In this document: positions 1 to 64,000 of the stretch, piece after piece
Layout of the letters: each line of letters opens with the position of its first letter
Numbering within the stretch: the first letter of the stretch is position 1
Source of the DNA: Flavobacterium sp. KS-LB2
GTDB taxonomy: Bacteria > Bacteroidota > Bacteroidia > Flavobacteriales > Flavobacteriaceae
Reading direction: 5' to 3'
Length of the DNA: 64,000 nucleotides
Assembly (NCBI RefSeq): GCF_036895565.1
Contig: NZ_CP145904.1
Location: 558,001 to 622,000 of the forward strand
Program-made: the position numbers and the translations under genes
Notes under the pieces: model-generated
The model's database searches: none
The model's input: the letters and a program-made list of their open reading frames with translations, nothing else
What the model was told of the DNA's origin: nothing

Positions 1-1499
1 ATTCCCCAGAAGCTTGGGATGCTTTTACTAAAGAAGCATTAGGAAAAGGATATAAATTAGAATTCCTAGAAAGTACAGGACTTACAATTCCTCGCGATGA
101 CAGACCTTTCGATAGGTTCAAAGGACGTGTGATGTTCCCAATACAAAGTATGTCAGGAAGAGTGCTTGGTTTTGGAGGTCGTATTCTTACTAATGATAAA
201 AAAGCAGCAAAATACCTGAATTCACCAGAGAGTGAATTGTACCATAAAAGCAAAGTTCTTTATGGAATTTTTCAGGCCAAACAGTCAATAGCGAAATTAA
301 ATAATTGCTACTTAGTAGAAGGATATACGGATGTAATTCAGTTCAACCAATCTGGAATTGAGAATGTAGTGGCTTCTTCAGGAACTGCATTAACACCAGA
401 CCAAATCCGATTAATAAATAGGTTAACAAAGAATATTACAGTGCTTTTTGATGGTGATGCGGCTGGTTTGCGTGCTTCCATTCGAGGAATTGATTTGATT
501 CTTGAAGAAGGAATGAATGTAAAAGTATGCACATTTCCTGACGGAGAAGACCCAGACAGTTTTGCCAAAAAAACGTCTTACGATGATTTGGTTTTATATC
601 TAGAAAATAATGCCAAGGATTTTATTCAGTTCAAAGCATCGCTTTTGATGAATGAAGCCAAAAATGATCCAATAAAAAAAGCAGATTTGATTCGGGATAT
701 GGTAGTCAGTATTTCTAAAATTCCGGATAGAATTCAACGCGAAATTTATATCCAAGAATGTTCTAGAATTATGGATATCTCGGAGCAAGTTTTGGTGAGT
801 ACGTTAGCACAATTAGTACAAAAAGACATTGTAGAAGTTGGCAAAAAGCAAAAACAAGAGCAAAAAGCTTTTGAAGTTGTAAAAAATGAAAATCCTGTTG
901 ATGCGGAGAAGGTAGATATTTTATATCGTTTGGAAAGAAAAATTATTGAGATTCTATTGTTGTATGGAAACAAGAATGAAGAATTTGAAGATACATTTTT
1001 GAGAACAAATACTGAAGGTGAGATTGAAACTGTCGTTGAAAAAAGAGAGTATAAAGTATATCAAAGAATTTATTTGAGTTTGCAAGAGGATGAAGTTGAA
1101 CTGGCAAATCCATTGTTTCGAGACATATTTAATAACTTGATCAACTATTATCATCAGAATGAGAGTTTTAGTTTAGAACAATATCTCATGCACTTACAAG
1201 TTGAATTTGCACAAGAAGTTACAGATATTTTGATGGAAGATGAACGAGTTATTTTGCACAATTGGGAGGGGCAAAATATTTTTCCAAAATCTAAAAACGA
1301 TACAATTAGTCAAAATGTATCTGAAACTATTTTAACACTAAGATGGTATTTGGTAGGTAAAATAATTGAAGAATTAAAAAGCTCTCTATCATCCGAAGTT
1401 GATTCAGATAATACAGAGCCTTTATCTATGGTTATGGATTATAATATATTGATCCATTCCTTTTCAAAAAAATTAGGGAGAGTTATGTCGCGGTACTAA
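1..1499 (+). CDS. dnaG: DNA primase DnaG, C-terminal part (5' end outside window)
   Basis: This is the RNA primase that makes primers for DNA replication. The reading frame is open from the first complete codon (base 3) and continues upstream of the window, so only the C-terminal part is present. The start of the visible part resembles the primase core (SPEAWDAF, then GRVMFPI and GFGGRIL), followed by the TOPRIM region with the VEGYTDV motif and the acidic LFDGDAAG motif that binds metal. The last ~250 residues are the variable helicase-binding region. The stop codon overlaps by four bases the stop of the convergent response-regulator gene. Identification is firm; the true start cannot be seen. 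Confidence 0.96.
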   Translation, partial: SPEAWDAFTKEALGKGYKLEFLESTGLTIPRDDRPFDRFKGRVMFPIQSMSGRVLGFGGRILTNDKKAAKYLNSPESELYHKSKVLYGIFQAKQSIAKLNNCYLVEGYTDVIQFNQSGIENVVASSGTALTPDQIRLINRLTKNITVLFDGDAAGLRASIRGIDLILEEGMNVKVCTFPDGEDPDSFAKKTSYDDLVLYLENNAKDFIQFKASLLMNEAKNDPIKKADLIRDMVVSISKIPDRIQREIYIQECSRIMDISEQVLVSTLAQLVQKDIVEVGKKQKQEQKAFEVVKNENPVDAEKVDILYRLERKIIEILLLYGNKNEEFEDTFLRTNTEGEIETVVEKREYKVYQRIYLSLQEDEVELANPLFRDIFNNLINYYHQNESFSLEQYLMHLQVEFAQEVTDILMEDERVILHNWEGQNIFPKSKNDTISQNVSETILTLRWYLVGKIIEELKSSLSSEVDSDNTEPLSMVMDYNILIHSFSKKLGRVMSRY

Positions 1500-2125
1500 A
1501 CGATCTCTAAAGTTTTTGCTTTGTTTACCAAGTCTACTAAATTAGTAACATTTAGTTTTGTAAGTAATCGTAACTTGTATGTACTAATTGTTTTTTCGTT
1601 TAGTTTTAGAATATCAGCTATTTCATGATTTTTCTTTCCATCACTTAGATAGCGCAAAACTTCTACTTCACGATTAGAAAGCTTACGATACAATCGCTCG
1701 CTCTTACTTTGTTTTGCAATTAATGCTAGATTTTTCTTTACGGTTTCATTAATAATTATCTTGCCTTGGTGGACTTTGATAATTGAAATTCCTAAAGTTT
1801 CTAGTTTTTCCTTTTTGTGGATGAATCCTGACACTCCTGCTTTAATAGCGTTGGGTGCATAGATTTGTTCTGAAAGACCACTGAAGATGATAATTTTAGT
1901 TTTTGGAAAATTTTTCAAGACTGCTTTGACCTCAAAAATACTGGAAAGACCCTCCAGCTCCAAATCTAAAACGAGCACATCAATCTCTTTAGTTAAAAGT
2001 ATATCCCGTACCATCAAAAAATTACCAACATTGGCAACTATTGATATGTCTGCATTATCTTTAAAGTAAGATTTTACTCCAAAATGCACAACAGGATAAT
2101 TATCGGCTATACATACTTTAATCAT
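1496..2125 (-). CDS. NarL/FixJ-type response regulator
   Basis: A 209-residue cytoplasmic DNA-binding response regulator. The receiver domain spans about residues 1-120, with acidic residue D8, phospho-acceptor D54 in VLVLDLELEG and conserved K104. A LuxR-type helix-turn-helix spans about 145-205 (LSNREVEVLRYLSDG and the recognition helix around EKTISTYKLRLL). No histidine kinase lies next to it, so its partner is unknown. It converges on dnaG with stop codons overlapping in CTAA and no room for a terminator. Target genes cannot be told from sequence. Confidence 0.9.
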   Translation of the reverse strand: MIKVCIADNYPVVHFGVKSYFKDNADISIVANVGNFLMVRDILLTKEIDVLVLDLELEGLSSIFEVKAVLKNFPKTKIIIFSGLSEQIYAPNAIKAGVSGFIHKKEKLETLGISIIKVHQGKIIINETVKKNLALIAKQSKSERLYRKLSNREVEVLRYLSDGKKNHEIADILKLNEKTISTYKLRLLTKLNVTNLVDLVNKAKTLEIV

Positions 2126-2220
2126 GATTTTTAAATTTTTAGAATTATTTGTAATTGGAAATGTAAAATTAATAAATAAATTCTGTAATTAATTGTAAAT
2201 CAATATAAAATGTGATTTCT

Positions 2221-3021
2221 TTATTCTTTTGGGATAAAACAAACAGGAATTGCGGTCATTTTATGTTGATTAATAGTGTTTAATCGCTTGTAAATGTCGA
2301 AAACGGTTTTTTCTCTTCCAGAAAAAGCATCCGAAGATTGTCCCGCTTCGTCTTGGTACATCGCCCATTCTAATTCGTCATAACTTGCTCCCAGTTGATC
2401 TTCATCGGTTCTATCATCACCAAATAGTCCATCTGTAGGAGATGCATTTAAAATGGAATCAGGAACTTTTAAATAATGCCCTAAAAGAAATACTTCGGAT
2501 TTCATTAAATCAGCAATTGGACTCAAATCTACTCCCCCATCACCATATTTTGTATAAAAACCTACTCCAAAATCTTCCACCTTGTTTCCTGTTCCAGCGA
2601 CTAGTAAACAATGAATTCCAGCAAAGTAGTAAAGTGTAGTCATTCTCAATCTTGCTCTGGTGTTGGCAAGTGATAAATGAAGTGTAGCCGTGTCTGAAAC
2701 ATCTGGGACAACAGTTTTGAAGGTTTCAAAAACAGAAGTCAAATCTGCTTCAATACTAGATACATTTGGGAATCTATTTTTTAATTGTTCAATATGCTCC
2801 CTTCCACGAGTTACATGACTTTGGGCTTGGTGAATAGGCATTTCGACACATAAAGTTTTTAATCCTGTTTGTGCACATAATGTAGAGGTAACAGCCGAAT
2901 CAACTCCTCCGGAAATTCCAATTACAAAACCATTTACTTTTGCATTCTCTGCGTATGTTTTTAACCAATTTACAATATGGGCATTCACTTTTTCAACTTG
3001 GAATGTGCTTTTTTTAGTCAT
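2221..3021 (-). CDS. nadE: NAD(+) synthetase, ammonia-dependent type
   Basis: This enzyme makes NAD from nicotinic acid adenine dinucleotide, ATP and ammonia, the last step of NAD synthesis. The 266-residue protein has the N-type ATP pyrophosphatase P-loop SGGVDSAV (about residues 36-43), the GTGNKVED segment and the KYGDGGVD/DLSPIADL region typical of the family. There is no N-terminal glutaminase domain, so it should use free ammonia or an outside glutaminase. It is divergent from gldB across a 101-bp gap that holds a good plus-strand promoter. Only the gene itself is firm; no special regulation is seen. Confidence 0.95.
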   Translation of the reverse strand: MTKKSTFQVEKVNAHIVNWLKTYAENAKVNGFVIGISGGVDSAVTSTLCAQTGLKTLCVEMPIHQAQSHVTRGREHIEQLKNRFPNVSSIEADLTSVFETFKTVVPDVSDTATLHLSLANTRARLRMTTLYYFAGIHCLLVAGTGNKVEDFGVGFYTKYGDGGVDLSPIADLMKSEVFLLGHYLKVPDSILNASPTDGLFGDDRTDEDQLGASYDELEWAMYQDEAGQSSDAFSGREKTVFDIYKRLNTINQHKMTAIPVCFIPKE

Positions 3022-3050
3022 AATAGTTTACGTTTTAAAAAACAGGAATG

Positions 3051-3058
3051 TATATTTG
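3051..3058 (+). promoter_or_regulatory. Putative -7 box of the gldBC promoter
   Basis: TATATTTG matches the flavobacterial -7 consensus TAnnTTTG. It lies 64 bases upstream of the gldB start in the nadE-gldB divergent gap. No good TTG -33 box is found at the usual distance, so the assignment rests on the -7 box alone. Confidence 0.5.
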
Positions 3059-3122
3059 CAAAGTCAATTTGTTTCGCATTCTTTTCCTTAAGATTCTTTG
3101 GAAACAAATTTAATTAATATAT

Positions 3123-4079
3123 ATGAAAAAATATCTGTTTCTTGTAGTCTTTTGTCTCTTTATTTTGTCTTGTGATAAGAAAAATAAAGTCGAAAGTGCT
3201 GTAGCAGTAATTCCTTTAGAAGTAAAAGTGGAGCGCTTTGATAAAATATTTTTTGAAACTCCGCCAAAGGATTTAGAAAAAGTAAAAAAACAATTTCCGT
3301 TTTTTTTTCCTCCAGGAAATGACAATAGTATTTGGCTAAATAAAATGCAAGATCCTTTATGGAGAGAGTTGTATACAGAAGTCCAAAAAAAATATAAAGA
3401 TTTTGAACCCGTAAAGGTAGAGTTAGAAACGCTTTTTAAACACATTAAATATTATTTTCCTAAAACAAAAACACCAAAAGTAATTACTATAATCGCTGAA
3501 ATGGATTATAAAAATAAAGCTATTTATGCAGATAGTTTGGTTGTTATCTCACTTGAATTGTATTTAGGTAAAAATCATAAATTTTATCAGTTTCCAGATT
3601 ATTTGAAACAAAATTTTGAAGAAAGGCAAATTGCTCCAGATGTAGTTTCGAGTTTTGCAGCCCAAAAAATCCCACCTGTTTTAGATAAAGATTTGTTAAG
3701 CCAGATGATTTATTATGGTAAACAATTGTATCTAAAAGACTTGCTTTTGCCGGACTACACTGATGCCGAAAAAATGGGGTATTCTCCAGAGCAAATTGCA
3801 TGGTGCCAAGAAAATGAAAGCTATATGTGGCGTTATTTCATTGAAAAAGAAATGCTTTACAGTAATGATCAAAAGTTAGTTTCCCGGTTTATAAATCCGG
3901 CGCCATTTTCTAAATTTTATTTGGAAATTGATAATGAATCACCAGGGCAAGTTGGTGCCTGGATAGGATGGCAAATGGTGCGCTCTTATATGAAAAATAA
4001 TGATGTGCCTTTGGTAGATTTATTAAAAACCAATGCGAAAGAAATATTTGTTAAATCAAAATACAAACCCAAAAAGTAA
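3123..4079 (+). CDS. gldB: Gliding motility lipoprotein GldB
   Basis: GldB is a cell-envelope lipoprotein needed for gliding in Flavobacterium johnsoniae; its exact molecular role is not settled. The 318-residue protein starts with a lipoprotein signal (hydrophobic run ending ILSC, lipidated Cys17) followed by a charged stretch. The body has the family features ERFDKIFFETPP near the N-terminus and GQVGAWIGWQMVRSYM near the C-terminus. Its stop overlaps the gldC start in TAATG, so the two are translationally coupled. Confidence 0.92.
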   Translation: MKKYLFLVVFCLFILSCDKKNKVESAVAVIPLEVKVERFDKIFFETPPKDLEKVKKQFPFFFPPGNDNSIWLNKMQDPLWRELYTEVQKKYKDFEPVKVELETLFKHIKYYFPKTKTPKVITIIAEMDYKNKAIYADSLVVISLELYLGKNHKFYQFPDYLKQNFEERQIAPDVVSSFAAQKIPPVLDKDLLSQMIYYGKQLYLKDLLLPDYTDAEKMGYSPEQIAWCQENESYMWRYFIEKEMLYSNDQKLVSRFINPAPFSKFYLEIDNESPGQVGAWIGWQMVRSYMKNNDVPLVDLLKTNAKEIFVKSKYKPKK

Positions 4080-4414
4080 TGTCGAATAAAAATACATCAG
4101 AAATTAAGTTTCTAATTGAATTAGATGAAAATCGTGTTCCAGAAAAATTAATGTGGTCTGCCAAAGACGGTGGAGTAGAGCAAGAAGAGGCTAAAGCGAT
4201 TATGTTGTCTATCTGGGATAGTAAGGCAAAAGAAAGTATGCGAATTGATTTGTGGACAAAAGACATGCCGGTTGATGAAATGAAAATTTTCTTCCACCAG
4301 ACTTTAGTGGCGATGTCTGAAACATTTAAGCGTGCTACTGATGACGAAAAAATGGCAGATACTATGAAAGATTTCTGTGATTATTTTGCCGAGAAATTGG
4401 AGTTAACAAAATAG
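4079..4414 (+). CDS. gldC: Gliding motility protein GldC
   Basis: GldC is a small (111 residues) protein found with GldB in gliding Bacteroidota. It has no signal peptide or membrane segment, is acidic, and has the conserved ENRVPEKLMWSAKDGG segment near the N-terminus and a helical C-terminal half. Known genetics in F. johnsoniae suggest it aids rather than drives gliding and may stabilise GldB. It overlaps gldB by one base and is followed by a strong terminator, so gldBC is a two-gene operon. Confidence 0.9.
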   Translation: MSNKNTSEIKFLIELDENRVPEKLMWSAKDGGVEQEEAKAIMLSIWDSKAKESMRIDLWTKDMPVDEMKIFFHQTLVAMSETFKRATDDEKMADTMKDFCDYFAEKLELTK

Positions 4415-4429
4415 AGCTGATTCTAAATC

Positions 4430-4473
4430 AAAAAAATCCCAAAACTAAATAATTTAAGTTTTGGGATTTTTTT
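4430..4473. terminator. Bidirectional terminator between gldC and engB
   Basis: A near-perfect stem pairs 4430-4446 with 4457-4473; AAATCCCAAAACT on one side matches AGTTTTGGGATTT on the other, with T runs on both strands. It sits between the convergent gldC and engB genes and can serve both. Confidence 0.9.
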
Positions 4474-4491
4474 ATGTTATAACTAGAGTCT

Positions 4492-5112
4492 TTAAAACTG
4501 ATTATTATTTTTAAAAACCTCTTGATTTACTTCATCAATATAACTCAATAATTCTTCTTTTCCTGTTGATTCTGTTGCTGAAGTCACAAAATAATGAGGC
4601 ATTTCGGCCCAATTGTTTGCAAACATTTGTTTTTTATACGCAGCAATATGTGAATCGATTTTTACTTTGCTAATTTTGTCTGCTTTAGTGAAAATGATAC
4701 AAAAAGGAATTTCACTTTCGCCCATGTAGGACATGAATTCAATATCGATGGTTTGAGCTTCATGACGAATATCGATCAGAACAAATGCACAAACTAATTG
4801 TTCTCTGGTTTCAAAATAATCAGTAATAAATTCTTGAAAAATTGATTTTGTTTTCTTGGATACTTTAGCATAACCATAACCTGGTAAATCTACAAGAAAC
4901 CAATTGTTGTTAATCAAAAAATGATTAATTAGTTGCGTTTTTCCTGGTCTTCCTGATGTTTTAGCTAACTTTTTATGATTCGTTAACATGTTGATTAAGG
5001 AAGATTTTCCAACATTTGATCGGCCTATAAAAGCATATTCTGGCATAAAGTCCTTAGGACATTTCGTTACATCAGAGTTGCTGATAACAAATTCGGCAGT
5101 ATTAATTTTCAT
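4492..5112 (-). CDS. engB: Ribosome biogenesis GTPase EngB (YsxC/YihA)
   Basis: EngB is a small GTPase for large-subunit ribosome assembly. The 206-residue protein has the P-loop GRSNVGKSS (G1), a conserved Thr in the GKTQLINHF segment (G2), DLPGYGYA (G3) and TKAD (G4), in the right order and spacing. Length matches the family. It lies 32 bases downstream of the alpha/beta hydrolase on the same strand and may be cotranscribed with it; the terminator at 4430-4473 follows. Confidence 0.95.
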   Translation of the reverse strand: MKINTAEFVISNSDVTKCPKDFMPEYAFIGRSNVGKSSLINMLTNHKKLAKTSGRPGKTQLINHFLINNNWFLVDLPGYGYAKVSKKTKSIFQEFITDYFETREQLVCAFVLIDIRHEAQTIDIEFMSYMGESEIPFCIIFTKADKISKVKIDSHIAAYKKQMFANNWAEMPHYFVTSATESTGKEELLSYIDEVNQEVFKNNNQF

Positions 5113-5144
5113 TTTTTCTAGGTGTAAAATTCTCCTCTTTAGGA

Positions 5145-5918
5145 TTAGTGTACGGATAAATGCGTATGCGTTAACCAGTCTTCTAAAAGACGATTAAATT
5201 CATCTGGGTGCTCCATCATCGCGGCATGGCCACATTTGTCTATCCAGTACAAAGTGGAATTGGGTAATAATTTATTGAATTCTTCCGCTACATCTGGTGG
5301 TGTTACTTTGTCGTTTTTACCCCAAATTATACACGTTTGTACATGCATTTTAGGTAAATCTTTTGCCATATTATGACGAATTGCGCTTTTGGCAATGGTC
5401 AATGTTTTAATCAATTTGATTCTGTCATTTACAGATTCATACACTTCATCGATCAATTCTTTAGTAGCTACTTTTGGGTCATAAAATACATCTTCAGCTT
5501 TTTTCTTGATGTATTCGTAATCACCTCTTTTTGGATAACTATCGCCCATTGCGCTTTCGTAAAGTCCAGAACTACCTGTTATTACAAGTCCGGCAACTTT
5601 TTCGGGGTACATTTTTGTATGGTACAAAGCGATATGCCCGCCTAATGAATTTCCTAAAAGTATGACTCTTTCGAGTCCTTTGAATGTGATGAAATCTTTA
5701 ACGTATTTTGCAAAACTTTTTACATTCGTTTTTAAAATGTTTTGAGTGTATATAGGTAAATCTGGAATGATTATTTTATATCCTTTTGTAGAAAAGTAAC
5801 TTGCAACAGCGTCAAAGTTGCTAAGTCCACCCATAAGCCCGTGTAAGATGACAATTGGAGTTCCTTCGCCAGCTTCATAATAGCTATATCTACCTTCTTT
5901 TTTATAGTGTTTTTCCAT
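5145..5918 (-). CDS. Alpha/beta-fold hydrolase
   Basis: A 257-residue serine hydrolase of unknown substrate. The alpha/beta hydrolase fold is shown by HGLMGG (oxyanion region), the nucleophile elbow GNSLGGH, the acid segment WGKNDKVTPP and the catalytic His in CGHAAMMEHP. The frame is open 141 bases further upstream, but I chose the ATG at 5918 because the extension would encode an unlikely Phe/Ile-rich leader and because a TATATTTG promoter box lies inside it at 5948-5955. It is located between engB and the dcw cluster. Confidence 0.88.
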   Translation of the reverse strand: MEKHYKKEGRYSYYEAGEGTPIVILHGLMGGLSNFDAVASYFSTKGYKIIIPDLPIYTQNILKTNVKSFAKYVKDFITFKGLERVILLGNSLGGHIALYHTKMYPEKVAGLVITGSSGLYESAMGDSYPKRGDYEYIKKKAEDVFYDPKVATKELIDEVYESVNDRIKLIKTLTIAKSAIRHNMAKDLPKMHVQTCIIWGKNDKVTPPDVAEEFNKLLPNSTLYWIDKCGHAAMMEHPDEFNRLLEDWLTHTHLSVH

Positions 5919-5947
5919 TTTTTTTGAATGCGGATTTTCAATTTTGA

Positions 5948-5955
5948 CAAATATA
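5948..5955 (-). promoter_or_regulatory. Putative -7 box for the hydrolase-engB unit
   Basis: On the minus strand this reads TATATTTG, a perfect TAnnTTTG match 30 bases upstream of the ATG at 5918. It supports the shorter start of the hydrolase. The matching -33 box is unclear. Confidence 0.5.
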
Positions 5956-6207
5956 GGATTTAATAAATAAAAAAGAATTTTTACAACAATTTTTAATTGT
6001 AAAATTATGTGTGTTGCTATAAAAAATAGGCTTCTCTTTTTTGCGTATCCGAACTTCAAATTTTAATTATTTTGAACTTGTTATTACCATTTTAAATTGA
6101 AATTTCATTGTATTTGAGCTCCTTTTTTTAATAACATTACCTTTCTTACAAATAAAACAAAAGAGAGCTAACGTTCTGACTGTCCAAAAATTAAGGGTTT
6201 TTGTTTC

Positions 6208-6256
6208 AAAGTGGTTAAACTTATTAACAAAGTGGGATTTAGTGGTAAATTGTGGT
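6208..6256 (+). promoter_or_regulatory. MraZ-box array upstream of mraZ
   Basis: Four GTGG cores begin at 6211, 6232, 6242 and 6252, that is spaced 21, 10 and 10 bases. The first two are preceded by AAA (AAAGTGG). MraZ proteins studied in other bacteria bind arrays of TGGGA or AAAGTG-type repeats at ~10-bp spacing just upstream of mraZ. The array ends 12 bases before the predicted -7 box, so MraZ bound here would block RNA polymerase. Confidence 0.8.
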
Positions 6257-6267
6257 AATATTTTTTA

Positions 6268-6275
6268 TATTTTTG
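6268..6275 (+). promoter_or_regulatory. Putative -7 box of the dcw cluster promoter
   Basis: TATTTTTG matches TAnnTTTG and lies 25 bases before the mraZ start. A TTG at 6250-6252 is 15 bases upstream, shorter than the usual spacing, and overlaps the last MraZ repeat. Confidence 0.5.
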
Positions 6276-6300
6276 CTCAACATCATTTAAAACTTTTTGA

Positions 6301-6774
6301 TTGGATACAATTATTGGAACATATGAATGTAAAGTCGATGCTAAAGGAAGGTTGCTGTTGCCAGCGCCTTTGAAAAAGCAATTGGCTACTTCACTTCAAA
6401 ACGGCTTTGTTTTGAAGCGTTCCGTGTTTCAGCCCTGTTTGGAGTTGTATCCTATGAGCGAATGGGATTTGATGATGCAAAAAATCAATAAACTGAATCG
6501 GTTCGTGAAGAAAAACAATGACTTTATCCGAAGGTTTACTGCTGGAGTTAAAGTGGTTGAGATAGATGCTTTGGGCAGGTTATTAGTGCCAAAGGATTTA
6601 GTGATGTTTGCGAGTATTACTAAAGACGTTGTGTTCTCATCAGCAGTTAATATTGTTGAGATTTGGGATAAAGATTTATACGAAAAATCAATAAATGGTG
6701 AGGATGTTGATTTTGCAGATTTAGCAGAAGAAGTAATGGGAAATATAAATGACGACGACAATGGAATATCATAA
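6301..6774 (+). CDS. mraZ: Transcriptional regulator MraZ (TTG start)
   Basis: MraZ is a DNA-binding repressor of the division and cell wall cluster. The 157-residue protein contains two SpoVT/AbrB-type repeats: GTYECKVDAKGRLLLPAPLKK near the N-terminus and KVVEIDALGRLLVP in the middle, each with the DxxGR(L)xxP motif. The start must be TTG at 6301: the codon just upstream is the in-frame stop TGA and the family N-terminus follows directly. It overlaps rsmH by 26 bases. The GTGG array upstream indicates autoregulation. Confidence 0.93.
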   Translation: MDTIIGTYECKVDAKGRLLLPAPLKKQLATSLQNGFVLKRSVFQPCLELYPMSEWDLMMQKINKLNRFVKKNNDFIRRFTAGVKVVEIDALGRLLVPKDLVMFASITKDVVFSSAVNIVEIWDKDLYEKSINGEDVDFADLAEEVMGNINDDDNGIS

Positions 6775-7657
6775 TCCGGTTTTGCTTCATGCATCAGTAG
6801 ATGGTTTAAATATTAAGCCAGACGGCATTTATGTGGATGTGACTTTTGGTGGTGGAGGACATTCGAAAGAAATTCTGAAAAGACTCGGGCCAAACGGAAA
6901 GCTGTTTGCTTTCGATCAGGATGAAGATGCTTTGGCGAATGCCTTACCTGATGAAAGATTTACGTTGATTAATGAGAATTTCCGTTTTATAAAACGGTTT
7001 TTGCGTTTTTATGGGGTGAAAAGTGTTGATGGAATCTTAGCAGATTTAGGGGTTTCCTCGCATCAATTTGATGTTCCTGAAAGAGGTTTTTCTACTCGCT
7101 TTGATGCGGGGTTGGATATGAGAATGAGCCAGAAAAATGATTTGAATGCTTATCGAGTTGTCAATGAGTATGATGATGCGAATTTGAGAAGGGTGTTCTT
7201 GGATTATGGCGAATTGAAAAATGCACCTGCTTTGTCCAGAACAATTATAGAAGCCAGAGAAGAACAGCCAATCAAGACGACTGATGAATTAAAAGAGGTC
7301 TTGGCGAGATATTTACCGGAAAGAGTTAGGAATAAAATATTGGCTCAAATTTATCAGGCGATTCGAATTGAAGTGAATCAGGAAATGGATGTTTTGAAAG
7401 AGTTTTTGGAACAATCTTTAGAAATATTGAATCCCGGTGGAAGATTGAGTGTGATTTCATATCATTCATTAGAAGATCGATTGGTGAAAAGATTTATGAA
7501 AAACGGAATGTTTGAAGGAGAGCCTGAACGTGACTTTTTTGGTAATTTTTCAGTACCATTTAAAACTGTTGGAAAATTAATTGTTCCGGATAATGCTGAA
7601 ATAAAAGAGAACAATAGAGCAAGAAGTGCCAAATTAAGAATTGCTGAGAAGATTTAA
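6749..7657 (+). CDS. rsmH: 16S rRNA (cytosine(1402)-N(4))-methyltransferase
   Basis: RsmH (MraW) methylates N4 of C1402 in 16S rRNA using S-adenosylmethionine. The protein is 302 residues if the first ATG is used, 298 if the ATG at 6761 (MEYHNPVLL) is used; the latter is closer to the usual family start. Key motifs are YVDVTFGGGGHS (SAM binding), ADLGVSSHQ, and ERGFSTRFDAGLDMRM. It overlaps mraZ and is followed 12 bases later by the FtsL-like gene. Confidence 0.96.
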   Translation: MTTTMEYHNPVLLHASVDGLNIKPDGIYVDVTFGGGGHSKEILKRLGPNGKLFAFDQDEDALANALPDERFTLINENFRFIKRFLRFYGVKSVDGILADLGVSSHQFDVPERGFSTRFDAGLDMRMSQKNDLNAYRVVNEYDDANLRRVFLDYGELKNAPALSRTIIEAREEQPIKTTDELKEVLARYLPERVRNKILAQIYQAIRIEVNQEMDVLKEFLEQSLEILNPGGRLSVISYHSLEDRLVKRFMKNGMFEGEPERDFFGNFSVPFKTVGKLIVPDNAEIKENNRARSAKLRIAEKI

Positions 7658-7669
7658 TTAGTCATAAAA

Positions 7670-8017
7670 ATGAAAAACGGAGTTTACAGTCTATTGAAAG
7701 CGCGGTTTCTTATAAATGATGATGCGGTAAAAAACTGGCGGTTTATTGTTTTTGTAATTCTATTGGCTATAGTTATGATTGCTAATACACAGCGATTTGA
7801 ACAGAAAGTGTTTCGTATAGCTGAATTGACAAATCAAGTTAAAGAGTTGCGTTCAGAATTCGTAGACCGACGATCAGAATTAATGAAATTGAAAATGGAA
7901 TCGACTGTTTCAGAAAAAATGATAGAAAAAGAAATTTTTCCGTCAACAGTTCCTCCTGTAAAAATAAAAGTTAAAAAAGAAGAAGAAAAAAGCTTTTTCA
8001 AAAAAATATGGCAGTAG
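7670..8017 (+). CDS. ftsL: FtsL-like cell division protein
   Basis: A 115-residue bitopic membrane protein at the ftsL position of the dcw cluster. A short cytoplasmic N-terminus is followed by one membrane segment (about residues 25-42, VFVILLAIVMIAN), a coiled-coil stretch (about 45-80, rich in Leu, Glu and Lys) and a Lys/Glu-rich tail. FtsL-family proteins are poorly conserved, so the assignment depends on topology, length and position between rsmH and ftsI. It overlaps ftsI by 10 bases. Confidence 0.75.
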   Translation: MKNGVYSLLKARFLINDDAVKNWRFIVFVILLAIVMIANTQRFEQKVFRIAELTNQVKELRSEFVDRRSELMKLKMESTVSEKMIEKEIFPSTVPPVKIKVKKEEEKSFFKKIWQ

Positions 8018-10014
8018 AAGATAAATACATATCGTACAGAATTTATCTGGTTGCATTCGCTATCTTATTGATGGCTATTGCTATTGCTGTGAAATTGACA
8101 AATATTCAATGGGTCGAAGGCGATTATTATAGAAAATTAGCCAAGGAAAGAACCGTTAAGAATTTTGTGATTCCAGCAAATAAAGGAAATATATATTCTG
8201 CAGACGGAAGTCTTTTAGCTACTTCTATTCCTAATTATGAAATACGTTTTGATGCTGTTGCTCCAAAAGCTGAAGCATTTGAGGAAAATGTGAAGTCATT
8301 ATCTGATTCGTTGGCTTCAGTTTTAGGAAAACCATCTAATTTTTTTGAAAACGAATTAAGAAAAGCAAGAGCAAATAAGAACAGATATTATTTAGTTGCT
8401 CGTAAATTAAGTTATACCCAGTATTCTAAAATCAAAGGATTTCCGTTGTTCAATTTGGGAGCTTACAAGGGCGGAATTATAATTGAACAAGAAACAGTAA
8501 GAGAACACCCTATTGGTAAAATTGCTGAAAGAACCATTGGTTACGATAGAATTGACGGAAGTGGTCAATTAAAACGAGTAGGAATAGAAGGTGCTTTTGG
8601 AAAATATCTAAACGGAAAAGACGGTAAAATTTTAAAACAAAAAATTGCAAAAGGACAATGGAAACCCATTCGTGATGTAAACGAAGTTGATCCGCAAGAT
8701 GGATACGATGTAATTTCTACGATTGATGTTTACATTCAAGATATTGCGCATCATGCCTTGTTGAAACAATTGGAAGAATATGGTGCTGAACACGGTTGTG
8801 TGGTGGTTATGGAAACCAAAACCGGTCAGGTTAAAGCGATTTCTAATTTGGGAAGAGACGAGAAATCAGGTAATTATTATGAAACTATAAATTATGCTGT
8901 TGCAGAATCTCATGAACCAGGTTCTACCTTCAAATTGGTAGATATGATTGCGCTTTTAGATGATAATAAAGTCGATACATCTAAGGTTTACGATAGTCAT
9001 GGTGGCGTTATAACTTACAGAGGTGACAAAGTTCGTGATTCGCATGAAGGTGGATATGGGAAAATTACGCTTGGAAAAGGTTTTGAAGTTTCTTCCAATA
9101 CTATTTTAGTTCAGGCTGTTGTAGAAAATTATAAAAATAATCCACAGCAATTTATCGATAGAATAAATAAAATGGGTTTGAACAAGCCTCTTGGATTACC
9201 CTTTCAAGGCGAAGGAAAACCTATTGTTCATCAAACATCAGATAAAAATTGGAATCCTAATATTTTACCATGGATGGCTTTTGGATATAGTGTAGCAATG
9301 ACACCTCTGCAAACTTTGACTTTGTATAATGCTGTTGCAAATAACGGAGAAATGGTAAAACCACAATTCGTTTCAGAAATTAAAGAATGGAATAAAACCA
9401 TCAAGAAATATGATAAACAAATTATCAATCCGAAGATTTGTTCTGATGGAACTATCAAAAAATTAAAAGCGTTGTTGTCAAATGTGGTAAAAAGAGGAAC
9501 AGGCGCAAAGCTATATTCGAAAGATTTTTCTATGGCAGGAAAAACAGGAACAGCGCAAGCAAATTATGGAAAAAATGGAGGAAATGACAAACATTATATT
9601 TCATCTTTCGTAGGTTTTTTTCCTGCTGAACATCCTAAATATTCTTGCATTGTTGTAGTTCATGCACCAAATACATCGATGAATAATTATTATGGAGCTG
9701 ACGTTGCCGGACCAGTTTTCAAGAGGATTGCTCAAAAGATTTTCACAGATGCGCCTTCAACAAATGAGATTAAAAACCTAAATAGAAAGATTGCTAAACA
9801 AGAGAATAATTATGATTCTTATTTTGTAAAATCAGAGAAGAAGTTGCAATTAATTCCTAATGTGAAAGGAATGTCTGGGATGGATGCTGTCGCTTTATTA
9901 GGCAATTTGGGCATAAAAGTTAAGGTCACAGGAGTTGGTAAAGTGAAAAAACAATCACTTGCTGCGGGTCAGAATATTGTAAAAAATACAACTATACTAT
10001 TGGAATTATCATGA
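8008..10014 (+). CDS. ftsI: Septal peptidoglycan transpeptidase FtsI (PBP3) with PASTA domain
   Basis: This is the class B penicillin-binding protein that cross-links septal peptidoglycan. The 668-residue protein has one N-terminal membrane segment (about 10-32), a dimerisation region and a transpeptidase domain with active-site S306 (STFK), SSN at 362-364 and KTGT from K512. A single PASTA domain is at the C-terminus (LIPNVKGM onward), as in SpoVD-type proteins and Bacteroidota homologues. The gene overlaps ftsL by 10 bases and murE by 4 bases, indicating tight coupling. Confidence 0.96.
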   Translation: MAVEDKYISYRIYLVAFAILLMAIAIAVKLTNIQWVEGDYYRKLAKERTVKNFVIPANKGNIYSADGSLLATSIPNYEIRFDAVAPKAEAFEENVKSLSDSLASVLGKPSNFFENELRKARANKNRYYLVARKLSYTQYSKIKGFPLFNLGAYKGGIIIEQETVREHPIGKIAERTIGYDRIDGSGQLKRVGIEGAFGKYLNGKDGKILKQKIAKGQWKPIRDVNEVDPQDGYDVISTIDVYIQDIAHHALLKQLEEYGAEHGCVVVMETKTGQVKAISNLGRDEKSGNYYETINYAVAESHEPGSTFKLVDMIALLDDNKVDTSKVYDSHGGVITYRGDKVRDSHEGGYGKITLGKGFEVSSNTILVQAVVENYKNNPQQFIDRINKMGLNKPLGLPFQGEGKPIVHQTSDKNWNPNILPWMAFGYSVAMTPLQTLTLYNAVANNGEMVKPQFVSEIKEWNKTIKKYDKQIINPKICSDGTIKKLKALLSNVVKRGTGAKLYSKDFSMAGKTGTAQANYGKNGGNDKHYISSFVGFFPAEHPKYSCIVVVHAPNTSMNNYYGADVAGPVFKRIAQKIFTDAPSTNEIKNLNRKIAKQENNYDSYFVKSEKKLQLIPNVKGMSGMDAVALLGNLGIKVKVTGVGKVKKQSLAAGQNIVKNTTILLELS

Positions 10015-11474
10015 GTATATTAAAAGACATATTATACAAAGTAGCTATCGAAGCCGTAAAAGGCTCGACGGATATTACTATTAATAAAATGGATTTCGAT
10101 TCTAGAAAAATCGAGTCCAATGATATTTTCGTAGCAATTCGTGGTTCCATTTCTGATGGACATGATTTTATAGAAAAAGCCATTGAGCTAGGAGCTGTAG
10201 CGGTTATATGCGATACATTTCCAGAGAATATTGCTAAAGGAATTACCTATGTTCAGGTAAAAGACACGAATTCTGCCCTGGCATTTATGGCTGCAAATTA
10301 TTTTGGAGATCCGTCGCAAAACTTAAAATTAGTTGGGATAACTGGGACAAATGGTAAAACGACTATTGCTTCTTTATTGTATCAATTATTTAAAAAAGCA
10401 GGTTTTAAAGTAGGATTACTTTCGACAGTTAAAATATTGGTTGATGATGTTGAATATAAAGCGACTCACACGACTCCAGATTCAATTACGATAAATCACT
10501 ACCTCAAAGAAATGGTGGAGAATGGAGTTGAATATTGTTTTATGGAAGTGAGTTCGCATGGGATTCATCAAAAAAGAACCGAAGCGTTGCATTTTGTTGG
10601 CGGTATTTTTACCAATTTGTCTCACGATCATTTGGATTACCATCCAACGTTTGCAGAATATAGAGATGTGAAAAAATCATTTTTCGATAATTTGCCTAAA
10701 TCAGCCTTTGTATTGTCAAACATTGACGATAAAAATGGGCAGGTAATGTTGCAGAATACTGCGGCAAAAAAATTGACTTATGCTTTAAAATCGTATGCCG
10801 ATTATAAAGCGCAAATTCTGGAAAATCAATTGTCTGGTTTATTGTTAAAAATAAACGGAAATGAAGTTTGGGTAAAACTGATAGGGACATTTAATGCTTA
10901 TAATTTATTGGCAATTTATGGTACTGCGGTTGAGCTTGGAATGGATAGTCTGGAAGTACTTAGATTGTTATCTGATTTAGAAAGTGTTTCAGGACGTTTT
11001 CAATTTATTGTTTCATCATCCAATATTACAGCGATAGTAGATTATGCGCATACACCGGATGCCTTAGAAAATGTATTGAAAACCATTAATGACATTCGTA
11101 CTAAAAACGAACAACTAATCACGGTTGTAGGTTGTGGCGGAAATAGAGATAAAACCAAGCGACCAATTATGGCTGGCATTGCCTCTGATTGGAGTGATAA
11201 AGCAATCTTTACTTCGGATAATCCAAGAAATGAAGACCCGGAAACAATTATTGCAGAAATGGAACAAGGTGTTGCTCCTCAGAATTATAAAAAAACATTA
11301 ACCATTACTGATAGAAAACAAGCTATAAAAACGGCCTGTCAACTAGCTCAGCCCAATGATATTATTTTGATTGCAGGGAAAGGGCATGAAACGTATCAGG
11401 AAATAAATGGTATCCGTCATGATTTTGACGATATGAAAATAGTTAAAGAAATATTAGAACAACTCCATAAATAG
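10011..11474 (+). CDS. murE: UDP-MurNAc-L-Ala-D-Glu:meso-diaminopimelate ligase
   Basis: MurE adds the third amino acid of the peptidoglycan stem peptide. The 487-residue protein shows the ATP-binding GITGTNGKTT motif, the THTTPDS substrate segment and, near residue 400, DNPRNEDP. The DNPR motif is the known signature of enzymes that use meso-diaminopimelate, so the cell wall should be of the A1-gamma type. It starts within the ftsI stop (ATGA overlap). Confidence 0.96.
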   Translation: MSILKDILYKVAIEAVKGSTDITINKMDFDSRKIESNDIFVAIRGSISDGHDFIEKAIELGAVAVICDTFPENIAKGITYVQVKDTNSALAFMAANYFGDPSQNLKLVGITGTNGKTTIASLLYQLFKKAGFKVGLLSTVKILVDDVEYKATHTTPDSITINHYLKEMVENGVEYCFMEVSSHGIHQKRTEALHFVGGIFTNLSHDHLDYHPTFAEYRDVKKSFFDNLPKSAFVLSNIDDKNGQVMLQNTAAKKLTYALKSYADYKAQILENQLSGLLLKINGNEVWVKLIGTFNAYNLLAIYGTAVELGMDSLEVLRLLSDLESVSGRFQFIVSSSNITAIVDYAHTPDALENVLKTINDIRTKNEQLITVVGCGGNRDKTKRPIMAGIASDWSDKAIFTSDNPRNEDPETIIAEMEQGVAPQNYKKTLTITDRKQAIKTACQLAQPNDIILIAGKGHETYQEINGIRHDFDDMKIVKEILEQLHK

Positions 11475-11480
11475 AAAAAT

Positions 11481-12710
11481 ATGCTGTATTACTTATTTGA
11501 ATATTTAGACAAAATATTAGATGTTCCAGGAACAGGTGTTTTTCAATACATCACTTTTAGATCTGCATTAGCATTGATGCTTTCTTTGCTGCTATCTACA
11601 ATTTATGGAAAAAGAATTATCCGTTTTTTGCAAAGACAGCAAGTGGGTGAAACCGTTCGTGAACTTGGTTTAGCAGGTCAAAATGAAAAAGCGGGTACGC
11701 CAACAATGGGAGGATTAATTATCATATTTGCCACTCTGGTTCCAGTTGTACTTTTTGCAAAACTTCATAACATTTATATCGTTTTATTGATTGTTACTAC
11801 ACTATGGATGGGAACAATTGGTTTCATAGATGATTATATTAAAATTTTTAAGAAAGATAAAGAAGGTTTAAAAGGAATATTCAAAGTTGTAGGGCAAGTA
11901 GGCTTAGGTTTGATAGTTGGGACGGTTCTTTATTTTAGTCCTGCAGTAACAGTACGTACTGATACATCAACATCTGACGTTTTTAGAACGACTACCGAAA
12001 CGGTGATTTTGCCTGCTCCAGTTGAGGAAAAATCTACTGCTACGACAATTCCATTCTTTAAAAATAATGAATTTGATTATGCGGAATTATTGGCATGGAC
12101 TGGCGAAGGATATGAGAAATGGGCTTGGTTGATTTTTATTCCAGTGGTTATTTTTATTATTACGGCAGTTTCTAATGGTGCTAATTTAACAGATGGTATT
12201 GATGGTCTTGCTGCAGGAACATCAGCAGTTTCAGTGCTTGCTTTAGGAATATTTACGTTCGTATCTGGAAATATTATTTTCTCTAATTATTTGAATATTA
12301 TGTACATCCCTAATTCGGGAGAAATGACGGTTTTTATTGCCGCATTTGTAGGATCATTGATCGGATTTCTTTGGTACAACTCCTATCCGGCATCTGTTTT
12401 TATGGGTGATACAGGAAGTTTGACCATTGGTGGAATTATCGCTGTTCTAGCAATTGCTGTTCGAAAAGAAATGCTAATTCCTTTATTATGTGGAATTTTT
12501 CTAGTCGAAAATTTATCTGTGGTTTTACAAGTAAGTTATTTCAAGTATACCAAGAAACGCTTTGGCGAAGGCCGTAGAATATTTTTAATGTCGCCGTTGC
12601 ATCATCATTATCAGAAAAAAGGCTACCACGAAAGTAAAATTGTTACCCGTTTTTGGATTGTTGCTATAATGCTGGCCATTTTGTCAATTGTTACTTTAAA
12701 ACTAAGATAA
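11481..12710 (+). CDS. mraY: Phospho-MurNAc-pentapeptide transferase
   Basis: MraY moves phospho-MurNAc-pentapeptide from UDP to undecaprenyl phosphate, giving lipid I in the inner membrane. The 409-residue polytopic protein has GTPTMGG, the acidic [17 protein letters not shown] and FMGDTGS motifs and the histidine triad MSPLHHHYQ. It is longer than the ~360 residues of proteobacterial MraY because of an inserted Thr-rich loop of about 50 residues (around 155-210, containing [14 protein letters not shown]), which probably lies on the periplasmic side. This insertion is common in Bacteroidota. Confidence 0.96.
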
Positions 12711-12711
12711 T

Positions 12712-14043
12712 ATGAGATTAGTAATCTTAGGAGGAGGAGAAAGTGGCGTTGGAACCGCTATTCTGGGTAAGAAAAAAGGATATGAAGTTTTTGTATCTGA
12801 TTTCGGAAAGATAAAAGGAAATTATAAAGAGGTTCTTATCATTAATGGAATTGCTTGGGAAGAGGAAAAGCATACTGAAGATTTGATTTTGAATGCTGAT
12901 GTGGTTATGAAGAGCCCAGGAATTCCCGATAAATCTCCAATAGTAAAAAAGCTTATTGAAAAAGGAATTCCAGTGTTATCTGAAATTGAATTCGCAGCTC
13001 CATTTACAGATGCTACTATAATTGGAATCACTGGAAGCAACGGAAAAACAACCACAACGATGCTTACCCATCATTTGCTGAAATCAGCAGGTTTGAATGT
13101 TGGATTAGGCGGGAATATAGGAAAGAGTTTTGCTTGGCAAATAGTAGATAATAATTATGATTCTTATGTGCTGGAATTGAGTAGTTTTCAATTGGATGGA
13201 ATCTTAAATTTTAAACCACATATTGCTATTATTACGAATATTAGTCCAGATCATTTAGATCGATACGATTACAAATATGAAAATTATATTGATGCAAAGT
13301 TTAGAATTACGATGAATCAAACCGAGGATGACTACCTCATTTATGATGCCGATGATGAGGCCATTGCAGAATGGTTTAAAACTCACACAACAAAAGCAAA
13401 ATTAATTCCTTTTTCATTGACAAAAACTTTCAGCGAAGGAGCTTATATAAAAAACAACAAAATGGAAATTTCAATCAATCAAGAAGAGTTTACAATGGAC
13501 ACAGAACATATTGCCTTAGAAGGAAAACATAATATGAAAAACGCAATGGCAGCAACCTCTGTGGCAAAATTGATGCAGATTAGAAAATCTACAATACGCG
13601 AGAGTTTATCTAATTTTCAAGGTGTTGAACATCGTCTTGAGAAAGTATTGAAAATTCAAAATGTACAATACATCAATGATTCGAAAGCAACCAATGTAAA
13701 CGCTACTTTTTTTGCGTTAGACAGCATGAATACACCAACAGTTTGGATTGTTGGAGGTGTTGATAAAGGAAATGATTACAATGAATTGATGTCATTAGTT
13801 CGTGAGAAAGTAAAAGCTATTATTTGCCTTGGTGTGGATAATAAAAAAATCATAGATGTTTTTGGTAACGTTGTCGATATGATGATCGAAGTAGATAACA
13901 TGAACGATGCTGTGAAAATGGCTCAAAGATTATCAGAAAAAGGAGATACAGTTTTATTGTCACCTGCTTGCGCTAGTTTCGATTTATTCGAAAGTTACGA
14001 AGACAGAGGAAAGCAATTCAAACAAGCGGTTAAGAATTTATAG
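12712..14043 (+). CDS. murD: UDP-MurNAc-L-alanine:D-glutamate ligase
   Basis: MurD adds D-glutamate to UDP-MurNAc-L-alanine. The 443-residue protein has an N-terminal UDP-binding Rossmann fold (LGGGESGVG), the ATP-binding GITGSNGKTTT, the ELSSFQLDG segment, ISPDHLDRY, and NDSKATN and HRLEKV of the C-terminal domains. It begins one base after the mraY stop. The 74-base gap to ftsW is the first real spacer within the cluster and holds an inverted repeat. Confidence 0.96.
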   Translation: MRLVILGGGESGVGTAILGKKKGYEVFVSDFGKIKGNYKEVLIINGIAWEEEKHTEDLILNADVVMKSPGIPDKSPIVKKLIEKGIPVLSEIEFAAPFTDATIIGITGSNGKTTTTMLTHHLLKSAGLNVGLGGNIGKSFAWQIVDNNYDSYVLELSSFQLDGILNFKPHIAIITNISPDHLDRYDYKYENYIDAKFRITMNQTEDDYLIYDADDEAIAEWFKTHTTKAKLIPFSLTKTFSEGAYIKNNKMEISINQEEFTMDTEHIALEGKHNMKNAMAATSVAKLMQIRKSTIRESLSNFQGVEHRLEKVLKIQNVQYINDSKATNVNATFFALDSMNTPTVWIVGGVDKGNDYNELMSLVREKVKAIICLGVDNKKIIDVFGNVVDMMIEVDNMNDAVKMAQRLSEKGDTVLLSPACASFDLFESYEDRGKQFKQAVKNL

Positions 14044-14045
14044 AA

Positions 14046-14092
14046 AAGTTTAAGGTTTAAAGTTTAAGGTTGCACAACTTTAAACTTCAAAC
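14046..14092. repeat. AAGTTTAAGG-type inverted repeat between murD and ftsW
   Basis: Repeated words of the form AAGTTTAAGG form a hairpin: 14060-14072 pairs with 14075-14087 with one G-T pair and almost no loop. There is no T run, so it is a poor terminator. Related words recur at 52826, 56481 and 39586. It may be an mRNA structure or a mobile-like intergenic repeat. Confidence 0.6.
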
Positions 14093-14117
14093 AAAAAAAC
14101 TTTATACAAAAGAAAAA

Positions 14118-15404
14118 ATGAAACAACTAGTCAGCAATTTAAAAGGAGATAAAGGGATTTGGTCATTCGTGGCCTTATTGGGCTTGTTTTCATTTATGCC
14201 TGTTTTTAGTGCTAGTAGTAATTTGGCCTATATTGGTCAAGGAAACGGAAATACATTAGGCTATTTGGTAAAACATATGGTGCATATTTGTATTGGTTTT
14301 ACCATTATTTTCATGGTTCATAAAGTGCCTTATCACTATTTTAAGGCTGTTTCTAAAGGAGCATTATATTTGGTTTGGGTATTATTGGCCTACACTTTAA
14401 TAAAAGGAACAGTAATTGCCGGTGCCAATGCAAGTCGATGGATTCAAGTACCATTTATAGGAGTTACATTTCAAACTTCGACATTGGCAGCAATGGTGTT
14501 GTTTATTTTTGTCGCGCGTTATTTGTCTAAAACTAGGGTGGAACCTATTACTTTTAAATCTTCCATGTGGGAGCTTTGGTTGCCTGTGTTTGTTACACTA
14601 ATATTTATTCTTCCTGCGAATTTTTCTACAACAGCTTTGATTTTTTCTATGGTGTTGATGTTGGTTTTTATTGGAAAATATCCGTTGCGTTATATTGGAA
14701 TCGTGGTTGGTTCAGGAATCGTATTTCTTGCATTTTTTATCCTTGTTGCTAAAACGTTTCCAAATGCTTTTCCTAACCGTGTAGATACTTGGATTAGTCG
14801 TATTGACAACTTTACTAGCGACAAACCTGATGAAGATGATTATCAAATAGAAAAAGCTAAAATTGCCATAGCTTCTGGTAAAATATATGGATTAGGTCCA
14901 GGAAAAAGCGTTCAAAAAAACTTTTTACCTCAATCTTCCTCCGATTTTATTTTTGCCATAATCGTTGAGGAATATGGGCTTATAGGAGGCTTAGGAGTAT
15001 TGACTTTGTATTTATTGTTGTTGTTTCGATTTGTAATCGCATCGCACAAAGCCAATTCGCTGTTTGGTAAATTAGTAGTTGTAGGATTGGGTTTTCCCAT
15101 GATATTTCAGGCAATGGTAAACATGGCCGTCGCGGTCGAATTATTACCTGTTACAGGACAAACATTGCCCTTAATCAGTAGTGGAGGAAGCTCTATCTGG
15201 ATGACTTGTTTTGCACTTGGAATCATTATTAGTGTTACGAAAAAAGAAGAGGAAATTGCACAGGAATTGAAAGATGCAGCCAAAAGAGAAGAAGCACTTC
15301 AAAAATTAATCGATAGAGAATTAGAAGAGGAAGAGGCTGTGGCTGAGAATTATTCGATTGAAGATAAAGCTAAGAATCCAATGCATGCGGTTTTAAATAA
15401 ATAA
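14118..15404 (+). CDS. ftsW: Septal lipid II polymerase FtsW
   Basis: FtsW is the SEDS-family glycosyltransferase that polymerises lipid II at the septum together with FtsI. The protein is 428 residues from ATG 14118; an upstream in-frame ATG at 14070 would add 16 residues encoded by the repeat and is less likely. About ten membrane helices are visible, with the family motifs GANASRWIQV, GPGKSVQKNFLPQSSSDFIFA and PLISSGGSS. The C-terminus is a Glu/Lys-rich cytoplasmic tail likely to form a helix. Confidence 0.95.
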   Translation: MKQLVSNLKGDKGIWSFVALLGLFSFMPVFSASSNLAYIGQGNGNTLGYLVKHMVHICIGFTIIFMVHKVPYHYFKAVSKGALYLVWVLLAYTLIKGTVIAGANASRWIQVPFIGVTFQTSTLAAMVLFIFVARYLSKTRVEPITFKSSMWELWLPVFVTLIFILPANFSTTALIFSMVLMLVFIGKYPLRYIGIVVGSGIVFLAFFILVAKTFPNAFPNRVDTWISRIDNFTSDKPDEDDYQIEKAKIAIASGKIYGLGPGKSVQKNFLPQSSSDFIFAIIVEEYGLIGGLGVLTLYLLLLFRFVIASHKANSLFGKLVVVGLGFPMIFQAMVNMAVAVELLPVTGQTLPLISSGGSSIWMTCFALGIIISVTKKEEEIAQELKDAAKREEALQKLIDRELEEEEAVAENYSIEDKAKNPMHAVLNK

Positions 15405-15434
15405 GTCGTTTTATAAAATTAGAAATTAATAAAA

Positions 15435-16529
15435 ATGAAACAGTATAAATTCATACTAAGTGGTGGCGGAACGGGTGGACATATCTATCCTGCAATTGCT
15501 ATTGCAAATGAATTAAAAGCTCGTTTTCCTGATTCAGAATTTCTTTTTGTAGGAGCAAAAGACAAAATGGAAATGCAAAAAGTACCTCAAGCTGGGTATA
15601 ATATTAAAGGACTTTGGATTTCAGGTTTACAGCGTAGACTGACATTTGATAATGCTCTTTTTCCAATTAAGTTGCTTTCAAGTTTGTTAAAATCGAAATC
15701 GATAATCAATCAGTTCAAGCCAGATGTGGTTATAGGAACAGGAGGGTTCGCAAGTGGTCCGTTATTGCAAGTAGCAGCAATAGCAGGAATTCCAACAGTG
15801 ATTCAAGAACAAAATTCCTTTCCAGGAATTACCAATAAACTGTTGAGTAAAAAAGCCAATAAGATTTGTGTGGCTTACGAGAATCTCGAACGCTTTTTTC
15901 CAAAAGAAAAAATGGTACTAACTGGCAATCCTGTTCGTCAGGATTTAATTGATATCGAAAGTAAAAGAGAAGAAGCAATTCAATATTTTAATTTAGATTC
16001 AAATAAAAAAACAGTATTGGTTCTAGGTGGAAGCCTTGGCGCGAGAAGAGTAAACCAATTAATGGAAAAAGAGTTAGCTAGTATGCTTTCTCAAAACGTT
16101 CAGGTCATCTGGCAATGCGGAAAATTATATTTAGAAGAGTATAAAAAATATAACTCAGCAAATGTTCAGGTAGTTGCTTTTATTGAAAGAATGGATTTAG
16201 TGTACGCCGCTGCTGATATTGTTATTTCACGCGCAGGCGCTTCTTCTGTTTCGGAATTGTGCATAGTGGGCAAACCAGTGATTTTTATTCCATCTCCTAA
16301 CGTTGCCGAAGACCATCAAACTAAAAATGCGCAAGCCATAGTCGATAAAAAAGGAGCTTTAATGTTGAAAGAAGCAGAACTTGATTCACAATTCGGCCTC
16401 GTTTTTGAAGTCTTACTGAAAGATCAGGGAAAGCAAAATCAGCTAAGTGAAAATATAAAAGCGTTAGCAATGCCAGAAGCGACAAAACAAATTGTTGACG
16501 AAATTGTAAAGCTAATCAAACAGAAATAA
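15435..16529 (+). CDS. murG: UDP-GlcNAc:lipid I N-acetylglucosaminyltransferase
   Basis: MurG adds GlcNAc to lipid I to give lipid II on the inner face of the membrane. The 364-residue GT28 protein has the N-terminal glycine loop [12 protein letters not shown], the GTGGFASGP segment, a second glycine loop [11 protein letters not shown] and the UDP-GlcNAc site [11 protein letters not shown]. It follows ftsW after 30 bases. Confidence 0.97.
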
Positions 16530-16560
16530 AAAAGATAATTTACCAAAGACTCAAAATAAA

Positions 16561-17910
16561 ATGAACTTAAATCAAATACATAACGTCTATTTTATCGGAA
16601 TCGGAGGCATTGGGATGAGTAATTTGGCTCGTTATTTCAAGAATCTAGGCAAGAATGTCTCAGGTTATGATAAAACGCCATCTGCACTTACTAATGAATT
16701 AATTGAAAGTGGAATTTCAATTCATTTTGAAGATAGCATCGATGCGATTCCTAAAGATTATTATGTAGAAAATACTTTGGTTATTATTACACCCGCAGTT
16801 CCTAAGACACATTTCGAGTGGAATTATTTCTTAGAAAGGGATTTTCAGGTAAAAAAGAGAGCAGAGGTTTTAGGAATAATCACCAAAGATACTTTTTGTT
16901 TTGCTGTTGCTGGAACGCATGGAAAAACAACTACATCAGGGATTTTAGGTCATATTTTGCAGGAGAGTGGAGCCGATGTTACTGCTTTTATTGGCGGTAT
17001 TGTAGAGAATTATAATTCGAATTTAATAGGAAGCGGAAAAACAGTAACTGTTGTAGAAGCAGATGAATTTGATCGTTCCTTCTTGCATTTGCATCCAAAT
17101 ATTGCTTGTATAACTTCTATGGATGCAGATCATTTGGATATTTATGGAACTAGTGAAGCGATTGAAGAATCGTTCCTTGAATTTGCTTCTAAAATTGAGG
17201 ATAAGAGCAATCTTTTTATAACAAATGAATTGCCAATAGACGGAGTAACTTGTGCTGTTAATGAAGATGCCGTTTATAATGCTTTTAACGTTAGGATAGG
17301 GAATGGCAGTTATGTTTTTGATGTACAAACGCCTACGGAAGTAATCAAAGATTTACATTTTGGTTTACCGGGAAGACATAATTTAATGAATGCATTAATG
17401 GCTATCGCAATGGCAAAATTATTCGGCACCCCAACCGATGCCATTGCAAAAGCCATAGCTTCATTTAAAGGAATAAAAAGAAGATTTTCCTATCAGATTA
17501 AAACTAAAGCGAAGGTTTATATAGATGATTATGCGCATCACCCAACGGAGATAAATGCAGTACATCAGGCAGTTCGAGAATTGTATCCAAACCAAAAAGT
17601 GTTGGCTATTTTTCAGCCTCACTTATTTAGTAGAACGAGAGATTTTGCAGATGATTTTGCCAAAAGTTTATCTGCTTTTGATGAGGTTGTTTTGCTGGAT
17701 ATTTACCCAGCTCGTGAATTGCCTATGGAAGGAATAAACTCACAGTGGCTGATGGGTAAAATGACTAATAGTCATAAAAAAATAGTTGCAAAAGACGATT
17801 TAATTACAACCATTTTAGCAAGTGATGCATCAATTATTGTTACAATTGGTGCTGGTGATATTGGAGAATTAGTACCATCAATTAAAAAAGCGATAAATGA
17901 AACTCTTTAA
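16561..17910 (+). CDS. murC: UDP-MurNAc:L-alanine ligase
   Basis: MurC adds L-alanine to UDP-MurNAc. The 449-residue protein has the UDP-binding GIGGIGMS loop, the ATP-binding GTHGKTTT motif, VVEADEFDRSF, the DADHLDIYG segment, GRHNLMNA and DDYAHHPTE. It overlaps ftsQ by 14 bases. As in other Bacteroidota clusters, murC stands next to ftsQ, with no murB or ddl in between. Confidence 0.97.
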   Translation: MNLNQIHNVYFIGIGGIGMSNLARYFKNLGKNVSGYDKTPSALTNELIESGISIHFEDSIDAIPKDYYVENTLVIITPAVPKTHFEWNYFLERDFQVKKRAEVLGIITKDTFCFAVAGTHGKTTTSGILGHILQESGADVTAFIGGIVENYNSNLIGSGKTVTVVEADEFDRSFLHLHPNIACITSMDADHLDIYGTSEAIEESFLEFASKIEDKSNLFITNELPIDGVTCAVNEDAVYNAFNVRIGNGSYVFDVQTPTEVIKDLHFGLPGRHNLMNALMAIAMAKLFGTPTDAIAKAIASFKGIKRRFSYQIKTKAKVYIDDYAHHPTEINAVHQAVRELYPNQKVLAIFQPHLFSRTRDFADDFAKSLSAFDEVVLLDIYPARELPMEGINSQWLMGKMTNSHKKIVAKDDLITTILASDASIIVTIGAGDIGELVPSIKKAINETL

Positions 17911-18619
17911 TTGGACAAATATTCGATTAATACTGATGTTTATTTTGGTAATTTTTCTGTTTTCATTTACGTCAAATCGTAATGCTAATAGAAAATTGAG
18001 TAAATCTGTTGTTTTTTTTGTAGGAAATACCGATCCATTCGTAAGGCCGGAAACGGTTAATAAATTGTTAATAGAAAATAAAAAAGATGCATCAAGCATT
18101 GAAAAAGTTAATCTAGATTTGAATAAACTGGAAACAAGTCTCGATGCACAAGAAATGATTGAAAAATCAGATGTGTTTGTGAGTATTGACGGCGTGTTAA
18201 AAGCAGTGGTGAAACAAAAGACTCCTATTGCTAGAGTTTTTGACAATAATGGTTCTTTTTATATTGATTACAAAGGAAATAGAATGCCATTGTCAACGAA
18301 TTTTACAGCTAGAGTTCCGCTTGTTTCAGGGGGAATAAATAAAAAAAATAACGAAGATTTATCTGGTTTGTTACGCTTAATCTATGACGATGCGTTTTTG
18401 AAAAAAAACATTATCGGAATTCAAATTATGCCTAACGGAAGTTTAAAAATGCTCAATAGAAATTTCGATTATCAAATAGATTTTGGTAGAATGATAAATG
18501 TTGAGCGTAAATTCAAGAATTATAAAGCTTTTTTTCAAAAGGCGGTTTTAGATAGTTCGTTGTATAAATATAAAAAAATTGACCTCCGATTTACGGAACA
18601 AGTAGTTTGCACTAAATAA
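17897..18619 (+). CDS. ftsQ: Cell division protein FtsQ
   Basis: FtsQ is a bitopic divisome scaffold that recruits FtsL and partners. The 240-residue protein has a short N-terminus, one membrane segment (about 9-26, IRLILMFILVIFLFSF) and a periplasmic part. This contains a POTRA-like region (about 35-110) and the beta domain with the VKQKTPIARVFDNNGSFYID segment seen in FtsQ/DivIB. It overlaps murC by 14 bases and ends seven bases before ftsA. Confidence 0.9.
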   Translation: MKLFNWTNIRLILMFILVIFLFSFTSNRNANRKLSKSVVFFVGNTDPFVRPETVNKLLIENKKDASSIEKVNLDLNKLETSLDAQEMIEKSDVFVSIDGVLKAVVKQKTPIARVFDNNGSFYIDYKGNRMPLSTNFTARVPLVSGGINKKNNEDLSGLLRLIYDDAFLKKNIIGIQIMPNGSLKMLNRNFDYQIDFGRMINVERKFKNYKAFFQKAVLDSSLYKYKKIDLRFTEQVVCTK

Positions 18620-18625
18620 TAGATA

Positions 18626-20005
18626 ATGGAAAAAGAGAATATTGCAGTAGGTCTAGATATTGGGACAACTAAAATAGTTGCCATGATAGGCAAGAAGAAT
18701 GAGTATGGGAAATTAGAAATTTTAGGTGTAGGTAAATCTAAAAGTTTAGGTGTGGCTAGAGGCGTTGTAAATAACATCACTCAAACTATACAATCAATAC
18801 AACAAGCGATTCTTGAGGCCGAAAATAATTCAGGCTATAAAATAAAAGATGTAGTAGTAGGAATTGCGGGACAACACATTCGTAGCATTCAGCATACAGA
18901 TTACATAAGCAGACACAATCCCGAAGAAGTAATTGGAGGGAATGACATTCAGCTTTTGATTGACCAAGTAAATAAATTGGCCATGTTACCTGGAGAAGAA
19001 ATAATCCATGTTTTGCCACAAGAATTTAAAATCGATGGACAATCTGAAATCAAAGAGCCTATAGGAATGTATGGCGGAAGATTAGAGTCTAGTTTTCATG
19101 TTGTAGTAGGACAAGCTTCATCGATTCGCAATGTAGGCAGATGCATTCAAAGTTCTGGAATCGAATTGTCAGGTTTGACATTAGAACCATTAGCTTCAGC
19201 GGATGCTGTTTTGAGTCAGGAAGAAAAAGAAGCAGGTGTTGCATTAATAGACATTGGCGGTGGAACAACAGATTTGGCTATATTCAAAGATGGTATTATT
19301 CGTCACACAGCAGTAATTCCATTTGGAGGAAATGTAATCACAGATGATATCAAAGAAGGATGCTCGATCATTGAAAAGCAAGCGGAGTTATTAAAAGTTA
19401 AATTTGGATCAGCTTGGCCAGGTGAAAATAAAGACAACGAAATTGTTTCTATTCCGGGATTAAGAGGGAGAGAGCCAAAAGAGATTTCTTTAAAAAATCT
19501 TTCTAAAATTATCCATGCTCGTGTTGTGGAAATTGTAGATCAGGTATTCACCGAAGTGAAAGCATACGGACACGAAGATCCTCGCAAAAAATTAATTGCA
19601 GGAATTGTGCTTACTGGTGGTGGTGCGCAATTGAAACACATCAAACAGTTAGTGGAATACATTACCGGTATGGATACCAGAATAGGATATCCAAACGAAC
19701 ATTTGGCTGGAAATTCAGATGAGGAGATCTCAAGTCCATTGTATGCAACTGCAGTTGGATTAGTAATGAAAAGTATCGAGAATAAAACACATAGTGCAAT
19801 ACGCATAGATGCAGTTGAACAACCTAAAGCTCCGGTTTATAGACAAGTTGTTGTTCAAACTCCAGTTGTGGATGAAATACCAGACAAAGAAGAAGAAGAT
19901 CAAAGTTCAAATGAGAAACATAATTCTACGGTAAATAGAATACAAAGAAATTTCTTTGACCGTTATGTGGATAAGATTAAGGATTTCTTAGATAATGCAG
20001 AATAA
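18626..20005 (+). CDS. ftsA: Cell division ATPase FtsA
   Basis: FtsA is the actin-like protein that anchors FtsZ filaments to the membrane. The 459-residue protein has the phosphate-1 motif VGLDIGTTKI, the SHS2/1C region, the IDIGGGTTDLA phosphate-2 motif and the adenosine motif VLTGGGAQL. The C-terminal ~60 residues are a charged linker ending in NFFDRYVDKIKDFLDN, which has the pattern of an amphipathic membrane-binding helix. Confidence 0.97.
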   Translation: MEKENIAVGLDIGTTKIVAMIGKKNEYGKLEILGVGKSKSLGVARGVVNNITQTIQSIQQAILEAENNSGYKIKDVVVGIAGQHIRSIQHTDYISRHNPEEVIGGNDIQLLIDQVNKLAMLPGEEIIHVLPQEFKIDGQSEIKEPIGMYGGRLESSFHVVVGQASSIRNVGRCIQSSGIELSGLTLEPLASADAVLSQEEKEAGVALIDIGGGTTDLAIFKDGIIRHTAVIPFGGNVITDDIKEGCSIIEKQAELLKVKFGSAWPGENKDNEIVSIPGLRGREPKEISLKNLSKIIHARVVEIVDQVFTEVKAYGHEDPRKKLIAGIVLTGGGAQLKHIKQLVEYITGMDTRIGYPNEHLAGNSDEEISSPLYATAVGLVMKSIENKTHSAIRIDAVEQPKAPVYRQVVVQTPVVDEIPDKEEEDQSSNEKHNSTVNRIQRNFFDRYVDKIKDFLDNAE

Positions 20006-20059
20006 AAGGCACAGCCTGAAAATATAAGAATTAATAATAAATATCAAAAACCCAAAATT

Positions 20060-21994
20060 ATGCCAAGCAACACAGAATTTGGAAGTATTTCATTTGATTT
20101 ACCTAAAAACCAATCAAATGTAATAAAAGTTATAGGGGTCGGTGGAGGCGGAAGTAACGCTATAAATCACATGTTTAAACAAGGAATTAAAGGCGTAGAT
20201 TTTATCGTATGTAATACGGATTCTCAAGCCTTGCAAAGTAGTGCTGTGCCTAATAAAATTCAGTTAGGAGTACATTTGACTGAAGGACTTGGTGCTGGAG
20301 CTAACCCAGATGTAGGACAACAATCTGCTATTGAAAGTATTTCCGAGATTGAAAAAATGCTGGATAGAAATACTAAAATGGTATTCATTACTGCCGGAAT
20401 GGGTGGTGGAACTGGAACTGGAGCTGCACCGGTTATTGCACAATTGGCTAAAGAAAGAGATATTCTTACGGTTGGGATCGTGACGTTACCTTTCTTATTC
20501 GAAGGGAAAGTGCGTCAGGAACAAGCATTAATAGGTATTGAAAAATTACGTAAACAAGTTGACTCTTTAATTGTTATCAATAACAATAAATTAAGAGAAG
20601 TATATGGGAATCTTGGTTTCAAAGCTGGATTTTCAAAAGCGGATGAAGTTTTGGCAACAGCCTCAAGAGGTATTGCTGAAGTAATTACGCATCACTATAC
20701 TCAAAATATCGATTTAAGAGATGCTAAAACAGTATTGTATAACAGCGGAACGGCTATTATGGGATCTTCTGTTTCTTCGGGTGAGAATAGAGCTAAGGAA
20801 GCTATTGTTGCTGCTTTAGATTCTCCGTTGTTAAATGATAATAAAATTACAGGTGCCAAAAACGTATTGTTGCTTATCGTTTCTGGAACTAATGAAATTA
20901 CAATTGACGAAATTGGAGAAATCAATGATCATATTCAAGCTGAGGCAGGTCATAATGCAAATATTATCATGGGGGTTGGTGAAGACGAATCACTTGGAGA
21001 TGCTATTGCAGTTACCATTATTGCTACAGGTTTTGACATTGAACAACAAAACGAAATTGTAAATACAGAGCCAAAAAAAATTATACACACATTAGAAGAT
21101 GAACAAAGAAGTGTTCATAATCTAAGTAATAAGACGGTTGCAGCTTTTGATTTAAATACAGAATCTCCAGCTTCTACTTCAAACGAAAGAATAGTTTTTG
21201 ATTTATTGGAAGATACTGTTGTTGCTCCTGAGCCAGTTGTAGCGGCGCCAGCTATCAATAAAGAAGAATTGATGGTAATGTCTGAATTTATTAAAAATTT
21301 AGACGTGACTTTTGAAATTGTTTCTCCTATTACTGACATTGATTTTACAATTTCATCTCCAGTAGCAGAAGTAAAACCAGTACAACAAAAAGTTATCGAA
21401 AGACAAGAACAAACAACGTTCTCTTTTGATTTGCCACTTTTCAAAACAGAACCAGTAGCACAAGTAGAAGAAAGCAAAGTAATGTTTGAATTGACGAATG
21501 AGACTCGTGATATAAAAGTAAATGAAGCAGTACAATTTGTTCCCGTAACAGAATTAGCTGAAAATGGAATTATCAAATATTCTCTAGAAGAATACATGGA
21601 TCCAGAGCCTGATTTCATGGCAAAACCAGTAGCTAAAACTCCAGAAGTTGTAGTTCCTGCAGAATTAAACATTACAATGAAGCAAGTTGATACATCAGTA
21701 AATACACCTGTGGACTTTGATGCTATTTCTCCAATGGAAATGACTATTGAAGAATCATTGAGAATGAGAGCTGATGAAAGAAGAAAAAAATTAAAAGAAT
21801 TCAATTATAAGTTTCATAATAATGTTTCTAAAATTGATGAATATGAAAAAGAACCGGCTTACAAAAGATTGGGAATAGACATTTCAAACAATCAAGCTAA
21901 TAATACAAATTCGAGAATCTCTGTGGGAACAGATAGCAACAACGATTTACAGTTGCGTTCAAATAACTCGTATTTACATGACAACGTAGATTAA
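20060..21994 (+). CDS. ftsZ: Cell division GTPase FtsZ with long C-terminal extension
   Basis: FtsZ forms the Z ring. The GTPase core (about residues 1-320) shows IGVGGGGSNA, the tubulin signature GGGTGTGAAP and the T7 loop around GFSKADEVLA. It is followed by an extension of about 300 residues rich in Glu, Val, Pro and Thr, giving 644 residues against ~380 in E. coli. A conserved-peptide-like EPAYKRLGIDI lies ~40 residues before the end, followed by an Asn/Ser-rich tail. Long linkers are usual in Flavobacteriia. A strong terminator follows, so this is the end of the cluster. Confidence 0.97.
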   Translation: MPSNTEFGSISFDLPKNQSNVIKVIGVGGGGSNAINHMFKQGIKGVDFIVCNTDSQALQSSAVPNKIQLGVHLTEGLGAGANPDVGQQSAIESISEIEKMLDRNTKMVFITAGMGGGTGTGAAPVIAQLAKERDILTVGIVTLPFLFEGKVRQEQALIGIEKLRKQVDSLIVINNNKLREVYGNLGFKAGFSKADEVLATASRGIAEVITHHYTQNIDLRDAKTVLYNSGTAIMGSSVSSGENRAKEAIVAALDSPLLNDNKITGAKNVLLLIVSGTNEITIDEIGEINDHIQAEAGHNANIIMGVGEDESLGDAIAVTIIATGFDIEQQNEIVNTEPKKIIHTLEDEQRSVHNLSNKTVAAFDLNTESPASTSNERIVFDLLEDTVVAPEPVVAAPAINKEELMVMSEFIKNLDVTFEIVSPITDIDFTISSPVAEVKPVQQKVIERQEQTTFSFDLPLFKTEPVAQVEESKVMFELTNETRDIKVNEAVQFVPVTELAENGIIKYSLEEYMDPEPDFMAKPVAKTPEVVVPAELNITMKQVDTSVNTPVDFDAISPMEMTIEESLRMRADERRKKLKEFNYKFHNNVSKIDEYEKEPAYKRLGIDISNNQANNTNSRISVGTDSNNDLQLRSNNSYLHDNVD

Positions 21995-22015
21995 CTAACT
22001 CAAACCAAAATGAGG

Positions 22016-22054
22016 TAGCCCGAAAATTCATATAATTTTCGGGTTATTTTTTTG
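22016..22054 (+). terminator. Terminator of the dcw cluster
   Basis: A 13-bp stem (22016-22028 with 22034-22046, containing CCCGAAAATT and AATTTTCGGG) is followed by eight Ts. It lies 21 bases after the ftsZ stop. Confidence 0.92.
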
Positions 22055-22110
22055 TATTATGAGTTAAAAGCAATCTGTTGTTAATTCCAGTAAATTTCTT
22101 TAGTTTTGTA

Positions 22111-22254
22111 GGGCCTTAATCCAGCTGTCGTTTCAAGCTTTTTCTCGAAAATGCTTTTTTCTAATCCCCTAAAATAGCTTCCGCTGGTCGCTTTTTAAGT
22201 TCAAGAAAAAACACATTTTCTCCCAAAAAGGCTTTTCACTTCCATCTGGGGCAG
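22111..22254 (-). repeat. Intergenic element A with long imperfect stem
   Basis: A 144-base non-coding block downstream of ftsZ that is less AT-rich than its surroundings. Its arms 22136-22160 and 22205-22233 pair imperfectly (core GAAAATG-C/G-TTTTTT). On the minus strand the ends read GATGGAAGTGAAAAGCC and AAAGCTTGAAACGACAGC. Block order resembles element B at 39354-39440, and I recall similar sequences between genes in Flavobacterium genomes, but this was not checked. Confidence 0.5.
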
Positions 22255-22257
22255 GTG

Positions 22258-22420
22258 ATTTGAGATTGTAGATTTAATATTGCAAATTTTAGATTTGTAT
22301 TCTCAATAACTTTTCAAAATAAAATAAGGAGGTTCTGGTTTTTAATTTATAAATTAAGTTTTTAATAAAAATCAGATAATACCTTAAATCTAATATCAAG
22401 AATCTAATATCTAAAATTAA
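22258..22420. repeat. Low-complexity inverted repeat before yqeY
   Basis: The left part (22258-22300) repeats AGATTT/TTTTAGATTT words and the right part (22383-22420) repeats their complement (AAATCTAATATC, AATCTAATATCTAAAAT). Together they form a large AT-rich imperfect inverted repeat with about 80 bases between arms, ending just before the yqeY start. The rest of the 22055-22421 spacer holds only element A. Confidence 0.55.
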
Positions 22421-22421
22421 T

Positions 22422-22871
22422 ATGAGTTTATCAGTACAAATCATGGACGAAATGAAAACCGCCATGAGAGCCAAAGATACCGTTGCATTAGAAGCCTTAA
22501 GAGCTATTAAATCTGAAATACTATTAGCACAAACTGCATCAGGATCTAAGGAGGAAATTACCGAAGACGATGAAGTGAAATTGCTTCAAAGATTAGTAAA
22601 AACCCGTAAGGAAAGCGCTAGGATTTTTACAGAGCAAAATCGTTTGGATTTAGCTGAACCAGAATTGGCTCAAATTGCAGTAATTGAAAAATTCTTACCA
22701 GCACAATTAAGCGAAGCAGAAGTTGAAGCTGTAATAGCTAAAATTATTGCAGAAACTGGTGCATCAGGAATTGCATCGATGGGAAAAGTAATGGGATTGG
22801 CAGCAGCACAATTAGGCGGAACTGCCGAAGGAAAAACTATTTCTACACTAGTTAAGAAACTATTAGTATAA
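22422..22871 (+). CDS. yqeY: GatB/YqeY domain protein
   Basis: A 149-residue stand-alone YqeY protein. The domain is related to the tRNA-binding C-terminal domain of the GatB subunit of the tRNA amidotransferase, but the role of the free protein is not well known. Visible family features are KDTVALEALRAIKSEI, LLQRLVKTRKESA, IEKFLPAQLSE and SMGKVMG. It is followed by a tRNA gene on the same strand. Confidence 0.92.
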   Translation: MSLSVQIMDEMKTAMRAKDTVALEALRAIKSEILLAQTASGSKEEITEDDEVKLLQRLVKTRKESARIFTEQNRLDLAEPELAQIAVIEKFLPAQLSEAEVEAVIAKIIAETGASGIASMGKVMGLAAAQLGGTAEGKTISTLVKKLLV

Positions 22872-22876
22872 TAAAT

Positions 22877-22923
22877 TATGAATTTTAAATTACGTTTGTA
22901 TAATTCGTAATTTTAAATTCGTA
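22877..22923. repeat. Inverted repeat just upstream of tRNA-Arg
   Basis: Arms 22877-22894 (TATGAATTTTAAATTACG) and 22906-22923 (CGTAATTTTAAATTCGTA) pair over 18 bp with one mismatch and one wobble; the loop is 11 bases. It ends 11 bases before the tRNA and could terminate yqeY or be an intergenic repeat. Confidence 0.65.
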
Positions 22924-22934
22924 CTTAAAATAAT

Positions 22935-23008
22935 GGCTGCGTAGTTCAACTGGATAGAATATCAGATTTCGACTCTGAGGGTTGCAGGTTCGAACCCTGT
23001 CGCGGCCA
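22935..23008 (+). tRNA. tRNA-Arg (anticodon UCG)
   Basis: All four arms fold: acceptor GGCTGCG/CGCGGCC (one wobble), D arm GTTC/GAAT, anticodon arm TCAGA-TTTCGAC-TCTGA, T arm GCAGG-TTCGAAC-CCTGT, discriminator A. Loop position 34-36 gives UCG, reading CGA (and other CGN) arginine codons. The 3' CCA is not encoded and must be added by the CCA enzyme. No copy of the 3' end was found elsewhere in the window, so there is no sign of use as an integration site. Confidence 0.96.
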
Positions 23009-23090
23009 CAAATACAATACAAATGCTTCAAAATATCAAGTTTTCTTGAGATTATTTTGGAGTATTTTTGCTTTAAACCGGTAATGAAAT

Positions 23091-23891
23091 ATGTTGTTAC
23101 AAATTTTTTTCTCAGTACTTTTTGGAGTGTTATTCCTTGCGCTTCTAATTTTTAGGGTGGTTGAACCAGCGTATGTCTTACTGTTTAATAAACCTCTTTA
23201 TATACATTGGTATCCTTTTGCTAAAAAACTAAAAGCAAGTCAACGCCAAATATTAGTAAACGATTTTCCTTTTTACAATAGACTTTCTTCTAAAAGGAAA
23301 ACGTATTTTGAACATAGAATAAATGAGTTTATTGTTAAGTATGAGTTTATAGGTAAGGAAATGATTGTTACTGAACAAATGCGAATACTGATTGCTGGAA
23401 CCTATGTGATGTTAACTTTTGGGATGAGGAATTATTTGGTGAGTTTATTCAATAAAATAATAATTTATCCATCTAATTACTTTTCCACGGTGAATCAAAC
23501 GACACATAAAGGGGAATTTAATCCAAGAATGAAAGCGGTAGTTTTTTCGTGGGAAGATTTTTTATTGGGGCATTCAATATCAAGTGATAATGTTAATTTG
23601 GGTTTGCACGAGTTTGCTCATGCTTTACATTTTCATTGTTTACGTAGTAATGATCCAAGTGCAATTATCTTTTTTGATGAGTTTAATGAAGTCGTAAAAT
23701 ATTATAGTGATCCAGTTTTAAATAACGAGTTAAATAAAAAAGACTATTTTAGATTGTATGCTTATGAAAATAAATTCGAATTTTTATCGGTTCTCTTAGA
23801 ACATTTCTATGAGACTCCTCATGTTTTTAAAAGTAGGCATCCAGAATTATATGCTCATATTTCAAGAATGATTAATTTTCAAGAAGAATAG
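23091..23891 (+). CDS. MtfA-like zinc peptidase (M90 family)
   Basis: A 266-residue protein with an N-terminal membrane segment (about residues 3-22) and a DUF980/MtfA-type peptidase domain. The zinc-binding HEFAH motif is at residues 173-177 and is followed by a conserved FDEFNEV and YAYENKFEFLSVLLEHFYE, which supplies the likely third ligand Glu. E. coli MtfA is linked to control of the glucose transport repressor Mlc; Mlc-based control is not known in Bacteroidota, so its role here is open. Confidence 0.82.
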   Translation: MLLQIFFSVLFGVLFLALLIFRVVEPAYVLLFNKPLYIHWYPFAKKLKASQRQILVNDFPFYNRLSSKRKTYFEHRINEFIVKYEFIGKEMIVTEQMRILIAGTYVMLTFGMRNYLVSLFNKIIIYPSNYFSTVNQTTHKGEFNPRMKAVVFSWEDFLLGHSISSDNVNLGLHEFAHALHFHCLRSNDPSAIIFFDEFNEVVKYYSDPVLNNELNKKDYFRLYAYENKFEFLSVLLEHFYETPHVFKSRHPELYAHISRMINFQEE

Positions 23892-24036
23892 TTAAAATAT
23901 AAGGAATAATACAAGTATCATTTTTATCAGCTTAATTCGGTTTTATATTTTACAATAAGTTCTTTTTGATGAAAATAGGTGGTAAGTTCCTAAAAGAAAT
24001 TGGTTTATAAAATGAAATAGTAATACCCTATTTTTA

Positions 24037-24044
24037 TATATTTG
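24037..24044 (+). promoter_or_regulatory. Possible -7 box of the hybrid sensor gene
   Basis: TATATTTG fits TAnnTTTG and is the only good match in the 357-base spacer 23892-24248. It is 205 bases before the start codon, which would mean a long leader. Nothing else recognisable was seen in this spacer, and it lacks the module found before the two other fructan units. Confidence 0.3.
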
Positions 24045-24248
24045 TAAAAATCATTTTATACTCAAAAAGAAATGATATTAGTTCTAGAAAAAAGAACAGT
24101 TACTATACTATTTGAATTGTCATAATCAAAAATTATTTTTTGTAAGGGTAAGAAGTCTGTAATCAGGGATATTATATAGACATGATTTTAGAAAATCAAT
24201 TACAAGAATAACTGAAATTACTCTAAAATTTTTATAACCATAAATCGT

Positions 24249-26972
24249 ATGTCAAGAAGAGGCTGTTTTATAGTACTGGCAAGTTTTGTATGTTTTCTGA
24301 ATTCCTGTAATTCATCAGATGGGGATAGAAAGAAAATTTCTATAGGATTTTCACAAAGTATAGATCATGATATTTGGAGAAAATCAATGGACCATAGTAT
24401 GCAAGTAGAAGCCTCACTTCATCCAGAGGTCAACCTGACCATTTATAATGCGAATCGTAAAGCTAAAAAGCAAATTAATGATATTGAAAAATTTATAGCA
24501 GATAAAGTGGATGTTATTATTGTATCTCCTTTTGAATCAGATTCTATAATTCCTGTAATTGAAAAAGCAAATGCTATAGGGATTCCTGTTATTATAGTAG
24601 ATAGAAAAGTTAACACTTCAAATTATACATCATATTTAGGGGCAGATAATGTTGAAGTAGGGCGAATTGTCGGGCGACATATTGTTTCGTTATCTAGAGG
24701 GATTGCAAATGTAATCGAAATTAAAGGAGCTTCTTATACATCACCTGGTCTAGAAAGGAGTATGGGTTTTAGCCAAATTGTAAATCAATACCCTAATATT
24801 AAAGTAATTTCTATAGATGCACAAAATGATGAACTGCCTAAGGATTTGTTTATAAAAAGTTTGAAGAACTCTCCCGAAATAAATTTTGTTTATGCTTATA
24901 ATGATGTAATTGCTTATCAGGCTTGGAAAGCGACCAGAGGGGAAAAGGCAAAAAATAAAATTAAATTTATAGGAGTTGATGGAGTTAATGGACCAAATGG
25001 AGGTATTCAGCTTGTCAAAGACGGAGTTTTAGAATCCACTGTCTTATATCCTACAGGAGGCAGTGAAGCTATTAAATTAGCATTGAAAATAGCTAATAAC
25101 GAGATTGTACCGAAAAATAATAAACTCAATACTATATTAATTGACTCAGTTAATGCGGATATTATGAGCAATCAATTTGATAAGATCACAATTCATCAAT
25201 CTGATATAGAGCAACAACAGAGCATTATCAAAAGTCAAGAAGAGAAATACTCCAGTCAGAGCAATCTTTTAAAACTTTTATTTTTATTATTTATATTGGC
25301 ACTAGGTTTAGCTTTTTTTAGTATTTATTCCCGTATTACAATAAGTCGTAAAAAGATTGAATTAGAAGAGAGAAATAAGAAAATTAAAAGCCAAAGAAAT
25401 GAAATTAAAAAGTATTCAGAAGAATTAAAACAAAGTAACGAAGCTCGTTTAAATTTTTTTATGGGATTATCTCATGAATTTAAAACGCCTTTGACTTTAA
25501 TTTTAAGTTCTGTCGAATCTTTGGGTAGTGAACTCAAAACCAAAGGGAGTTCAGTAAATAAAGAAATTCATTTGATGTATAATAATTCCAGAAGGTTGCT
25601 CCGGCTAATCAATCAATTATTGGATTACAGAAAAGTAGAAGACAAAAAATTTATACTAAGGGCTTCAAGTACTAATTTATTAGATTTTTCAAAAAGTATC
25701 ATTATAGATTTTGAAAGAGAAGCAAAGAAACTTAATATTGATTTCTCCTTGGTGTCAAATAATCCTGAACTTGAGGTATATATAGATCGTAATTTAATGG
25801 ATAAAGTCTATTTTAATTTATTGTCAAATGCATTTAAATTCACTCCTGAAAATGGTAAAATAGCAATAAAAATAAGAGAAGATAAGACTAACAATGTAGT
25901 TAAAATATCTTTTAAAGATTCGGGAATAGGAATCCCGGAAAACGAATTAAAACAAGTTTTTAATGCCTTTTATCAAGGGTCGAATAATTATAGAAATAGC
26001 TCAGGGGTTGGGTTGCATTTATCAAAAAGTTTTATTGATTTGCATAAGGGAACTATAGAAATTATTTCTAAAAATGGGACCGAATTTATAATAACATTGC
26101 AGTTAGGAAAAGCACATCTTGACGAAAAAAATATTCTAATGAATCCGGTTTTAGAAATAATTAATCAAACAGATTATTTAGATGAAGAAGTGATTCAAAG
26201 TTCAGAGTCCAAAACTAATGAGGATAAATATTCTGTTTTGTATATCGAAGATAATAAGGATTTGTCTGATTTTATTTCAAATAAATTGTCTGTAGAGTAT
26301 AATGTTTATGCCTCTAATGGATTTGATGCTATTGAACAATCTTTGGAAATAATACCAGATGTTATTATTTGTGATTTGAACTTACCTGGAAAAAACGGTT
26401 TTGAAATATGTCAAATTTTAAAGAAAGATCTTAGAACTTCACATATTCCAGTTTTGATACTGACCGCCTCAGATGATCCGGATTCTTATTTAAAAGCATT
26501 AGAGAGTGGTGCTGATTTATTTTTGACAAAACCTTTTAATTTAAAAGTCTTATCCCAATCTATAAAAGGGTTGCTTTTTAATAGAGAGAAACTTCGATTT
26601 TATTATACCAATAATATTTTAAAAATCGAGGATGGTGATTTTGGTGTTTCTGAACAAGATTTTCTAAGAAAGTTGAATGATCTTATTGAAAAAAATTTGG
26701 ATAATTCTGCTTACACCGTTGAAGATCTCGCACGAAGTTTAACTATTTCTCGGGTACAATTGTATCGAAAAGTGAAAGCTATATTAGGAATTAGTGTCAG
26801 TGACTATATAAATAATATGCGATTAGATAAATCAAAGGAGCTGTTGAAAAAGTCAGAATTAAACATTTCAGAAATTGCCTATGCAGTGGGTTTCTCCTCA
26901 CCAAATTATTTTTCAACTTCTTTTAAAAATAAATTTGGTGTTACACCTAAAGAATATAAAAGTAAAAAATAG
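24249..26972 (+). CDS. Hybrid two-component sensor/regulator with sugar-binding domain (fructan locus regulator)
   Basis: A 907-residue one-protein two-component system. Order of parts: signal sequence (residues 1-19, ending LNSC), a periplasmic sugar-binding domain of the LacI/ribose-binding type (about 30-310), a membrane segment near 341-362, a histidine kinase with H409 in SHEFKTP, an ATPase domain (GIGIPENEL, SGVGLHLSKS), a receiver with D709 in ICDLNLPG, and a C-terminal AraC-type DNA-binding domain. It has the layout of BT1754, the fructose sensor of Bacteroides thetaiotaomicron. Its position at the head of the GH32/SusCD genes suggests that it senses fructose or a close sugar and activates them. 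Confidence 0.93.
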   Translation: MSRRGCFIVLASFVCFLNSCNSSDGDRKKISIGFSQSIDHDIWRKSMDHSMQVEASLHPEVNLTIYNANRKAKKQINDIEKFIADKVDVIIVSPFESDSIIPVIEKANAIGIPVIIVDRKVNTSNYTSYLGADNVEVGRIVGRHIVSLSRGIANVIEIKGASYTSPGLERSMGFSQIVNQYPNIKVISIDAQNDELPKDLFIKSLKNSPEINFVYAYNDVIAYQAWKATRGEKAKNKIKFIGVDGVNGPNGGIQLVKDGVLESTVLYPTGGSEAIKLALKIANNEIVPKNNKLNTILIDSVNADIMSNQFDKITIHQSDIEQQQSIIKSQEEKYSSQSNLLKLLFLLFILALGLAFFSIYSRITISRKKIELEERNKKIKSQRNEIKKYSEELKQSNEARLNFFMGLSHEFKTPLTLILSSVESLGSELKTKGSSVNKEIHLMYNNSRRLLRLINQLLDYRKVEDKKFILRASSTNLLDFSKSIIIDFEREAKKLNIDFSLVSNNPELEVYIDRNLMDKVYFNLLSNAFKFTPENGKIAIKIREDKTNNVVKISFKDSGIGIPENELKQVFNAFYQGSNNYRNSSGVGLHLSKSFIDLHKGTIEIISKNGTEFIITLQLGKAHLDEKNILMNPVLEIINQTDYLDEEVIQSSESKTNEDKYSVLYIEDNKDLSDFISNKLSVEYNVYASNGFDAIEQSLEIIPDVIICDLNLPGKNGFEICQILKKDLRTSHIPVLILTASDDPDSYLKALESGADLFLTKPFNLKVLSQSIKGLLFNREKLRFYYTNNILKIEDGDFGVSEQDFLRKLNDLIEKNLDNSAYTVEDLARSLTISRVQLYRKVKAILGISVSDYINNMRLDKSKELLKKSELNISEIAYAVGFSSPNYFSTSFKNKFGVTPKEYKSKK

Positions 26973-27013
26973 ATGGTTTTCTATTGAACGGGTTTCTTCC
27001 TAAGAAAAATAGC

Positions 27014-27190
27014 GTAACATAATTGTATTTTAGGTAACATAAGAGTAACTACAACGAAGTAGTTACTCTTTTTGTTTGTATCTAATGTGTTGATAATTAT
27101 AGTTTTGAGTGATTTTTAATGGTTTTGTAAAGCATTGTATGAAATCATACCATTCTTGATATAAAAGCCGATTTTTTAAAAATATCTTAG
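27014..27190 (+). promoter_or_regulatory. Fructan regulatory module, copy 1 (before the GH32-like gene)
   Basis: GTAACATAA occurs at 27014 and 27034, exactly 20 bases apart. It is followed by a perfect 12-bp hairpin, 27041-27052 with 27059-27070, with loop AACGAA and then TTTGTTT, and by ATATCTTAG at 27182. Copy 2 at 29449-29625 has the same parts in the same order and total length. The hairpin may also end the sensor transcript, as it lies 69 bases after its stop. The direct repeat is a good candidate binding site for the AraC-type domain of the sensor. Confidence 0.7.
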
Positions 27191-27362
27191 TAATTGAATT
27201 TAAGGTCTAAACATAATTATTTTTTTTGATTTTAAATTGCAGCTGCGAAAGATCTTGAAAGTTTCTAAATTCTTTTTGATCGTTTCCTTTTTCTCACATA
27301 AATATTTTATCTGAGAGTATCAAATCTTTTTGCGCACTTATAATTCTCGTAAACCATTCAAT

Positions 27363-28901
27363 ATGAAAATAAATCGCACGTTTTTATGCCTTCCACTTTG
27401 TTTAGCATTATTTAATAATTGCACTAAAGAGGATAAACCAACTGAAACCCCTATTGTAGAAACAAACGCTCCTGAGTGTCAAACTCCTAATGAATCGGAT
27501 AATACGTATCGAACATTTTTTAAGCCTTCTATTGGTTGGGTTGGTGATCCCATCCCATTTTATGAAAATGGTATCTTCCATCTTTTCTATTTGTACGATG
27601 CAAGAAATACAATGCCCACCTTTCACCCATGGTATAAAGTAACTACGTCTGATTTTGCAACGTTCACTGACACTAGTGAAATGATTGCCACAGGGATTTC
27701 GAATCAGCAGGACGGAGCATTGGGAACCGGATCCGTTTTTAAAAGGAATGGAATTTATTACGCTTTCTACACAGGACATAACGGAATTCTTGATCCTAAA
27801 GAAAAAATTATGCTGGCAACGTCTACGGATTTAAAAAATTGGACCAAAGATTCTTCATTTTTATTGCAGGCTTCTTGGGGATATGATCGCAATGAATTTA
27901 GAGATCCAATCGTCATAGAAAATAAAAGTACAGGAATGTATAAAATGTTGATTGCGACACGTTCTGAGGTTAGTTTAGTTTCTAACAGCACTGTGCCATG
28001 GCGGGCGGTTATCGCGCAATACAGTTCTGCGAATTTGAGAGATTGGATTTTGGAAAAGCCATTTTATGAGGATGCAACTACCTTTATAACAGAATGTCCT
28101 GATGTGTTCACGATGGGTGATTATCAGTATTTGATTTACTCCAATATTGATGATCGAATGGTACACTATAAATACCGTTTACTGACAGCCAATACTTGGA
28201 TTACTCCTGTAAATACTGCCTTAGATGGAATTGCTTTCTATGCTGGAAAAACAGTTACCGATGGTGTAAACCGATATATAACTGGATGGTGTCCTACTAA
28301 AAATAAAAATAGTGATGCCGCTGTTTTTGATTGGGCTGGATCGCTTGTAACGCATCGACTTGTTCAGCATCCAAATGGAACATTAGGTATTGCGATACCT
28401 AATGGTGTAGACAACAAGTTTATTATTAATAGAGCTTTAAATTCGAAAATAGACTTTGGAACTTCAAAGCAAGGAGATGCCTATACATTGAAAGGTAATT
28501 CGGCTGAAAAAGCATTTTCAGTGTTTGACAGAGAAACTGGAGCATTTAAAATTAAAGCACATATAAAAGCGATATCATCCACTCAATTTGGTTTTGAATT
28601 TGGAGCCTGTGGAACACGAAATGAAGTATTTGCCATTGTATTCGATTTAGCCAAAAATCAATTACGATTAGATAAGGTTATAAAAAATGCGTCCTCCTTA
28701 AATCTAACGCAGCTTCCGCTAAACGTTCCGGCTAATAAAGAGTTTGATGTTACAATCATTTCTGAAAATTCGGTATGTGTGATATATATTAATGACGAAA
28801 TCGCTTTTACAAACCGTATCTATAAAATGAATCAGAATCCTTGGGCTATTTTTGCTGATAATGGTGAAGTCACTTTTTCAGACTTAAAATTATTTAAATA
28901 A
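27363..28901 (+). CDS. Divergent GH32-family fructan hydrolase, lipoprotein
   Basis: A 512-residue secreted lipoprotein (signal ending LFNNC) with a five-bladed propeller of the GH32 type and a C-terminal beta-sandwich (about 370-512). The three catalytic acids are at the expected places: D62 in WVGDP (in place of the usual WMNDPNG), D181 in FRDPIV (RDP motif) and E244 in TECPDVF (EC motif). Start 27363 is chosen because it begins the signal peptide; an upstream TTG would spoil it. It probably cleaves a fructan or fructo-oligosaccharide, but substrate and linkage cannot be read from sequence. It has its own regulatory module and is separated from the next gene by 749 bases. Confidence 0.8.
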   Translation: MKINRTFLCLPLCLALFNNCTKEDKPTETPIVETNAPECQTPNESDNTYRTFFKPSIGWVGDPIPFYENGIFHLFYLYDARNTMPTFHPWYKVTTSDFATFTDTSEMIATGISNQQDGALGTGSVFKRNGIYYAFYTGHNGILDPKEKIMLATSTDLKNWTKDSSFLLQASWGYDRNEFRDPIVIENKSTGMYKMLIATRSEVSLVSNSTVPWRAVIAQYSSANLRDWILEKPFYEDATTFITECPDVFTMGDYQYLIYSNIDDRMVHYKYRLLTANTWITPVNTALDGIAFYAGKTVTDGVNRYITGWCPTKNKNSDAAVFDWAGSLVTHRLVQHPNGTLGIAIPNGVDNKFIINRALNSKIDFGTSKQGDAYTLKGNSAEKAFSVFDRETGAFKIKAHIKAISSTQFGFEFGACGTRNEVFAIVFDLAKNQLRLDKVIKNASSLNLTQLPLNVPANKEFDVTIISENSVCVIYINDEIAFTNRIYKMNQNPWAIFADNGEVTFSDLKLFK

Positions 28902-29023
28902 AAGGAGTATAGAAAAGGATGACTTTAATCTTTATTATAACGCTAGTTTTTATAAAGATTCAGGTTATTGATTAAAATTAATTCTGTTCATTTATCACTT
29001 TATAACCTGCGTAATGTTAAAAT

Positions 29024-29056
29024 AAAAACCATCAAAATCTAATTTTGATGGTTTTT
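29024..29056 (+). terminator. Terminator after the GH32-like gene
   Basis: Stem 29024-29038 with 29042-29056 (AACCATCAAAAT paired with ATTTTGATGGTT), three-base loop and a T run after it. It lies 123 bases after the stop. Confidence 0.85.
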
Positions 29057-29247
29057 TTATGGCTTTATTTCAATGTAATGATTCTGGTGTTTTCCACACT
29101 GGATGTAACTATTGGGAATCTGGGTTCGAGTGCCTTTTCCTTAATAAAACGGAGTAGAACATACATTAGTAATAGTTTTAATATAAGTTGTCTTATTCTT
29201 GTTGCAATTCCTATACTCAATTATAAAAATATCCTTGAATCTTGAGA

Positions 29248-29376
29248 TTAAACTGCATTTGCATCTGTGTAATTTTTCTTAAAAGCTTGAGAATACTTCA
29301 TAATATAGAATTGCTTAATAAATTCATTTTTTTTATCGATTATTTTTAAACTTCCTCTAAAAATAAATTTAAAATT
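29248..29376 (-). pseudogene. Possible remnant of a decayed gene (C-terminal fragment)
   Basis: The minus strand has a 42-codon open stretch without its own start. It contains peptide-like text such as FRGSLKIIDKKNEF and KYSQAFKKNYTDANAV, then a stop at 29248. Two stops in the same frame lie directly upstream, while a short stretch in another frame (MDFIQLVKF) precedes it, as would be seen after a frameshift. It is the only non-regulatory content I found in the 28902-29650 spacer besides the terminator. It could equally be chance in AT-rich DNA; no family is recognised with certainty. Confidence 0.3.
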
Positions 29377-29448
29377 TTACTAATTGAATAAAATCCATCA
29401 AGTGACTTTTTTTTATTCCTGAATATCTATTTTTTTTAAAAAATACGT

Positions 29449-29625
29449 GTAACATGATTGTAACACGTGTAACATAATCGAACTACAACGAAGTAGTTAT
29501 TTGTTTATTTTAAATTGTAACTATCTGATAATAAGTATTTTGTTGTTTAATCGCTATTGGGAAACAGTATTAAATGAAATTGTAACATCCTCAAAATAAA
29601 AGTGAAATTTATGCGGATATCTTAG
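29449..29625 (+). promoter_or_regulatory. Fructan regulatory module, copy 2 (before the transporter-SusCD unit)
   Basis: GTAACATGA at 29449 and GTAACATAA at 29469 are again 20 bases apart, with an extra GTAACAC at 29460. Next come the palindrome AACTAC-AACGAA-GTAGTT (29481-29498) and ATATCTTAG at 29617, 34 bases before the transporter start. The distance from the second repeat to ATATCTTAG is 148 bases in both copies. Here the hairpin is short and follows a separate terminator, so its conservation points to regulation and not termination. Confidence 0.7.
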
Positions 29626-29650
29626 CAATCTAATTTAATATTTTTTGATA

Positions 29651-30970
29651 ATGAAAAAAATTGTTGTTTGGGCTTTAATTGCTTCATTAGCAGGTTTCCT
29701 GTTTGGTTTTGATACTGTTGTTATTTCTGGAGCAGATAAAAAGCTTCAAGTTCTTTGGAATTCTTCGGATGCATTTCACGGGACAGTTGTTATGGGAATG
29801 GCATTATGGGGAACTGTACTTGGGGCAATATTTGGAGGGATTCCTACTAATAAGATTGGGAGAAAAAACACCTTATTGTGGATAGGGATTTTATTTTTGT
29901 TTTCTGCAATTGGATCTGCTTTTGCAAATAATCCATTTGTGTTTGCCGCATTTAGGTTTGTTGGTGGTCTTGGTGTTGGGGCATCGACCATTGCAGCACC
30001 TGCATATATTTCAGAAATAGCTCCTGCAAAAGACAGAGGTAAGCTGGTTGCTTTTTATCAATTCAATATTGTTTTAGGGATTCTGATGGCTTTTTTGTCT
30101 AATTATCTTTTAAATGATGTAGGTGAAAATTCGTGGAGATGGATGATGGGAGTACAAGCAATTCCATCAGTAATCTATATTTTATTAATTATTTCAATTC
30201 CTGAAAGCCCAAGATGGTTATTGTCTAAACTCAAGAATGACGAGGCTAGAAGAGTGTTGCAATTAATGGGGCAAGAAGCGGATTATGAAAATATAAAAGA
30301 AGAAATAGAAAAAGATAATAACGATGCTTCTAAGGCTGATGATACTATATTTTTAAAGAAATACAGAACACCTCTAGTATTGGCTTTTTTAATGGCTTTT
30401 TTCAATCAATTATCTGGAATTAATGCTTTTTTATATTATTCCAGCAGAATATTTCAAGAGGCGGGTCTTGGTGAAAGTACCGCTTTACTAAGTAGTATTG
30501 GAATAGGAGTGGTGAATTTACTTTTCACACTATTGGGCGTTTTTTTAATCGACAGATTAGGGCGAAAAATATTAATGTACATTGGTTCTGTGGGGTATAT
30601 TATATCACTTTCACTTGTTGCAATGGCTTTCTTTTTTCACTGGGAAGGAATGGCTGTTCCCGTTTTCTTATTCTTGTTTATTGCTGCACATGCGATAGGT
30701 CAAGGTGCTGTAATTTGGGTTTTTATATCAGAAATTTTTCCAAATCATCTAAGAGCATCAGGGCAATCCTTTGGGAGTACTACGCATTGGGTTCTGGCAG
30801 CTATTATTCCATCATTAATTCCGTATCTATTTTCTACAGTAGGGCCTGGAGTAGTATTTATATTTTTCGCAGTGATGATGGTTTTTCAACTCTTGTTTGT
30901 TCGATTTATGATGCCAGAAACCAAAGGAATTTCTTTAGAGGAGTTAAGTAAAAATTTAATAAACGAATAA
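29651..30970 (+). CDS. MFS sugar transporter (sugar porter family), probable fructose importer
   Basis: A 439-residue inner-membrane protein with twelve predicted helices. Sugar porter signatures are present: NKIGRKNTLL between helices 2 and 3, PESPRWL after helix 6, the QLSGINAFLYYS segment of helix 7, DRLGRK between helices 8 and 9 and PETKG at the end. Start 29651 (MKKIVVWAL) is used; the TTG two codons upstream is less likely. It begins a tight operon: the GH32 gene starts 4 bases after its stop. By analogy with BT1758 of the B. thetaiotaomicron fructan locus, it should carry fructose into the cell. Confidence 0.9.
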   Translation: MKKIVVWALIASLAGFLFGFDTVVISGADKKLQVLWNSSDAFHGTVVMGMALWGTVLGAIFGGIPTNKIGRKNTLLWIGILFLFSAIGSAFANNPFVFAAFRFVGGLGVGASTIAAPAYISEIAPAKDRGKLVAFYQFNIVLGILMAFLSNYLLNDVGENSWRWMMGVQAIPSVIYILLIISIPESPRWLLSKLKNDEARRVLQLMGQEADYENIKEEIEKDNNDASKADDTIFLKKYRTPLVLAFLMAFFNQLSGINAFLYYSSRIFQEAGLGESTALLSSIGIGVVNLLFTLLGVFLIDRLGRKILMYIGSVGYIISLSLVAMAFFFHWEGMAVPVFLFLFIAAHAIGQGAVIWVFISEIFPNHLRASGQSFGSTTHWVLAAIIPSLIPYLFSTVGPGVVFIFFAVMMVFQLLFVRFMMPETKGISLEELSKNLINE

Positions 30971-30974
30971 AATT

Positions 30975-32570
30975 ATGAGCAAATTAAAAATTATTAAATA
31001 TGTTGGAATGTTAAGTTGCATAATGATTTTTACAACCATATTTAGTTGTAAAGAGGGTTCTTTAACAGACAAGAAATATACTGAAGAAGAATTGTATCGG
31101 CCTAATTTTCATTTCACTCCTAAAAAGGGCTGGATGAATGATCCTAACGGGATGTTTTACTACAACGGGTATTACCATCTTTTTTATCAATATTATCCGG
31201 ATTCAAATGTTTGGGGGCCCATGCACTGGGGTCACGCCATCAGTACTGATCTTATAACATGGGTTGAAAAACCCATCGCACTTTATCCAGATGAAAAAGG
31301 ATATATTTTTTCAGGAAGTGCAGTGGTTGATGTAAAAAATACTTCAGGATTTGGGAGCGTAAAAAATCCTCCAATGGTAGCCATGTTTACCTATCATGAT
31401 ATGAAGAAAGAAAAGGCTGGGGAGACAAATTATCAGTCGCAAGGTATAGCGTATTCCTTAAATGAAGGGTTGACTTGGACGAAATATGAAGCGAATCCAA
31501 TTATTAAAAATCCAAACATTAAAGATTTTAGAGACCCTAAAATGACTTGGGATGCGATTCATCAACAATGGTTAATGATACTTGCTGCAGGAGATAAAAC
31601 AATGCTTTACGGTTCTAAAAATTTAAAAGAATGGGCACTGCTTTCAGATTTTGGTAAAGAGATTGGAGCTCATGAGGGTGTTTGGGAATGCCCTGATTTT
31701 TTCCCTATGCTAGTTGATGGTACAGATGATTACAAATGGGTCATGTTATCAAGTATTAATCCTGGAGGACCTAATGGTGGCTCAGCTACACAATATTTTG
31801 TAGGTGATTTTGATGGAAAAAAATTCACTATTGATGAAACTTTTTCAAAAGATGTAAAGCAACAAAAAGGGCTTTGGATTGACTATGGTAGAGACAATTA
31901 TGCAGGAGTTACTTGGGCAAATATTTCTGAAGTCGATGGAAGAAAATTATTTATAGGATGGATGTCAAATTGGCAATATGCTGAAAAAGTACCTACCGAA
32001 AAATGGAGAAGCAGTATGACTATACCTAGAGAGTTAGTACTTGTTAAAGATAACGATCATTATATAGTTTCTTCTAAACCCGCAAAGGAATTACAAAATT
32101 ATATTGCAAAAACGATTAAAAAAGAATCTCTTAAAATAGATAAGGAAACTGTCTTGGTAGATAAGTCAGTAGTCGATTTATCAAAACTTGATATTCATTT
32201 TTCTTTAAAGAACCTAAAAAAGGATGTTTACACTTTTTCCTTATCAAATGATGCTAAGAATACAATTCAATTTGGAATCAATAATAAGGAGAATTACTTT
32301 TTTATTGATAGATCAAAATCTGGGAAATTAGCTTTTTCTAATCTTTTCGCAAAAAACATTTCAAAGGCTCCTTTTAAGGGGAGTTTTGATAAAATGGATG
32401 TAAGAATAATCGTTGATAAAACCTCAATTGAAATTTTTTATAACAATGGAAAAACAGTTATGACTGAAATATTTTTTCCAGATAAACCAATGGAATATTT
32501 TTCAGTTTCTAAAGCTAATACGGAGTATACCATTGAAAACTTAATTATTAACCAACTAAATTTTAACTAA
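30975..32570 (+). CDS. GH32 fructan hydrolase (levanase/inulinase-type), lipoprotein
   Basis: A 531-residue lipoprotein (signal ending TIFSC, Cys25) with a complete GH32 active site: nucleophile D56 in WMNDPNG, D187 in FRDPK and acid/base E238 in WECPD. The propeller is followed by the C-terminal beta-sandwich (about 385-531). It should hydrolyse fructans or sucrose-like substrates to fructose at the cell surface or in the periplasm. It sits between the transporter and susC with gaps of only 4 and 12 bases. Linkage preference (beta-2,6 or beta-2,1) and exo/endo action cannot be read from sequence. Confidence 0.94.
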   Translation: MSKLKIIKYVGMLSCIMIFTTIFSCKEGSLTDKKYTEEELYRPNFHFTPKKGWMNDPNGMFYYNGYYHLFYQYYPDSNVWGPMHWGHAISTDLITWVEKPIALYPDEKGYIFSGSAVVDVKNTSGFGSVKNPPMVAMFTYHDMKKEKAGETNYQSQGIAYSLNEGLTWTKYEANPIIKNPNIKDFRDPKMTWDAIHQQWLMILAAGDKTMLYGSKNLKEWALLSDFGKEIGAHEGVWECPDFFPMLVDGTDDYKWVMLSSINPGGPNGGSATQYFVGDFDGKKFTIDETFSKDVKQQKGLWIDYGRDNYAGVTWANISEVDGRKLFIGWMSNWQYAEKVPTEKWRSSMTIPRELVLVKDNDHYIVSSKPAKELQNYIAKTIKKESLKIDKETVLVDKSVVDLSKLDIHFSLKNLKKDVYTFSLSNDAKNTIQFGINNKENYFFIDRSKSGKLAFSNLFAKNISKAPFKGSFDKMDVRIIVDKTSIEIFYNNGKTVMTEIFFPDKPMEYFSVSKANTEYTIENLIINQLNFN

Positions 32571-32582
32571 ACCAACTAAATT

Positions 32583-35500
32583 ATGAAACACAAAATTATT
32601 CTTTACTTAATCCTTATGGGTTCGTTTTTTTCGGTATCGGCCCAAAATATAGAAATCAAAGGAGTGGTAACTTCTTCCGAAGACGGAATGTCTCTTCCTG
32701 GTGCATCAGTACTGGTTTCTGGAACTAAAGTCGGAACAACTACGGATCTCGACGGTCAGTTTTCGATAAACAATGTAGACAAAAATGCAACTTTAATATT
32801 TAGTTTTACTGGATATGAATCTCAGTCTGTTAAACTTAATGGACAAACCACTTTAAAAATTGTATTAAAAGCAGAGTCTTTGAAACTGCAAGAGGTTGTT
32901 GTAACTGGTTATTCTAAAGAGAAAAAAGCCGATTTAACTGGTGCAGTTACCGTAGTAGAATTAAAACCTATTACAGGTCAAACCATGAGCTCTGGAAATG
33001 CTATGCAAGCTTTGCAAGGAAGAGTTGCTGGTTTGAATATAGAAAAATCAGGAGATCCAAGTGGGGCAAATAGTAGAATATTAATTAGAGGGGTAAGTAC
33101 ACTTGGTAATACAGACCCATTATATGTTATCGATGGTGTTCCTACAACAAGACCAGAGGTTTTTGCTAGTTTGAGTCCAAGTGCTATTGCATCTATTCAA
33201 GTTTTAAAAGATGCTTCGGCTTCCTCTATTTATGGGTCTAGAGCAGCGAATGGAGTAATCATTGTTACTACTAAAAATGCAGCAAAAGGCGGCTTGACTA
33301 AAGTATCTTACAGTACAAACGTTTCTATTCTTTCAGAGAAAAAGCAACGATATAAAATGCTAAACGCTTTGGATAGAGGAAAAGTGTTATGGCAAGCCTC
33401 TGTTAACGATGGAGCAAGTCCGTCTGGTGGATATGGAGAAATCTATGATTTTGATTGGAATAATGATTTCAGTAATCCAATATTGAATAGTGTAAGCGTA
33501 AAACCGTATGTAGGAGGAGATACTAATGTTCCGTCAGGAGATACTGATTGGCAAGATACTGTATACAAAACAGGGCTTCTTATTAATAATGATTTATCTG
33601 TCTCTGGAGGATCTGATAAAGCGAATGCAGTATTGAACTTAGGATATTTAGATAATTCTGGTATGCTAAGATATACTAATTATGACCGATATTCTGCAAG
33701 ACTTAATGCCAATTTCAAGTTGTTTAACGATAAAGTAAGATTTGGTGTGAATTCTCAATTTACACAATCAAGCGAAAGAAATGCTGCTAACGACGTTGGA
33801 GGCGCTCCAACACCAGGTTTAGCAATAACTCTTGCCCCAACGATTCCAGTTTACACTGCTTCTGGTGAATATGCTGGCCCATTGGGATCCGGTTATTCAG
33901 ATAGAAATAATCCACTATTAATGCAATATTTGAACAGATGGGATAATAGCAAAAAAATGGCTTTGTACGGTAATGTTTTTACTGAAATTGATATTTTGAA
34001 AGGGTTAACTTTAAGAAATAGTATTGGTATGGATTTTAATGATTTCAGCAGAAAAGACATTGAACCGATCGTGAGAAATGGATTTGTCAACCGAAATAAC
34101 AATAGTTTAGCTTTTGATACCAATAAATATTCTAGTTTAACAATTTCAAATACTTTAAATTATAATTTCAACGTTTCAGATCATAAATTTGGAATCCTAG
34201 TAGGAACGGAATCAACCAAAACGGATTTGAATACGTTGTTTGCTAGTGCTGAAGGATTCGCGGTTGAATCAGAATCTTATTTTACACTTTCTGCGGCTAC
34301 TGGAGCTAGAACAAATAATGGAATTTCAACGGGTAGTAGACTACTTTCTCAGTTTGGTAAATTTAATTATTCGTTTTCTGACCGATATTTAGCTTCATTT
34401 ACTATTCGTAGAGATGGTTCATCAAGATTTGGTCAAGACAATAGATATGGTATTTTTCCAGCTGTTACTGCAGGATGGAGGATAAATAATGAAGAATTCT
34501 TTAAAAATGTAACAGCAGTTTCAAACTTGAAACTACGTGCTGGTTATGGAGAAGTAGGAAATCAATCTATTGGAGATAATGCTCGTTTTGGTTTATATGA
34601 AGCGAGATATGGCCCAAATCAAAATGTTTATAATCCGGATTTTTTCAACATTTATTATAATGTAGGTACTGCATATGATTTAAATGGAACTAATACAGGA
34701 AACTTGCCTTCAGGATTTGTGTCTATACAGGCAGCGAATTCAGGATTGAAATGGGAAACTACCAAAGAGGTGAACGTAGGTTTGGATTTTGGTTTTTTCG
34801 GAGATAAATTATCAGGTTCATTTGATTATTTCTCAAGAAAGACAGTGGGAATTTTGATTAAACCACCAGTTGCATCAGCTGTTGGAGAAGGACAGCAACG
34901 TTTTGTAAATGGTGCTTCGACTGCAAATAAAGGTTGGGAACTTACAGTAGGATATGCAGATAAATTAGATAATGGATTGTCTTTTAATGTTACTACAAAT
35001 TTTGGTGCAACTCAAAATAAAATCACAGATTTGCCTGAAGTAGTAAGAGCAGCATATCCTGGAACTGCAGCTAATTCGATAATTGGTCATTCACAGTTTG
35101 AAGTTTTTGGATATAAAACCGATGGATTATTCCAAAGTCAAGCTGAAATAGATGCACATGCTACTCAAGTAGGTTCTCGATTGGGAGGTATCAAATTTGT
35201 TGATATCAATGGAGATAGTGTGATTAATTCAGATGATAGAACTTTTATTGGTACAACACTTCCAAAATTAGAATACGGTATTAATATTAGTTTAGCGTAT
35301 AAAAATATTGATTTCTCCATTTTTGGTTCTGGTGTGGCTGGAAGAGTTGGGGTTGATCCGTATGTTTTTTGGAATAATTTTGTTCAAGGAAGAGATAATG
35401 CAGGGCCAGGAACATTGAATGCTTGGACACCAACAAATACTAATACTGAGGTACCATCTCTTTCATTAGCAAACAATGACACACAGATGTCAGATTATAT

Positions 35501-35732
35501 CTTAAGAAATAATTCTTATTTCAAAGTTAGAAACATGCAAATTGGGTATTCATTCTCAGATGAGTTAGTTCAAAAATCGGGATTCATCACAAGTTGTAGA
35601 ATCTATGCTCAAGGAGAAAATTTATTTTGGTTTACTCCAAAAGGATATATTGGTTCCGATCCAGAGCGAACAGATGTGAATAGAATACCAGTACCAACTA
35701 CCTTCTCATTAGGTGTAAACTTTAATTTTTAA
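32583..35732 (+). CDS. SusC-like TonB-dependent transporter for fructo-oligosaccharides
   Basis: A 1049-residue outer-membrane barrel of the SusC/RagA family. It has a signal peptide ending VSAQ, a carboxypeptidase-regulatory-like domain (about 22-100, DLDGQFSINNV), a TonB box near LQEVVVTGY, a plug domain with the DPLYVIDGVP and IQVLKDASASSIYGSRAANG motifs, and the beta-barrel. It pairs with the SusD gene 9 bases downstream and should import oligosaccharides across the outer membrane using TonB energy. The substrate is inferred from the GH32 neighbours. Confidence 0.95.
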   Translation: MKHKIILYLILMGSFFSVSAQNIEIKGVVTSSEDGMSLPGASVLVSGTKVGTTTDLDGQFSINNVDKNATLIFSFTGYESQSVKLNGQTTLKIVLKAESLKLQEVVVTGYSKEKKADLTGAVTVVELKPITGQTMSSGNAMQALQGRVAGLNIEKSGDPSGANSRILIRGVSTLGNTDPLYVIDGVPTTRPEVFASLSPSAIASIQVLKDASASSIYGSRAANGVIIVTTKNAAKGGLTKVSYSTNVSILSEKKQRYKMLNALDRGKVLWQASVNDGASPSGGYGEIYDFDWNNDFSNPILNSVSVKPYVGGDTNVPSGDTDWQDTVYKTGLLINNDLSVSGGSDKANAVLNLGYLDNSGMLRYTNYDRYSARLNANFKLFNDKVRFGVNSQFTQSSERNAANDVGGAPTPGLAITLAPTIPVYTASGEYAGPLGSGYSDRNNPLLMQYLNRWDNSKKMALYGNVFTEIDILKGLTLRNSIGMDFNDFSRKDIEPIVRNGFVNRNNNSLAFDTNKYSSLTISNTLNYNFNVSDHKFGILVGTESTKTDLNTLFASAEGFAVESESYFTLSAATGARTNNGISTGSRLLSQFGKFNYSFSDRYLASFTIRRDGSSRFGQDNRYGIFPAVTAGWRINNEEFFKNVTAVSNLKLRAGYGEVGNQSIGDNARFGLYEARYGPNQNVYNPDFFNIYYNVGTAYDLNGTNTGNLPSGFVSIQAANSGLKWETTKEVNVGLDFGFFGDKLSGSFDYFSRKTVGILIKPPVASAVGEGQQRFVNGASTANKGWELTVGYADKLDNGLSFNVTTNFGATQNKITDLPEVVRAAYPGTAANSIIGHSQFEVFGYKTDGLFQSQAEIDAHATQVGSRLGGIKFVDINGDSVINSDDRTFIGTTLPKLEYGINISLAYKNIDFSIFGSGVAGRVGVDPYVFWNNFVQGRDNAGPGTLNAWTPTNTNTEVPSLSLANNDTQMSDYILRNNSYFKVRNMQIGYSFSDELVQKSGFITSCRIYAQGENLFWFTPKGYIGSDPERTDVNRIPVPTTFSLGVNFNF

Positions 35733-35741
35733 TTAATTCTC

Positions 35742-37481
35742 ATGAAAAAATATAATAAAATAGTTATCAGCTTCTTGTCGGTTTTACTTCTGGCATCATG
35801 TAGCGAAGAATTTTTAGATTATGAACCAACAGGCGTATTGTCTTCTTCAAATGTGGCGACAGCTGCAAATGCAGAAGCACTTGTAAATGCGGCTTATGCT
35901 GCAATTGGAAATGACGAAATGGTAGGCCCAATAACAAATCAATGGGTATATGGAAGTGTACGATCTGATGATGCCTATAAAGGAGGAGGAGGTCGTGGCG
36001 ATGTAGATGTGATTGACCGTTATGAACAATACAATACAACTATTGCAGATTACGGTGACTGGATGTTGCCTAGAACTTGGACAAATCATTATAAAGCAAT
36101 TTCTAGAGCTAATTTTGCCTTGTCTGTTATCAATGTCATTCCTGATGCGGATTACCCATTAAAAAAAGTAAGACAAGCAGAATTACGTTTTTTAAGAGCA
36201 CATTCTCATTTTATGCTAAAGTTATTGTTTAATAAAGTTCCTTATATTACAGAAGAACTGTCTCAGGAAGATATATTAAAAACGTCAAATGACTTAACAA
36301 GTGATGCTTTATGGGACAAAATTGCAGAAGATTTTCAATTTGCATTTGATAATTTACAACAAAGTCAAGATCAAGTGGGTAGAGCAGATAAAAATGCTGC
36401 TGCTGCTTATCTTGCTAAATTAAATTTATATCAGTCATATAAGCAAAATGATGCACATCAAGTAACTAGTATAGATGCAACAAAATTACAAAAAGTAATA
36501 GATTATGCTGATAAAGTGACAGGAAGTTTAGAGCCTGACTTTGCAAATAATTTTTTAGATGGTCATGATAATGGTTCAGAATCTATTTGGGCTGTACAAT
36601 TCTCTATAAATGACGGAACCAATACAGGAAGAGTAAGTTTTGTTACAGGATTAAACTCTCCTCATGGAACGCCTCTGTATGGATGTTGTGGCTTTCATAT
36701 GGCAAGCCAAAATATGGTGAATGCATTTAGAACTGATGCTAATGGCTTACCATTATTAGACACTTTCAATAATTCAGATATTTTTAATACAATAACTAAT
36801 GGTGATGCTCCACTATCAGCTGGAGTTACTTTAGACCCAAGAATTGATCATACTGTTGGTGTTCCGGGAAGACCATTTAAATATAAAAACACGCTAAAAA
36901 ATTCAGGTGATATGGTCTATAAATTGAGTTGGGCTAGAGATCCAGGTGTTTATGGATACTTTGGAAATATGAAAGAGCAACAATCTCCCGACTGCTCTTG
37001 TTATGTGAAGAACGGGCCATTCATTGGGACTTCTAAAAACGTTGATTTTATCAGATATGCAGATGTGTTATTATTTAAAGCAGAAGCATTAATCCAATTA
37101 AATAGATATGCCGAAGCATTGCCAATAATTAATCAAATTAGAGCTAGAGCTGCGGCTAGTACTGCAATGACTTTAGCGGCTGGAGCTTCAAGTGTTTATA
37201 AAGTTCAACCGTATACTTCTTTTGCTTCAAAAGATTATGCAATGAAAGCATTAATGTTTGAAAGACGTTTAGAATTTGGTATGGAAGGACCAAGATTCTT
37301 TGACCTTGTAAGATGGGGTATAGCTGAGCCTGTTTTGAATGCTTACCTTACTGTTGAGAAAACTAAAAGAGATTTTCTTTCAAATGCTAAGTTTACAGCA
37401 GGTAGAGATGAATATTATCCAATACCTCAAAGAGAAATTGATTTTACTGGAGGTTTGTACAAGCAAAATCCTGGATATTAA
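35742..37481 (+). CDS. SusD-like surface glycan-binding lipoprotein
   Basis: A 579-residue RagB/SusD-family lipoprotein. The signal ends LLASC (Cys20) followed by SEEFLDYEPTG, the typical family start. TPR-like helices make up much of the body (ADYPLKKVRQAELRFLRAHSHF) and the C-terminus has the FEFGMEGPRFFDLVRWG-type signature (here LEFGMEGPRFFDL) and the YYPIPQREI end. It forms the lid of the SusC channel and binds fructan at the cell surface. It is the last gene of the transporter operon; no SusE-like partner follows. Confidence 0.95.
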   Translation: MKKYNKIVISFLSVLLLASCSEEFLDYEPTGVLSSSNVATAANAEALVNAAYAAIGNDEMVGPITNQWVYGSVRSDDAYKGGGGRGDVDVIDRYEQYNTTIADYGDWMLPRTWTNHYKAISRANFALSVINVIPDADYPLKKVRQAELRFLRAHSHFMLKLLFNKVPYITEELSQEDILKTSNDLTSDALWDKIAEDFQFAFDNLQQSQDQVGRADKNAAAAYLAKLNLYQSYKQNDAHQVTSIDATKLQKVIDYADKVTGSLEPDFANNFLDGHDNGSESIWAVQFSINDGTNTGRVSFVTGLNSPHGTPLYGCCGFHMASQNMVNAFRTDANGLPLLDTFNNSDIFNTITNGDAPLSAGVTLDPRIDHTVGVPGRPFKYKNTLKNSGDMVYKLSWARDPGVYGYFGNMKEQQSPDCSCYVKNGPFIGTSKNVDFIRYADVLLFKAEALIQLNRYAEALPIINQIRARAAASTAMTLAAGASSVYKVQPYTSFASKDYAMKALMFERRLEFGMEGPRFFDLVRWGIAEPVLNAYLTVEKTKRDFLSNAKFTAGRDEYYPIPQREIDFTGGLYKQNPGY

Positions 37482-37610
37482 GGATTAAATTTGTTTTGAT
37501 GTTTGTTTAAATTGTGTTAAAGGTAAGATATGTTCTTACCTTTAACTTTTAAATGTTTTATTGAATAGGTCGGTTTTTTGCTTATTCTTAATTTTTTAAT
37601 AAGTTTTATT

Positions 37611-38507
37611 ATGAATGCAAAATACACTTTAAGTGCTGTATGTTTTGGGGAAGTTTTATGGGATATTTTTCCAACACATAAAAAAATTGGAGGAGCTCCA
37701 TTAAATGTGGCTTTACGAATGAATACTTTTGGAGTAGAAACATCTATGATAAGTCGTGTTGGTGTAGATGAAAATGGAGAAGATATTTTATCTTTTTTAA
37801 GCAGTCAAGAAATCACTACTGATTTAATTCAAGTAACTAAAGAATACAAAACTGGCGCGGTACATGTAATGATAAACGAAAAAGGAAATGCTTCCTATGA
37901 TATATTGTATCCTTCTGCTTGGGATAAAATTGTAGAAACTGAAACAATGGATAAGGTGATTTCTGAAGCAGATGTATTTGTGTTTGGAAGTTTAGCGTCT
38001 AGAGATGAGGTTTCTAGAGAAACTTTGAATTCTATTTTGGATAAAGCAAAATATAAAGTTTTTGATGCCAATCTAAGAGCTCCATACTATAGAATAGAGG
38101 TTTTGAATAAGCTGATGCAAAAAGCTGATTTTATTAAGTTGAATGATGAAGAATTACGTGAAATAAGTAGAGAGTTGGGATCCCCATATAACTCATTTGA
38201 ACAAAATATTAAATTCATTGCTGAGAAAACAAATACAAAACAGGTTTGTGTAACTAAGGGAGAATTTGGAGCTGTTTTATATTATAATGATAAATTTTAT
38301 TACAATAGTGGTTATTTTGTAAAAGTAGTTGATACAGTAGGTGCTGGAGATTCTTTTTTAGCCTCGCTTATTATCCGATTGCTTAGAGGAAAATCGCCAC
38401 AAAAAGCATTAAATTATGCCTGTGCAGTAGGTGCTCTAGTTGCTGGTGAAGAGGGGGCTAATCCTAAGATTAATGAAAAGGAAATTAAAAAATTCATGAT
38501 GATTTGA
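37611..38507 (+). CDS. PfkB-family sugar kinase, probable fructokinase
   Basis: A 298-residue ribokinase-fold kinase. It begins AVCFGEVLWDIFP, has the N-terminal signature GGAPLNVALRMNTFG and the catalytic C-terminal signature DTVGAGDSFLASL with the active-site Asp. Start 37611 is chosen because the upstream TTG would add an odd hydrophobic leader. The position after SusCD and the match to the order of the B. thetaiotaomicron locus (BT1757) suggest that it phosphorylates fructose. A 129-base gap to susD without a terminator suggests it may belong to the same operon. Confidence 0.88.
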   Translation: MNAKYTLSAVCFGEVLWDIFPTHKKIGGAPLNVALRMNTFGVETSMISRVGVDENGEDILSFLSSQEITTDLIQVTKEYKTGAVHVMINEKGNASYDILYPSAWDKIVETETMDKVISEADVFVFGSLASRDEVSRETLNSILDKAKYKVFDANLRAPYYRIEVLNKLMQKADFIKLNDEELREISRELGSPYNSFEQNIKFIAEKTNTKQVCVTKGEFGAVLYYNDKFYYNSGYFVKVVDTVGAGDSFLASLIIRLLRGKSPQKALNYACAVGALVAGEEGANPKINEKEIKKFMMI

Positions 38508-38535
38508 TAAAATCAAATTCATAGAAAACTAGATG

Positions 38536-38561
38536 AAAAAGTCCCAATTAAGGGACTTTTT
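38536..38561. terminator. Bidirectional terminator between fructokinase and rpe
   Basis: AAAAAGTCCC (38536-38545) pairs with GGGACTTTTT (38552-38561) around a six-base loop, with T runs on both strands. It serves both convergent genes. Confidence 0.88.
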
Positions 38562-38566
38562 TACTT

Positions 38567-39229
38567 TTATAGAGTTGTTAATTTCTTCAAGTCAGCAATA
38601 GTTGCTGTTGGATTTTCAGCTTTAAAAACAAAACTTCCGGCTACCAAAACATCGGCACCAGCTTCCACTAATTGTTTTGCGTTTTTATTGGTTACACCAC
38701 CATCAACTTCAATGATGGTAGAAGCTCCTTTTTTAGTGATTAAAGCTTTTAGTTTTTCAATTTTAGAGTACGTATTTTCTATAAACGATTGTCCTCCAAA
38801 ACCTGGATTCACACTCATGATACAAACTAAATCGATGTTATTTATGACGTCTTCTAGTAGGTCAATATTAGTATGTGGATTAATAGCAACTCCAGCTTTC
38901 ATTCCTTCGGCTTTGATGGCTTGTAATGTTCTATGGAGGTGGGTGCAAGCTTCATAATGTACACTTAGAACATTTGCTCCTAAAGCAGCAAAAGTTTTAA
39001 TGTAACGGTCTGGATCTACAATCATCAAGTGAACGTCAATTGTTTTTTTGGCGTGGCGGTTTATTGCTTCCAGAACTGGCATTCCATAAGAAATGTTTGG
39101 TACAAAAACGCCATCCATGATATCAATATGAAACCAATCAGCTTCACTGTTGTTAATCATTTCGATGTCGCGTTGCAGGTTTCCAAAATCGGCAGCAAGC
39201 ACAGATGGTGCAATAAGTGTATTCTTCAT
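38567..39229 (-). CDS. rpe: Ribulose-phosphate 3-epimerase
   Basis: This enzyme interconverts ribulose 5-phosphate and xylulose 5-phosphate in the pentose phosphate pathway. The 220-residue TIM barrel has the N-terminal IAPSVLAADFGNL, the metal-binding WFHIDIMDGVFVPN, DVHLMI, VNPGFGGQSF and the EVDGGV and VAGSFVF phosphate-binding segments. Start and length fit the family. It is transcribed alone, with the terminator at 38536-38561 behind it. Confidence 0.96.
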   Translation of the reverse strand: MKNTLIAPSVLAADFGNLQRDIEMINNSEADWFHIDIMDGVFVPNISYGMPVLEAINRHAKKTIDVHLMIVDPDRYIKTFAALGANVLSVHYEACTHLHRTLQAIKAEGMKAGVAINPHTNIDLLEDVINNIDLVCIMSVNPGFGGQSFIENTYSKIEKLKALITKKGASTIIEVDGGVTNKNAKQLVEAGADVLVAGSFVFKAENPTATIADLKKLTTL

Positions 39230-39353
39230 TGTGTAGTTGTTTAATCTGAATTAATTTCAGATTCTTAAGTTGTTGTATTGTGCAAAAGTAGTTTTTTTGC
39301 AGCAATTGGAGAAAGTTTTTATAGATTCAATTCGTGAGTTGTTCCTGCGATTT

Positions 39354-39440
39354 GCGTAAAGGATAGAGGCGGTATCCTCGAAGTGTAACGGAGAGATAAA
39401 GCCGAAAGCCTGACCCGAAGTTTTTACGGAGGGTTACGCC
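39354..39440 (+). repeat. Intergenic element B bounded by GCGTAA/TTACGC
   Basis: An 87-base non-coding block, richer in GC than its surroundings, between rpe and rpoD. Its ends are inverted (GCGTAA at 39354-39359, TTACGC at 39434-39439). Inside, GGATA (39361-39365) pairs with TATCC (39373-39377), and ATAAAGCCGAAAGCCTGACCC follows. I recall blocks of this kind (GCGTAAGGGAT...AAAGCC...ACGCC) as frequent between genes in Flavobacteriia, but this is from memory. Confidence 0.55.
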
Positions 39441-39494
39441 AAAAATAATAATGATTTAATTGATTTGCTTTGTACCTCGCAATTGTAAAAAATA

Positions 39495-39519
39495 AAACTC
39501 CGGTAATCAGCCGGAGTTT
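39495..39519 (-). terminator. Terminator downstream of rpoD
   Basis: AAACTCCGG (39495-39503) pairs with CCGGAGTTT (39511-39519). On the minus strand it is followed by TTATTTTTTAC, a usable T-rich tract. It is 129 bases beyond the rpoD stop. Confidence 0.8.
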
Positions 39520-39571
39520 CAATCATCAATCAAAAAACGAACAGTTAATCAGACCGTCGTTACTTTTACAA

Positions 39572-39646
39572 GTCTTAAAGTTTAAAAGTCTAAAGTCACA
39601 AAGTACAATGACTTTATAACTTTAGACTTTATGACTTTAGACTATT
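39572..39646. repeat. AAGTCTAAAGT inverted repeat after rpoD
   Basis: Arms 39586-39604 (AAGTCTAAAGTCACAAAGT) and 39611-39629 (ACTTTATAACTTTAGACTT) form a 19-bp stem with two imperfect pairs and a six-base loop. More copies of the ACTTTAGACTTTATG word follow up to the rpoD stop. It lies between rpoD and the stronger terminator at 39495. Confidence 0.65.
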
Positions 39647-39647
39647 T

Positions 39648-40511
39648 TTAACCTAAATAGGTTTTTAATATTTTACTTCTTGAAGTGTGTTTTAATCTGC
39701 GTATTGCTTTTTCCTTGATTTGACGTACACGCTCACGAGTTAAGTCGAAAGTTTCTCCTATTTCCTCTAATGTCATTGGGTGTTGATCACCAAGACCAAA
39801 ATATAAACGAACTACATCAGCCTCTCTTGGAGTCAATGTTTCTAATGAACGCTCGATTTCGGTACGCAATGATTCGTGGATTAATTCTCTGTCTGGATTT
39901 GGTGATTCACCAGAACGCAATACATCGTAAAGGTTAGAATCTTCACCTTCTACAAGCGGCGCATCCATTGATAAGTGACGACCAGAGTTTTTCATGCTCT
40001 CTTTTACGTCATTTACGGTCATGTCAAGCTCTTTTGCAATTTCCTCAGCAGATGGTGGACGTTCGTTAGATTGCTCTAATAAAGCGTACATTTTGTTGAT
40101 TTTATTGATAGAACCAATTTTGTTCAAAGGCAAACGAACGATACGGGATTGTTCAGCCAATGCTTGCAATATAGATTGACGAATCCACCATACAGCATAC
40201 GAAATGAATTTGAAACCACGTGTTTCATCAAAACGTTGTGCTGCTTTTATCAATCCTAAATTCCCTTCGTTAATCAAATCGGGAAGTGTTAATCCTTGAT
40301 TTTGATATTGTTTTGCTACCGAAACCACGAAACGTAAATTGGCTTTTGTCAATTTCTCTAATGCTTTCTGGTCACCGGCTTTAATCTTTTGTGCTAATTC
40401 TACCTCTTCGTCAGCGGTAATAAGGTCAACTTTACCAATTTCTTGTAAATACTTGTCTAATGAAGCAGTTTCACGATTGGTTACCTGCTTGGTGATTTTT
40501 AGTTGTCTCAT
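39648..40511 (-). CDS. rpoD: Primary RNA polymerase sigma factor
   Basis: This is the housekeeping sigma factor. The 287-residue protein starts with [15 protein letters not shown] and region 1.2 ([16 protein letters not shown]) and lacks region 1.1, as is normal in Bacteroidota. Regions 2 ([42 protein letters not shown]), 3 and 4 (the helix-turn-helix around [19 protein letters not shown]) are complete. It should recognise the TTG/TAnnTTTG promoters found elsewhere in the window. Confidence 0.96.
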
Positions 40512-40611
40512 GTTTTTTTTTGTCTCCTCAATTTTTAAGTGTACAAATGATTATACGTATGGAGTTTCAAAAAAGTTACAATAGTTTTGAAAATAATTTA
40601 AATTAAAACAA

Positions 40612-40643
40612 AAATCCCGTTTCAAATTCATGAAACGGGATTT
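40612..40643 (-). terminator. Terminator downstream of pnp
   Basis: A perfect 13-bp stem (AAATCCCGTTTCA at 40612-40624 with TGAAACGGGATTT at 40631-40643). On the minus strand TTTTGTTTT follows. It lies 36 bases beyond the pnp stop. Confidence 0.9.
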
Positions 40644-40678
40644 CCTATAAATAAACCTTTAGTAAACTTAAGATCTGA

Positions 40679-42820
40679 TTACTCTTTTCTTTCCTCACGT
40701 GGAGGTCTTGGCATAAGTGCTTTTCTTGACACTTTTTCTTTTCTAGTTTTTGGATCTAATCCTAAGTATTTTACTTCGAATACATCACCCATTTTTACTA
40801 CATCAGAAACATTTTCAGTACGTTCCCAAGCTAGTTCCGATACGTGTAATAAAACTTCGTTTCCTGGAGCTGCTGTATATTCTACAACGGCACCAAAATC
40901 TAACATTTTGATTACTTTTACTTCGTAAGTCTCGTTCATTTGAGGTTTGAAAGTAATCGACTTAATTTTAGCCAATACCGCTTCGATTCCAGCAGGATCT
41001 GTTCCTAAAATTTCGATAACTCCTTCTTCAGTAATTGGATCTTCATTGATTACAATAGTTGTTCCAGTAGCTTTTTGTAATTCTTGAATCACTTTTCCAC
41101 CAGGACCAATTAAGGCACCAATGAATGCATTTGGAATTCTTCTTGTAATGATTTTTGGAGCGTATGCTTTAACATCTTCTTTAGGAGCTGCCAAAGTTTC
41201 GATTAATTTTCCAAGGATATGCAAACGACCATCACGAGCTTGCGCCAATGCTGCTTCCATAATCTCGTATTTCAATCCGTCAATTTTGATGTCCATTTGA
41301 CAAGCTGTAATTCCTACAGAAGTTCCAGTTACTTTAAAGTCCATATCACCTAAGTGATCTTCGTCACCAAGAATATCTGACAATACAGCAAAACGATCTC
41401 CATCAGTAATCAATCCCATAGCGATTCCAGAAACGGGACGAATCATTTGGATACCAGCATCCATTAATGATAATGTTCCAGCACAAACGGTAGCCATAGA
41501 AGAAGAACCATTTGATTCTAATACTTCAGATACCACACGAATTGTATAAGGACAATCAGCAGGAATCATGTTTTTTAATGCTCTTTGCGCCAAGTTTCCG
41601 TGACCTACTTCTCTTCTAGAAGTTCCTCTTAACGGACGAGCTTCACCAGTTGAGAAAGGAGGGAAGTTATAGTGCAAGTAGAATTTTTCTTCACCTTGTT
41701 CAGATGGAGAGTCAATTTGGTTTGCTTCTCTAGAAGTTCCTAAAGTGGCTGTTGCCAATGCTTGCGTTTCTCCACGAGTAAACAATGCTGATCCGTGAAC
41801 TGATGGTAAATAATCTACTTCGCACCAGATTGGTCTGATTTCGGTAGTTTTTCTTCCGTCTAGACGTGTTCCTAAATCTAAGGTTACGTTACGAACCGCT
41901 TCTTTGTTTGTTTTGTAAAAATATTTAGAAACTAAATCGCCATTTTCTGCCAATTCTTCTTCTGTAAATAACGCTTTTACTTCTTCTTTTACTTCTGCAA
42001 ATGCAGCTGTACGTTCTTGTTTAGAAGAACCTTTGCTTGCAATAGCATAGATTTTATCGTAAGATGCTGCTTTTACTTTTGCGTAAATAGTCTCATCTGT
42101 TTTTTCAGTTTCGTAAGTACGAACTTCTTTTTTTCCAAAAGCAGCTTGCAAACGCAATTGAGCTGAAATTTGGTTTTTGATGTGTTCGTGAGCAAATTTA
42201 ATTGCCTCTAACATTTCAGCTTCTGAAATCTCTTTCATTTCACCTTCTACCATTGCGATAGAATCCATAGAAGCTCCAATCATCATATCAATATCAGATA
42301 ATGCTAATTGAGCACGACTTGGATTGATGATGAATTTACCATCAATTCTTCCAACTCTAGCTTCAGAAATCAAAGTTTCGAAAGGAATGTCAGACAATGC
42401 TAATGCTGCCGATGCTGCTAAACCTGCTAATGCATCTGGCATTACATCTTCGTCATAAGACATTAATTGAATCATCACTTGAACTTCGGCGTGGTAATCA
42501 TCTGGGAAAAGTGGACGCAATACACGGTCTACTAAACGCATAGTCAATACTTCGTTATCACTTGGACGCGCTTCTCTTTTGAAGAAACCACCAGGAAAAC
42601 GGCCTGCTGCAGCAAATTTTTCACGATAATCTACCGTAAGTGGTAAAAAATCGATACCTGGACTTGCTTTTCTTGAGGATACTACTGTTCCTAAAATAAC
42701 AGTTTTTCCAATTCTTACTACTACAGATCCGTCTGCTTGTTTGGCTAAACGACCTGTCTCGATTGTGATGTTTCTGCCATCACCTAAATCGATACTTTCT
42801 ACAAATAATTGTGGAATCAT
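40679..42820 (-). CDS. pnp: Polynucleotide phosphorylase
   Basis: PNPase degrades RNA from the 3' end with phosphate. The 713-residue protein holds two RNase PH-like domains separated by a helical linker, then a KH domain ([16 protein letters not shown]) and an S1 domain ([17 protein letters not shown]). The second RNase PH domain carries the active-site segments around [16 protein letters not shown]. Length and domain order match the family. As in many bacteria it follows rpsO on the same strand, here with a terminator between them. Confidence 0.97.
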
Positions 42821-43020
42821 AAATTTAATTTATTAGTTAAACATGGGTTCTAGTTGTGTTGTAGTTGTTGTTTTGCGTAGTTAATGCCTAAAACCCAATG
42901 AAAAACCAAACTTTTTTTATTCATCTATACTAATTAGTACAAACTTTATTGTTTTGTCTTGATTCTAATCCCTTTTGTGTCAGGACCAAAATAGAATCTT
43001 TAGACTTTAAATTGTAAAAT

Positions 43021-43050
43021 AAAAAAAGAGGCACTTTCGCACCTCTTTTA
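43021..43050 (-). terminator. Terminator downstream of rpsO
   Basis: On the minus strand AAGAGGTGC-GAAA-GTGCCTCTT forms a 9-bp stem, two G-U pairs included, closed by a GNRA tetraloop and followed by a T run. It separates rpsO from pnp. Confidence 0.85.
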
Positions 43051-43056
43051 TATTGA

Positions 43057-43323
43057 TTATTTTCTGATATTCAATACTTTGATAATTTCACGGTATCTGT
43101 TGATTTCTTTCTTTTTCAAGTAATCCAACAAAGATCTTCTTTTACCTACTAGCAATACTAATGAACGCTCTGTGTTATAATCGTGACGATTTTTTTTCAA
43201 ATGCTCAGTTAAGTGGCTAATTCTGAAAGTGAACAAAGCGATTTGTGCTTCTGCTTTTCCAGTGTTTGTTTTTTCTCCGTGTTGTGCGAAGATTTCTTCT
43301 TTAATCTCTTTAGTTAAATACAT
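43057..43323 (-). CDS. rpsO: 30S ribosomal protein S15
   Basis: S15 binds 16S rRNA in the central domain early in small-subunit assembly. The protein has 88 residues, the family length, with the conserved GKAEAQIALFTFRISHLTEHLK, HDYNTERSLVLLVGKRRSLLDYL and a basic C-terminus. It lies upstream of pnp, a very common arrangement, but an intervening terminator suggests partly separate expression. Confidence 0.97.
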   Translation of the reverse strand: MYLTKEIKEEIFAQHGEKTNTGKAEAQIALFTFRISHLTEHLKKNRHDYNTERSLVLLVGKRRSLLDYLKKKEINRYREIIKVLNIRK

Positions 43324-43379
43324 TCCAATATTTGTTTAATGATTTTTATGTATGTCGTATATCTATTATAGGACGGGTG

Positions 43380-43387
43380 CAAAAGTA
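43380..43387 (-). promoter_or_regulatory. Putative -7 box of the rpsO promoter
   Basis: On the minus strand this reads TACTTTTG, a TAnnTTTG match 57 bases before the rpsO start. No TTG is found at -33 because that region is a 7-bp tandem repeat. Confidence 0.5.
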
Positions 43388-43393
43388 AAAAAT

Positions 43394-43427
43394 AATTATG
43401 AATTATGAATTATGAATTATGAATTAT
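43394..43427. repeat. 7-bp tandem repeat (AATTATG), 4.9 copies
   Basis: Four perfect AATTATG units plus AATTAT. The array begins 7 bases upstream of the rpsO -7 box and covers the -33 region; its other end is 9 bases from the stop of the GAF protein gene. Such arrays can change copy number by slippage. Confidence 0.9.
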
Positions 43428-43435
43428 TTTAAAAC

Positions 43436-43891
43436 TTAATATAATTTCGCAATTTCCTCATTCACAAACTCTAAGAACTTTTCATCCTCTTCAGTGAAAG
43501 GATCTAAGACATGGCTATCAATATCAATTTGTCCTATATTTTCTCCGTTTACGAAAAGTGGTACTACAATTTCTGATTTTACGGTAAAACTACAAGCGAT
43601 GTAATTGTCTTGTGCCGAAACATCTGGGACTACAAAATTCTCATTAGAAACCGCCACTTGTCCGCAAATACCTTTTCCAAAAGGGATTACAGTATGATCC
43701 GTCTCAGCTCCAACATAAGGACCTAAGTGTAAGGTTTTTGTATCGTGGTTAGCAAAATAGAATCCTACCCAATTGTAGTAGGAAATAGAGTCGCTAAGCA
43801 ATTGACAAACAGACAACAGTTTTTCATCTCTTGAAAGCGTTGTATTTAATGTGATTTCGGTTACTTTTGGTTGTAATTCTTGAAATGTCAT
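43436..43891 (-). CDS. GAF-domain protein, probable free-methionine-(R)-sulfoxide reductase
   Basis: A 151-residue single-GAF protein. It resembles the free methionine-(R)-sulfoxide reductases: IPFGKGICGQVA with C76, and DNYIACSFTVKSEIVVPLF with C100. The 24-residue spacing is that of Cys94 and catalytic Cys118 in the E. coli enzyme. The position matching the resolving Cys84 appears to be His66, so recycling may differ or the protein may have another ligand-binding role. It is divergent from xrtF. Confidence 0.7.
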   Translation of the reverse strand: MTFQELQPKVTEITLNTTLSRDEKLLSVCQLLSDSISYYNWVGFYFANHDTKTLHLGPYVGAETDHTVIPFGKGICGQVAVSNENFVVPDVSAQDNYIACSFTVKSEIVVPLFVNGENIGQIDIDSHVLDPFTEEDEKFLEFVNEEIAKLY

Positions 43892-43967
43892 GTTTTTAAT
43901 TTTTTATTTATACAAAAGTATTTAAAGCCCGTTTCAAAAATTGCATAAATTTGTTAAAAAATAGATT

Positions 43968-44516
43968 TTGAAAAAATATTTTATCCTCTACAAGCCATTT
44001 TTACTTTTTCTAGCTACCTTTTTTTTGAGTTACATAGTACTGACTTTTTTGTATCAGCGCTATCTTAACGGATTTGAGGAAAATAGAGTAGATTCTATTA
44101 CTAGAATGGTGAGTGAACATACAGAATATGTGATGCAGCTTTTTAATAATGGATCTATAATTGAGGAAAGTGCTGCGCATCCTTATATGAAGTTGTTTTT
44201 TAATCAGCAATATGTAGCTAGAATTGTTGAAGGTTGCAATGCGATTAGTGTAATTATTTTGTTCATTTCATTTGTAGTAGCTTTTTCGGGGAAACTAAAA
44301 ACAACCCTGCTTTTTATTTTTGGCGGAAGCCTACTTATTTACGTACTAAATGTTTTGAGGATAGCGGCTCTAAGTGCATTAATTTTTTATTTTCCAAAAC
44401 AAGAATCATTTTTACATGGAGTCCTTTTTCCTTTGTATATTTATGGTGTAGTTTTTATTTTGTGGTTAATTTGGGTTCGTAAATTTTCGAGATATGCTTC
44501 AAAAAATACTAAATAA
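43968..44516 (+). CDS. xrtF: Exosortase XrtF (TTG start)
   Basis: A 182-residue membrane transpeptidase-like enzyme of the exosortase family, type F, which is typical of Flavobacteriia. It should cut and transfer proteins that carry a C-terminal sorting signal. The proposed catalytic triad is present: C90 in VEGCNAISV, R131 in NVLRIA and H150 in FLHGVLF, all next to membrane helices. The start is TTG at 43968: an in-frame stop (TAG) lies two codons upstream and MKKYFILYKPFLLFL fits the family. It overlaps its partner gene by 23 bases. No protein with a clear sorting tail was seen in the window. Confidence 0.88.
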   Translation: MKKYFILYKPFLLFLATFFLSYIVLTFLYQRYLNGFEENRVDSITRMVSEHTEYVMQLFNNGSIIEESAAHPYMKLFFNQQYVARIVEGCNAISVIILFISFVVAFSGKLKTTLLFIFGGSLLIYVLNVLRIAALSALIFYFPKQESFLHGVLFPLYIYGVVFILWLIWVRKFSRYASKNTK

Positions 44517-44937
44517 TAAGCTGAGATTAATACAATTCCTTTTTTTGGTTGTATTATTAGTCCTTATTCGCGCTTTTGAAAATCAATTATTTTATGATCC
44601 TTTTTTAGATTTCTTCAAAAAAGATTTTACTAAGTTAAGATTGCCAAGTTTCAATTCGACCCAATTGTTTTTTGGTCTGTTGTTTCGTTATACTTTAAAT
44701 ACCGCTATCTCATTGGGAATAATTTATGTCCTTTTCAAAGATGTTGCCATGGTTAAATTTGCCTTTGTCGTGTATTACTTTTTCTTCATGATTTTAATTG
44801 TTACTTTTTTCTTCATAATCTATTTCGCTTCTGAGCACAGTAATTGGGTTTTGTTTTATGTTCGCAGGTTCTTGATTCAGCCTATTTTTGTCTTGTTATT
44901 TGTTCCTGGATTTTATTATCAAAAACAGAATAAGTAG
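44494..44937 (+). CDS. Exosortase F system-associated membrane protein
   Basis: A 147-residue membrane protein with about four hydrophobic helices (around 10-27, 55-80, 88-110 and 122-140). It starts inside xrtF and is the small partner regularly encoded right after this exosortase in flavobacteria; its role is not known. Conserved-looking residues include RAFENQLFYDPFLDFFK near the N-terminus and FYVRRFLIQPIF near the C-terminus, which ends KQNK. Confidence 0.85.
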   Translation: MLQKILNNKLRLIQFLFLVVLLVLIRAFENQLFYDPFLDFFKKDFTKLRLPSFNSTQLFFGLLFRYTLNTAISLGIIYVLFKDVAMVKFAFVVYYFFFMILIVTFFFIIYFASEHSNWVLFYVRRFLIQPIFVLLFVPGFYYQKQNK

Positions 44938-44995
44938 TCTTTTTTCTGTATCTTTAATGTTGGTTTAAGTCTTTGTTTTTCAAATAAATAAGGGT

Positions 44996-45826
44996 ATGAA
45001 AATAACAAAACATTCAGGTGATATTGTCGAATTTAATCCGGATAAACTTAAAAACTCACTTTTGAAATCTGGAGCAAGTGCTATTGTGGTCGATAATATC
45101 CTTCATGAGATAAAAAAACAAATGTATGAGGGAATTGCTACTAAGCATATTTACAAAATGGCTTTTTCATTATTAAAAAAAACGGCTAACTCCCATGCAG
45201 CACGTTATAATTTAAGAGAAGCGATACGATTGTTAGGACCTGCAGGTTTCTTTTTCGAAAAATATATAGCCCGTCTTTTTGCTTCAGAACAGTATCAAAC
45301 GATAACTAACATGACTTTGCAGGGTAAATGCGTATTGCATGAAATAGATGTTTTAATAAAAAAAAATGAGTGTATTTCTATGGTGGAGTGCAAATATCAC
45401 TTGGGTAGGGACGCAGCTTCTGATGTAAAAGTTCCTATGTATATTTTGTCACGTTTCAATGACTTAAAGGAAAGGCACCATACCATTTTTGATAAAAGAG
45501 ATAGCATTTCAAAGTGTTGGATTGTTACCAATAATAGGTTTACAACAGATGCTGTTGATTTTTCGAATTGTTCAGGATTGAGTTTATTAAGTTGGAATTA
45601 TCCAGAGGGCAATAATCTAAAAACGAAAAATGACACTTATTATCTTTATCCAGTAACTTGTTTAACTACTTTATCGATAGCTGAAAAGGATAAATTGTTG
45701 ATATTGGATGTTATCTTGGTAAAAGAAATTATAAATAATTCGGATAGTTTAGAAAAAATAGGATTGAGTCCAAACCGAATAAAACATGTATTAAAAGAAG
45801 CATCGGAATTATGCCGTTATATTTAA
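44996..45826 (+). CDS. ATP-cone and PD-(D/E)XK nuclease fusion protein
   Basis: A 276-residue cytoplasmic protein. Residues 1-85 form an ATP-cone, the nucleotide-sensing domain best known from ribonucleotide reductase (start KITKHSGDIVEFNPDKL). Residues 86-210 look like a restriction-endonuclease-type nuclease, with E88, D118 in HEIDVLI and E131-x-K133 in MVECKYH giving a complete catalytic set. The last ~70 residues are helical, of unknown role. The next gene, 37 bases on, is a beta-CASP nuclease on the same strand. I infer a nucleotide-gated nuclease; its target is not known. Confidence 0.82.
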   Translation: MKITKHSGDIVEFNPDKLKNSLLKSGASAIVVDNILHEIKKQMYEGIATKHIYKMAFSLLKKTANSHAARYNLREAIRLLGPAGFFFEKYIARLFASEQYQTITNMTLQGKCVLHEIDVLIKKNECISMVECKYHLGRDAASDVKVPMYILSRFNDLKERHHTIFDKRDSISKCWIVTNNRFTTDAVDFSNCSGLSLLSWNYPEGNNLKTKNDTYYLYPVTCLTTLSIAEKDKLLILDVILVKEIINNSDSLEKIGLSPNRIKHVLKEASELCRYI

Positions 45827-45863
45827 AATAATGCAAGATTGTTTAATTTTAAATTGAAATCAT

Positions 45864-47219
45864 ATGAAAGTTAAATTTATTGGTGGAGCAGGTACTGTGA
45901 CTGGTTCTAAAACATTAATTGAAAGTAATGGGATTCGGATTTTGATAGATTGTGGGTTGTTTCAAGGTATTAAGCCTTTGAGAGAACTCAATTGGGAACC
46001 TTTACCTATTTTGCCGTCCACGATAGACTTTGTTTTGCTTACGCATGGTCATTTAGATCATTGCGGTTGGTTGCCAAGGTTGGTAAATCAAGGTTTTGAA
46101 GGCAAAATTTATTGCACGAGTCCCACAAAAGATATTACTAAACTCATACTTTTGGATAGTGCTAAAATTCAAGAAGAAGAAGCTAAAAATGCAAATGAAG
46201 GAAAATATTCCAAACATGAAATCGCCGAACCACTTTATACGGTAGAACAGGTTGAAAAAGTTTTTCCGTTTTTTAGAGTAATTAAAACCAATGAGTCAGT
46301 TCCTTTAGATGCCCAAATTGAAGCCGTTTTTACAAATGCAGGTCATATTTTAGGCGCTTGTAGCATTGCATTGACACTTGAAAATAAAACATTAGTTTTT
46401 TCTGGAGACATTGGACGTGATGATGATGTGTTGATGTATCCGCCAACCAAGCCCAAAAAAGCCGATTATATTTTTCTCGAAAGTACCTATGGTAATCGAT
46501 TGCATCCTCATACGGATGCAAAGTTAGAGCTGGAAACGTATATCAACAATACTATTCAAAAAGGAGGAACGATTATTATTCCGAGTTTTGCCGTAGAGCG
46601 TGCTCAAACCATCATGTATTTGCTGTGGCAGCTAAGGGAAGAAGATAGAATTCCCAATATTCCTTATATTATCGATACTCCAATGGGGATTAATGCACTG
46701 AATATTTTTTCGAATAATAAAAAATGGCACAAGCTATCGCTGGAGGAATGTGCCGAAATGAGTAAAATGTTTTCATTGGTTTCTGATTATCAAGAAACCA
46801 TGCAGGTCATTTTTGACGAACAGCCTAAAGTGGTTATTGCTGCCAGCGGAATGGTAACTGGAGGAAGAGTACTGGGTTATCTCGAACATTATATTAATCT
46901 TCCGGAAACTACCGTAATTATTGTGGGATATCAAGCCGAAGGAACACGTGGGAGAAAATTACTGGAAGGAGCAAAAGAAATTAAAATTCATGGACGCTAT
47001 TATCCTATAAAAGCTAATATTCTGGAAATACAAGGTTTGTCTGCACATGGAGATCAAAAAGATTTGCTTAACTGGCTGTCAGAATTGGAAAATAAACCTA
47101 CCCGAGTTTTTCTTGTGCATGGAGAAAATGAGCCTATGGATGAGCTTCGTATAAAAATTCATGAAAAATATGGTTTTGACTGTAAAATTCCTCTAATGGG
47201 ACAAGAATTTGAGTTGTGA
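45864..47219 (+). CDS. MBL-fold beta-CASP nuclease (RNA processing type)
   Basis: A 451-residue metallo-beta-lactamase-fold hydrolase of the CPSF/YSH1-like group. Zinc motifs are HGHLDH (61-66), GHILGA and SGDIGRDDD; the beta-CASP part has ESTYGNR, SFAVERAQ and ASGMVTGGR, then SAHGDQKDLLNWL and VHGE at the C-terminus. Members act mostly on RNA as endo- or 5'-exonucleases. No signal peptide is present. It follows the ATP-cone nuclease after 37 bases and is probably cotranscribed with it. Confidence 0.92.
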   Translation: MKVKFIGGAGTVTGSKTLIESNGIRILIDCGLFQGIKPLRELNWEPLPILPSTIDFVLLTHGHLDHCGWLPRLVNQGFEGKIYCTSPTKDITKLILLDSAKIQEEEAKNANEGKYSKHEIAEPLYTVEQVEKVFPFFRVIKTNESVPLDAQIEAVFTNAGHILGACSIALTLENKTLVFSGDIGRDDDVLMYPPTKPKKADYIFLESTYGNRLHPHTDAKLELETYINNTIQKGGTIIIPSFAVERAQTIMYLLWQLREEDRIPNIPYIIDTPMGINALNIFSNNKKWHKLSLEECAEMSKMFSLVSDYQETMQVIFDEQPKVVIAASGMVTGGRVLGYLEHYINLPETTVIIVGYQAEGTRGRKLLEGAKEIKIHGRYYPIKANILEIQGLSAHGDQKDLLNWLSELENKPTRVFLVHGENEPMDELRIKIHEKYGFDCKIPLMGQEFEL

Positions 47220-47270
47220 ATTCTTTATAAATTTAATTTTTTGATGTGATAAAATCACTAATTTTACAAG

Positions 47271-47672
47271 GTGAAATTTAACAAACATATAAGTATACTT
47301 CTGGCTTTTTTCGTATTGGTTTCCAATATGGGATTAGCATTTAATGTTCGTTATTGTGGAAGTGAGATTACCTCGGTAACTCTTAAAACGCCAGTTCAGG
47401 ACCAAAAATTAGAAAAAGATTGTTGTGGGGTTGTTGAAAAAGAATCACATTGTTGCAAAGACAAAGAGGTTGAATTTCAAAAGAAAACAGATGATTTAAT
47501 TCAAAAAACAGTCTCTTTTCATCCCGATTTTATATTTCAAATGAATGAATGGAATCCTTCTGCATTTTCATTTGTTTCAAATTTTAAAAACAGTCCATTT
47601 CTTTCGTATTACTGCGATGCAAATGCGCCTCCTTTTTTTAAATTATACCACCAATATATTTTCTACGCGTAA
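47271..47672 (+). CDS. HYC_CC_PP-like Cys-rich secreted protein (GTG start)
   Basis: A 133-residue protein with a signal peptide (about 1-23, ending GLAFN) and spaced cysteines: RYCGS, DCCGV, SHCCKD and YYCDAN. The pattern is that of the small family named after its HYC and CC motifs, seen next to metal-linked TonB receptors in Bacteroidota; here His is replaced by Arg in the first motif. GTG is the start because an in-frame stop lies four codons upstream. It precedes the TonB receptor by 71 bases. Metal binding is inferred from the Cys content and neighbours. Confidence 0.75.
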   Translation: MKFNKHISILLAFFVLVSNMGLAFNVRYCGSEITSVTLKTPVQDQKLEKDCCGVVEKESHCCKDKEVEFQKKTDDLIQKTVSFHPDFIFQMNEWNPSAFSFVSNFKNSPFLSYYCDANAPPFFKLYHQYIFYA

Positions 47673-47743
47673 TTTTAATGTTTCTATAAAAACTTGAATC
47701 ACAGCTTTGTGATTTTACATTTTTCAAACATTAAAAATCAATC

Positions 47744-49756
47744 ATGCAAAAACAAATTTCAATACTTTTATTGTTCTTCTTTTGCGCTTTTAATTCTTTT
47801 GCTCAAGATACTTTGCAGGAGATAAAAGTAAGAGGCAACAGTAAAAGTTTAAAAAAATCATATAGCGTAACGGCTAATACTACAGTACTGACAAGCAAAG
47901 AACTACTCAAAGCTGCTTGTTGTAATTTGGCAGAAAGTTTTGAAACCAATCCTTCAATCGACGTTAATTTTTCGGATGCTTTGACGGGAACGAAACAAAT
48001 AAAAATGCTGGGATTAACGAGTCCTTATTTGATGATTACAGAGGAAAACATTCCTTCGGTACGTGGTGCTTCTCAAGCTTACGGATTGTCATTCACTCCG
48101 GGAACTTGGGTAGAAAGCATTCAAATTACCAAAGGAGCCGGAAGTGTAGTCAATGGTTTCGAAAGTATTTCGGGACAAATTAATACCGAATTGATAAAGC
48201 CCATCAGCGATATTCCATTTTTTCTTAATGCGTATGGTTCAACAGATTCCCGATTCGAATTAAATGCCCATTTCAACAAGAAAATTTCGGATAAATGGAG
48301 TAGTAGTTTATTTGCTCATGGAAACACCAGAGTTTCAAAAAACGATATGAATGACGATGGTTTTCTGGACAATCCATTAGCAAAACAAATCAATGTTTTA
48401 AATCGGTGGCAATATACCAATGCCGAAAAAGGATGGGTGAGTTTCATCAATTTCCGGTATATGAATGATAAAAAACAAACGGGAGAATTAAATTTTGATC
48501 CTAATAGAGATAAGGGAACAACTAATTATTGGGGTTCCGAAATCAATACAGAGCGGTTTGATGTTTCTACTAAATTAGGGTATGTTTTCCCCGATATGCC
48601 TTATCAGAGCATTGGTTTTCAAAATGCTTTCAATAGCCATGATCAAAATTCTTATTTTGGTTTAAACCTATATAATATCAAACAAAAAAGTTATTATTCG
48701 AACCTGATTTTTAATTCGATTATCAATAACACAAAACATAAATTTTCAACAGGTCTGAACTTCACCTATGACAAATACGGTGAGTTTGTCAATGCTAATG
48801 ATTACAGCAGGATTGATAATTCGGTTGGCGCTTTTTTCGAATATACGTATGATAATACGGATAATTTTAGCGTAGTTTTTGGCGGTAGAATAGACAATCA
48901 TAATCGTTTGGGAACTTTTGCTACGCCAAGATTGCATGTGCGATACAATCCTTGGGAGAAAGGTGTTTTGCGATTTTCAGCAGGAAGAGGGAAACGAAGC
49001 GCTAATGTTTTTGCCGAAAATCAACAGCTTTTAGCAAGTTCAAAAACCTTTGACTTTTTAAATACTAATGGAAAAATTTACGGTTTAAATCCTGAAATTG
49101 CATGGAATTACGGGCTGAGTTTTATCCAGGGCTTTTTACTTTTTGGTAAAAGTGCTGATGTTGGGTTTGATTTCTACAGAACCGATTTTCAAAACCAGGC
49201 CGTTGTTGATGTAATGCAAAGTCCACAACAAGTTTTGTTTTATAACTTAGACGGGAAGTCGTATGCGAATAGTTTGCAAGTAGAGTTTAATTATGAACTG
49301 AAAAAGCATTTTAATTTGAGAACAGCCTACAAATTCTATGATATTCAAACTGATTATTTGTCAGGAACGTATCAAAGGCCATTGCAGGCAAAACATCGTT
49401 TCTTTGGAAATTTAGGATATGAAACCCATATTTTGGATAAAGGAAAACAATGGAAGTTTGATTATACTTTCAATTGGCTCGGAAAACAGCAATTACCTAA
49501 TACATCAACAAATCCTGTAGAAGACAGGCTACCTGAATTTTCACCTTCATTTTCTGTGATGAATATTCAAGTTACTAGAACTTTTTCTTCTACTTTTGAA
49601 ATATATATTGGCGGAGAAAATATTGGAAATTACAAACAAGATAATGTTATCTTAGGTAATGAAAATCCATTTGGGCCTACTTTTGATGCATCAATAGTTT
49701 ATGGTCCAGTTTTTGGGCAAATGTATTATGCGGGTTTACGGTTTAAAATTAAATAA
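47744..49756 (+). CDS. TonB-dependent receptor with Cys-Cys plug motif (probable metal uptake)
   Basis: A 670-residue outer-membrane receptor with a signal peptide (ending SFAQ). Unlike SusC it has no carboxypeptidase-like N-terminal domain: the TonB box region (LQEIKVRG) follows the signal at once. The plug carries AACCNLAESFETNPS, with an unusual vicinal Cys pair, and ITKGAGSVVNGFESISGQIN. The barrel ends YAGLRFKIK. Flanked by a Cys-rich secreted protein and an HMA protein, it is likely to handle a soft metal such as copper, but the ligand is not shown by sequence alone. Confidence 0.88.
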   Translation: MQKQISILLLFFFCAFNSFAQDTLQEIKVRGNSKSLKKSYSVTANTTVLTSKELLKAACCNLAESFETNPSIDVNFSDALTGTKQIKMLGLTSPYLMITEENIPSVRGASQAYGLSFTPGTWVESIQITKGAGSVVNGFESISGQINTELIKPISDIPFFLNAYGSTDSRFELNAHFNKKISDKWSSSLFAHGNTRVSKNDMNDDGFLDNPLAKQINVLNRWQYTNAEKGWVSFINFRYMNDKKQTGELNFDPNRDKGTTNYWGSEINTERFDVSTKLGYVFPDMPYQSIGFQNAFNSHDQNSYFGLNLYNIKQKSYYSNLIFNSIINNTKHKFSTGLNFTYDKYGEFVNANDYSRIDNSVGAFFEYTYDNTDNFSVVFGGRIDNHNRLGTFATPRLHVRYNPWEKGVLRFSAGRGKRSANVFAENQQLLASSKTFDFLNTNGKIYGLNPEIAWNYGLSFIQGFLLFGKSADVGFDFYRTDFQNQAVVDVMQSPQQVLFYNLDGKSYANSLQVEFNYELKKHFNLRTAYKFYDIQTDYLSGTYQRPLQAKHRFFGNLGYETHILDKGKQWKFDYTFNWLGKQQLPNTSTNPVEDRLPEFSPSFSVMNIQVTRTFSSTFEIYIGGENIGNYKQDNVILGNENPFGPTFDASIVYGPVFGQMYYAGLRFKIK

Positions 49757-49770
49757 TCTTAAAAAATTAA

Positions 49771-50115
49771 ATGATGAAAAATATAATAGTAGTATTGTTA
49801 CTGACATTTGTTGGATTTACAGCTCAGGCTCAAGAGGTGAAAAATAAAAATGCTAAAGTTGAATTTCATGTGAGCGGGAATTGTGAAATGTGTAAAAAGA
49901 GAATTGAAAAAGCGGCATTAAGTGTTTCGGGAGTGAAATCTGCCGATTGGCATATGGATTGTGGGACTTTATATTTGATTACAAACGAACAGAAAACGGA
50001 TGTTCTTACAATTCAAAAAGCGATTGCGAAAGTTGGTCACGATACAGATGAAGTCAAGGCATTAAAGGAAGATTATGAAAAGCTTCATACTTGTTGCCGA
50101 TATGAACGAAAATAA
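49771..50115 (+). CDS. Secreted heavy-metal-associated (HMA) domain protein
   Basis: A 114-residue protein with a signal peptide (about 1-20, ending TAQAQ) and one HMA domain (about 27-95). The metal-binding motif is GNCEMCKKR (CxxC), as in copper chaperones. A second cysteine pair, HTCCRYERK, is at the very C-terminus. It starts 14 bases after the TonB receptor, so the receptor-HMA pair is an operon. It probably passes the metal to or from the receptor in the periplasm. Confidence 0.87.
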   Translation: MMKNIIVVLLLTFVGFTAQAQEVKNKNAKVEFHVSGNCEMCKKRIEKAALSVSGVKSADWHMDCGTLYLITNEQKTDVLTIQKAIAKVGHDTDEVKALKEDYEKLHTCCRYERK

Positions 50116-50123
50116 TTTTAAAG

Positions 50124-50152
50124 AAAACCAAAGTGAAAGCTTTGGTTTTTTT
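50124..50152 (+). terminator. Terminator of the metal trio
   Basis: AAAACCAAAG (50124-50133) pairs with CTTTGGTTTT (50140-50149), followed by more Ts, directly after the HMA gene. The rest of the 273-base spacer up to 50388 shows no other recognisable feature. Confidence 0.88.
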
Positions 50153-50388
50153 AATGCCAAATTTTTAATGTTTTTTTGAATGAAATTATGGGGGTTAACT
50201 ATAAAAAGCCATGTTTTTAAAGCGCTAGAATCCCGAATAAAAAAAACAATATTTGCTTGTTGGCAATGGAAAGTTAATTCGGCTAATTTAAATAGTTAAT
50301 AAAACTTTAAAATAGTAGCATAAATTGTGGTTAAGATATATTATCCGTACTTTCACGCACAAATAATTGTAGCATAAAACACCTTAGA

Positions 50389-51069
50389 ATGAACGATTTT
50401 GATTGGAAGAATTTGATTGACCCGCTTTTTTATATTCATTTTGATATTAATGGAATTAAATTGGGAATTTATATAGTTTTATTTATTGTTTTTGCTGAAA
50501 CAGGTCTTTTTGCGGGGTTCTTTTTACCAGGAGATAGTTTGTTGTTTTTGGCAGGGATTTACAGCCGTGATTTAATAGAAAACATTTTATTCATTGAAAA
50601 TGATTTTGCAAATGTTGTTCTTTTGTCAACACTTGTTGCTTTAGCTGGTATCTTGGGTAATATAGTTGGCTATTGGTTTGGTTCAAAAAGTGGGTATTAT
50701 TTATACAACAAGCAAGATAGCTTTTGGTTCAAAAGAAAATACTTAGTTCAGTCAAAAGATTTCTTCGAAAAATATGGTGGAAAGGCAATAATCTTCGCTC
50801 GATTCCTACCAATATTTAGAACTTTTGCGCCCATAGTTGCTGGAATCGTCTCGATGGATAAAAAGAAATTTATGTTTTACAACATCCTAAGTTCGTTTAT
50901 TTGGTCATTCACTTTGATTTTCGCTGGACATTATTTATATGGTTTTTTACTTGAGAATTATCAAATTGATTTGAAAGAGCACATCGAAATAATTGTTATT
51001 GCATTAGTTGGAATTACCGTTTTGCCTGTAATATATAAGTTTAGTAAAAAAGCCAAAGTTCAAGAATAA
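50389..51069 (+). CDS. DedA-family membrane protein
   Basis: A 226-residue inner-membrane protein of the DedA/SNARE-associated family, members of which move lipids such as undecaprenyl phosphate or phosphatidylethanolamine between leaflets. Family signatures are visible: FAETGLFAGFFLPGDSLLFLAG, GNIVGYWFGSKSG, FFEKYGGKAIIFARFLPIFRTFAP and a final hydrophobic helix before a basic tail. It stands alone between two terminators. Lipid substrate is not known. Confidence 0.92.
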   Translation: MNDFDWKNLIDPLFYIHFDINGIKLGIYIVLFIVFAETGLFAGFFLPGDSLLFLAGIYSRDLIENILFIENDFANVVLLSTLVALAGILGNIVGYWFGSKSGYYLYNKQDSFWFKRKYLVQSKDFFEKYGGKAIIFARFLPIFRTFAPIVAGIVSMDKKKFMFYNILSSFIWSFTLIFAGHYLYGFLLENYQIDLKEHIEIIVIALVGITVLPVIYKFSKKAKVQE

Positions 51070-51086
51070 ACAATTTACAACTCATA

Positions 51087-51123
51087 AAAAAACCGTCTCG
51101 ATAAATTATCGGGACGGTTTTTT
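51087..51123. terminator. Bidirectional terminator between DedA gene and groEL
   Basis: An 18-bp stem (AAAAAACCGTCTCGATAA with TTATCGGGACGGTTTTTT, one G-T pair) with T runs on both strands. It serves both convergent genes. Confidence 0.93.
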
Positions 51124-51141
51124 ATTTATATAAGATTGATA

Positions 51142-52818
<1,677 letters not shown>

Positions 52819-52825
52819 TTAATTT

Positions 52826-52872
52826 GTTTAAAGTTTCAAGTTGTCTTGATACTTAATTCTTAGGACTTAATA
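52826..52872. repeat. GTTTAAAGTTTCAAGTT-type repeat between groES and groEL
   Basis: The 17-mer GTTTAAAGTTTCAAGTT (52826-52842) also occurs exactly at 56481-56497. It is followed by two ACTTAAT words (52851 and 52865). Confidence 0.6.
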
Positions 52873-52876
52873 CTAT

Positions 52877-53152
52877 TTAGATAATTGCTAAAATATCGTC
52901 TTCACGCATGATCAAATAATCTTTTCCTTCCAGTTTTAATTCCGTACCAGCGTATTTTCCGTAAAGCACAGAATCACCAATTTTTACAGTCATTGTGTGT
53001 TCTTTTGTTCCGTTTCCAACAGCAACAACAGTTCCTTTTTGTGGTTTTTCTTTTGCTGTATCTGGAATAAAAATTCCTGAAGCAGTTTTTGTTTCAGCTG
53101 CAACGGGTTCGATAAGAACTCTGTCTGAAAGAGGTTTAATGTTTAAAGCCAT
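52877..53152 (-). CDS. groES: Co-chaperonin GroES
   Basis: GroES caps the GroEL cage. The protein has 91 residues, starting [16 protein letters not shown], with the mobile loop region ([14 protein letters not shown]), the GKYAGTEL segment and the EDDILAII end that fit the family closely. It is the first gene of the groESL pair. No clear CIRCE element or promoter box could be identified upstream. Confidence 0.97.
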
Positions 53153-53245
53153 GATTGTATATTTTTATATTATTTATTTTTATTACGGTTATGGAGATTT
53201 CAGAAATTGTGCCATCCTAATGAAACTGACATAATTTCTTATAAA

Positions 53246-53273
53246 AAATGCCAGCTTTGACAGGCTGGCATTT
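53246..53273 (-). terminator. Terminator of secG
   Basis: AAATGCCAGC (53246-53255) pairs with GCTGGCATTT (53264-53273), followed on the minus strand by a T run. It lies 19 bases beyond the secG stop. Confidence 0.88.
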
Positions 53274-53291
53274 AGAATATGTTGTAATAAT

Positions 53292-53636
53292 TTATTCTGC
53301 TGGATTTGTTGCAGCAGGAGTGTTTTGAGCAGGAGCAGCTGGCGTGTTTGTAGCTGGTGCTGCACTTCCTGTGTTTTCAATGATTTTAGAATCAGTATCA
53401 CTTAATGTTCCTGTAAAGCTTAAGCTAGAAAGTAGTATAAGTGCAATTAGTATAGTTGCTAATGTCCAAGTGCTTTTGTCTAAAAAATCAGTTGTTTTTT
53501 GTACTCCACCTAACATTTGAGAACCACCTATTGTAGATGATAATCCTCCACCTTTAGGGTTTTGAACCATGATAACTACGATTAATAGAAAACAAACTAT
53601 AGTTATTAAAACTAAAAAAATTGAAAATGTGCTCAT
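53292..53636 (-). CDS. secG: Preprotein translocase subunit SecG
   Basis: SecG is the small membrane subunit of the SecYEG channel. The 114-residue protein has two membrane helices (about 4-22 and 57-74) joined by the conserved MVQNPKGGGLSSTIGGSQMLGGVQKTTDFLDKST-type loop (here VQNPKGGGLSS and FLDKSTWTLA). An Ala/Pro/Asn/Thr-rich tail of ~35 residues follows, a low-complexity end common in Bacteroidota. It starts three bases after the upstream gene, so the two are coupled. Confidence 0.93.
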   Translation of the reverse strand: MSTFSIFLVLITIVCFLLIVVIMVQNPKGGGLSSTIGGSQMLGGVQKTTDFLDKSTWTLATILIALILLSSLSFTGTLSDTDSKIIENTGSAAPATNTPAAPAQNTPAATNPAE

Positions 53637-53639
53637 TGT

Positions 53640-54491
53640 TTAATTATTATTATGTTGTAAAATCTTAATATCCGATATGCGGTCTGCAAAGAAACTACTT
53701 TTTTCTGGATATTTCAAAATTAATATTTCATAAGCTTGAATCGCTTTTTGATATTTTTTTTGTTCTAAATATACTCTGGCCAAAGTCTCTGTCATCAAGA
53801 AAGAATTGTCGGCTGCATTTAAGTCAAAAGTAACAGTAGAAGCAACTCCATGTTTTACCGGAGAAATCTTTGGACTGGCTTCAATAAACTTATCGATTAA
53901 TTCTAATTTCTTTCTTTTATCTTCATCTATTACAGGAAGTGGTAAATTAATAGCACTTTCTTTTTCTCTTTGGATAGGTTCAGTGCGGGAAAGTTGAAGC
54001 CATTCTTGAAAGGAATGTTGCTCACTTTTAGAAAAATCTAAAGGTTTTCCAATTGCCAGTTTCTCTTCGGTAGTTTTTGAAGCATCATCAACATCGACAG
54101 CAGAAGCTTCTTTTATTGAAGTAAGTATGGATCTTTCTAAAGAATTTATTTTAGATTCCGTTTTTTCTTCAGTAACAATGGTTTCACTGTCAACTACATT
54201 TATATCAAGAATTTCTAGTACTTTTTTATCGTAAAGACCTTTTTGAATCGAAGTGAACGTATCCGAAGTAATGAAGTCAAATAAAATAGATCGGTCCGTT
54301 GAATGTGCTGCAGTAACTTTTAAAGCAGTATTGTATTTAAAGCTATTTTGATTGTAAAGACCTTTTAATTGAATCGCTCTGGCACTTTGAAAATAAGGAA
54401 ACTCAATGAGTACTTTTTCCAAAGCTTCCGTTTGCTTCTCGTGGATAGCATCAGGTTTATTAATCAAATAAGTATAATCGGTTACGTTCAT
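53640..54491 (-). CDS. Tetratricopeptide-repeat-like protein of unknown function
   Basis: A 283-residue protein with no signal peptide. Residues about 1-85 contain DAIHEKQTEALEKVLIEFPYFQSARAI and a second helical pair, and the C-terminal part has a TPR-like unit (LARVYLEQKKYQKAIQAYEILILKYPEKS). A variable acidic linker joins them. The ATG at 54491 is used; the one at 54506 lies in an intergenic repeat. It regularly sits between lptE and secG in flavobacteria as far as I recall. Function is unknown. Confidence 0.78.
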   Translation of the reverse strand: MNVTDYTYLINKPDAIHEKQTEALEKVLIEFPYFQSARAIQLKGLYNQNSFKYNTALKVTAAHSTDRSILFDFITSDTFTSIQKGLYDKKVLEILDINVVDSETIVTEEKTESKINSLERSILTSIKEASAVDVDDASKTTEEKLAIGKPLDFSKSEQHSFQEWLQLSRTEPIQREKESAINLPLPVIDEDKRKKLELIDKFIEASPKISPVKHGVASTVTFDLNAADNSFLMTETLARVYLEQKKYQKAIQAYEILILKYPEKSSFFADRISDIKILQHNNN

Positions 54492-54496
54492 TTTTT

Positions 54497-54586
54497 GAGT
54501 GTTCAATGTTCAGTAATCAGTGTTTTATAATCAGTGTTCAGTTTTTGGTGTAGCTAACTGAATACTAAAAACTGCCAACTAAATAC
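54497..54586. repeat. TCAGTGTTCAGT-type inverted repeat between lptE and the TPR gene
   Basis: Repeated words TTCAGTAATCAGTG, TCAGTGTTCAGTTTTTGG on the left and their approximate complement ACTGAATACTAAAAACTGCC on the right form an imperfect hairpin. It ends 5 bases before the TPR gene start on the minus strand. Confidence 0.6.
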
Positions 54587-54593
54587 TTTTTTA

Positions 54594-55097
54594 TTACCAT
54601 TTTGCAAGTGACTCATTAAAGATGTCTTGTGTAATTCTTTCAAAAATTTCCTTTAAAGCACTGTTTAAAGTTGCTCCTGTCAATTGTTGTTCCGCAGGAT
54701 AATCGTAGAAAAAAGTGAATGGTTTTTCAAAATCATCTGTTTCTTTTTTCTTATTAGTAAAACGAACATTCACTCGAATGGTTAATCGGTTCTGAGCTGC
54801 TCGCTGATCTGCAGTAGCAGTCATTGGACTTATCCTGTAATCTACAATTTCTCCTTCGTAAGTCAAATCAGCGCTACTTTTGACCAAGTTTAAATTGGTT
54901 TGATTCTGGATTAAATCTTGAAGTTCTAATGTAAATGTTCTGTCAATACCAGGTTCAATTAATTCAGCGTTATTCTGAAAAAAGCCAACTTGAAATGTTT
55001 CGGCATCAATTTTACCAGTCCCGGTAAAGTTATAAACCGAGCAACTGTTGATGCTTACTATAATTATTGAAAGAAGAATAAGTTTTATATATTTCAT
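54594..55097 (-). CDS. lptE: LPS assembly lipoprotein LptE
   Basis: LptE is the outer-membrane lipoprotein that plugs and supports LptD, which inserts LPS in the outer leaflet. The 167-residue protein has a lipoprotein signal (ending SINSC) followed by SVYNFTGTG, the typical Bacteroidota start. The body has ERTFTLELQDLI-like helix (DRTFTLELQDLIQ) and a strand-rich end with RLTIRVNVRF. It is upstream of the TPR gene and secG and downstream of a sigma-54 activator, all on the minus strand. Confidence 0.85.
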   Translation of the reverse strand: MKYIKLILLSIIIVSINSCSVYNFTGTGKIDAETFQVGFFQNNAELIEPGIDRTFTLELQDLIQNQTNLNLVKSSADLTYEGEIVDYRISPMTATADQRAAQNRLTIRVNVRFTNKKKETDDFEKPFTFFYDYPAEQQLTGATLNSALKEIFERITQDIFNESLAKW

Positions 55098-55196
55098 TTT
55101 CTATTTTAAAATTGCTTCGTCTGATTGCTAACGATTGGGTCAAAGATATTCTTTTTGAATTAAATCATTTGTGTCTTAGTGTTTTTGTGGTAAAAA

Positions 55197-56453
55197 CTAC
55201 AAGTCAAATTGTTTAATTTTTCTATATAAAGTCCGTTCTGAAATACCCAATTCATCTGCCGCGGCTTTTCGTTTTCCTTTATTTTTTTCTAATGATTTCT
55301 TAATCATTTCAATTTCTTTTTGTTCTAATCGTAACGTTTCTTCTTCTTCGATTGTTTCGGCAAAAAGATAATTGTCATGATGCTCTTGGTATAAATCATC
55401 AGTGTTTTGAGAAGCAATTAAAGATGCTCTCGGTTCTTCTTCAAAATCAATTTCACTATCGTTTTCTTTGGAACCGTATATTTTTTTAATCAAATGCTGA
55501 TTGGTTTCTTGCACTTTTGAACTTCCATTTTGAATCAATTCCAACGTTAATTTTTTCAAATCATTCAAATCACTTTTCATGTCAAAAAGGACTTTGTACA
55601 AAATTTCTCTTTCGGTACTAAAATCACTTTCGCTTTTCTTATCCTTTATAACAGATGGCAAATTGTTTCCCAAAACCGGTAGATATGATTGCAAAGTCAC
55701 TGCTGATATATCTCGATTCGTTTCTAAAACGGAAATTTGTTCGGCTACATTTCGCAATTGTCGGATATTACCGCTCCAACGGAATTTCTGCAATAATTGG
55801 ACAGCATTTTCATCCAGTTTTAAAGGTGGCATTTTGTATTTATGGGCAAAATCAGCAACGAATTTCCTGAATAACAAATGAATGTCATCTTTTCGATCGC
55901 GTAAAGGGGGCAAGGTAATATCCACTGTACTCAAACGATAATATAAATCTTCACGAAATTTCCCTTTTTCGATAGCATCAAATAAATTCACATTTGTAGC
56001 GGCTACAATTCGTACATCAGTTTTTTGAACCTGGGAAGAACCTACTTTTATAAATTCGCCATTTTCAAGAACACGTAACAAACGCACTTGAGTCGTCAAA
56101 GGCAATTCACCTACTTCATCCAGAAAAATAGTTCCTCCGTCAGCCACTTCGAAATAGCCTTCACGCGTATTAGTTGCGCCAGTAAAAGCACCTTTCTCAT
56201 GCCCGAAAAGTTCACTGTCAATCGTTCCTTCAGGAATAGCACCGCAGTTTACTGCAATATATTTGCCGTGTTTTCTATGAGAAAGGGAATGAATAATTCT
56301 AGGAATATTCTCTTTTCCCACACCGCTTTCTCCCGCTACTAAAACGGTAATATCAGTTGGAGCTACCTGAATGGCTTTTTCTATCGCACGGTTGAGCTTC
56401 GGGTCATTCCCGATAATCTCAAATCGTTGTTTTATAGCTTGAACTGATTCCAT
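55197..56453 (-). CDS. Sigma-54-dependent transcriptional activator lacking a receiver domain
   Basis: A 418-residue AAA+ enhancer-binding protein. The ATPase core starts near residue 15 and has the Walker A GESGVGKE, the sigma-54 contact loop GAFTGA, the Walker B GGTIFLDEVGEL and the arginine-finger region FREDLYYRLS. A Fis-type helix-turn-helix ends the protein (KRKAAADELGISERTLYRKI). There is no N-terminal receiver or other sensor domain; an acidic linker of ~110 residues separates ATPase and DNA-binding parts. What controls its activity is not visible. It lies between miaB and lptE. Confidence 0.92.
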   Translation of the reverse strand: MESVQAIKQRFEIIGNDPKLNRAIEKAIQVAPTDITVLVAGESGVGKENIPRIIHSLSHRKHGKYIAVNCGAIPEGTIDSELFGHEKGAFTGATNTREGYFEVADGGTIFLDEVGELPLTTQVRLLRVLENGEFIKVGSSQVQKTDVRIVAATNVNLFDAIEKGKFREDLYYRLSTVDITLPPLRDRKDDIHLLFRKFVADFAHKYKMPPLKLDENAVQLLQKFRWSGNIRQLRNVAEQISVLETNRDISAVTLQSYLPVLGNNLPSVIKDKKSESDFSTEREILYKVLFDMKSDLNDLKKLTLELIQNGSSKVQETNQHLIKKIYGSKENDSEIDFEEEPRASLIASQNTDDLYQEHHDNYLFAETIEEEETLRLEQKEIEMIKKSLEKNKGKRKAAADELGISERTLYRKIKQFDL

Positions 56454-56463
56454 ATTTTATTTT

Positions 56464-56531
56464 TGTTTAAAGTTATTTTTGTTTAAAGTTTCAAGTTATT
56501 GAGACAACTTTAAACCTTAAATTTTAAACTT
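56464..56531. repeat. GTTTAAAGTT inverted repeat between miaB and the sigma-54 activator
   Basis: GTTTAAAGTT occurs at 56465 and 56481, and its complement AACTTTAAAC at 56506-56515, giving a stem with a 15-base loop; TTTTAAAC follows. The 17-mer at 56481-56497 is identical to that in the groES-groEL gap. Confidence 0.65.
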
Positions 56532-56534
56532 TTC

Positions 56535-57980
56535 TTAATTCATTTCACTCAAACCAACTGCTTCTCCTTTCAAAGTTCCGCTGGTACAAGAAGTAATTCT
56601 CACATTCACAAAATCTCCAATCTTGTAATTCTCCTTTGGAAAAACTACCGTAATACTTTGCGAATTTCTTCCAGAAAATTCTTCTGTCGATTTTTTTGAA
56701 ACTTTTTCTACCAAAACTTCTACCGTTTGTCCAATGAATTCTTCACTGCGGAACCAAGCGTGTTTTTGTTGTAAATCTACAATTTCTTGTAATCTTCGCG
56801 CTTTCGTTTCCTCTGGCACATCGTCTTCCATTTTTCTTCCGGCTAATGTTCCCGGACGTTCGGAGTACGAATACATATAACCAAAATTATACTTCACATA
56901 TTCCATCAAGCTTATCGTGTCTTGATGATCTTCTTCAGTTTCTGTAGGGAAACCAGCAATCATATCCTGTGAAATCGAACTGTTTGGAATAATAGTTCTG
57001 ATTTTGTCAATCAAAGTCATGTATTCTTCACGCGTGTGCAAACGATTCATTTCCTTTAGAATTCTGTTACTTCCTGATTGTACCGGTAAGTGAATGTGCT
57101 TGCAAATATTAGGATGTTTGGCAATCACATGCAAGACACTTTCGTGCATATCCTGTGGATTGGATGTCGAAAATCGAATGCGCATTTTAGGAAAACCAAC
57201 AGCCACCATTTCGAGTAATTGGTCAAAATCTACTGCTGTTGCTTTCTGCATTTCGGTAGCATTCTCAAAATCTTTTTTCAAACCGCCGCCATACCATAAA
57301 TAACTATCCACGTTTTGTCCCAAAAGCGTAATCTCCTTAAAACCTTTGTCCCATAAATCCTGAATTTCAGTCATAATACTTTGCGGTTCTCGGCTGCGTT
57401 CACGTCCGCGGGTAAAAGGCACCACACAAAAAGTGCACATATTATCACAACCACGCGTGATAGAAACCAAAGCCGTAATTCCGTTGCTCATCAATCGAAC
57501 AGGCGAAATGTCACCGTAGGTTTCATCTTTCGACAAAATTACATTTATAGCATCGCGTCCTTCCTCTACTTCCATTAAAAGATTAGGTAAATCTTTATAC
57601 GCATCAGGACCTACAACAAGATCAACAATTTTTTCTTCTTCTAGGAATTTGTCTTTCAGTCGTTCAGCCATACAGCCCAAAACCCCGACTTTCATCTTTG
57701 GATTAATGCGTTTTACAGCATTGTATTTTTCTAGACGTTTACGAATAGTTTGCTCTGCCTTGTCTCGAATAGAACAGGTATTCACCAAAACCAAATCAGC
57801 TTCTTCTAGTATTTGAGTCGTATTATATCCACCTTCTGATAAAATAGAAGCTACGATTTCACTATCCGAAAAATTCATCGCACAGCCGTAACTCTCTATA
57901 AAAAGTTTTTTAGTATTCCCTAATTTGTGTTCTAAAACAAGACTTTCCCCTTGTTTACTTTCTTCAATAATCTTTTCCAT
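56535..57980 (-). CDS. miaB: tRNA-2-methylthio-N6-dimethylallyladenosine synthase MiaB
   Basis: MiaB adds a methylthio group to i6A37 of tRNAs using two iron-sulfur clusters. The 481-residue protein has the N-terminal UPF0004 domain (ESYGCAMNFSDSE, VNTCSIRDKAE, VGVLGCMAER, with three cluster Cys), the radical SAM domain with RGCDNMCTFCVVPFTRGRERSR, and a C-terminal TRAM domain (QTVEVLVEKVSK onward). Length fits the family. It is the first gene of the minus-strand series that runs to the sigma-54 activator. Confidence 0.97.
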   Translation of the reverse strand: MEKIIEESKQGESLVLEHKLGNTKKLFIESYGCAMNFSDSEIVASILSEGGYNTTQILEEADLVLVNTCSIRDKAEQTIRKRLEKYNAVKRINPKMKVGVLGCMAERLKDKFLEEEKIVDLVVGPDAYKDLPNLLMEVEEGRDAINVILSKDETYGDISPVRLMSNGITALVSITRGCDNMCTFCVVPFTRGRERSREPQSIMTEIQDLWDKGFKEITLLGQNVDSYLWYGGGLKKDFENATEMQKATAVDFDQLLEMVAVGFPKMRIRFSTSNPQDMHESVLHVIAKHPNICKHIHLPVQSGSNRILKEMNRLHTREEYMTLIDKIRTIIPNSSISQDMIAGFPTETEEDHQDTISLMEYVKYNFGYMYSYSERPGTLAGRKMEDDVPEETKARRLQEIVDLQQKHAWFRSEEFIGQTVEVLVEKVSKKSTEEFSGRNSQSITVVFPKENYKIGDFVNVRITSCTSGTLKGEAVGLSEMN

Positions 57981-58182
57981 CCTATGTTTTCAAAGTGCAA
58001 AGATAACGTAATTCAAATAAATATGACAAGATGTCAGATTAAGAATTAACACTATTTTAAGGTGTTTAAAAGAACGGATAAATTGGTCCAAAATTTATTA
58101 AATTTAAATGTGTTAAAACCCGCAATTCAACGATTAAATTGACTTTTAAAATTTAAAAAACTTAAAATTTAAAAAAATCATA

Positions 58183-58190
58183 TACTTTTG
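58183..58190 (+). promoter_or_regulatory. Putative -7 box of the topA promoter
   Basis: TACTTTTG matches TAnnTTTG, 21 bases before the topA start. The region just upstream holds two AAAATTTAAAAAA words (58148 and 58164); no TTG is found at -33. Confidence 0.45.
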
Positions 58191-58210
58191 CCGACATAAA
58201 CAATCGGAAT

Positions 58211-60727
58211 ATGGCAAAGAATTTAGTTATAGTGGAATCACCTGCAAAGGCAAAAACAATCGAAAAATTTCTAGGTAGTGATTTTCAGGTAGAGTCCAGT
58301 TACGGACATATTGCCGATTTACCATCCAAAGAAATTGGAGTAGATGTCGAAAATGGTTTCAAGCCTAAATATGAAGTTTCTGCCGATAAAAAAGCATTGG
58401 TCACCAAATTAAAAGGACTAGCTAAAAAAGCTGAAATGGTTTGGTTAGCAAGTGATGAGGATCGTGAGGGTGAGGCTATTTCTTGGCATTTAGCCGAAGA
58501 ATTAAAATTAGATAAGAAGAAGACTAAGCGTATTGTTTTTCATGAAATCACTAAAACTGCGATTCTAAAAGCAATTGATAATCCACGAGAAATCGATTAT
58601 AATTTAGTCAATGCACAACAAGCCCGTCGTGTTTTGGACAGATTAGTTGGTTATGAATTGTCGCCTGTACTTTGGAGAAAAATAAAAGGTGGACTTTCTG
58701 CAGGTCGTGTTCAATCGGTTTCCGTACGTTTGATTGTGGAACGGGAGCGTGAAATTCAAAATTTTAATGCAATTGCAACGTATTCTGTAGTAGCTGAATT
58801 TACGAATGAATCCGGAAAAACATTCAAAGCCAAACTACCTAAAAATTTCAATACTAAAAAAGAAGCCGAAGATTTTTTAAATAAAAATATTGGTTCTACA
58901 TATAAGGTAGCAGATTTAGAAACTAAACCTACCAAAAAATCACCAACTGGTCCATTTACAACTTCGACTTTGCAACAAGAAGCAGCTCGTAAATTGTATT
59001 TGCCTGTTGGGATTACCATGCAACTCGCACAACGTTTGTACGAAGCCGGACTTATTACTTATATGAGAACGGATAGTGTGAACTTATCAAAAGATGCGAT
59101 GGAAGCTGCTCAGGCTGAAATTATCAAATCCTACGGAAAAGAATTCTCAAAACCGCGAACATTTGTCAATAAAAGTAAAGGCGCACAAGAAGCACACGAG
59201 GCGATTCGTCCTACGGATATGTCTCGTCATACGGTAGATATCGATAGAGATCAAGCGCGGTTGTATGATTTGATTTGGAAAAGAACGTTGGCTTCGCAAA
59301 TGAGTGACGCACAATTAGAGCGTACAAACGTGAAAATTGAAGCAAATAATCACGGTGAAATATTCACGGCATCTGGAGAAGTATTGCTTTTTGAAGGTTT
59401 CTTGAAAGTATATTTAGAAGGTCATGATGACGATGAAGAAGAGCAAGAAGGGATGCTGCCTGCAATGAAAGTTAACGAAAAATTACAAAACAATTATATC
59501 TCAGCAACCGAAAGGTATTCAAGGGCGCCTGCAAGATTTACTGAGGCATCTTTGGTAAAAAAATTAGAGGAACTGGGAATTGGTCGTCCTTCTACTTATG
59601 CGCCAACGATTTCTACGATCATCAACAGAAATTATGTGGAGAAAGGAAATCTTGATGGTCAGGAAAGAAATTATACACAACTGACTTTACAATCCGGTAA
59701 AGTAGGAGAGAAGTTACTGAAAGAGAATACGGGTTCTGACAAAGGGAAATTAGTACCTACAGATATTGGAACTATTGTTACGGATTTCTTGGTGAAAAAT
59801 TTCGGAAATATTTTGGACTATAATTTTACAGCAAAAGTAGAACAGGATTTTGATGAAATTGCTGAAGGAAATATCGTCTGGACAAAAATGATGCAAGAAT
59901 TCTACGATCAATTTCACCCAAATGTGAAAGATGTAGAAGCGAATGCTGATAGAGAAAGTGGAGAAAGAATTTTAGGAACAGACCCAAAAACTGGAAAACC
60001 AGTATCGGTGCGTTTAGGTAAATTTGGACCTATGGCTCAAATTGGAGCTGCAGATGACGAAGAGAAAAAGTTTGCTAGTTTGATGAATGATCAAAATATT
60101 GGGAACATCACTTTAGAAGAAACCTTAAATTTATTCTTATTACCTAAAAATCTTGGAAACTATAAAGACGAAGAAGTAGAAGTTAGTAATGGTCGTTTTG
60201 GACCTTATATTCGCCATGGAGCTGCTTTTGTATCCTTGCCAAAAGGAGAAAATCCATTGGATGTAGATTTTGAGAGAGCAAAAGAATTAATAGACGAAAA
60301 AGCACTTGCTGATGCGCCAATTGCGGTTTATAAAGGAGAAGGTGTTCAAAAGGGAACTGGTCGTTTTGGTCCTTTTATCAAATGGAATGGTATTTTTATA
60401 AATGTAAGTAAGAAGTACAATTTTGATAATTTATCTCAAGGAGATATCGAAGCATTGATTGAAGATAAACTGCAAAAAAATATTGACAAGGTTCTTCATA
60501 ATTGGGAAGAAGAGGGGATTTTGGTCGAAAAAGCCCGTTGGGGACGTTCTGTTATTACGAAAGGCAAAATTAAAATTGAACTAAGTAAAGATGTTGATGC
60601 TACTAAATTGACATTAGCAGAAGTTCAGGAGATGATTGCCAAGAAAACACCTGCTAAAAAAACACCCGCTAAAAAAGTAGCAGCCAAAAAAGCACCAGCA
60701 AAGAAACCAGCAGTAAAAAAGAAATAA
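58211..60727 (+). CDS. topA: DNA topoisomerase I with Lys/Ala-rich tail
   Basis: TopA relaxes negative supercoils by single-strand cutting. The 838-residue protein has the TOPRIM domain (VIVESPAKAKTIEKFLG, ASDEDREGEAISWHL), and the active-site Tyr is in GLITYMRTDSV. The C-terminal half has several topoisomerase repeats without zinc-finger cysteines (GRFGPYIRHG, GRFGPFIKW). The last ~30 residues are a histone-H1-like tail of AKK-type repeats (TPAKK, APAKK), which should bind DNA through charge. A small ATG-gap of one base separates it from the next gene. Confidence 0.97.
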   Translation: MAKNLVIVESPAKAKTIEKFLGSDFQVESSYGHIADLPSKEIGVDVENGFKPKYEVSADKKALVTKLKGLAKKAEMVWLASDEDREGEAISWHLAEELKLDKKKTKRIVFHEITKTAILKAIDNPREIDYNLVNAQQARRVLDRLVGYELSPVLWRKIKGGLSAGRVQSVSVRLIVEREREIQNFNAIATYSVVAEFTNESGKTFKAKLPKNFNTKKEAEDFLNKNIGSTYKVADLETKPTKKSPTGPFTTSTLQQEAARKLYLPVGITMQLAQRLYEAGLITYMRTDSVNLSKDAMEAAQAEIIKSYGKEFSKPRTFVNKSKGAQEAHEAIRPTDMSRHTVDIDRDQARLYDLIWKRTLASQMSDAQLERTNVKIEANNHGEIFTASGEVLLFEGFLKVYLEGHDDDEEEQEGMLPAMKVNEKLQNNYISATERYSRAPARFTEASLVKKLEELGIGRPSTYAPTISTIINRNYVEKGNLDGQERNYTQLTLQSGKVGEKLLKENTGSDKGKLVPTDIGTIVTDFLVKNFGNILDYNFTAKVEQDFDEIAEGNIVWTKMMQEFYDQFHPNVKDVEANADRESGERILGTDPKTGKPVSVRLGKFGPMAQIGAADDEEKKFASLMNDQNIGNITLEETLNLFLLPKNLGNYKDEEVEVSNGRFGPYIRHGAAFVSLPKGENPLDVDFERAKELIDEKALADAPIAVYKGEGVQKGTGRFGPFIKWNGIFINVSKKYNFDNLSQGDIEALIEDKLQKNIDKVLHNWEEEGILVEKARWGRSVITKGKIKIELSKDVDATKLTLAEVQEMIAKKTPAKKTPAKKVAAKKAPAKKPAVKKK

Positions 60728-60728
60728 A

Positions 60729-61880
60729 ATGGAATTTGATTTTCTGAAGCCCGTAGATGATGAAGTTCTGATGTATATAAACGGACTCACTTCCCAGCAA
60801 TTAGGAAGTAAAATAGTATTACATACAGAAAAACAGTTTCCAGATTTAAATAAGATTCAAATTGCTGTAATAGGCGTTTTGGAGAATAGAGGAGATAAAA
60901 AAGCTGTTTCGGATGTTGATTTAATACCTGTTCGAAAAGAATTGTATGGCTTGTTTCCTGGAAATTGGGATGCCTCTATTGCTGATTTAGGGGATATTCT
61001 AGCTGGAAATACTGCTGAAGACACTTATTTTGCCTTAAAAAAAGTAGTTGCAAGTCTAGTCAAGAAAAAAATTACTCCTATAGTGATTGGCGGTTCACAA
61101 GATTTGACGTATGCACTTTACAGAGCTTATGATGATTTAGAACAAATGGTCAATTTAGTTTCCATTGATAATAAATTTGATTTTGGTAAGGATGAAGAGG
61201 AAGTTTCGGCTTCGTCTTATTTGACAAAAATAATTGTAGACGAACCGAATAATCTTTTCAATTATTGCAATATTGGATATCAAACGTATTTTAACTCGCA
61301 GGAAGAAATAGATTTGATAGAAAAATTGTTTTTTGATGCGTATCGATTAGGAGAAGTTTCGAATAATATCTCTATTTCGGAGCCCGTTTTTAGAGATGCC
61401 GATGTAGTAAGTATTGATTTAAATTCAGTTAAATCATCAGATTCTGGAAATTTCATTTCGTTTGCACCAAATGGTTTTAATGGAAAAGAAATTTGTTCGT
61501 TGTCTCGATATGCTGGAATAAGTGATAAAGTATCTTCGTTTGGGATATTCAACCATAATAATGCAGCACAAGAATCAGTATTGATTGCACAAGTGATTTG
61601 GTATTTCATCGAAGGCTTTCATTATCGCTCTAATGAGTATCCTTTTGGAAGTAAGGAAAATTATTTAAAATATATTGTTCCATTAGAGGAAGAGGAACTT
61701 GTTTTCTATAAAAGTGATAAAACGGATCGATGGTGGATTGAAATCCCATTTATTTCAAATGTTAATAATAAATTAAAAAGAAATACGTTATTACCTTGTT
61801 CTTATGAAGAATATTTATTGGCATGTAATCAAGAATTGCCTGAAAGATGGTGGAAGGCACAGCGTAAGAATATTTTGTAA
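60729..61880 (+). CDS. Arginase-fold protein with damaged metal site
   Basis: A 383-residue protein of the ureohydrolase (arginase/formiminoglutamase) fold. The motifs can be aligned, but several metal ligands are changed: GGSQD (121-125) has Gln124 where the family has His; DNKFD (147-151) has Lys149 where DAHxD has His; SIDLN (228-232) has Asn232 where SxDxD has Asp. An active dimanganese centre is therefore unlikely. It starts one base after topA and is followed by gldK after a terminator-like hairpin. It may be a pseudo-enzyme with a structural or sensing role. Databases may name such proteins formimidoylglutamase, which I would not accept from sequence. Confidence 0.82.
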   Translation: MEFDFLKPVDDEVLMYINGLTSQQLGSKIVLHTEKQFPDLNKIQIAVIGVLENRGDKKAVSDVDLIPVRKELYGLFPGNWDASIADLGDILAGNTAEDTYFALKKVVASLVKKKITPIVIGGSQDLTYALYRAYDDLEQMVNLVSIDNKFDFGKDEEEVSASSYLTKIIVDEPNNLFNYCNIGYQTYFNSQEEIDLIEKLFFDAYRLGEVSNNISISEPVFRDADVVSIDLNSVKSSDSGNFISFAPNGFNGKEICSLSRYAGISDKVSSFGIFNHNNAAQESVLIAQVIWYFIEGFHYRSNEYPFGSKENYLKYIVPLEEEELVFYKSDKTDRWWIEIPFISNVNNKLKRNTLLPCSYEEYLLACNQELPERWWKAQRKNIL

Positions 61881-61897
61881 TTAATTAGTAGTGATTT

Positions 61898-61936
61898 AGA
61901 CTTTGATTGTTAAAAATTGTTTAAAAATCAAAGTCT
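61898..61936 (+). terminator. Possible terminator after the arginase-fold gene
   Basis: AGACTTTGATT (61898-61908) pairs with AATCAAAGTCT (61926-61936), followed by TTTATAG. The 17-base loop is long and the T run short, so this is a weaker candidate. Confidence 0.6.
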
Positions 61937-61985
61937 TTTATAGTCGTAATAGTGTAAAAAAGATTAAAAAATCAATTTATATGTA

Positions 61986-62019
61986 TTTTATCGATTATTT
62001 TTGCGTTTTATCGATAAAA
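61986..62019 (+). promoter_or_regulatory. Operator-like TTTTATCGAT repeats before gldK
   Basis: TTTTATCGAT occurs at 61986-61995 and 62006-62015, exactly 20 bases apart. The second copy is part of the perfect 14-bp palindrome TTTTATCGATAAAA (62006-62019). The repeats lie just upstream of the predicted gldK promoter, with the binding protein unknown. Confidence 0.5.
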
Positions 62020-62045
62020 TATTTTTTTTGTATTTTATTTAACAT

Positions 62046-62053
62046 TATTTTTG
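62046..62053 (+). promoter_or_regulatory. Putative -7 box of the gldKL promoter
   Basis: TATTTTTG matches TAnnTTTG, 97 bases before the gldK start. A TTG at 62028-62030 is 15 bases upstream. A second match, TATTTTTG at 61996-62003, lies between the two operator-like repeats. Confidence 0.45.
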
Positions 62054-62149
62054 AGCTCAAATTATTTTCACGACAAAAATATTGTTTTATTAATAAATAA
62101 TAAATAGGTTTACACACTTATAAAATAATGAATAGATAACCAAATTTAT

Positions 62150-63553
62150 ATGAAGAAGTTCATTGCATATACGTCAATTTTGGCCCTTTTAATTGGCTGT
62201 GGTAAATCAAGTGATAAAGGAGAATTAGTTGGTATAAATGGAGGTAAGTGGCATCCTGAAAAGCCTTATGGAATGACTTTAATCCCTGGTGGAGCTTTCA
62301 TTATGGGTAAATCAGACGGGGATTTAGCTAATGTAGAAGATGCTCCTACTAAAACAGTTACTGTCCGCTCTTTTTATATGGACGAAACAGAAATTACCAA
62401 TAGTGAATACCGTCAATTTGTAGAATGGGTAAAAGATTCTACTATGAGAGTTCGATTAGCTATTCTAGCTGATGAAAGTGGACAAACAGCAGGAACTGCT
62501 AATGGGAAAGGTAAAAATGCCGGAAGTATAGGGGATTTTGCTTTTAATGATTCAGATCCTGAAAAAATGACGGCCTATGATAAATACATGTATGATAACT
62601 ATTATAGTGTAGGTACTGCTGATGATCCGTATGCGGGAAGAAAATTAAACAAAAAAGTAAAATTAATAAAAGATACTAAGTTGTATCCTGATGCGTATTA
62701 TGCGGAAGTTATGGATTCCATGTACTTGCCAATTGAGGCTTCCTACAATGGATTAAGAACTATCGATGTAAATAAATTAAAATTCCGTTACTCTTGGATG
62801 GATATTCAGGCTGCAGCAAAAGCTAAAGTTGGAAATAGAAAAAACTTTATTAGAACAGAAGAAGTAAAAGTATATCCTGATACTACAGTTTGGATCAAGG
62901 ATTATGCTTATTCTTATAACGAGCCTATGCACAACGATTATTTCTGGCACAAAGCTTATGGAGATTATCCAGTTGTAGGGGTTAAATGGACACAGGCAAA
63001 AGCTTTTTGTGCTTGGAGAACTTTAAATAAAAATACTTACATAAAATCTAAAAAGAAAGGTCACGATTTGATAAATTCTTTTAGATTGCCTACGGAGGCT
63101 GAATGGGAATATTCAGCTAGAGGTGGTTTAGAATCAGCTACTTATCCTTGGGGTGGCCCGTATACCAAAAATGATAGAGGTTGTTTTCTTGCTAATTTTA
63201 AACCTAATAGAGGGGATTATGCAGCAGATGAGGCTTTATATACTGTAGAAGCAAAGTCATATGAGCCAAACGGTTATAATCTTTATAATATGGCTGGAAA
63301 CGTTTCGGAATGGACAGATTCATCGTATGATCCAAATGCATATGAATATGTTTCTTCAATGAATCCTAATGTTCAGGATTATAAAAATCAAAGAAAAGTT
63401 GTTCGAGGCGGATCATGGAAAGACGTTGCTTATTTTTTACAAGTAAGTACTCGCGATCATGAATATGCAGATTCAGCAAGAAGTTATATTGGTTTTAGAA
63501 CTGTTCAAGATTATATGGGACTTCAAACCACTGGAAACGGTAAAAAGAAATAA
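62150..63553 (+). CDS. gldK: Gliding/type 9 secretion lipoprotein GldK
   Basis: GldK (PorK) is the outer-membrane-anchored lipoprotein that, with GldN, forms the periplasmic ring of the type 9 secretion system. The 467-residue protein has a lipoprotein signal (ending LLIGC, Cys17) and a sulfatase-modifying-factor (SUMF1/FGE-like) fold: TLIPGGAFIMG at the start, DETEITNSEYRQFVEW, RLPTEAEWEYSARGG, NVSEWTDSSYDP and VVRGGSWKD near the end. The formylglycine-generating activity is not expected in this family. gldL follows after 54 bases, as in the gldKLMN operon of F. johnsoniae. Confidence 0.96.
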   Translation: MKKFIAYTSILALLIGCGKSSDKGELVGINGGKWHPEKPYGMTLIPGGAFIMGKSDGDLANVEDAPTKTVTVRSFYMDETEITNSEYRQFVEWVKDSTMRVRLAILADESGQTAGTANGKGKNAGSIGDFAFNDSDPEKMTAYDKYMYDNYYSVGTADDPYAGRKLNKKVKLIKDTKLYPDAYYAEVMDSMYLPIEASYNGLRTIDVNKLKFRYSWMDIQAAAKAKVGNRKNFIRTEEVKVYPDTTVWIKDYAYSYNEPMHNDYFWHKAYGDYPVVGVKWTQAKAFCAWRTLNKNTYIKSKKKGHDLINSFRLPTEAEWEYSARGGLESATYPWGGPYTKNDRGCFLANFKPNRGDYAADEALYTVEAKSYEPNGYNLYNMAGNVSEWTDSSYDPNAYEYVSSMNPNVQDYKNQRKVVRGGSWKDVAYFLQVSTRDHEYADSARSYIGFRTVQDYMGLQTTGNGKKK

Positions 63554-63607
63554 TTACTAAACCCCTTTAAATAAAAAAAACCTACACTAACAAAAAAAAT
63601 TAAGATT

Positions 63608-64000
63608 ATGGCATTATTAGGAAAAAAAGCAATGAATTTTGCATACGGTATGGGAGCAGCAGTTGTTATTGTTGGTGCCCTTTTTAAAATCACTCACTTT
63701 GAATTAGGGCCATTAACAGGTACTTTGATGCTTTCTATTGGATTGTTAACTGAGGCTTTTATTTTTGCGCTTTCAGCATTTGAACCAGTTGATGATGAAT
63801 TAGATTGGACATTGGTTTACCCGGAATTAGCAAATGGAGTTAAAGCAGAACCAAAGAAAAAAGTTGAAGCACCTGCTGATACGCAAGGATTATTATCTCA
63901 AAAATTAGATGCGATGTTAAAAGATGCAAAAATTGATGGGGAATTAATGGCGAGTTTAGGGAATAGTATCAAAAATTTTGAATCTGCTGCAAAAGGAATT
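63608..64000 (+). CDS. gldL: Gliding/type 9 secretion motor protein GldL (3' end outside window)
   Basis: GldL is the inner-membrane protein that, with GldM, forms the proton-driven motor of type 9 secretion and gliding. The first 131 codons are present, starting MALLGKKAMNFAYGMGAAVV. Two membrane helices are visible (about 12-30 and 37-58); the first carries the conserved Lys/His segment FKITHFELG and the second has the Glu of LTEAFIFALSAFEP. A cytoplasmic part begins near residue 60 and runs past the window end. Confidence 0.96.
   Translation, partial: MALLGKKAMNFAYGMGAAVVIVGALFKITHFELGPLTGTLMLSIGLLTEAFIFALSAFEPVDDELDWTLVYPELANGVKAEPKKKVEAPADTQGLLSQKLDAMLKDAKIDGELMASLGNSIKNFESAAKGI

Follow-up and report, generated by a model that had tools for sequence, protein, structure and literature searches.

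Two modules in the fructan locus of Flavobacterium sp. KS-LB2 are most probably copies of one conserved switch, and they would show where a fructose-sensing hybrid two-component system (HTCS) contacts DNA. Each is probably a promoter complete in itself, dependent on an activator and read by the HTCS beside it, and the module appears as a predicted promoter-operator unit that is conserved in Flavobacteriaceae beside BT1754-type HTCS genes. What emerges is a predicted unit that is real, conserved and well defined, and whose two-repeat layout would belong to a known kind of regulator. So far the DNA sites of HTCSs have been known mainly from prediction and from a small number of binding assays, and the half-site, promoter box and spacing derived here from dozens of loci provide a model that can be tested for the way a membrane-bound regulator gains access to its promoter.

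Genes and modules of the fructan locus

The window, the whole stretch of 64,000 nucleotides that was analysed, contains the gene of a 907-aa protein in which Pfam finds sensor, histidine kinase, receiver and AraC-type helix-turn-helix (HTH) on one chain, which makes it an HTCS (Table 1). This agrees with the earlier sequence-only reading of the locus, which had assigned an AraC-type domain to the sensor. The sensor half matches PDB 2x7x (E=4.6e-58, residues 30-324; chain title SENSOR PROTEIN), which we take to be the sensor domain of BT1754. Having a 2x7x-like periplasmic-binding-protein sensor that adjoins GH32/SusCD genes, the HTCS is assigned by sequence to the fructose-sensing BT1754 subgroup, with fructose binding as a putative property. 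The receiver-AraC part matches 12aw (titled hybrid two-component system protein) with E=2.8e-47. Residues H409 and D709, whose roles in the HTCS we presume from knowledge of the family, are invariant across an alignment of 19 sequences, as is the motif HIP. The spacing of the genes behind module 2 suggests that transporter, GH32, SusC and SusD are co-transcribed.

Table 1. Coordinates in the window of the genes and of the predicted elements of the two modules
Feature	Position	Strand	Letters or basis
Fructose-type HTCS: Peripla_BP_4, HisKA, HATPase_c, receiver, AraC-type HTH	24249..26972	+	Pfam
Module 1 distal operator (predicted)	27014..27042	+	GTAACATAA direct repeat at 27014 and 27034, 20 bp
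Module 1 distal operator, extras	weak half-site 27025; additional GTAAC 27045	+	direct reading
Module 1 palindrome	27047..27064	+	AACTACAACGAAGTAGTT; arms reach 10 bp counting flanks
Module 1 middle element	27083..27108	+	TAAn4yTGn5yArn5TTr; 100 bp upstream of -7 box
Module 1 proximal operator (predicted), degenerate	27127..27162	+	GTAAAG 27127, ATACCATTC 27147
Element ATATCTTAG of the sequence-only reading	27182-27190 and 29617-29625	+	direct reading
Module 1 -7 box	27183..27190	+	TATCTTAG, part of ATATCTTAG; alignment of relatives
GH32 gene, BT1760-like C-terminal domain, behind module 1	27330..28901	+	Pfam, ORF
Module 2 distal operator (predicted)	29449..29477	+	GTAACATGA 29449, GTAACACGT 29460, GTAACATAA 29469
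Module 2 palindrome	29481..29498	+	AACTACAACGAAGTAGTT; direct reading
Module 2 middle element	29518..29543	+	TAAn4yTGn5yArn5TTr; 100 bp upstream of -7 box
Module 2 proximal operator (predicted)	29561..29597	+	GAAACA 29561, GTAACATCC 29582, 21 bp apart
Module 2 -7 box	29618..29625	+	TATCTTAG, part of ATATCTTAG; alignment of relatives
Unit behind module 2: MFS sugar transporter, GH32, SusC-like, SusD-like	29645..37481	+	Pfam, ORFs
PfkB-family sugar kinase gene, after SusD-like gene	37578..38507	+	Pfam

Direct reading of the letters confirmed two colinear modules with the same order of elements (27014-27190 and 29449-29625). The repeat pairs that had been described are 20 bp apart in both modules, the palindrome recurs together with its loop, and the distance from the second repeat to ATATCTTAG is 148 bases in each; a small correction concerns the distance from the second repeat to the palindrome, for which module 1 gives 13 bases and module 2 gives 12. 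The distal half-sites GTAACATGA, GTAACACGT and GTAACATAA of module 2 lie at offsets 0, 11 and 20. The sequence-only reading missed a further repeat pair near the promoter. In module 2 the downstream half-site of this proximal pair lies 36 bp upstream of the -7 box, and the distal-to-proximal distance, read directly from the letters, is 113. In module 1 the proximal half-sites are 20 bp apart by direct reading and 18 bp apart by the automatic picker.

The entire locus is duplicated in inverted orientation on the same contig, at about 821041-835234 (14.2 kb, 89.7% identity), a duplication that had also been missed. The two copies share 96.9% identity in the sensor-GH32 intergenic region, 91.5% in the GH32-transporter intergenic region and 80.3% in the sensor gene. 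Single matches to GTAACATRA are weak evidence, because the 4 found in the window (1.42 expected) were reached in 6 of 100 shuffles. The pair GTAACATRA-N8..14-GTAACATRA occurs four times in the 3.41-Mb genome, in the two modules and twice in the inverted copy, with 0 matches of the control. The 18-mer palindrome with up to two mismatches falls at the same four places of the genome, and its backwards control has 2 matches.

Conservation and spacing in relatives

Thirty-nine loci were fetched, namely the DNA around 38 HTCS matches in other genomes and the G049 site, and 33 were kept; L043 and L072, where the transporter is distant from the sensor, and L078-L081, which have no sensor-transporter pair, were dropped. 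The transporter gene directly follows the sensor in these 33 loci, with a gap of 203-554 bases. A GH32 gene lies between sensor and transporter in two named relatives, L082 and Flavobacterium sp. AED (L084), and the GH32 gene of module 1 is absent from this place in most relatives. L082 comes from a metagenome bin whose species label is plainly wrong. Flavobacterium undicola (L112) and F. sufflavum (L128) have an alpha-galactosidase-like gene inserted between sensor and transporter, with the module upstream (a Pfam search was run for the inserted gene of L112), and the module seems to travel with accessory enzymes.

An alignment of the 33 intergenic regions and the two own modules contains a distal repeat pair, a dyad-like middle element, a proximal repeat pair that terminates in TTGnnACATnnTnAAAAT, and a -7 box. 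The consensus of the box is TAnnTT(T/A)G, where, over the 35 rows, T is found in 33 and A in 35, followed by T in 33, T in 35, A in 20 and G in 23. The own TATCTTAG is one letter off TAnnTTTG, the -7 box of flavobacterial housekeeping promoters. The element ATATCTTAG, which the sequence-only reading had listed, is indeed common to both modules, but it is this promoter box rather than an additional operator. The available portions of PMC9723704 place TAnnTTTG at -12 to -5 in a flavobacterium, and from this transcripts would start about 21 bases before the likely start codon of the transporter gene (ATG 29651) and about 170 bases before that of the GH32 gene (likely ATG 27363).

Spacing was also counted free of any alignment. 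In the 33 intergenic regions, pairs of GTAACA with at most one mismatch lie 20, 21 and 22 bp apart in 15, 12 and 6 loci, where 0.5-0.65 are expected and 200 shuffles never gave more than 5, whatever the spacing; the 21-bp pairs include some proximal ones. The count was extended to 74 mutually related regions, which are the 33 plus 41 from named loci and lie upstream of the transporter (72) or of the inserted GH32 gene (2). Here such pairs are 20 bp apart in 37 regions, 21 bp in 23, 112-115 bp in 12-16 each and 133-135 bp in 11-13 each, where about 1 or fewer is expected and the top count at any spacing in 200 shuffles is 7. Pairs 10 and 11 bp apart occur in 11 and 17 of the 74 regions (about 1 expected), and the half-site precedes the -7 box by 36 bp in 29 of them (0.28 expected, shuffle maximum 4 at any spacing).

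Among 64 profile-selected sites, read with a picker restricted to 17-24 bp for the distal pair, 17-26 for the proximal pair and 35-55 from half-site to box (the 74-region test is unbounded), the proximal half-site is 36 bp from the -7 box in 59, the most constant distance in the module. The proximal spacing is 21-22 bp in 56 and the distal-to-proximal distance 112-116 bp in 55. A distal direct repeat spaced by 20-22 bp is present in 61, corresponding to the Bacteroides-type HTCS operator, a direct repeat of about 21 bp before the target genes. Matches whose start lies beyond model position 20 or whose end lies short of 180 were omitted from these spacings, together with the exact duplicates L088, L091 and L111, and the picker misplaced the distal repeat of the own module 2 (24/122) and some other sites.

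In the sensor-transporter gaps of relatives the direct repeat first read in the window is conserved in a degenerate form, but its exact wording is not. The strict GTAACATRA pair was rejected as the conserved unit, since it occurs in 2 of 397 family genomes (this one and G049) while its backwards control matches 6 times among them, which also puts the G049 pair at chance level. The conserved unit is the relaxed half-site GTAACA together with its spacing.

The distal repeat alone may be imagined as the HTCS operator, with the proximal GTAACA-like block belonging to the promoter or to another factor and no cooperation between them. The leading G is kept best in the distal half-sites (34 and 32 of the 35 rows; 30 in the downstream proximal and hardly any in the upstream proximal one) and the proximal pair of module 1 is degenerate, both in line with such an arrangement, which is nonetheless unlikely: a lone distal site would be about 150-170 bp from the -7 box, an unusual distance for an activator site, the proximal pair has a similar half-site and the same two-turn spacing, and its 36 bp to the box is the most constant distance in the module (59 of the 64 selected sites; 29 of 74 regions in the alignment-free count). 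It is extremely improbable that duplication alone accounts for the likeness of the modules and that the repeats have no function. Duplication would fit with the second copy of the locus in this genome, with the GH32 gene behind module 1 that most relatives lack there, and with the 63% overall identity of the two modules, but relatives whose sensors are mostly 45-58% identical keep the blocks and their spacing while the intervening DNA has diverged.

The palindrome is present in both modules, as described earlier, but its perfect form is confined to the closest kin. All six core pairs form in only 7 of 66 sites (the four own copies, L083 and both L084 modules), and the palindrome was rejected as a general part of the module. 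The stretch AAC[TA]A[CT] follows the second distal repeat in 32 of the 66 sites, and many others are closer to AACTAyAnCGnttTCGT than to the palindrome. Paired changes are seen from T-A to C-G between the own locus copies and from C-G to T-A in L083. The palindrome may bind a lineage-specific factor or act as a weak terminator for the preceding gene. The dyad-like middle element lies 100-102 bp upstream of the -7 box in 55 of 64 sites; a hairpin at this place is not supported, given that the mean stem potential of 4.28, against 3.40 when shuffled (59 sites), is equalled at several other positions.

A profile trained on the intergenic regions of 30 relatives, with this genome excluded and L064, L070 and L071 omitted, recovers module 2 (29444-29627, E=1.8e-17) and module 1 (27012-27191, E=9.8e-10). 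Over 110 kb, only the two twins fall below 0.1 besides modules 1 and 2, and the next best match is at 0.13. A sequence-only covariance model was built from 38 of 52 candidate sites of relatives, leaving out L044, L054, L067, L073, L076 and matches weaker than 1e-9. Scanned against the whole 3.41-Mb genome, with 150 of 5062 first-look candidates scored, it returns four modules only (E 1.7e-19 to 5.2e-15; next best 0.0355). With no more than these four found genome-wide, the predicted regulon in this genome comprises the two fructan loci. In ten chosen genomes the same model gives one strong match each in seven, none in G127, which has no HTCS match, and weak ones in G049 and G157 (best E about 0.01).

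Across 56 named loci (1.11 Mb, three of them exact duplicates of training loci) the profile has 39 matches in 36 loci. Thirty-seven lie between the HTCS and the transporter or GH32 gene, and the other two are in L109, towards a divergent GH32 gene, and in L121, at an unrelated place; the module adjoins the sensor in 35 of the 36 loci. Flavobacterium johnsoniae strain CI04 (L090) is one of the module bearers. The 20 loci without a profile match are 15 titled outside Flavobacteriaceae (one just 'Bacteroidota bacterium'), L089, where the contig ends within the sensor, L092, L098, L119 and the close relative L082. As had been noted for the window, no module precedes the sensor: neither the window nor any of the 56 named loci has a profile match upstream of it on the sensor strand, and autoregulation of the sensor was rejected on this ground. 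The match before the sensor of L109 is partial and on the opposite strand.

Co-occurrence of the module with its putative regulator

Taking a match at E<=1e-150 as presence of the HTCS, 36 of the 397 family genomes have the HTCS (this one included), 33 have the module and 30 have both (Fisher p 9e-36), counts that are not independent because the genomes share ancestry, many module genomes fed the model and the strict filters of the scan lost weak matches. The near absence of the module from the 361 genomes without the HTCS, where only 3 have matches, is not circular. Six genomes have the HTCS without the module (G023, G157, G252, G311, G320 and G376), and three have the module without a full-length HTCS match (G094, G206 and G270). 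In G206 the module precedes FtsX/MacB genes, and this match may be due to chance. In G270 a transporter and a GH32 gene lie behind the module, and a search run without a positive control did not find the sensor domain.

The second HTH of the AraC domain reads SPNYFST or SPGYFST in most module-bearing regulators and SPSYFS in the module-less relatives L064, L070, L071 and L098. This correlation is only suggestive because L063, L072, L097 and L102 combine the module with SPSYFST, and L043 and L078 have PNYFST without the module.

G094 is a Sinomicrobium, and its regulator is an open frame of 512 aa with a sensor domain, a likely membrane-spanning stretch and an AraC domain (59% identity over 106 aa), in which a domain search did not find HisKA, HATPase or receiver. 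Among the best 120 of 2948 database matches, the short form is found in four named Sinomicrobium species and in another sequence, at 78-100% identity, and an assembly error is unlikely since several sequences share it. Within the genus, the short regulator and the module occur together in four of six genomes and neither occurs in the other two; the modules lie 53, 147, 222 and 935 bases behind the regulator. With both retained in the same four genomes, the AraC domain appears to have kept its module while the phosphorelay was lost. G094 has one additional weak module match.

It is quite improbable that the reader of the modules is another regulator, one that is unlinked and co-occurs with fructan loci, and that the HTCS acts elsewhere. 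Such a regulator would account for the module of G270, where no sensor was detected, and for the six HTCS genomes that lack the module, but not readily for the position of the module beside the sensor in nearly all named loci with a match or for its retention with the Sinomicrobium sensor-AraC regulator, and a direct repeat suits an AraC-type reader. For the preferred reading, in which the AraC domain of the HTCS would contact the module, the best support comes from the co-occurrence and from the Sinomicrobium case.

Proposed mechanism and known systems

In the mechanism that we favour, fructose released in the periplasm by the GH32 enzymes would be bound by the sensor, and phosphorylation of the receiver would free the AraC domain. 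The available text of PMC11253607, where HTCSs are a major regulator class for polysaccharide use in Bacteroides, reports for two HTCSs that the receiver-AraC piece binds promoter fragments and is restrained by a contact between receiver and AraC domain via an S/CHIP loop; HIP is the motif that is invariant in the present alignment of 19. One AraC domain would span two GTAAC half-sites about 10-11 bp apart, with one dimer per 20-22-bp repeat; the offsets in the distal operator of module 2 and the frequent 10- and 11-bp pairs would fit an AraC domain with two HTH units on adjoining half-sites. The start of the downstream proximal half-site, 36 bp before the -7 box, would be the place of a -33 box, and the proximal dimer would recruit RNA polymerase. 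The distal, better-matching repeat would capture the membrane-held regulator and assist the weaker proximal repeat, possibly via looping. Module 2 would drive transporter-GH32-SusC-SusD, and module 1, whose proximal site is weaker, would be a diverged copy brought in together with the inserted GH32 gene. Against this stand the distance of 113 bp, not obviously a whole number of helical turns, the degenerate proximal site of module 1, the six HTCS genomes without a module and the 20 matchless loci.

In E. coli, AraC is a soluble arabinose-binding regulator, which at araBAD has direct repeats about two turns apart beside the promoter and an additional upstream site. The modules described here differ from araBAD in their spacing and in having a separate repeat pair as the upstream site; looping is hypothetical here, and what is seen is a constant spacing.

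The operator of a hybrid two-component system that the sequence-only reading had proposed appears right in outline, but the distal repeat would be only part of it, with the second repeat adjoining the promoter. The remark that few such operators are mapped may hold for experiments, but in 2013, according to the available portions of PMC3878776, motifs were predicted for 16 of 36 B. thetaiotaomicron HTCSs; every motif is a direct repeat, the mean spacing is 21 bp, and the 16 include the fructose HTCS BT1754 (HTCS_Fru). As described there, HTCS_Fru resembles the present system in its periplasmic-binding-protein domain, kinase, receiver and AraC domain, in fructoside targets with an inner-membrane transporter and kinase, and in the geometry of its direct repeat. 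Unlike here, these portions describe no second, promoter-adjacent repeat at a fixed distance, and the bacterial class is different. In the part of PMC9845299 that bears on this, a 300-bp region before BT1763 gives reporter activity dependent on levan and on BT1754.

Tentatively, the fructose HTCSs of flavobacteria may use a fixed two-operator promoter bridged over about 113 bp by a membrane-anchored regulator, with the kinase-free Sinomicrobium form (~508 aa) using the same promoter. A kinase-free transmembrane one-component regulator would then read this promoter, and the phosphorelay would be dispensable for control. Neither a two-operator HTCS promoter nor a kinase-less HTCS was found described in the accessible sections of the open-licence literature; the predicted two-repeat layout and the apparent kinase-free relative were not seen described before, and the relative was unexpected.

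XylR-type regulators, a marine relative of which is XylRA (PMC12125979), have a LacI-like sugar-binding domain fused to an AraC domain, are kinase-less like the Sinomicrobium variant, and have AT-rich direct repeats, as here. Unlike them, the Sinomicrobium protein has a likely membrane span between sensor and AraC domain and, judged by its sequence, derives from an HTCS. Without kinase and receiver, it offers a natural comparison for what the phosphorelay adds.

Second copy of the fructan locus and the palindrome of module 1

The genome of KS-LB2 carries two copies of the fructan locus: positions 24302-38487 of the window have an inverted counterpart outside it (contig position 821041-835234) that is 89.7% identical. 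The intergenic DNA and most of the middle genes are 91.5-96.9% identical between the copies and the inner GH32 gene 86.9%, while the genes at the ends are less alike (sensor 80.3%, kinase 84.9%). This higher likeness of the interior might stem from gene conversion or from selection acting on the promoters.

The palindrome of module 1 (27044-27069) differs from its twin in the second copy by one paired change that preserves the dyad. Because a T-rich run follows it, transcripts of the sensor gene could also terminate there.

Module matches elsewhere

In 55 of 64 sites, the middle element (TAAn4yTGn5yArn5TTr) lies 100-102 bp upstream of the -7 box.

Features located in the window, the rest of the genome and loci of relatives
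Feature	Location	Strand	E value	Remark
Middle element, module 1	27083-27108			same place in relatives
Middle element, module 2	29518-29543			same place in relatives
Module, genome G270	L206 7508-7652			precedes transporter and GH32 genes
Second, weaker module, genome G228	L208 6994-7173		4.1e-5	before DUF4960 protein gene
Best sub-threshold model match, own genome	G000:C1 1685899-1685974	-	0.0355	proximal part and -7 box only
Kinase-less fructose regulator, Sinomicrobium	L205 7754-9292	-		also P0002-P0006
Alpha-galactosidase-like gene, F. undicola	L112 9038-10285			between sensor and transporter; module upstream
Alpha-galactosidase-like gene, F. sufflavum	L128 13559-14809			between sensor and transporter; module upstream

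No sensor domain was found in the G270 genome by a search run without a positive control, and its module may be either an orphan or served by another reader. The second module of G228 lies next to PfkB, GH32 and DUF4960 genes, all on the same strand.

Regulator and gene content in relatives

The Sinomicrobium regulator (approximately 508 amino acids) combines the sensor domain, a likely membrane span and an AraC domain, and the same promoter module adjoins its gene. In the two Flavobacterium loci, the insertion of an alpha-galactosidase-like gene with a module upstream suggests that the use of raffinose-type sugars has been placed under the same switch.
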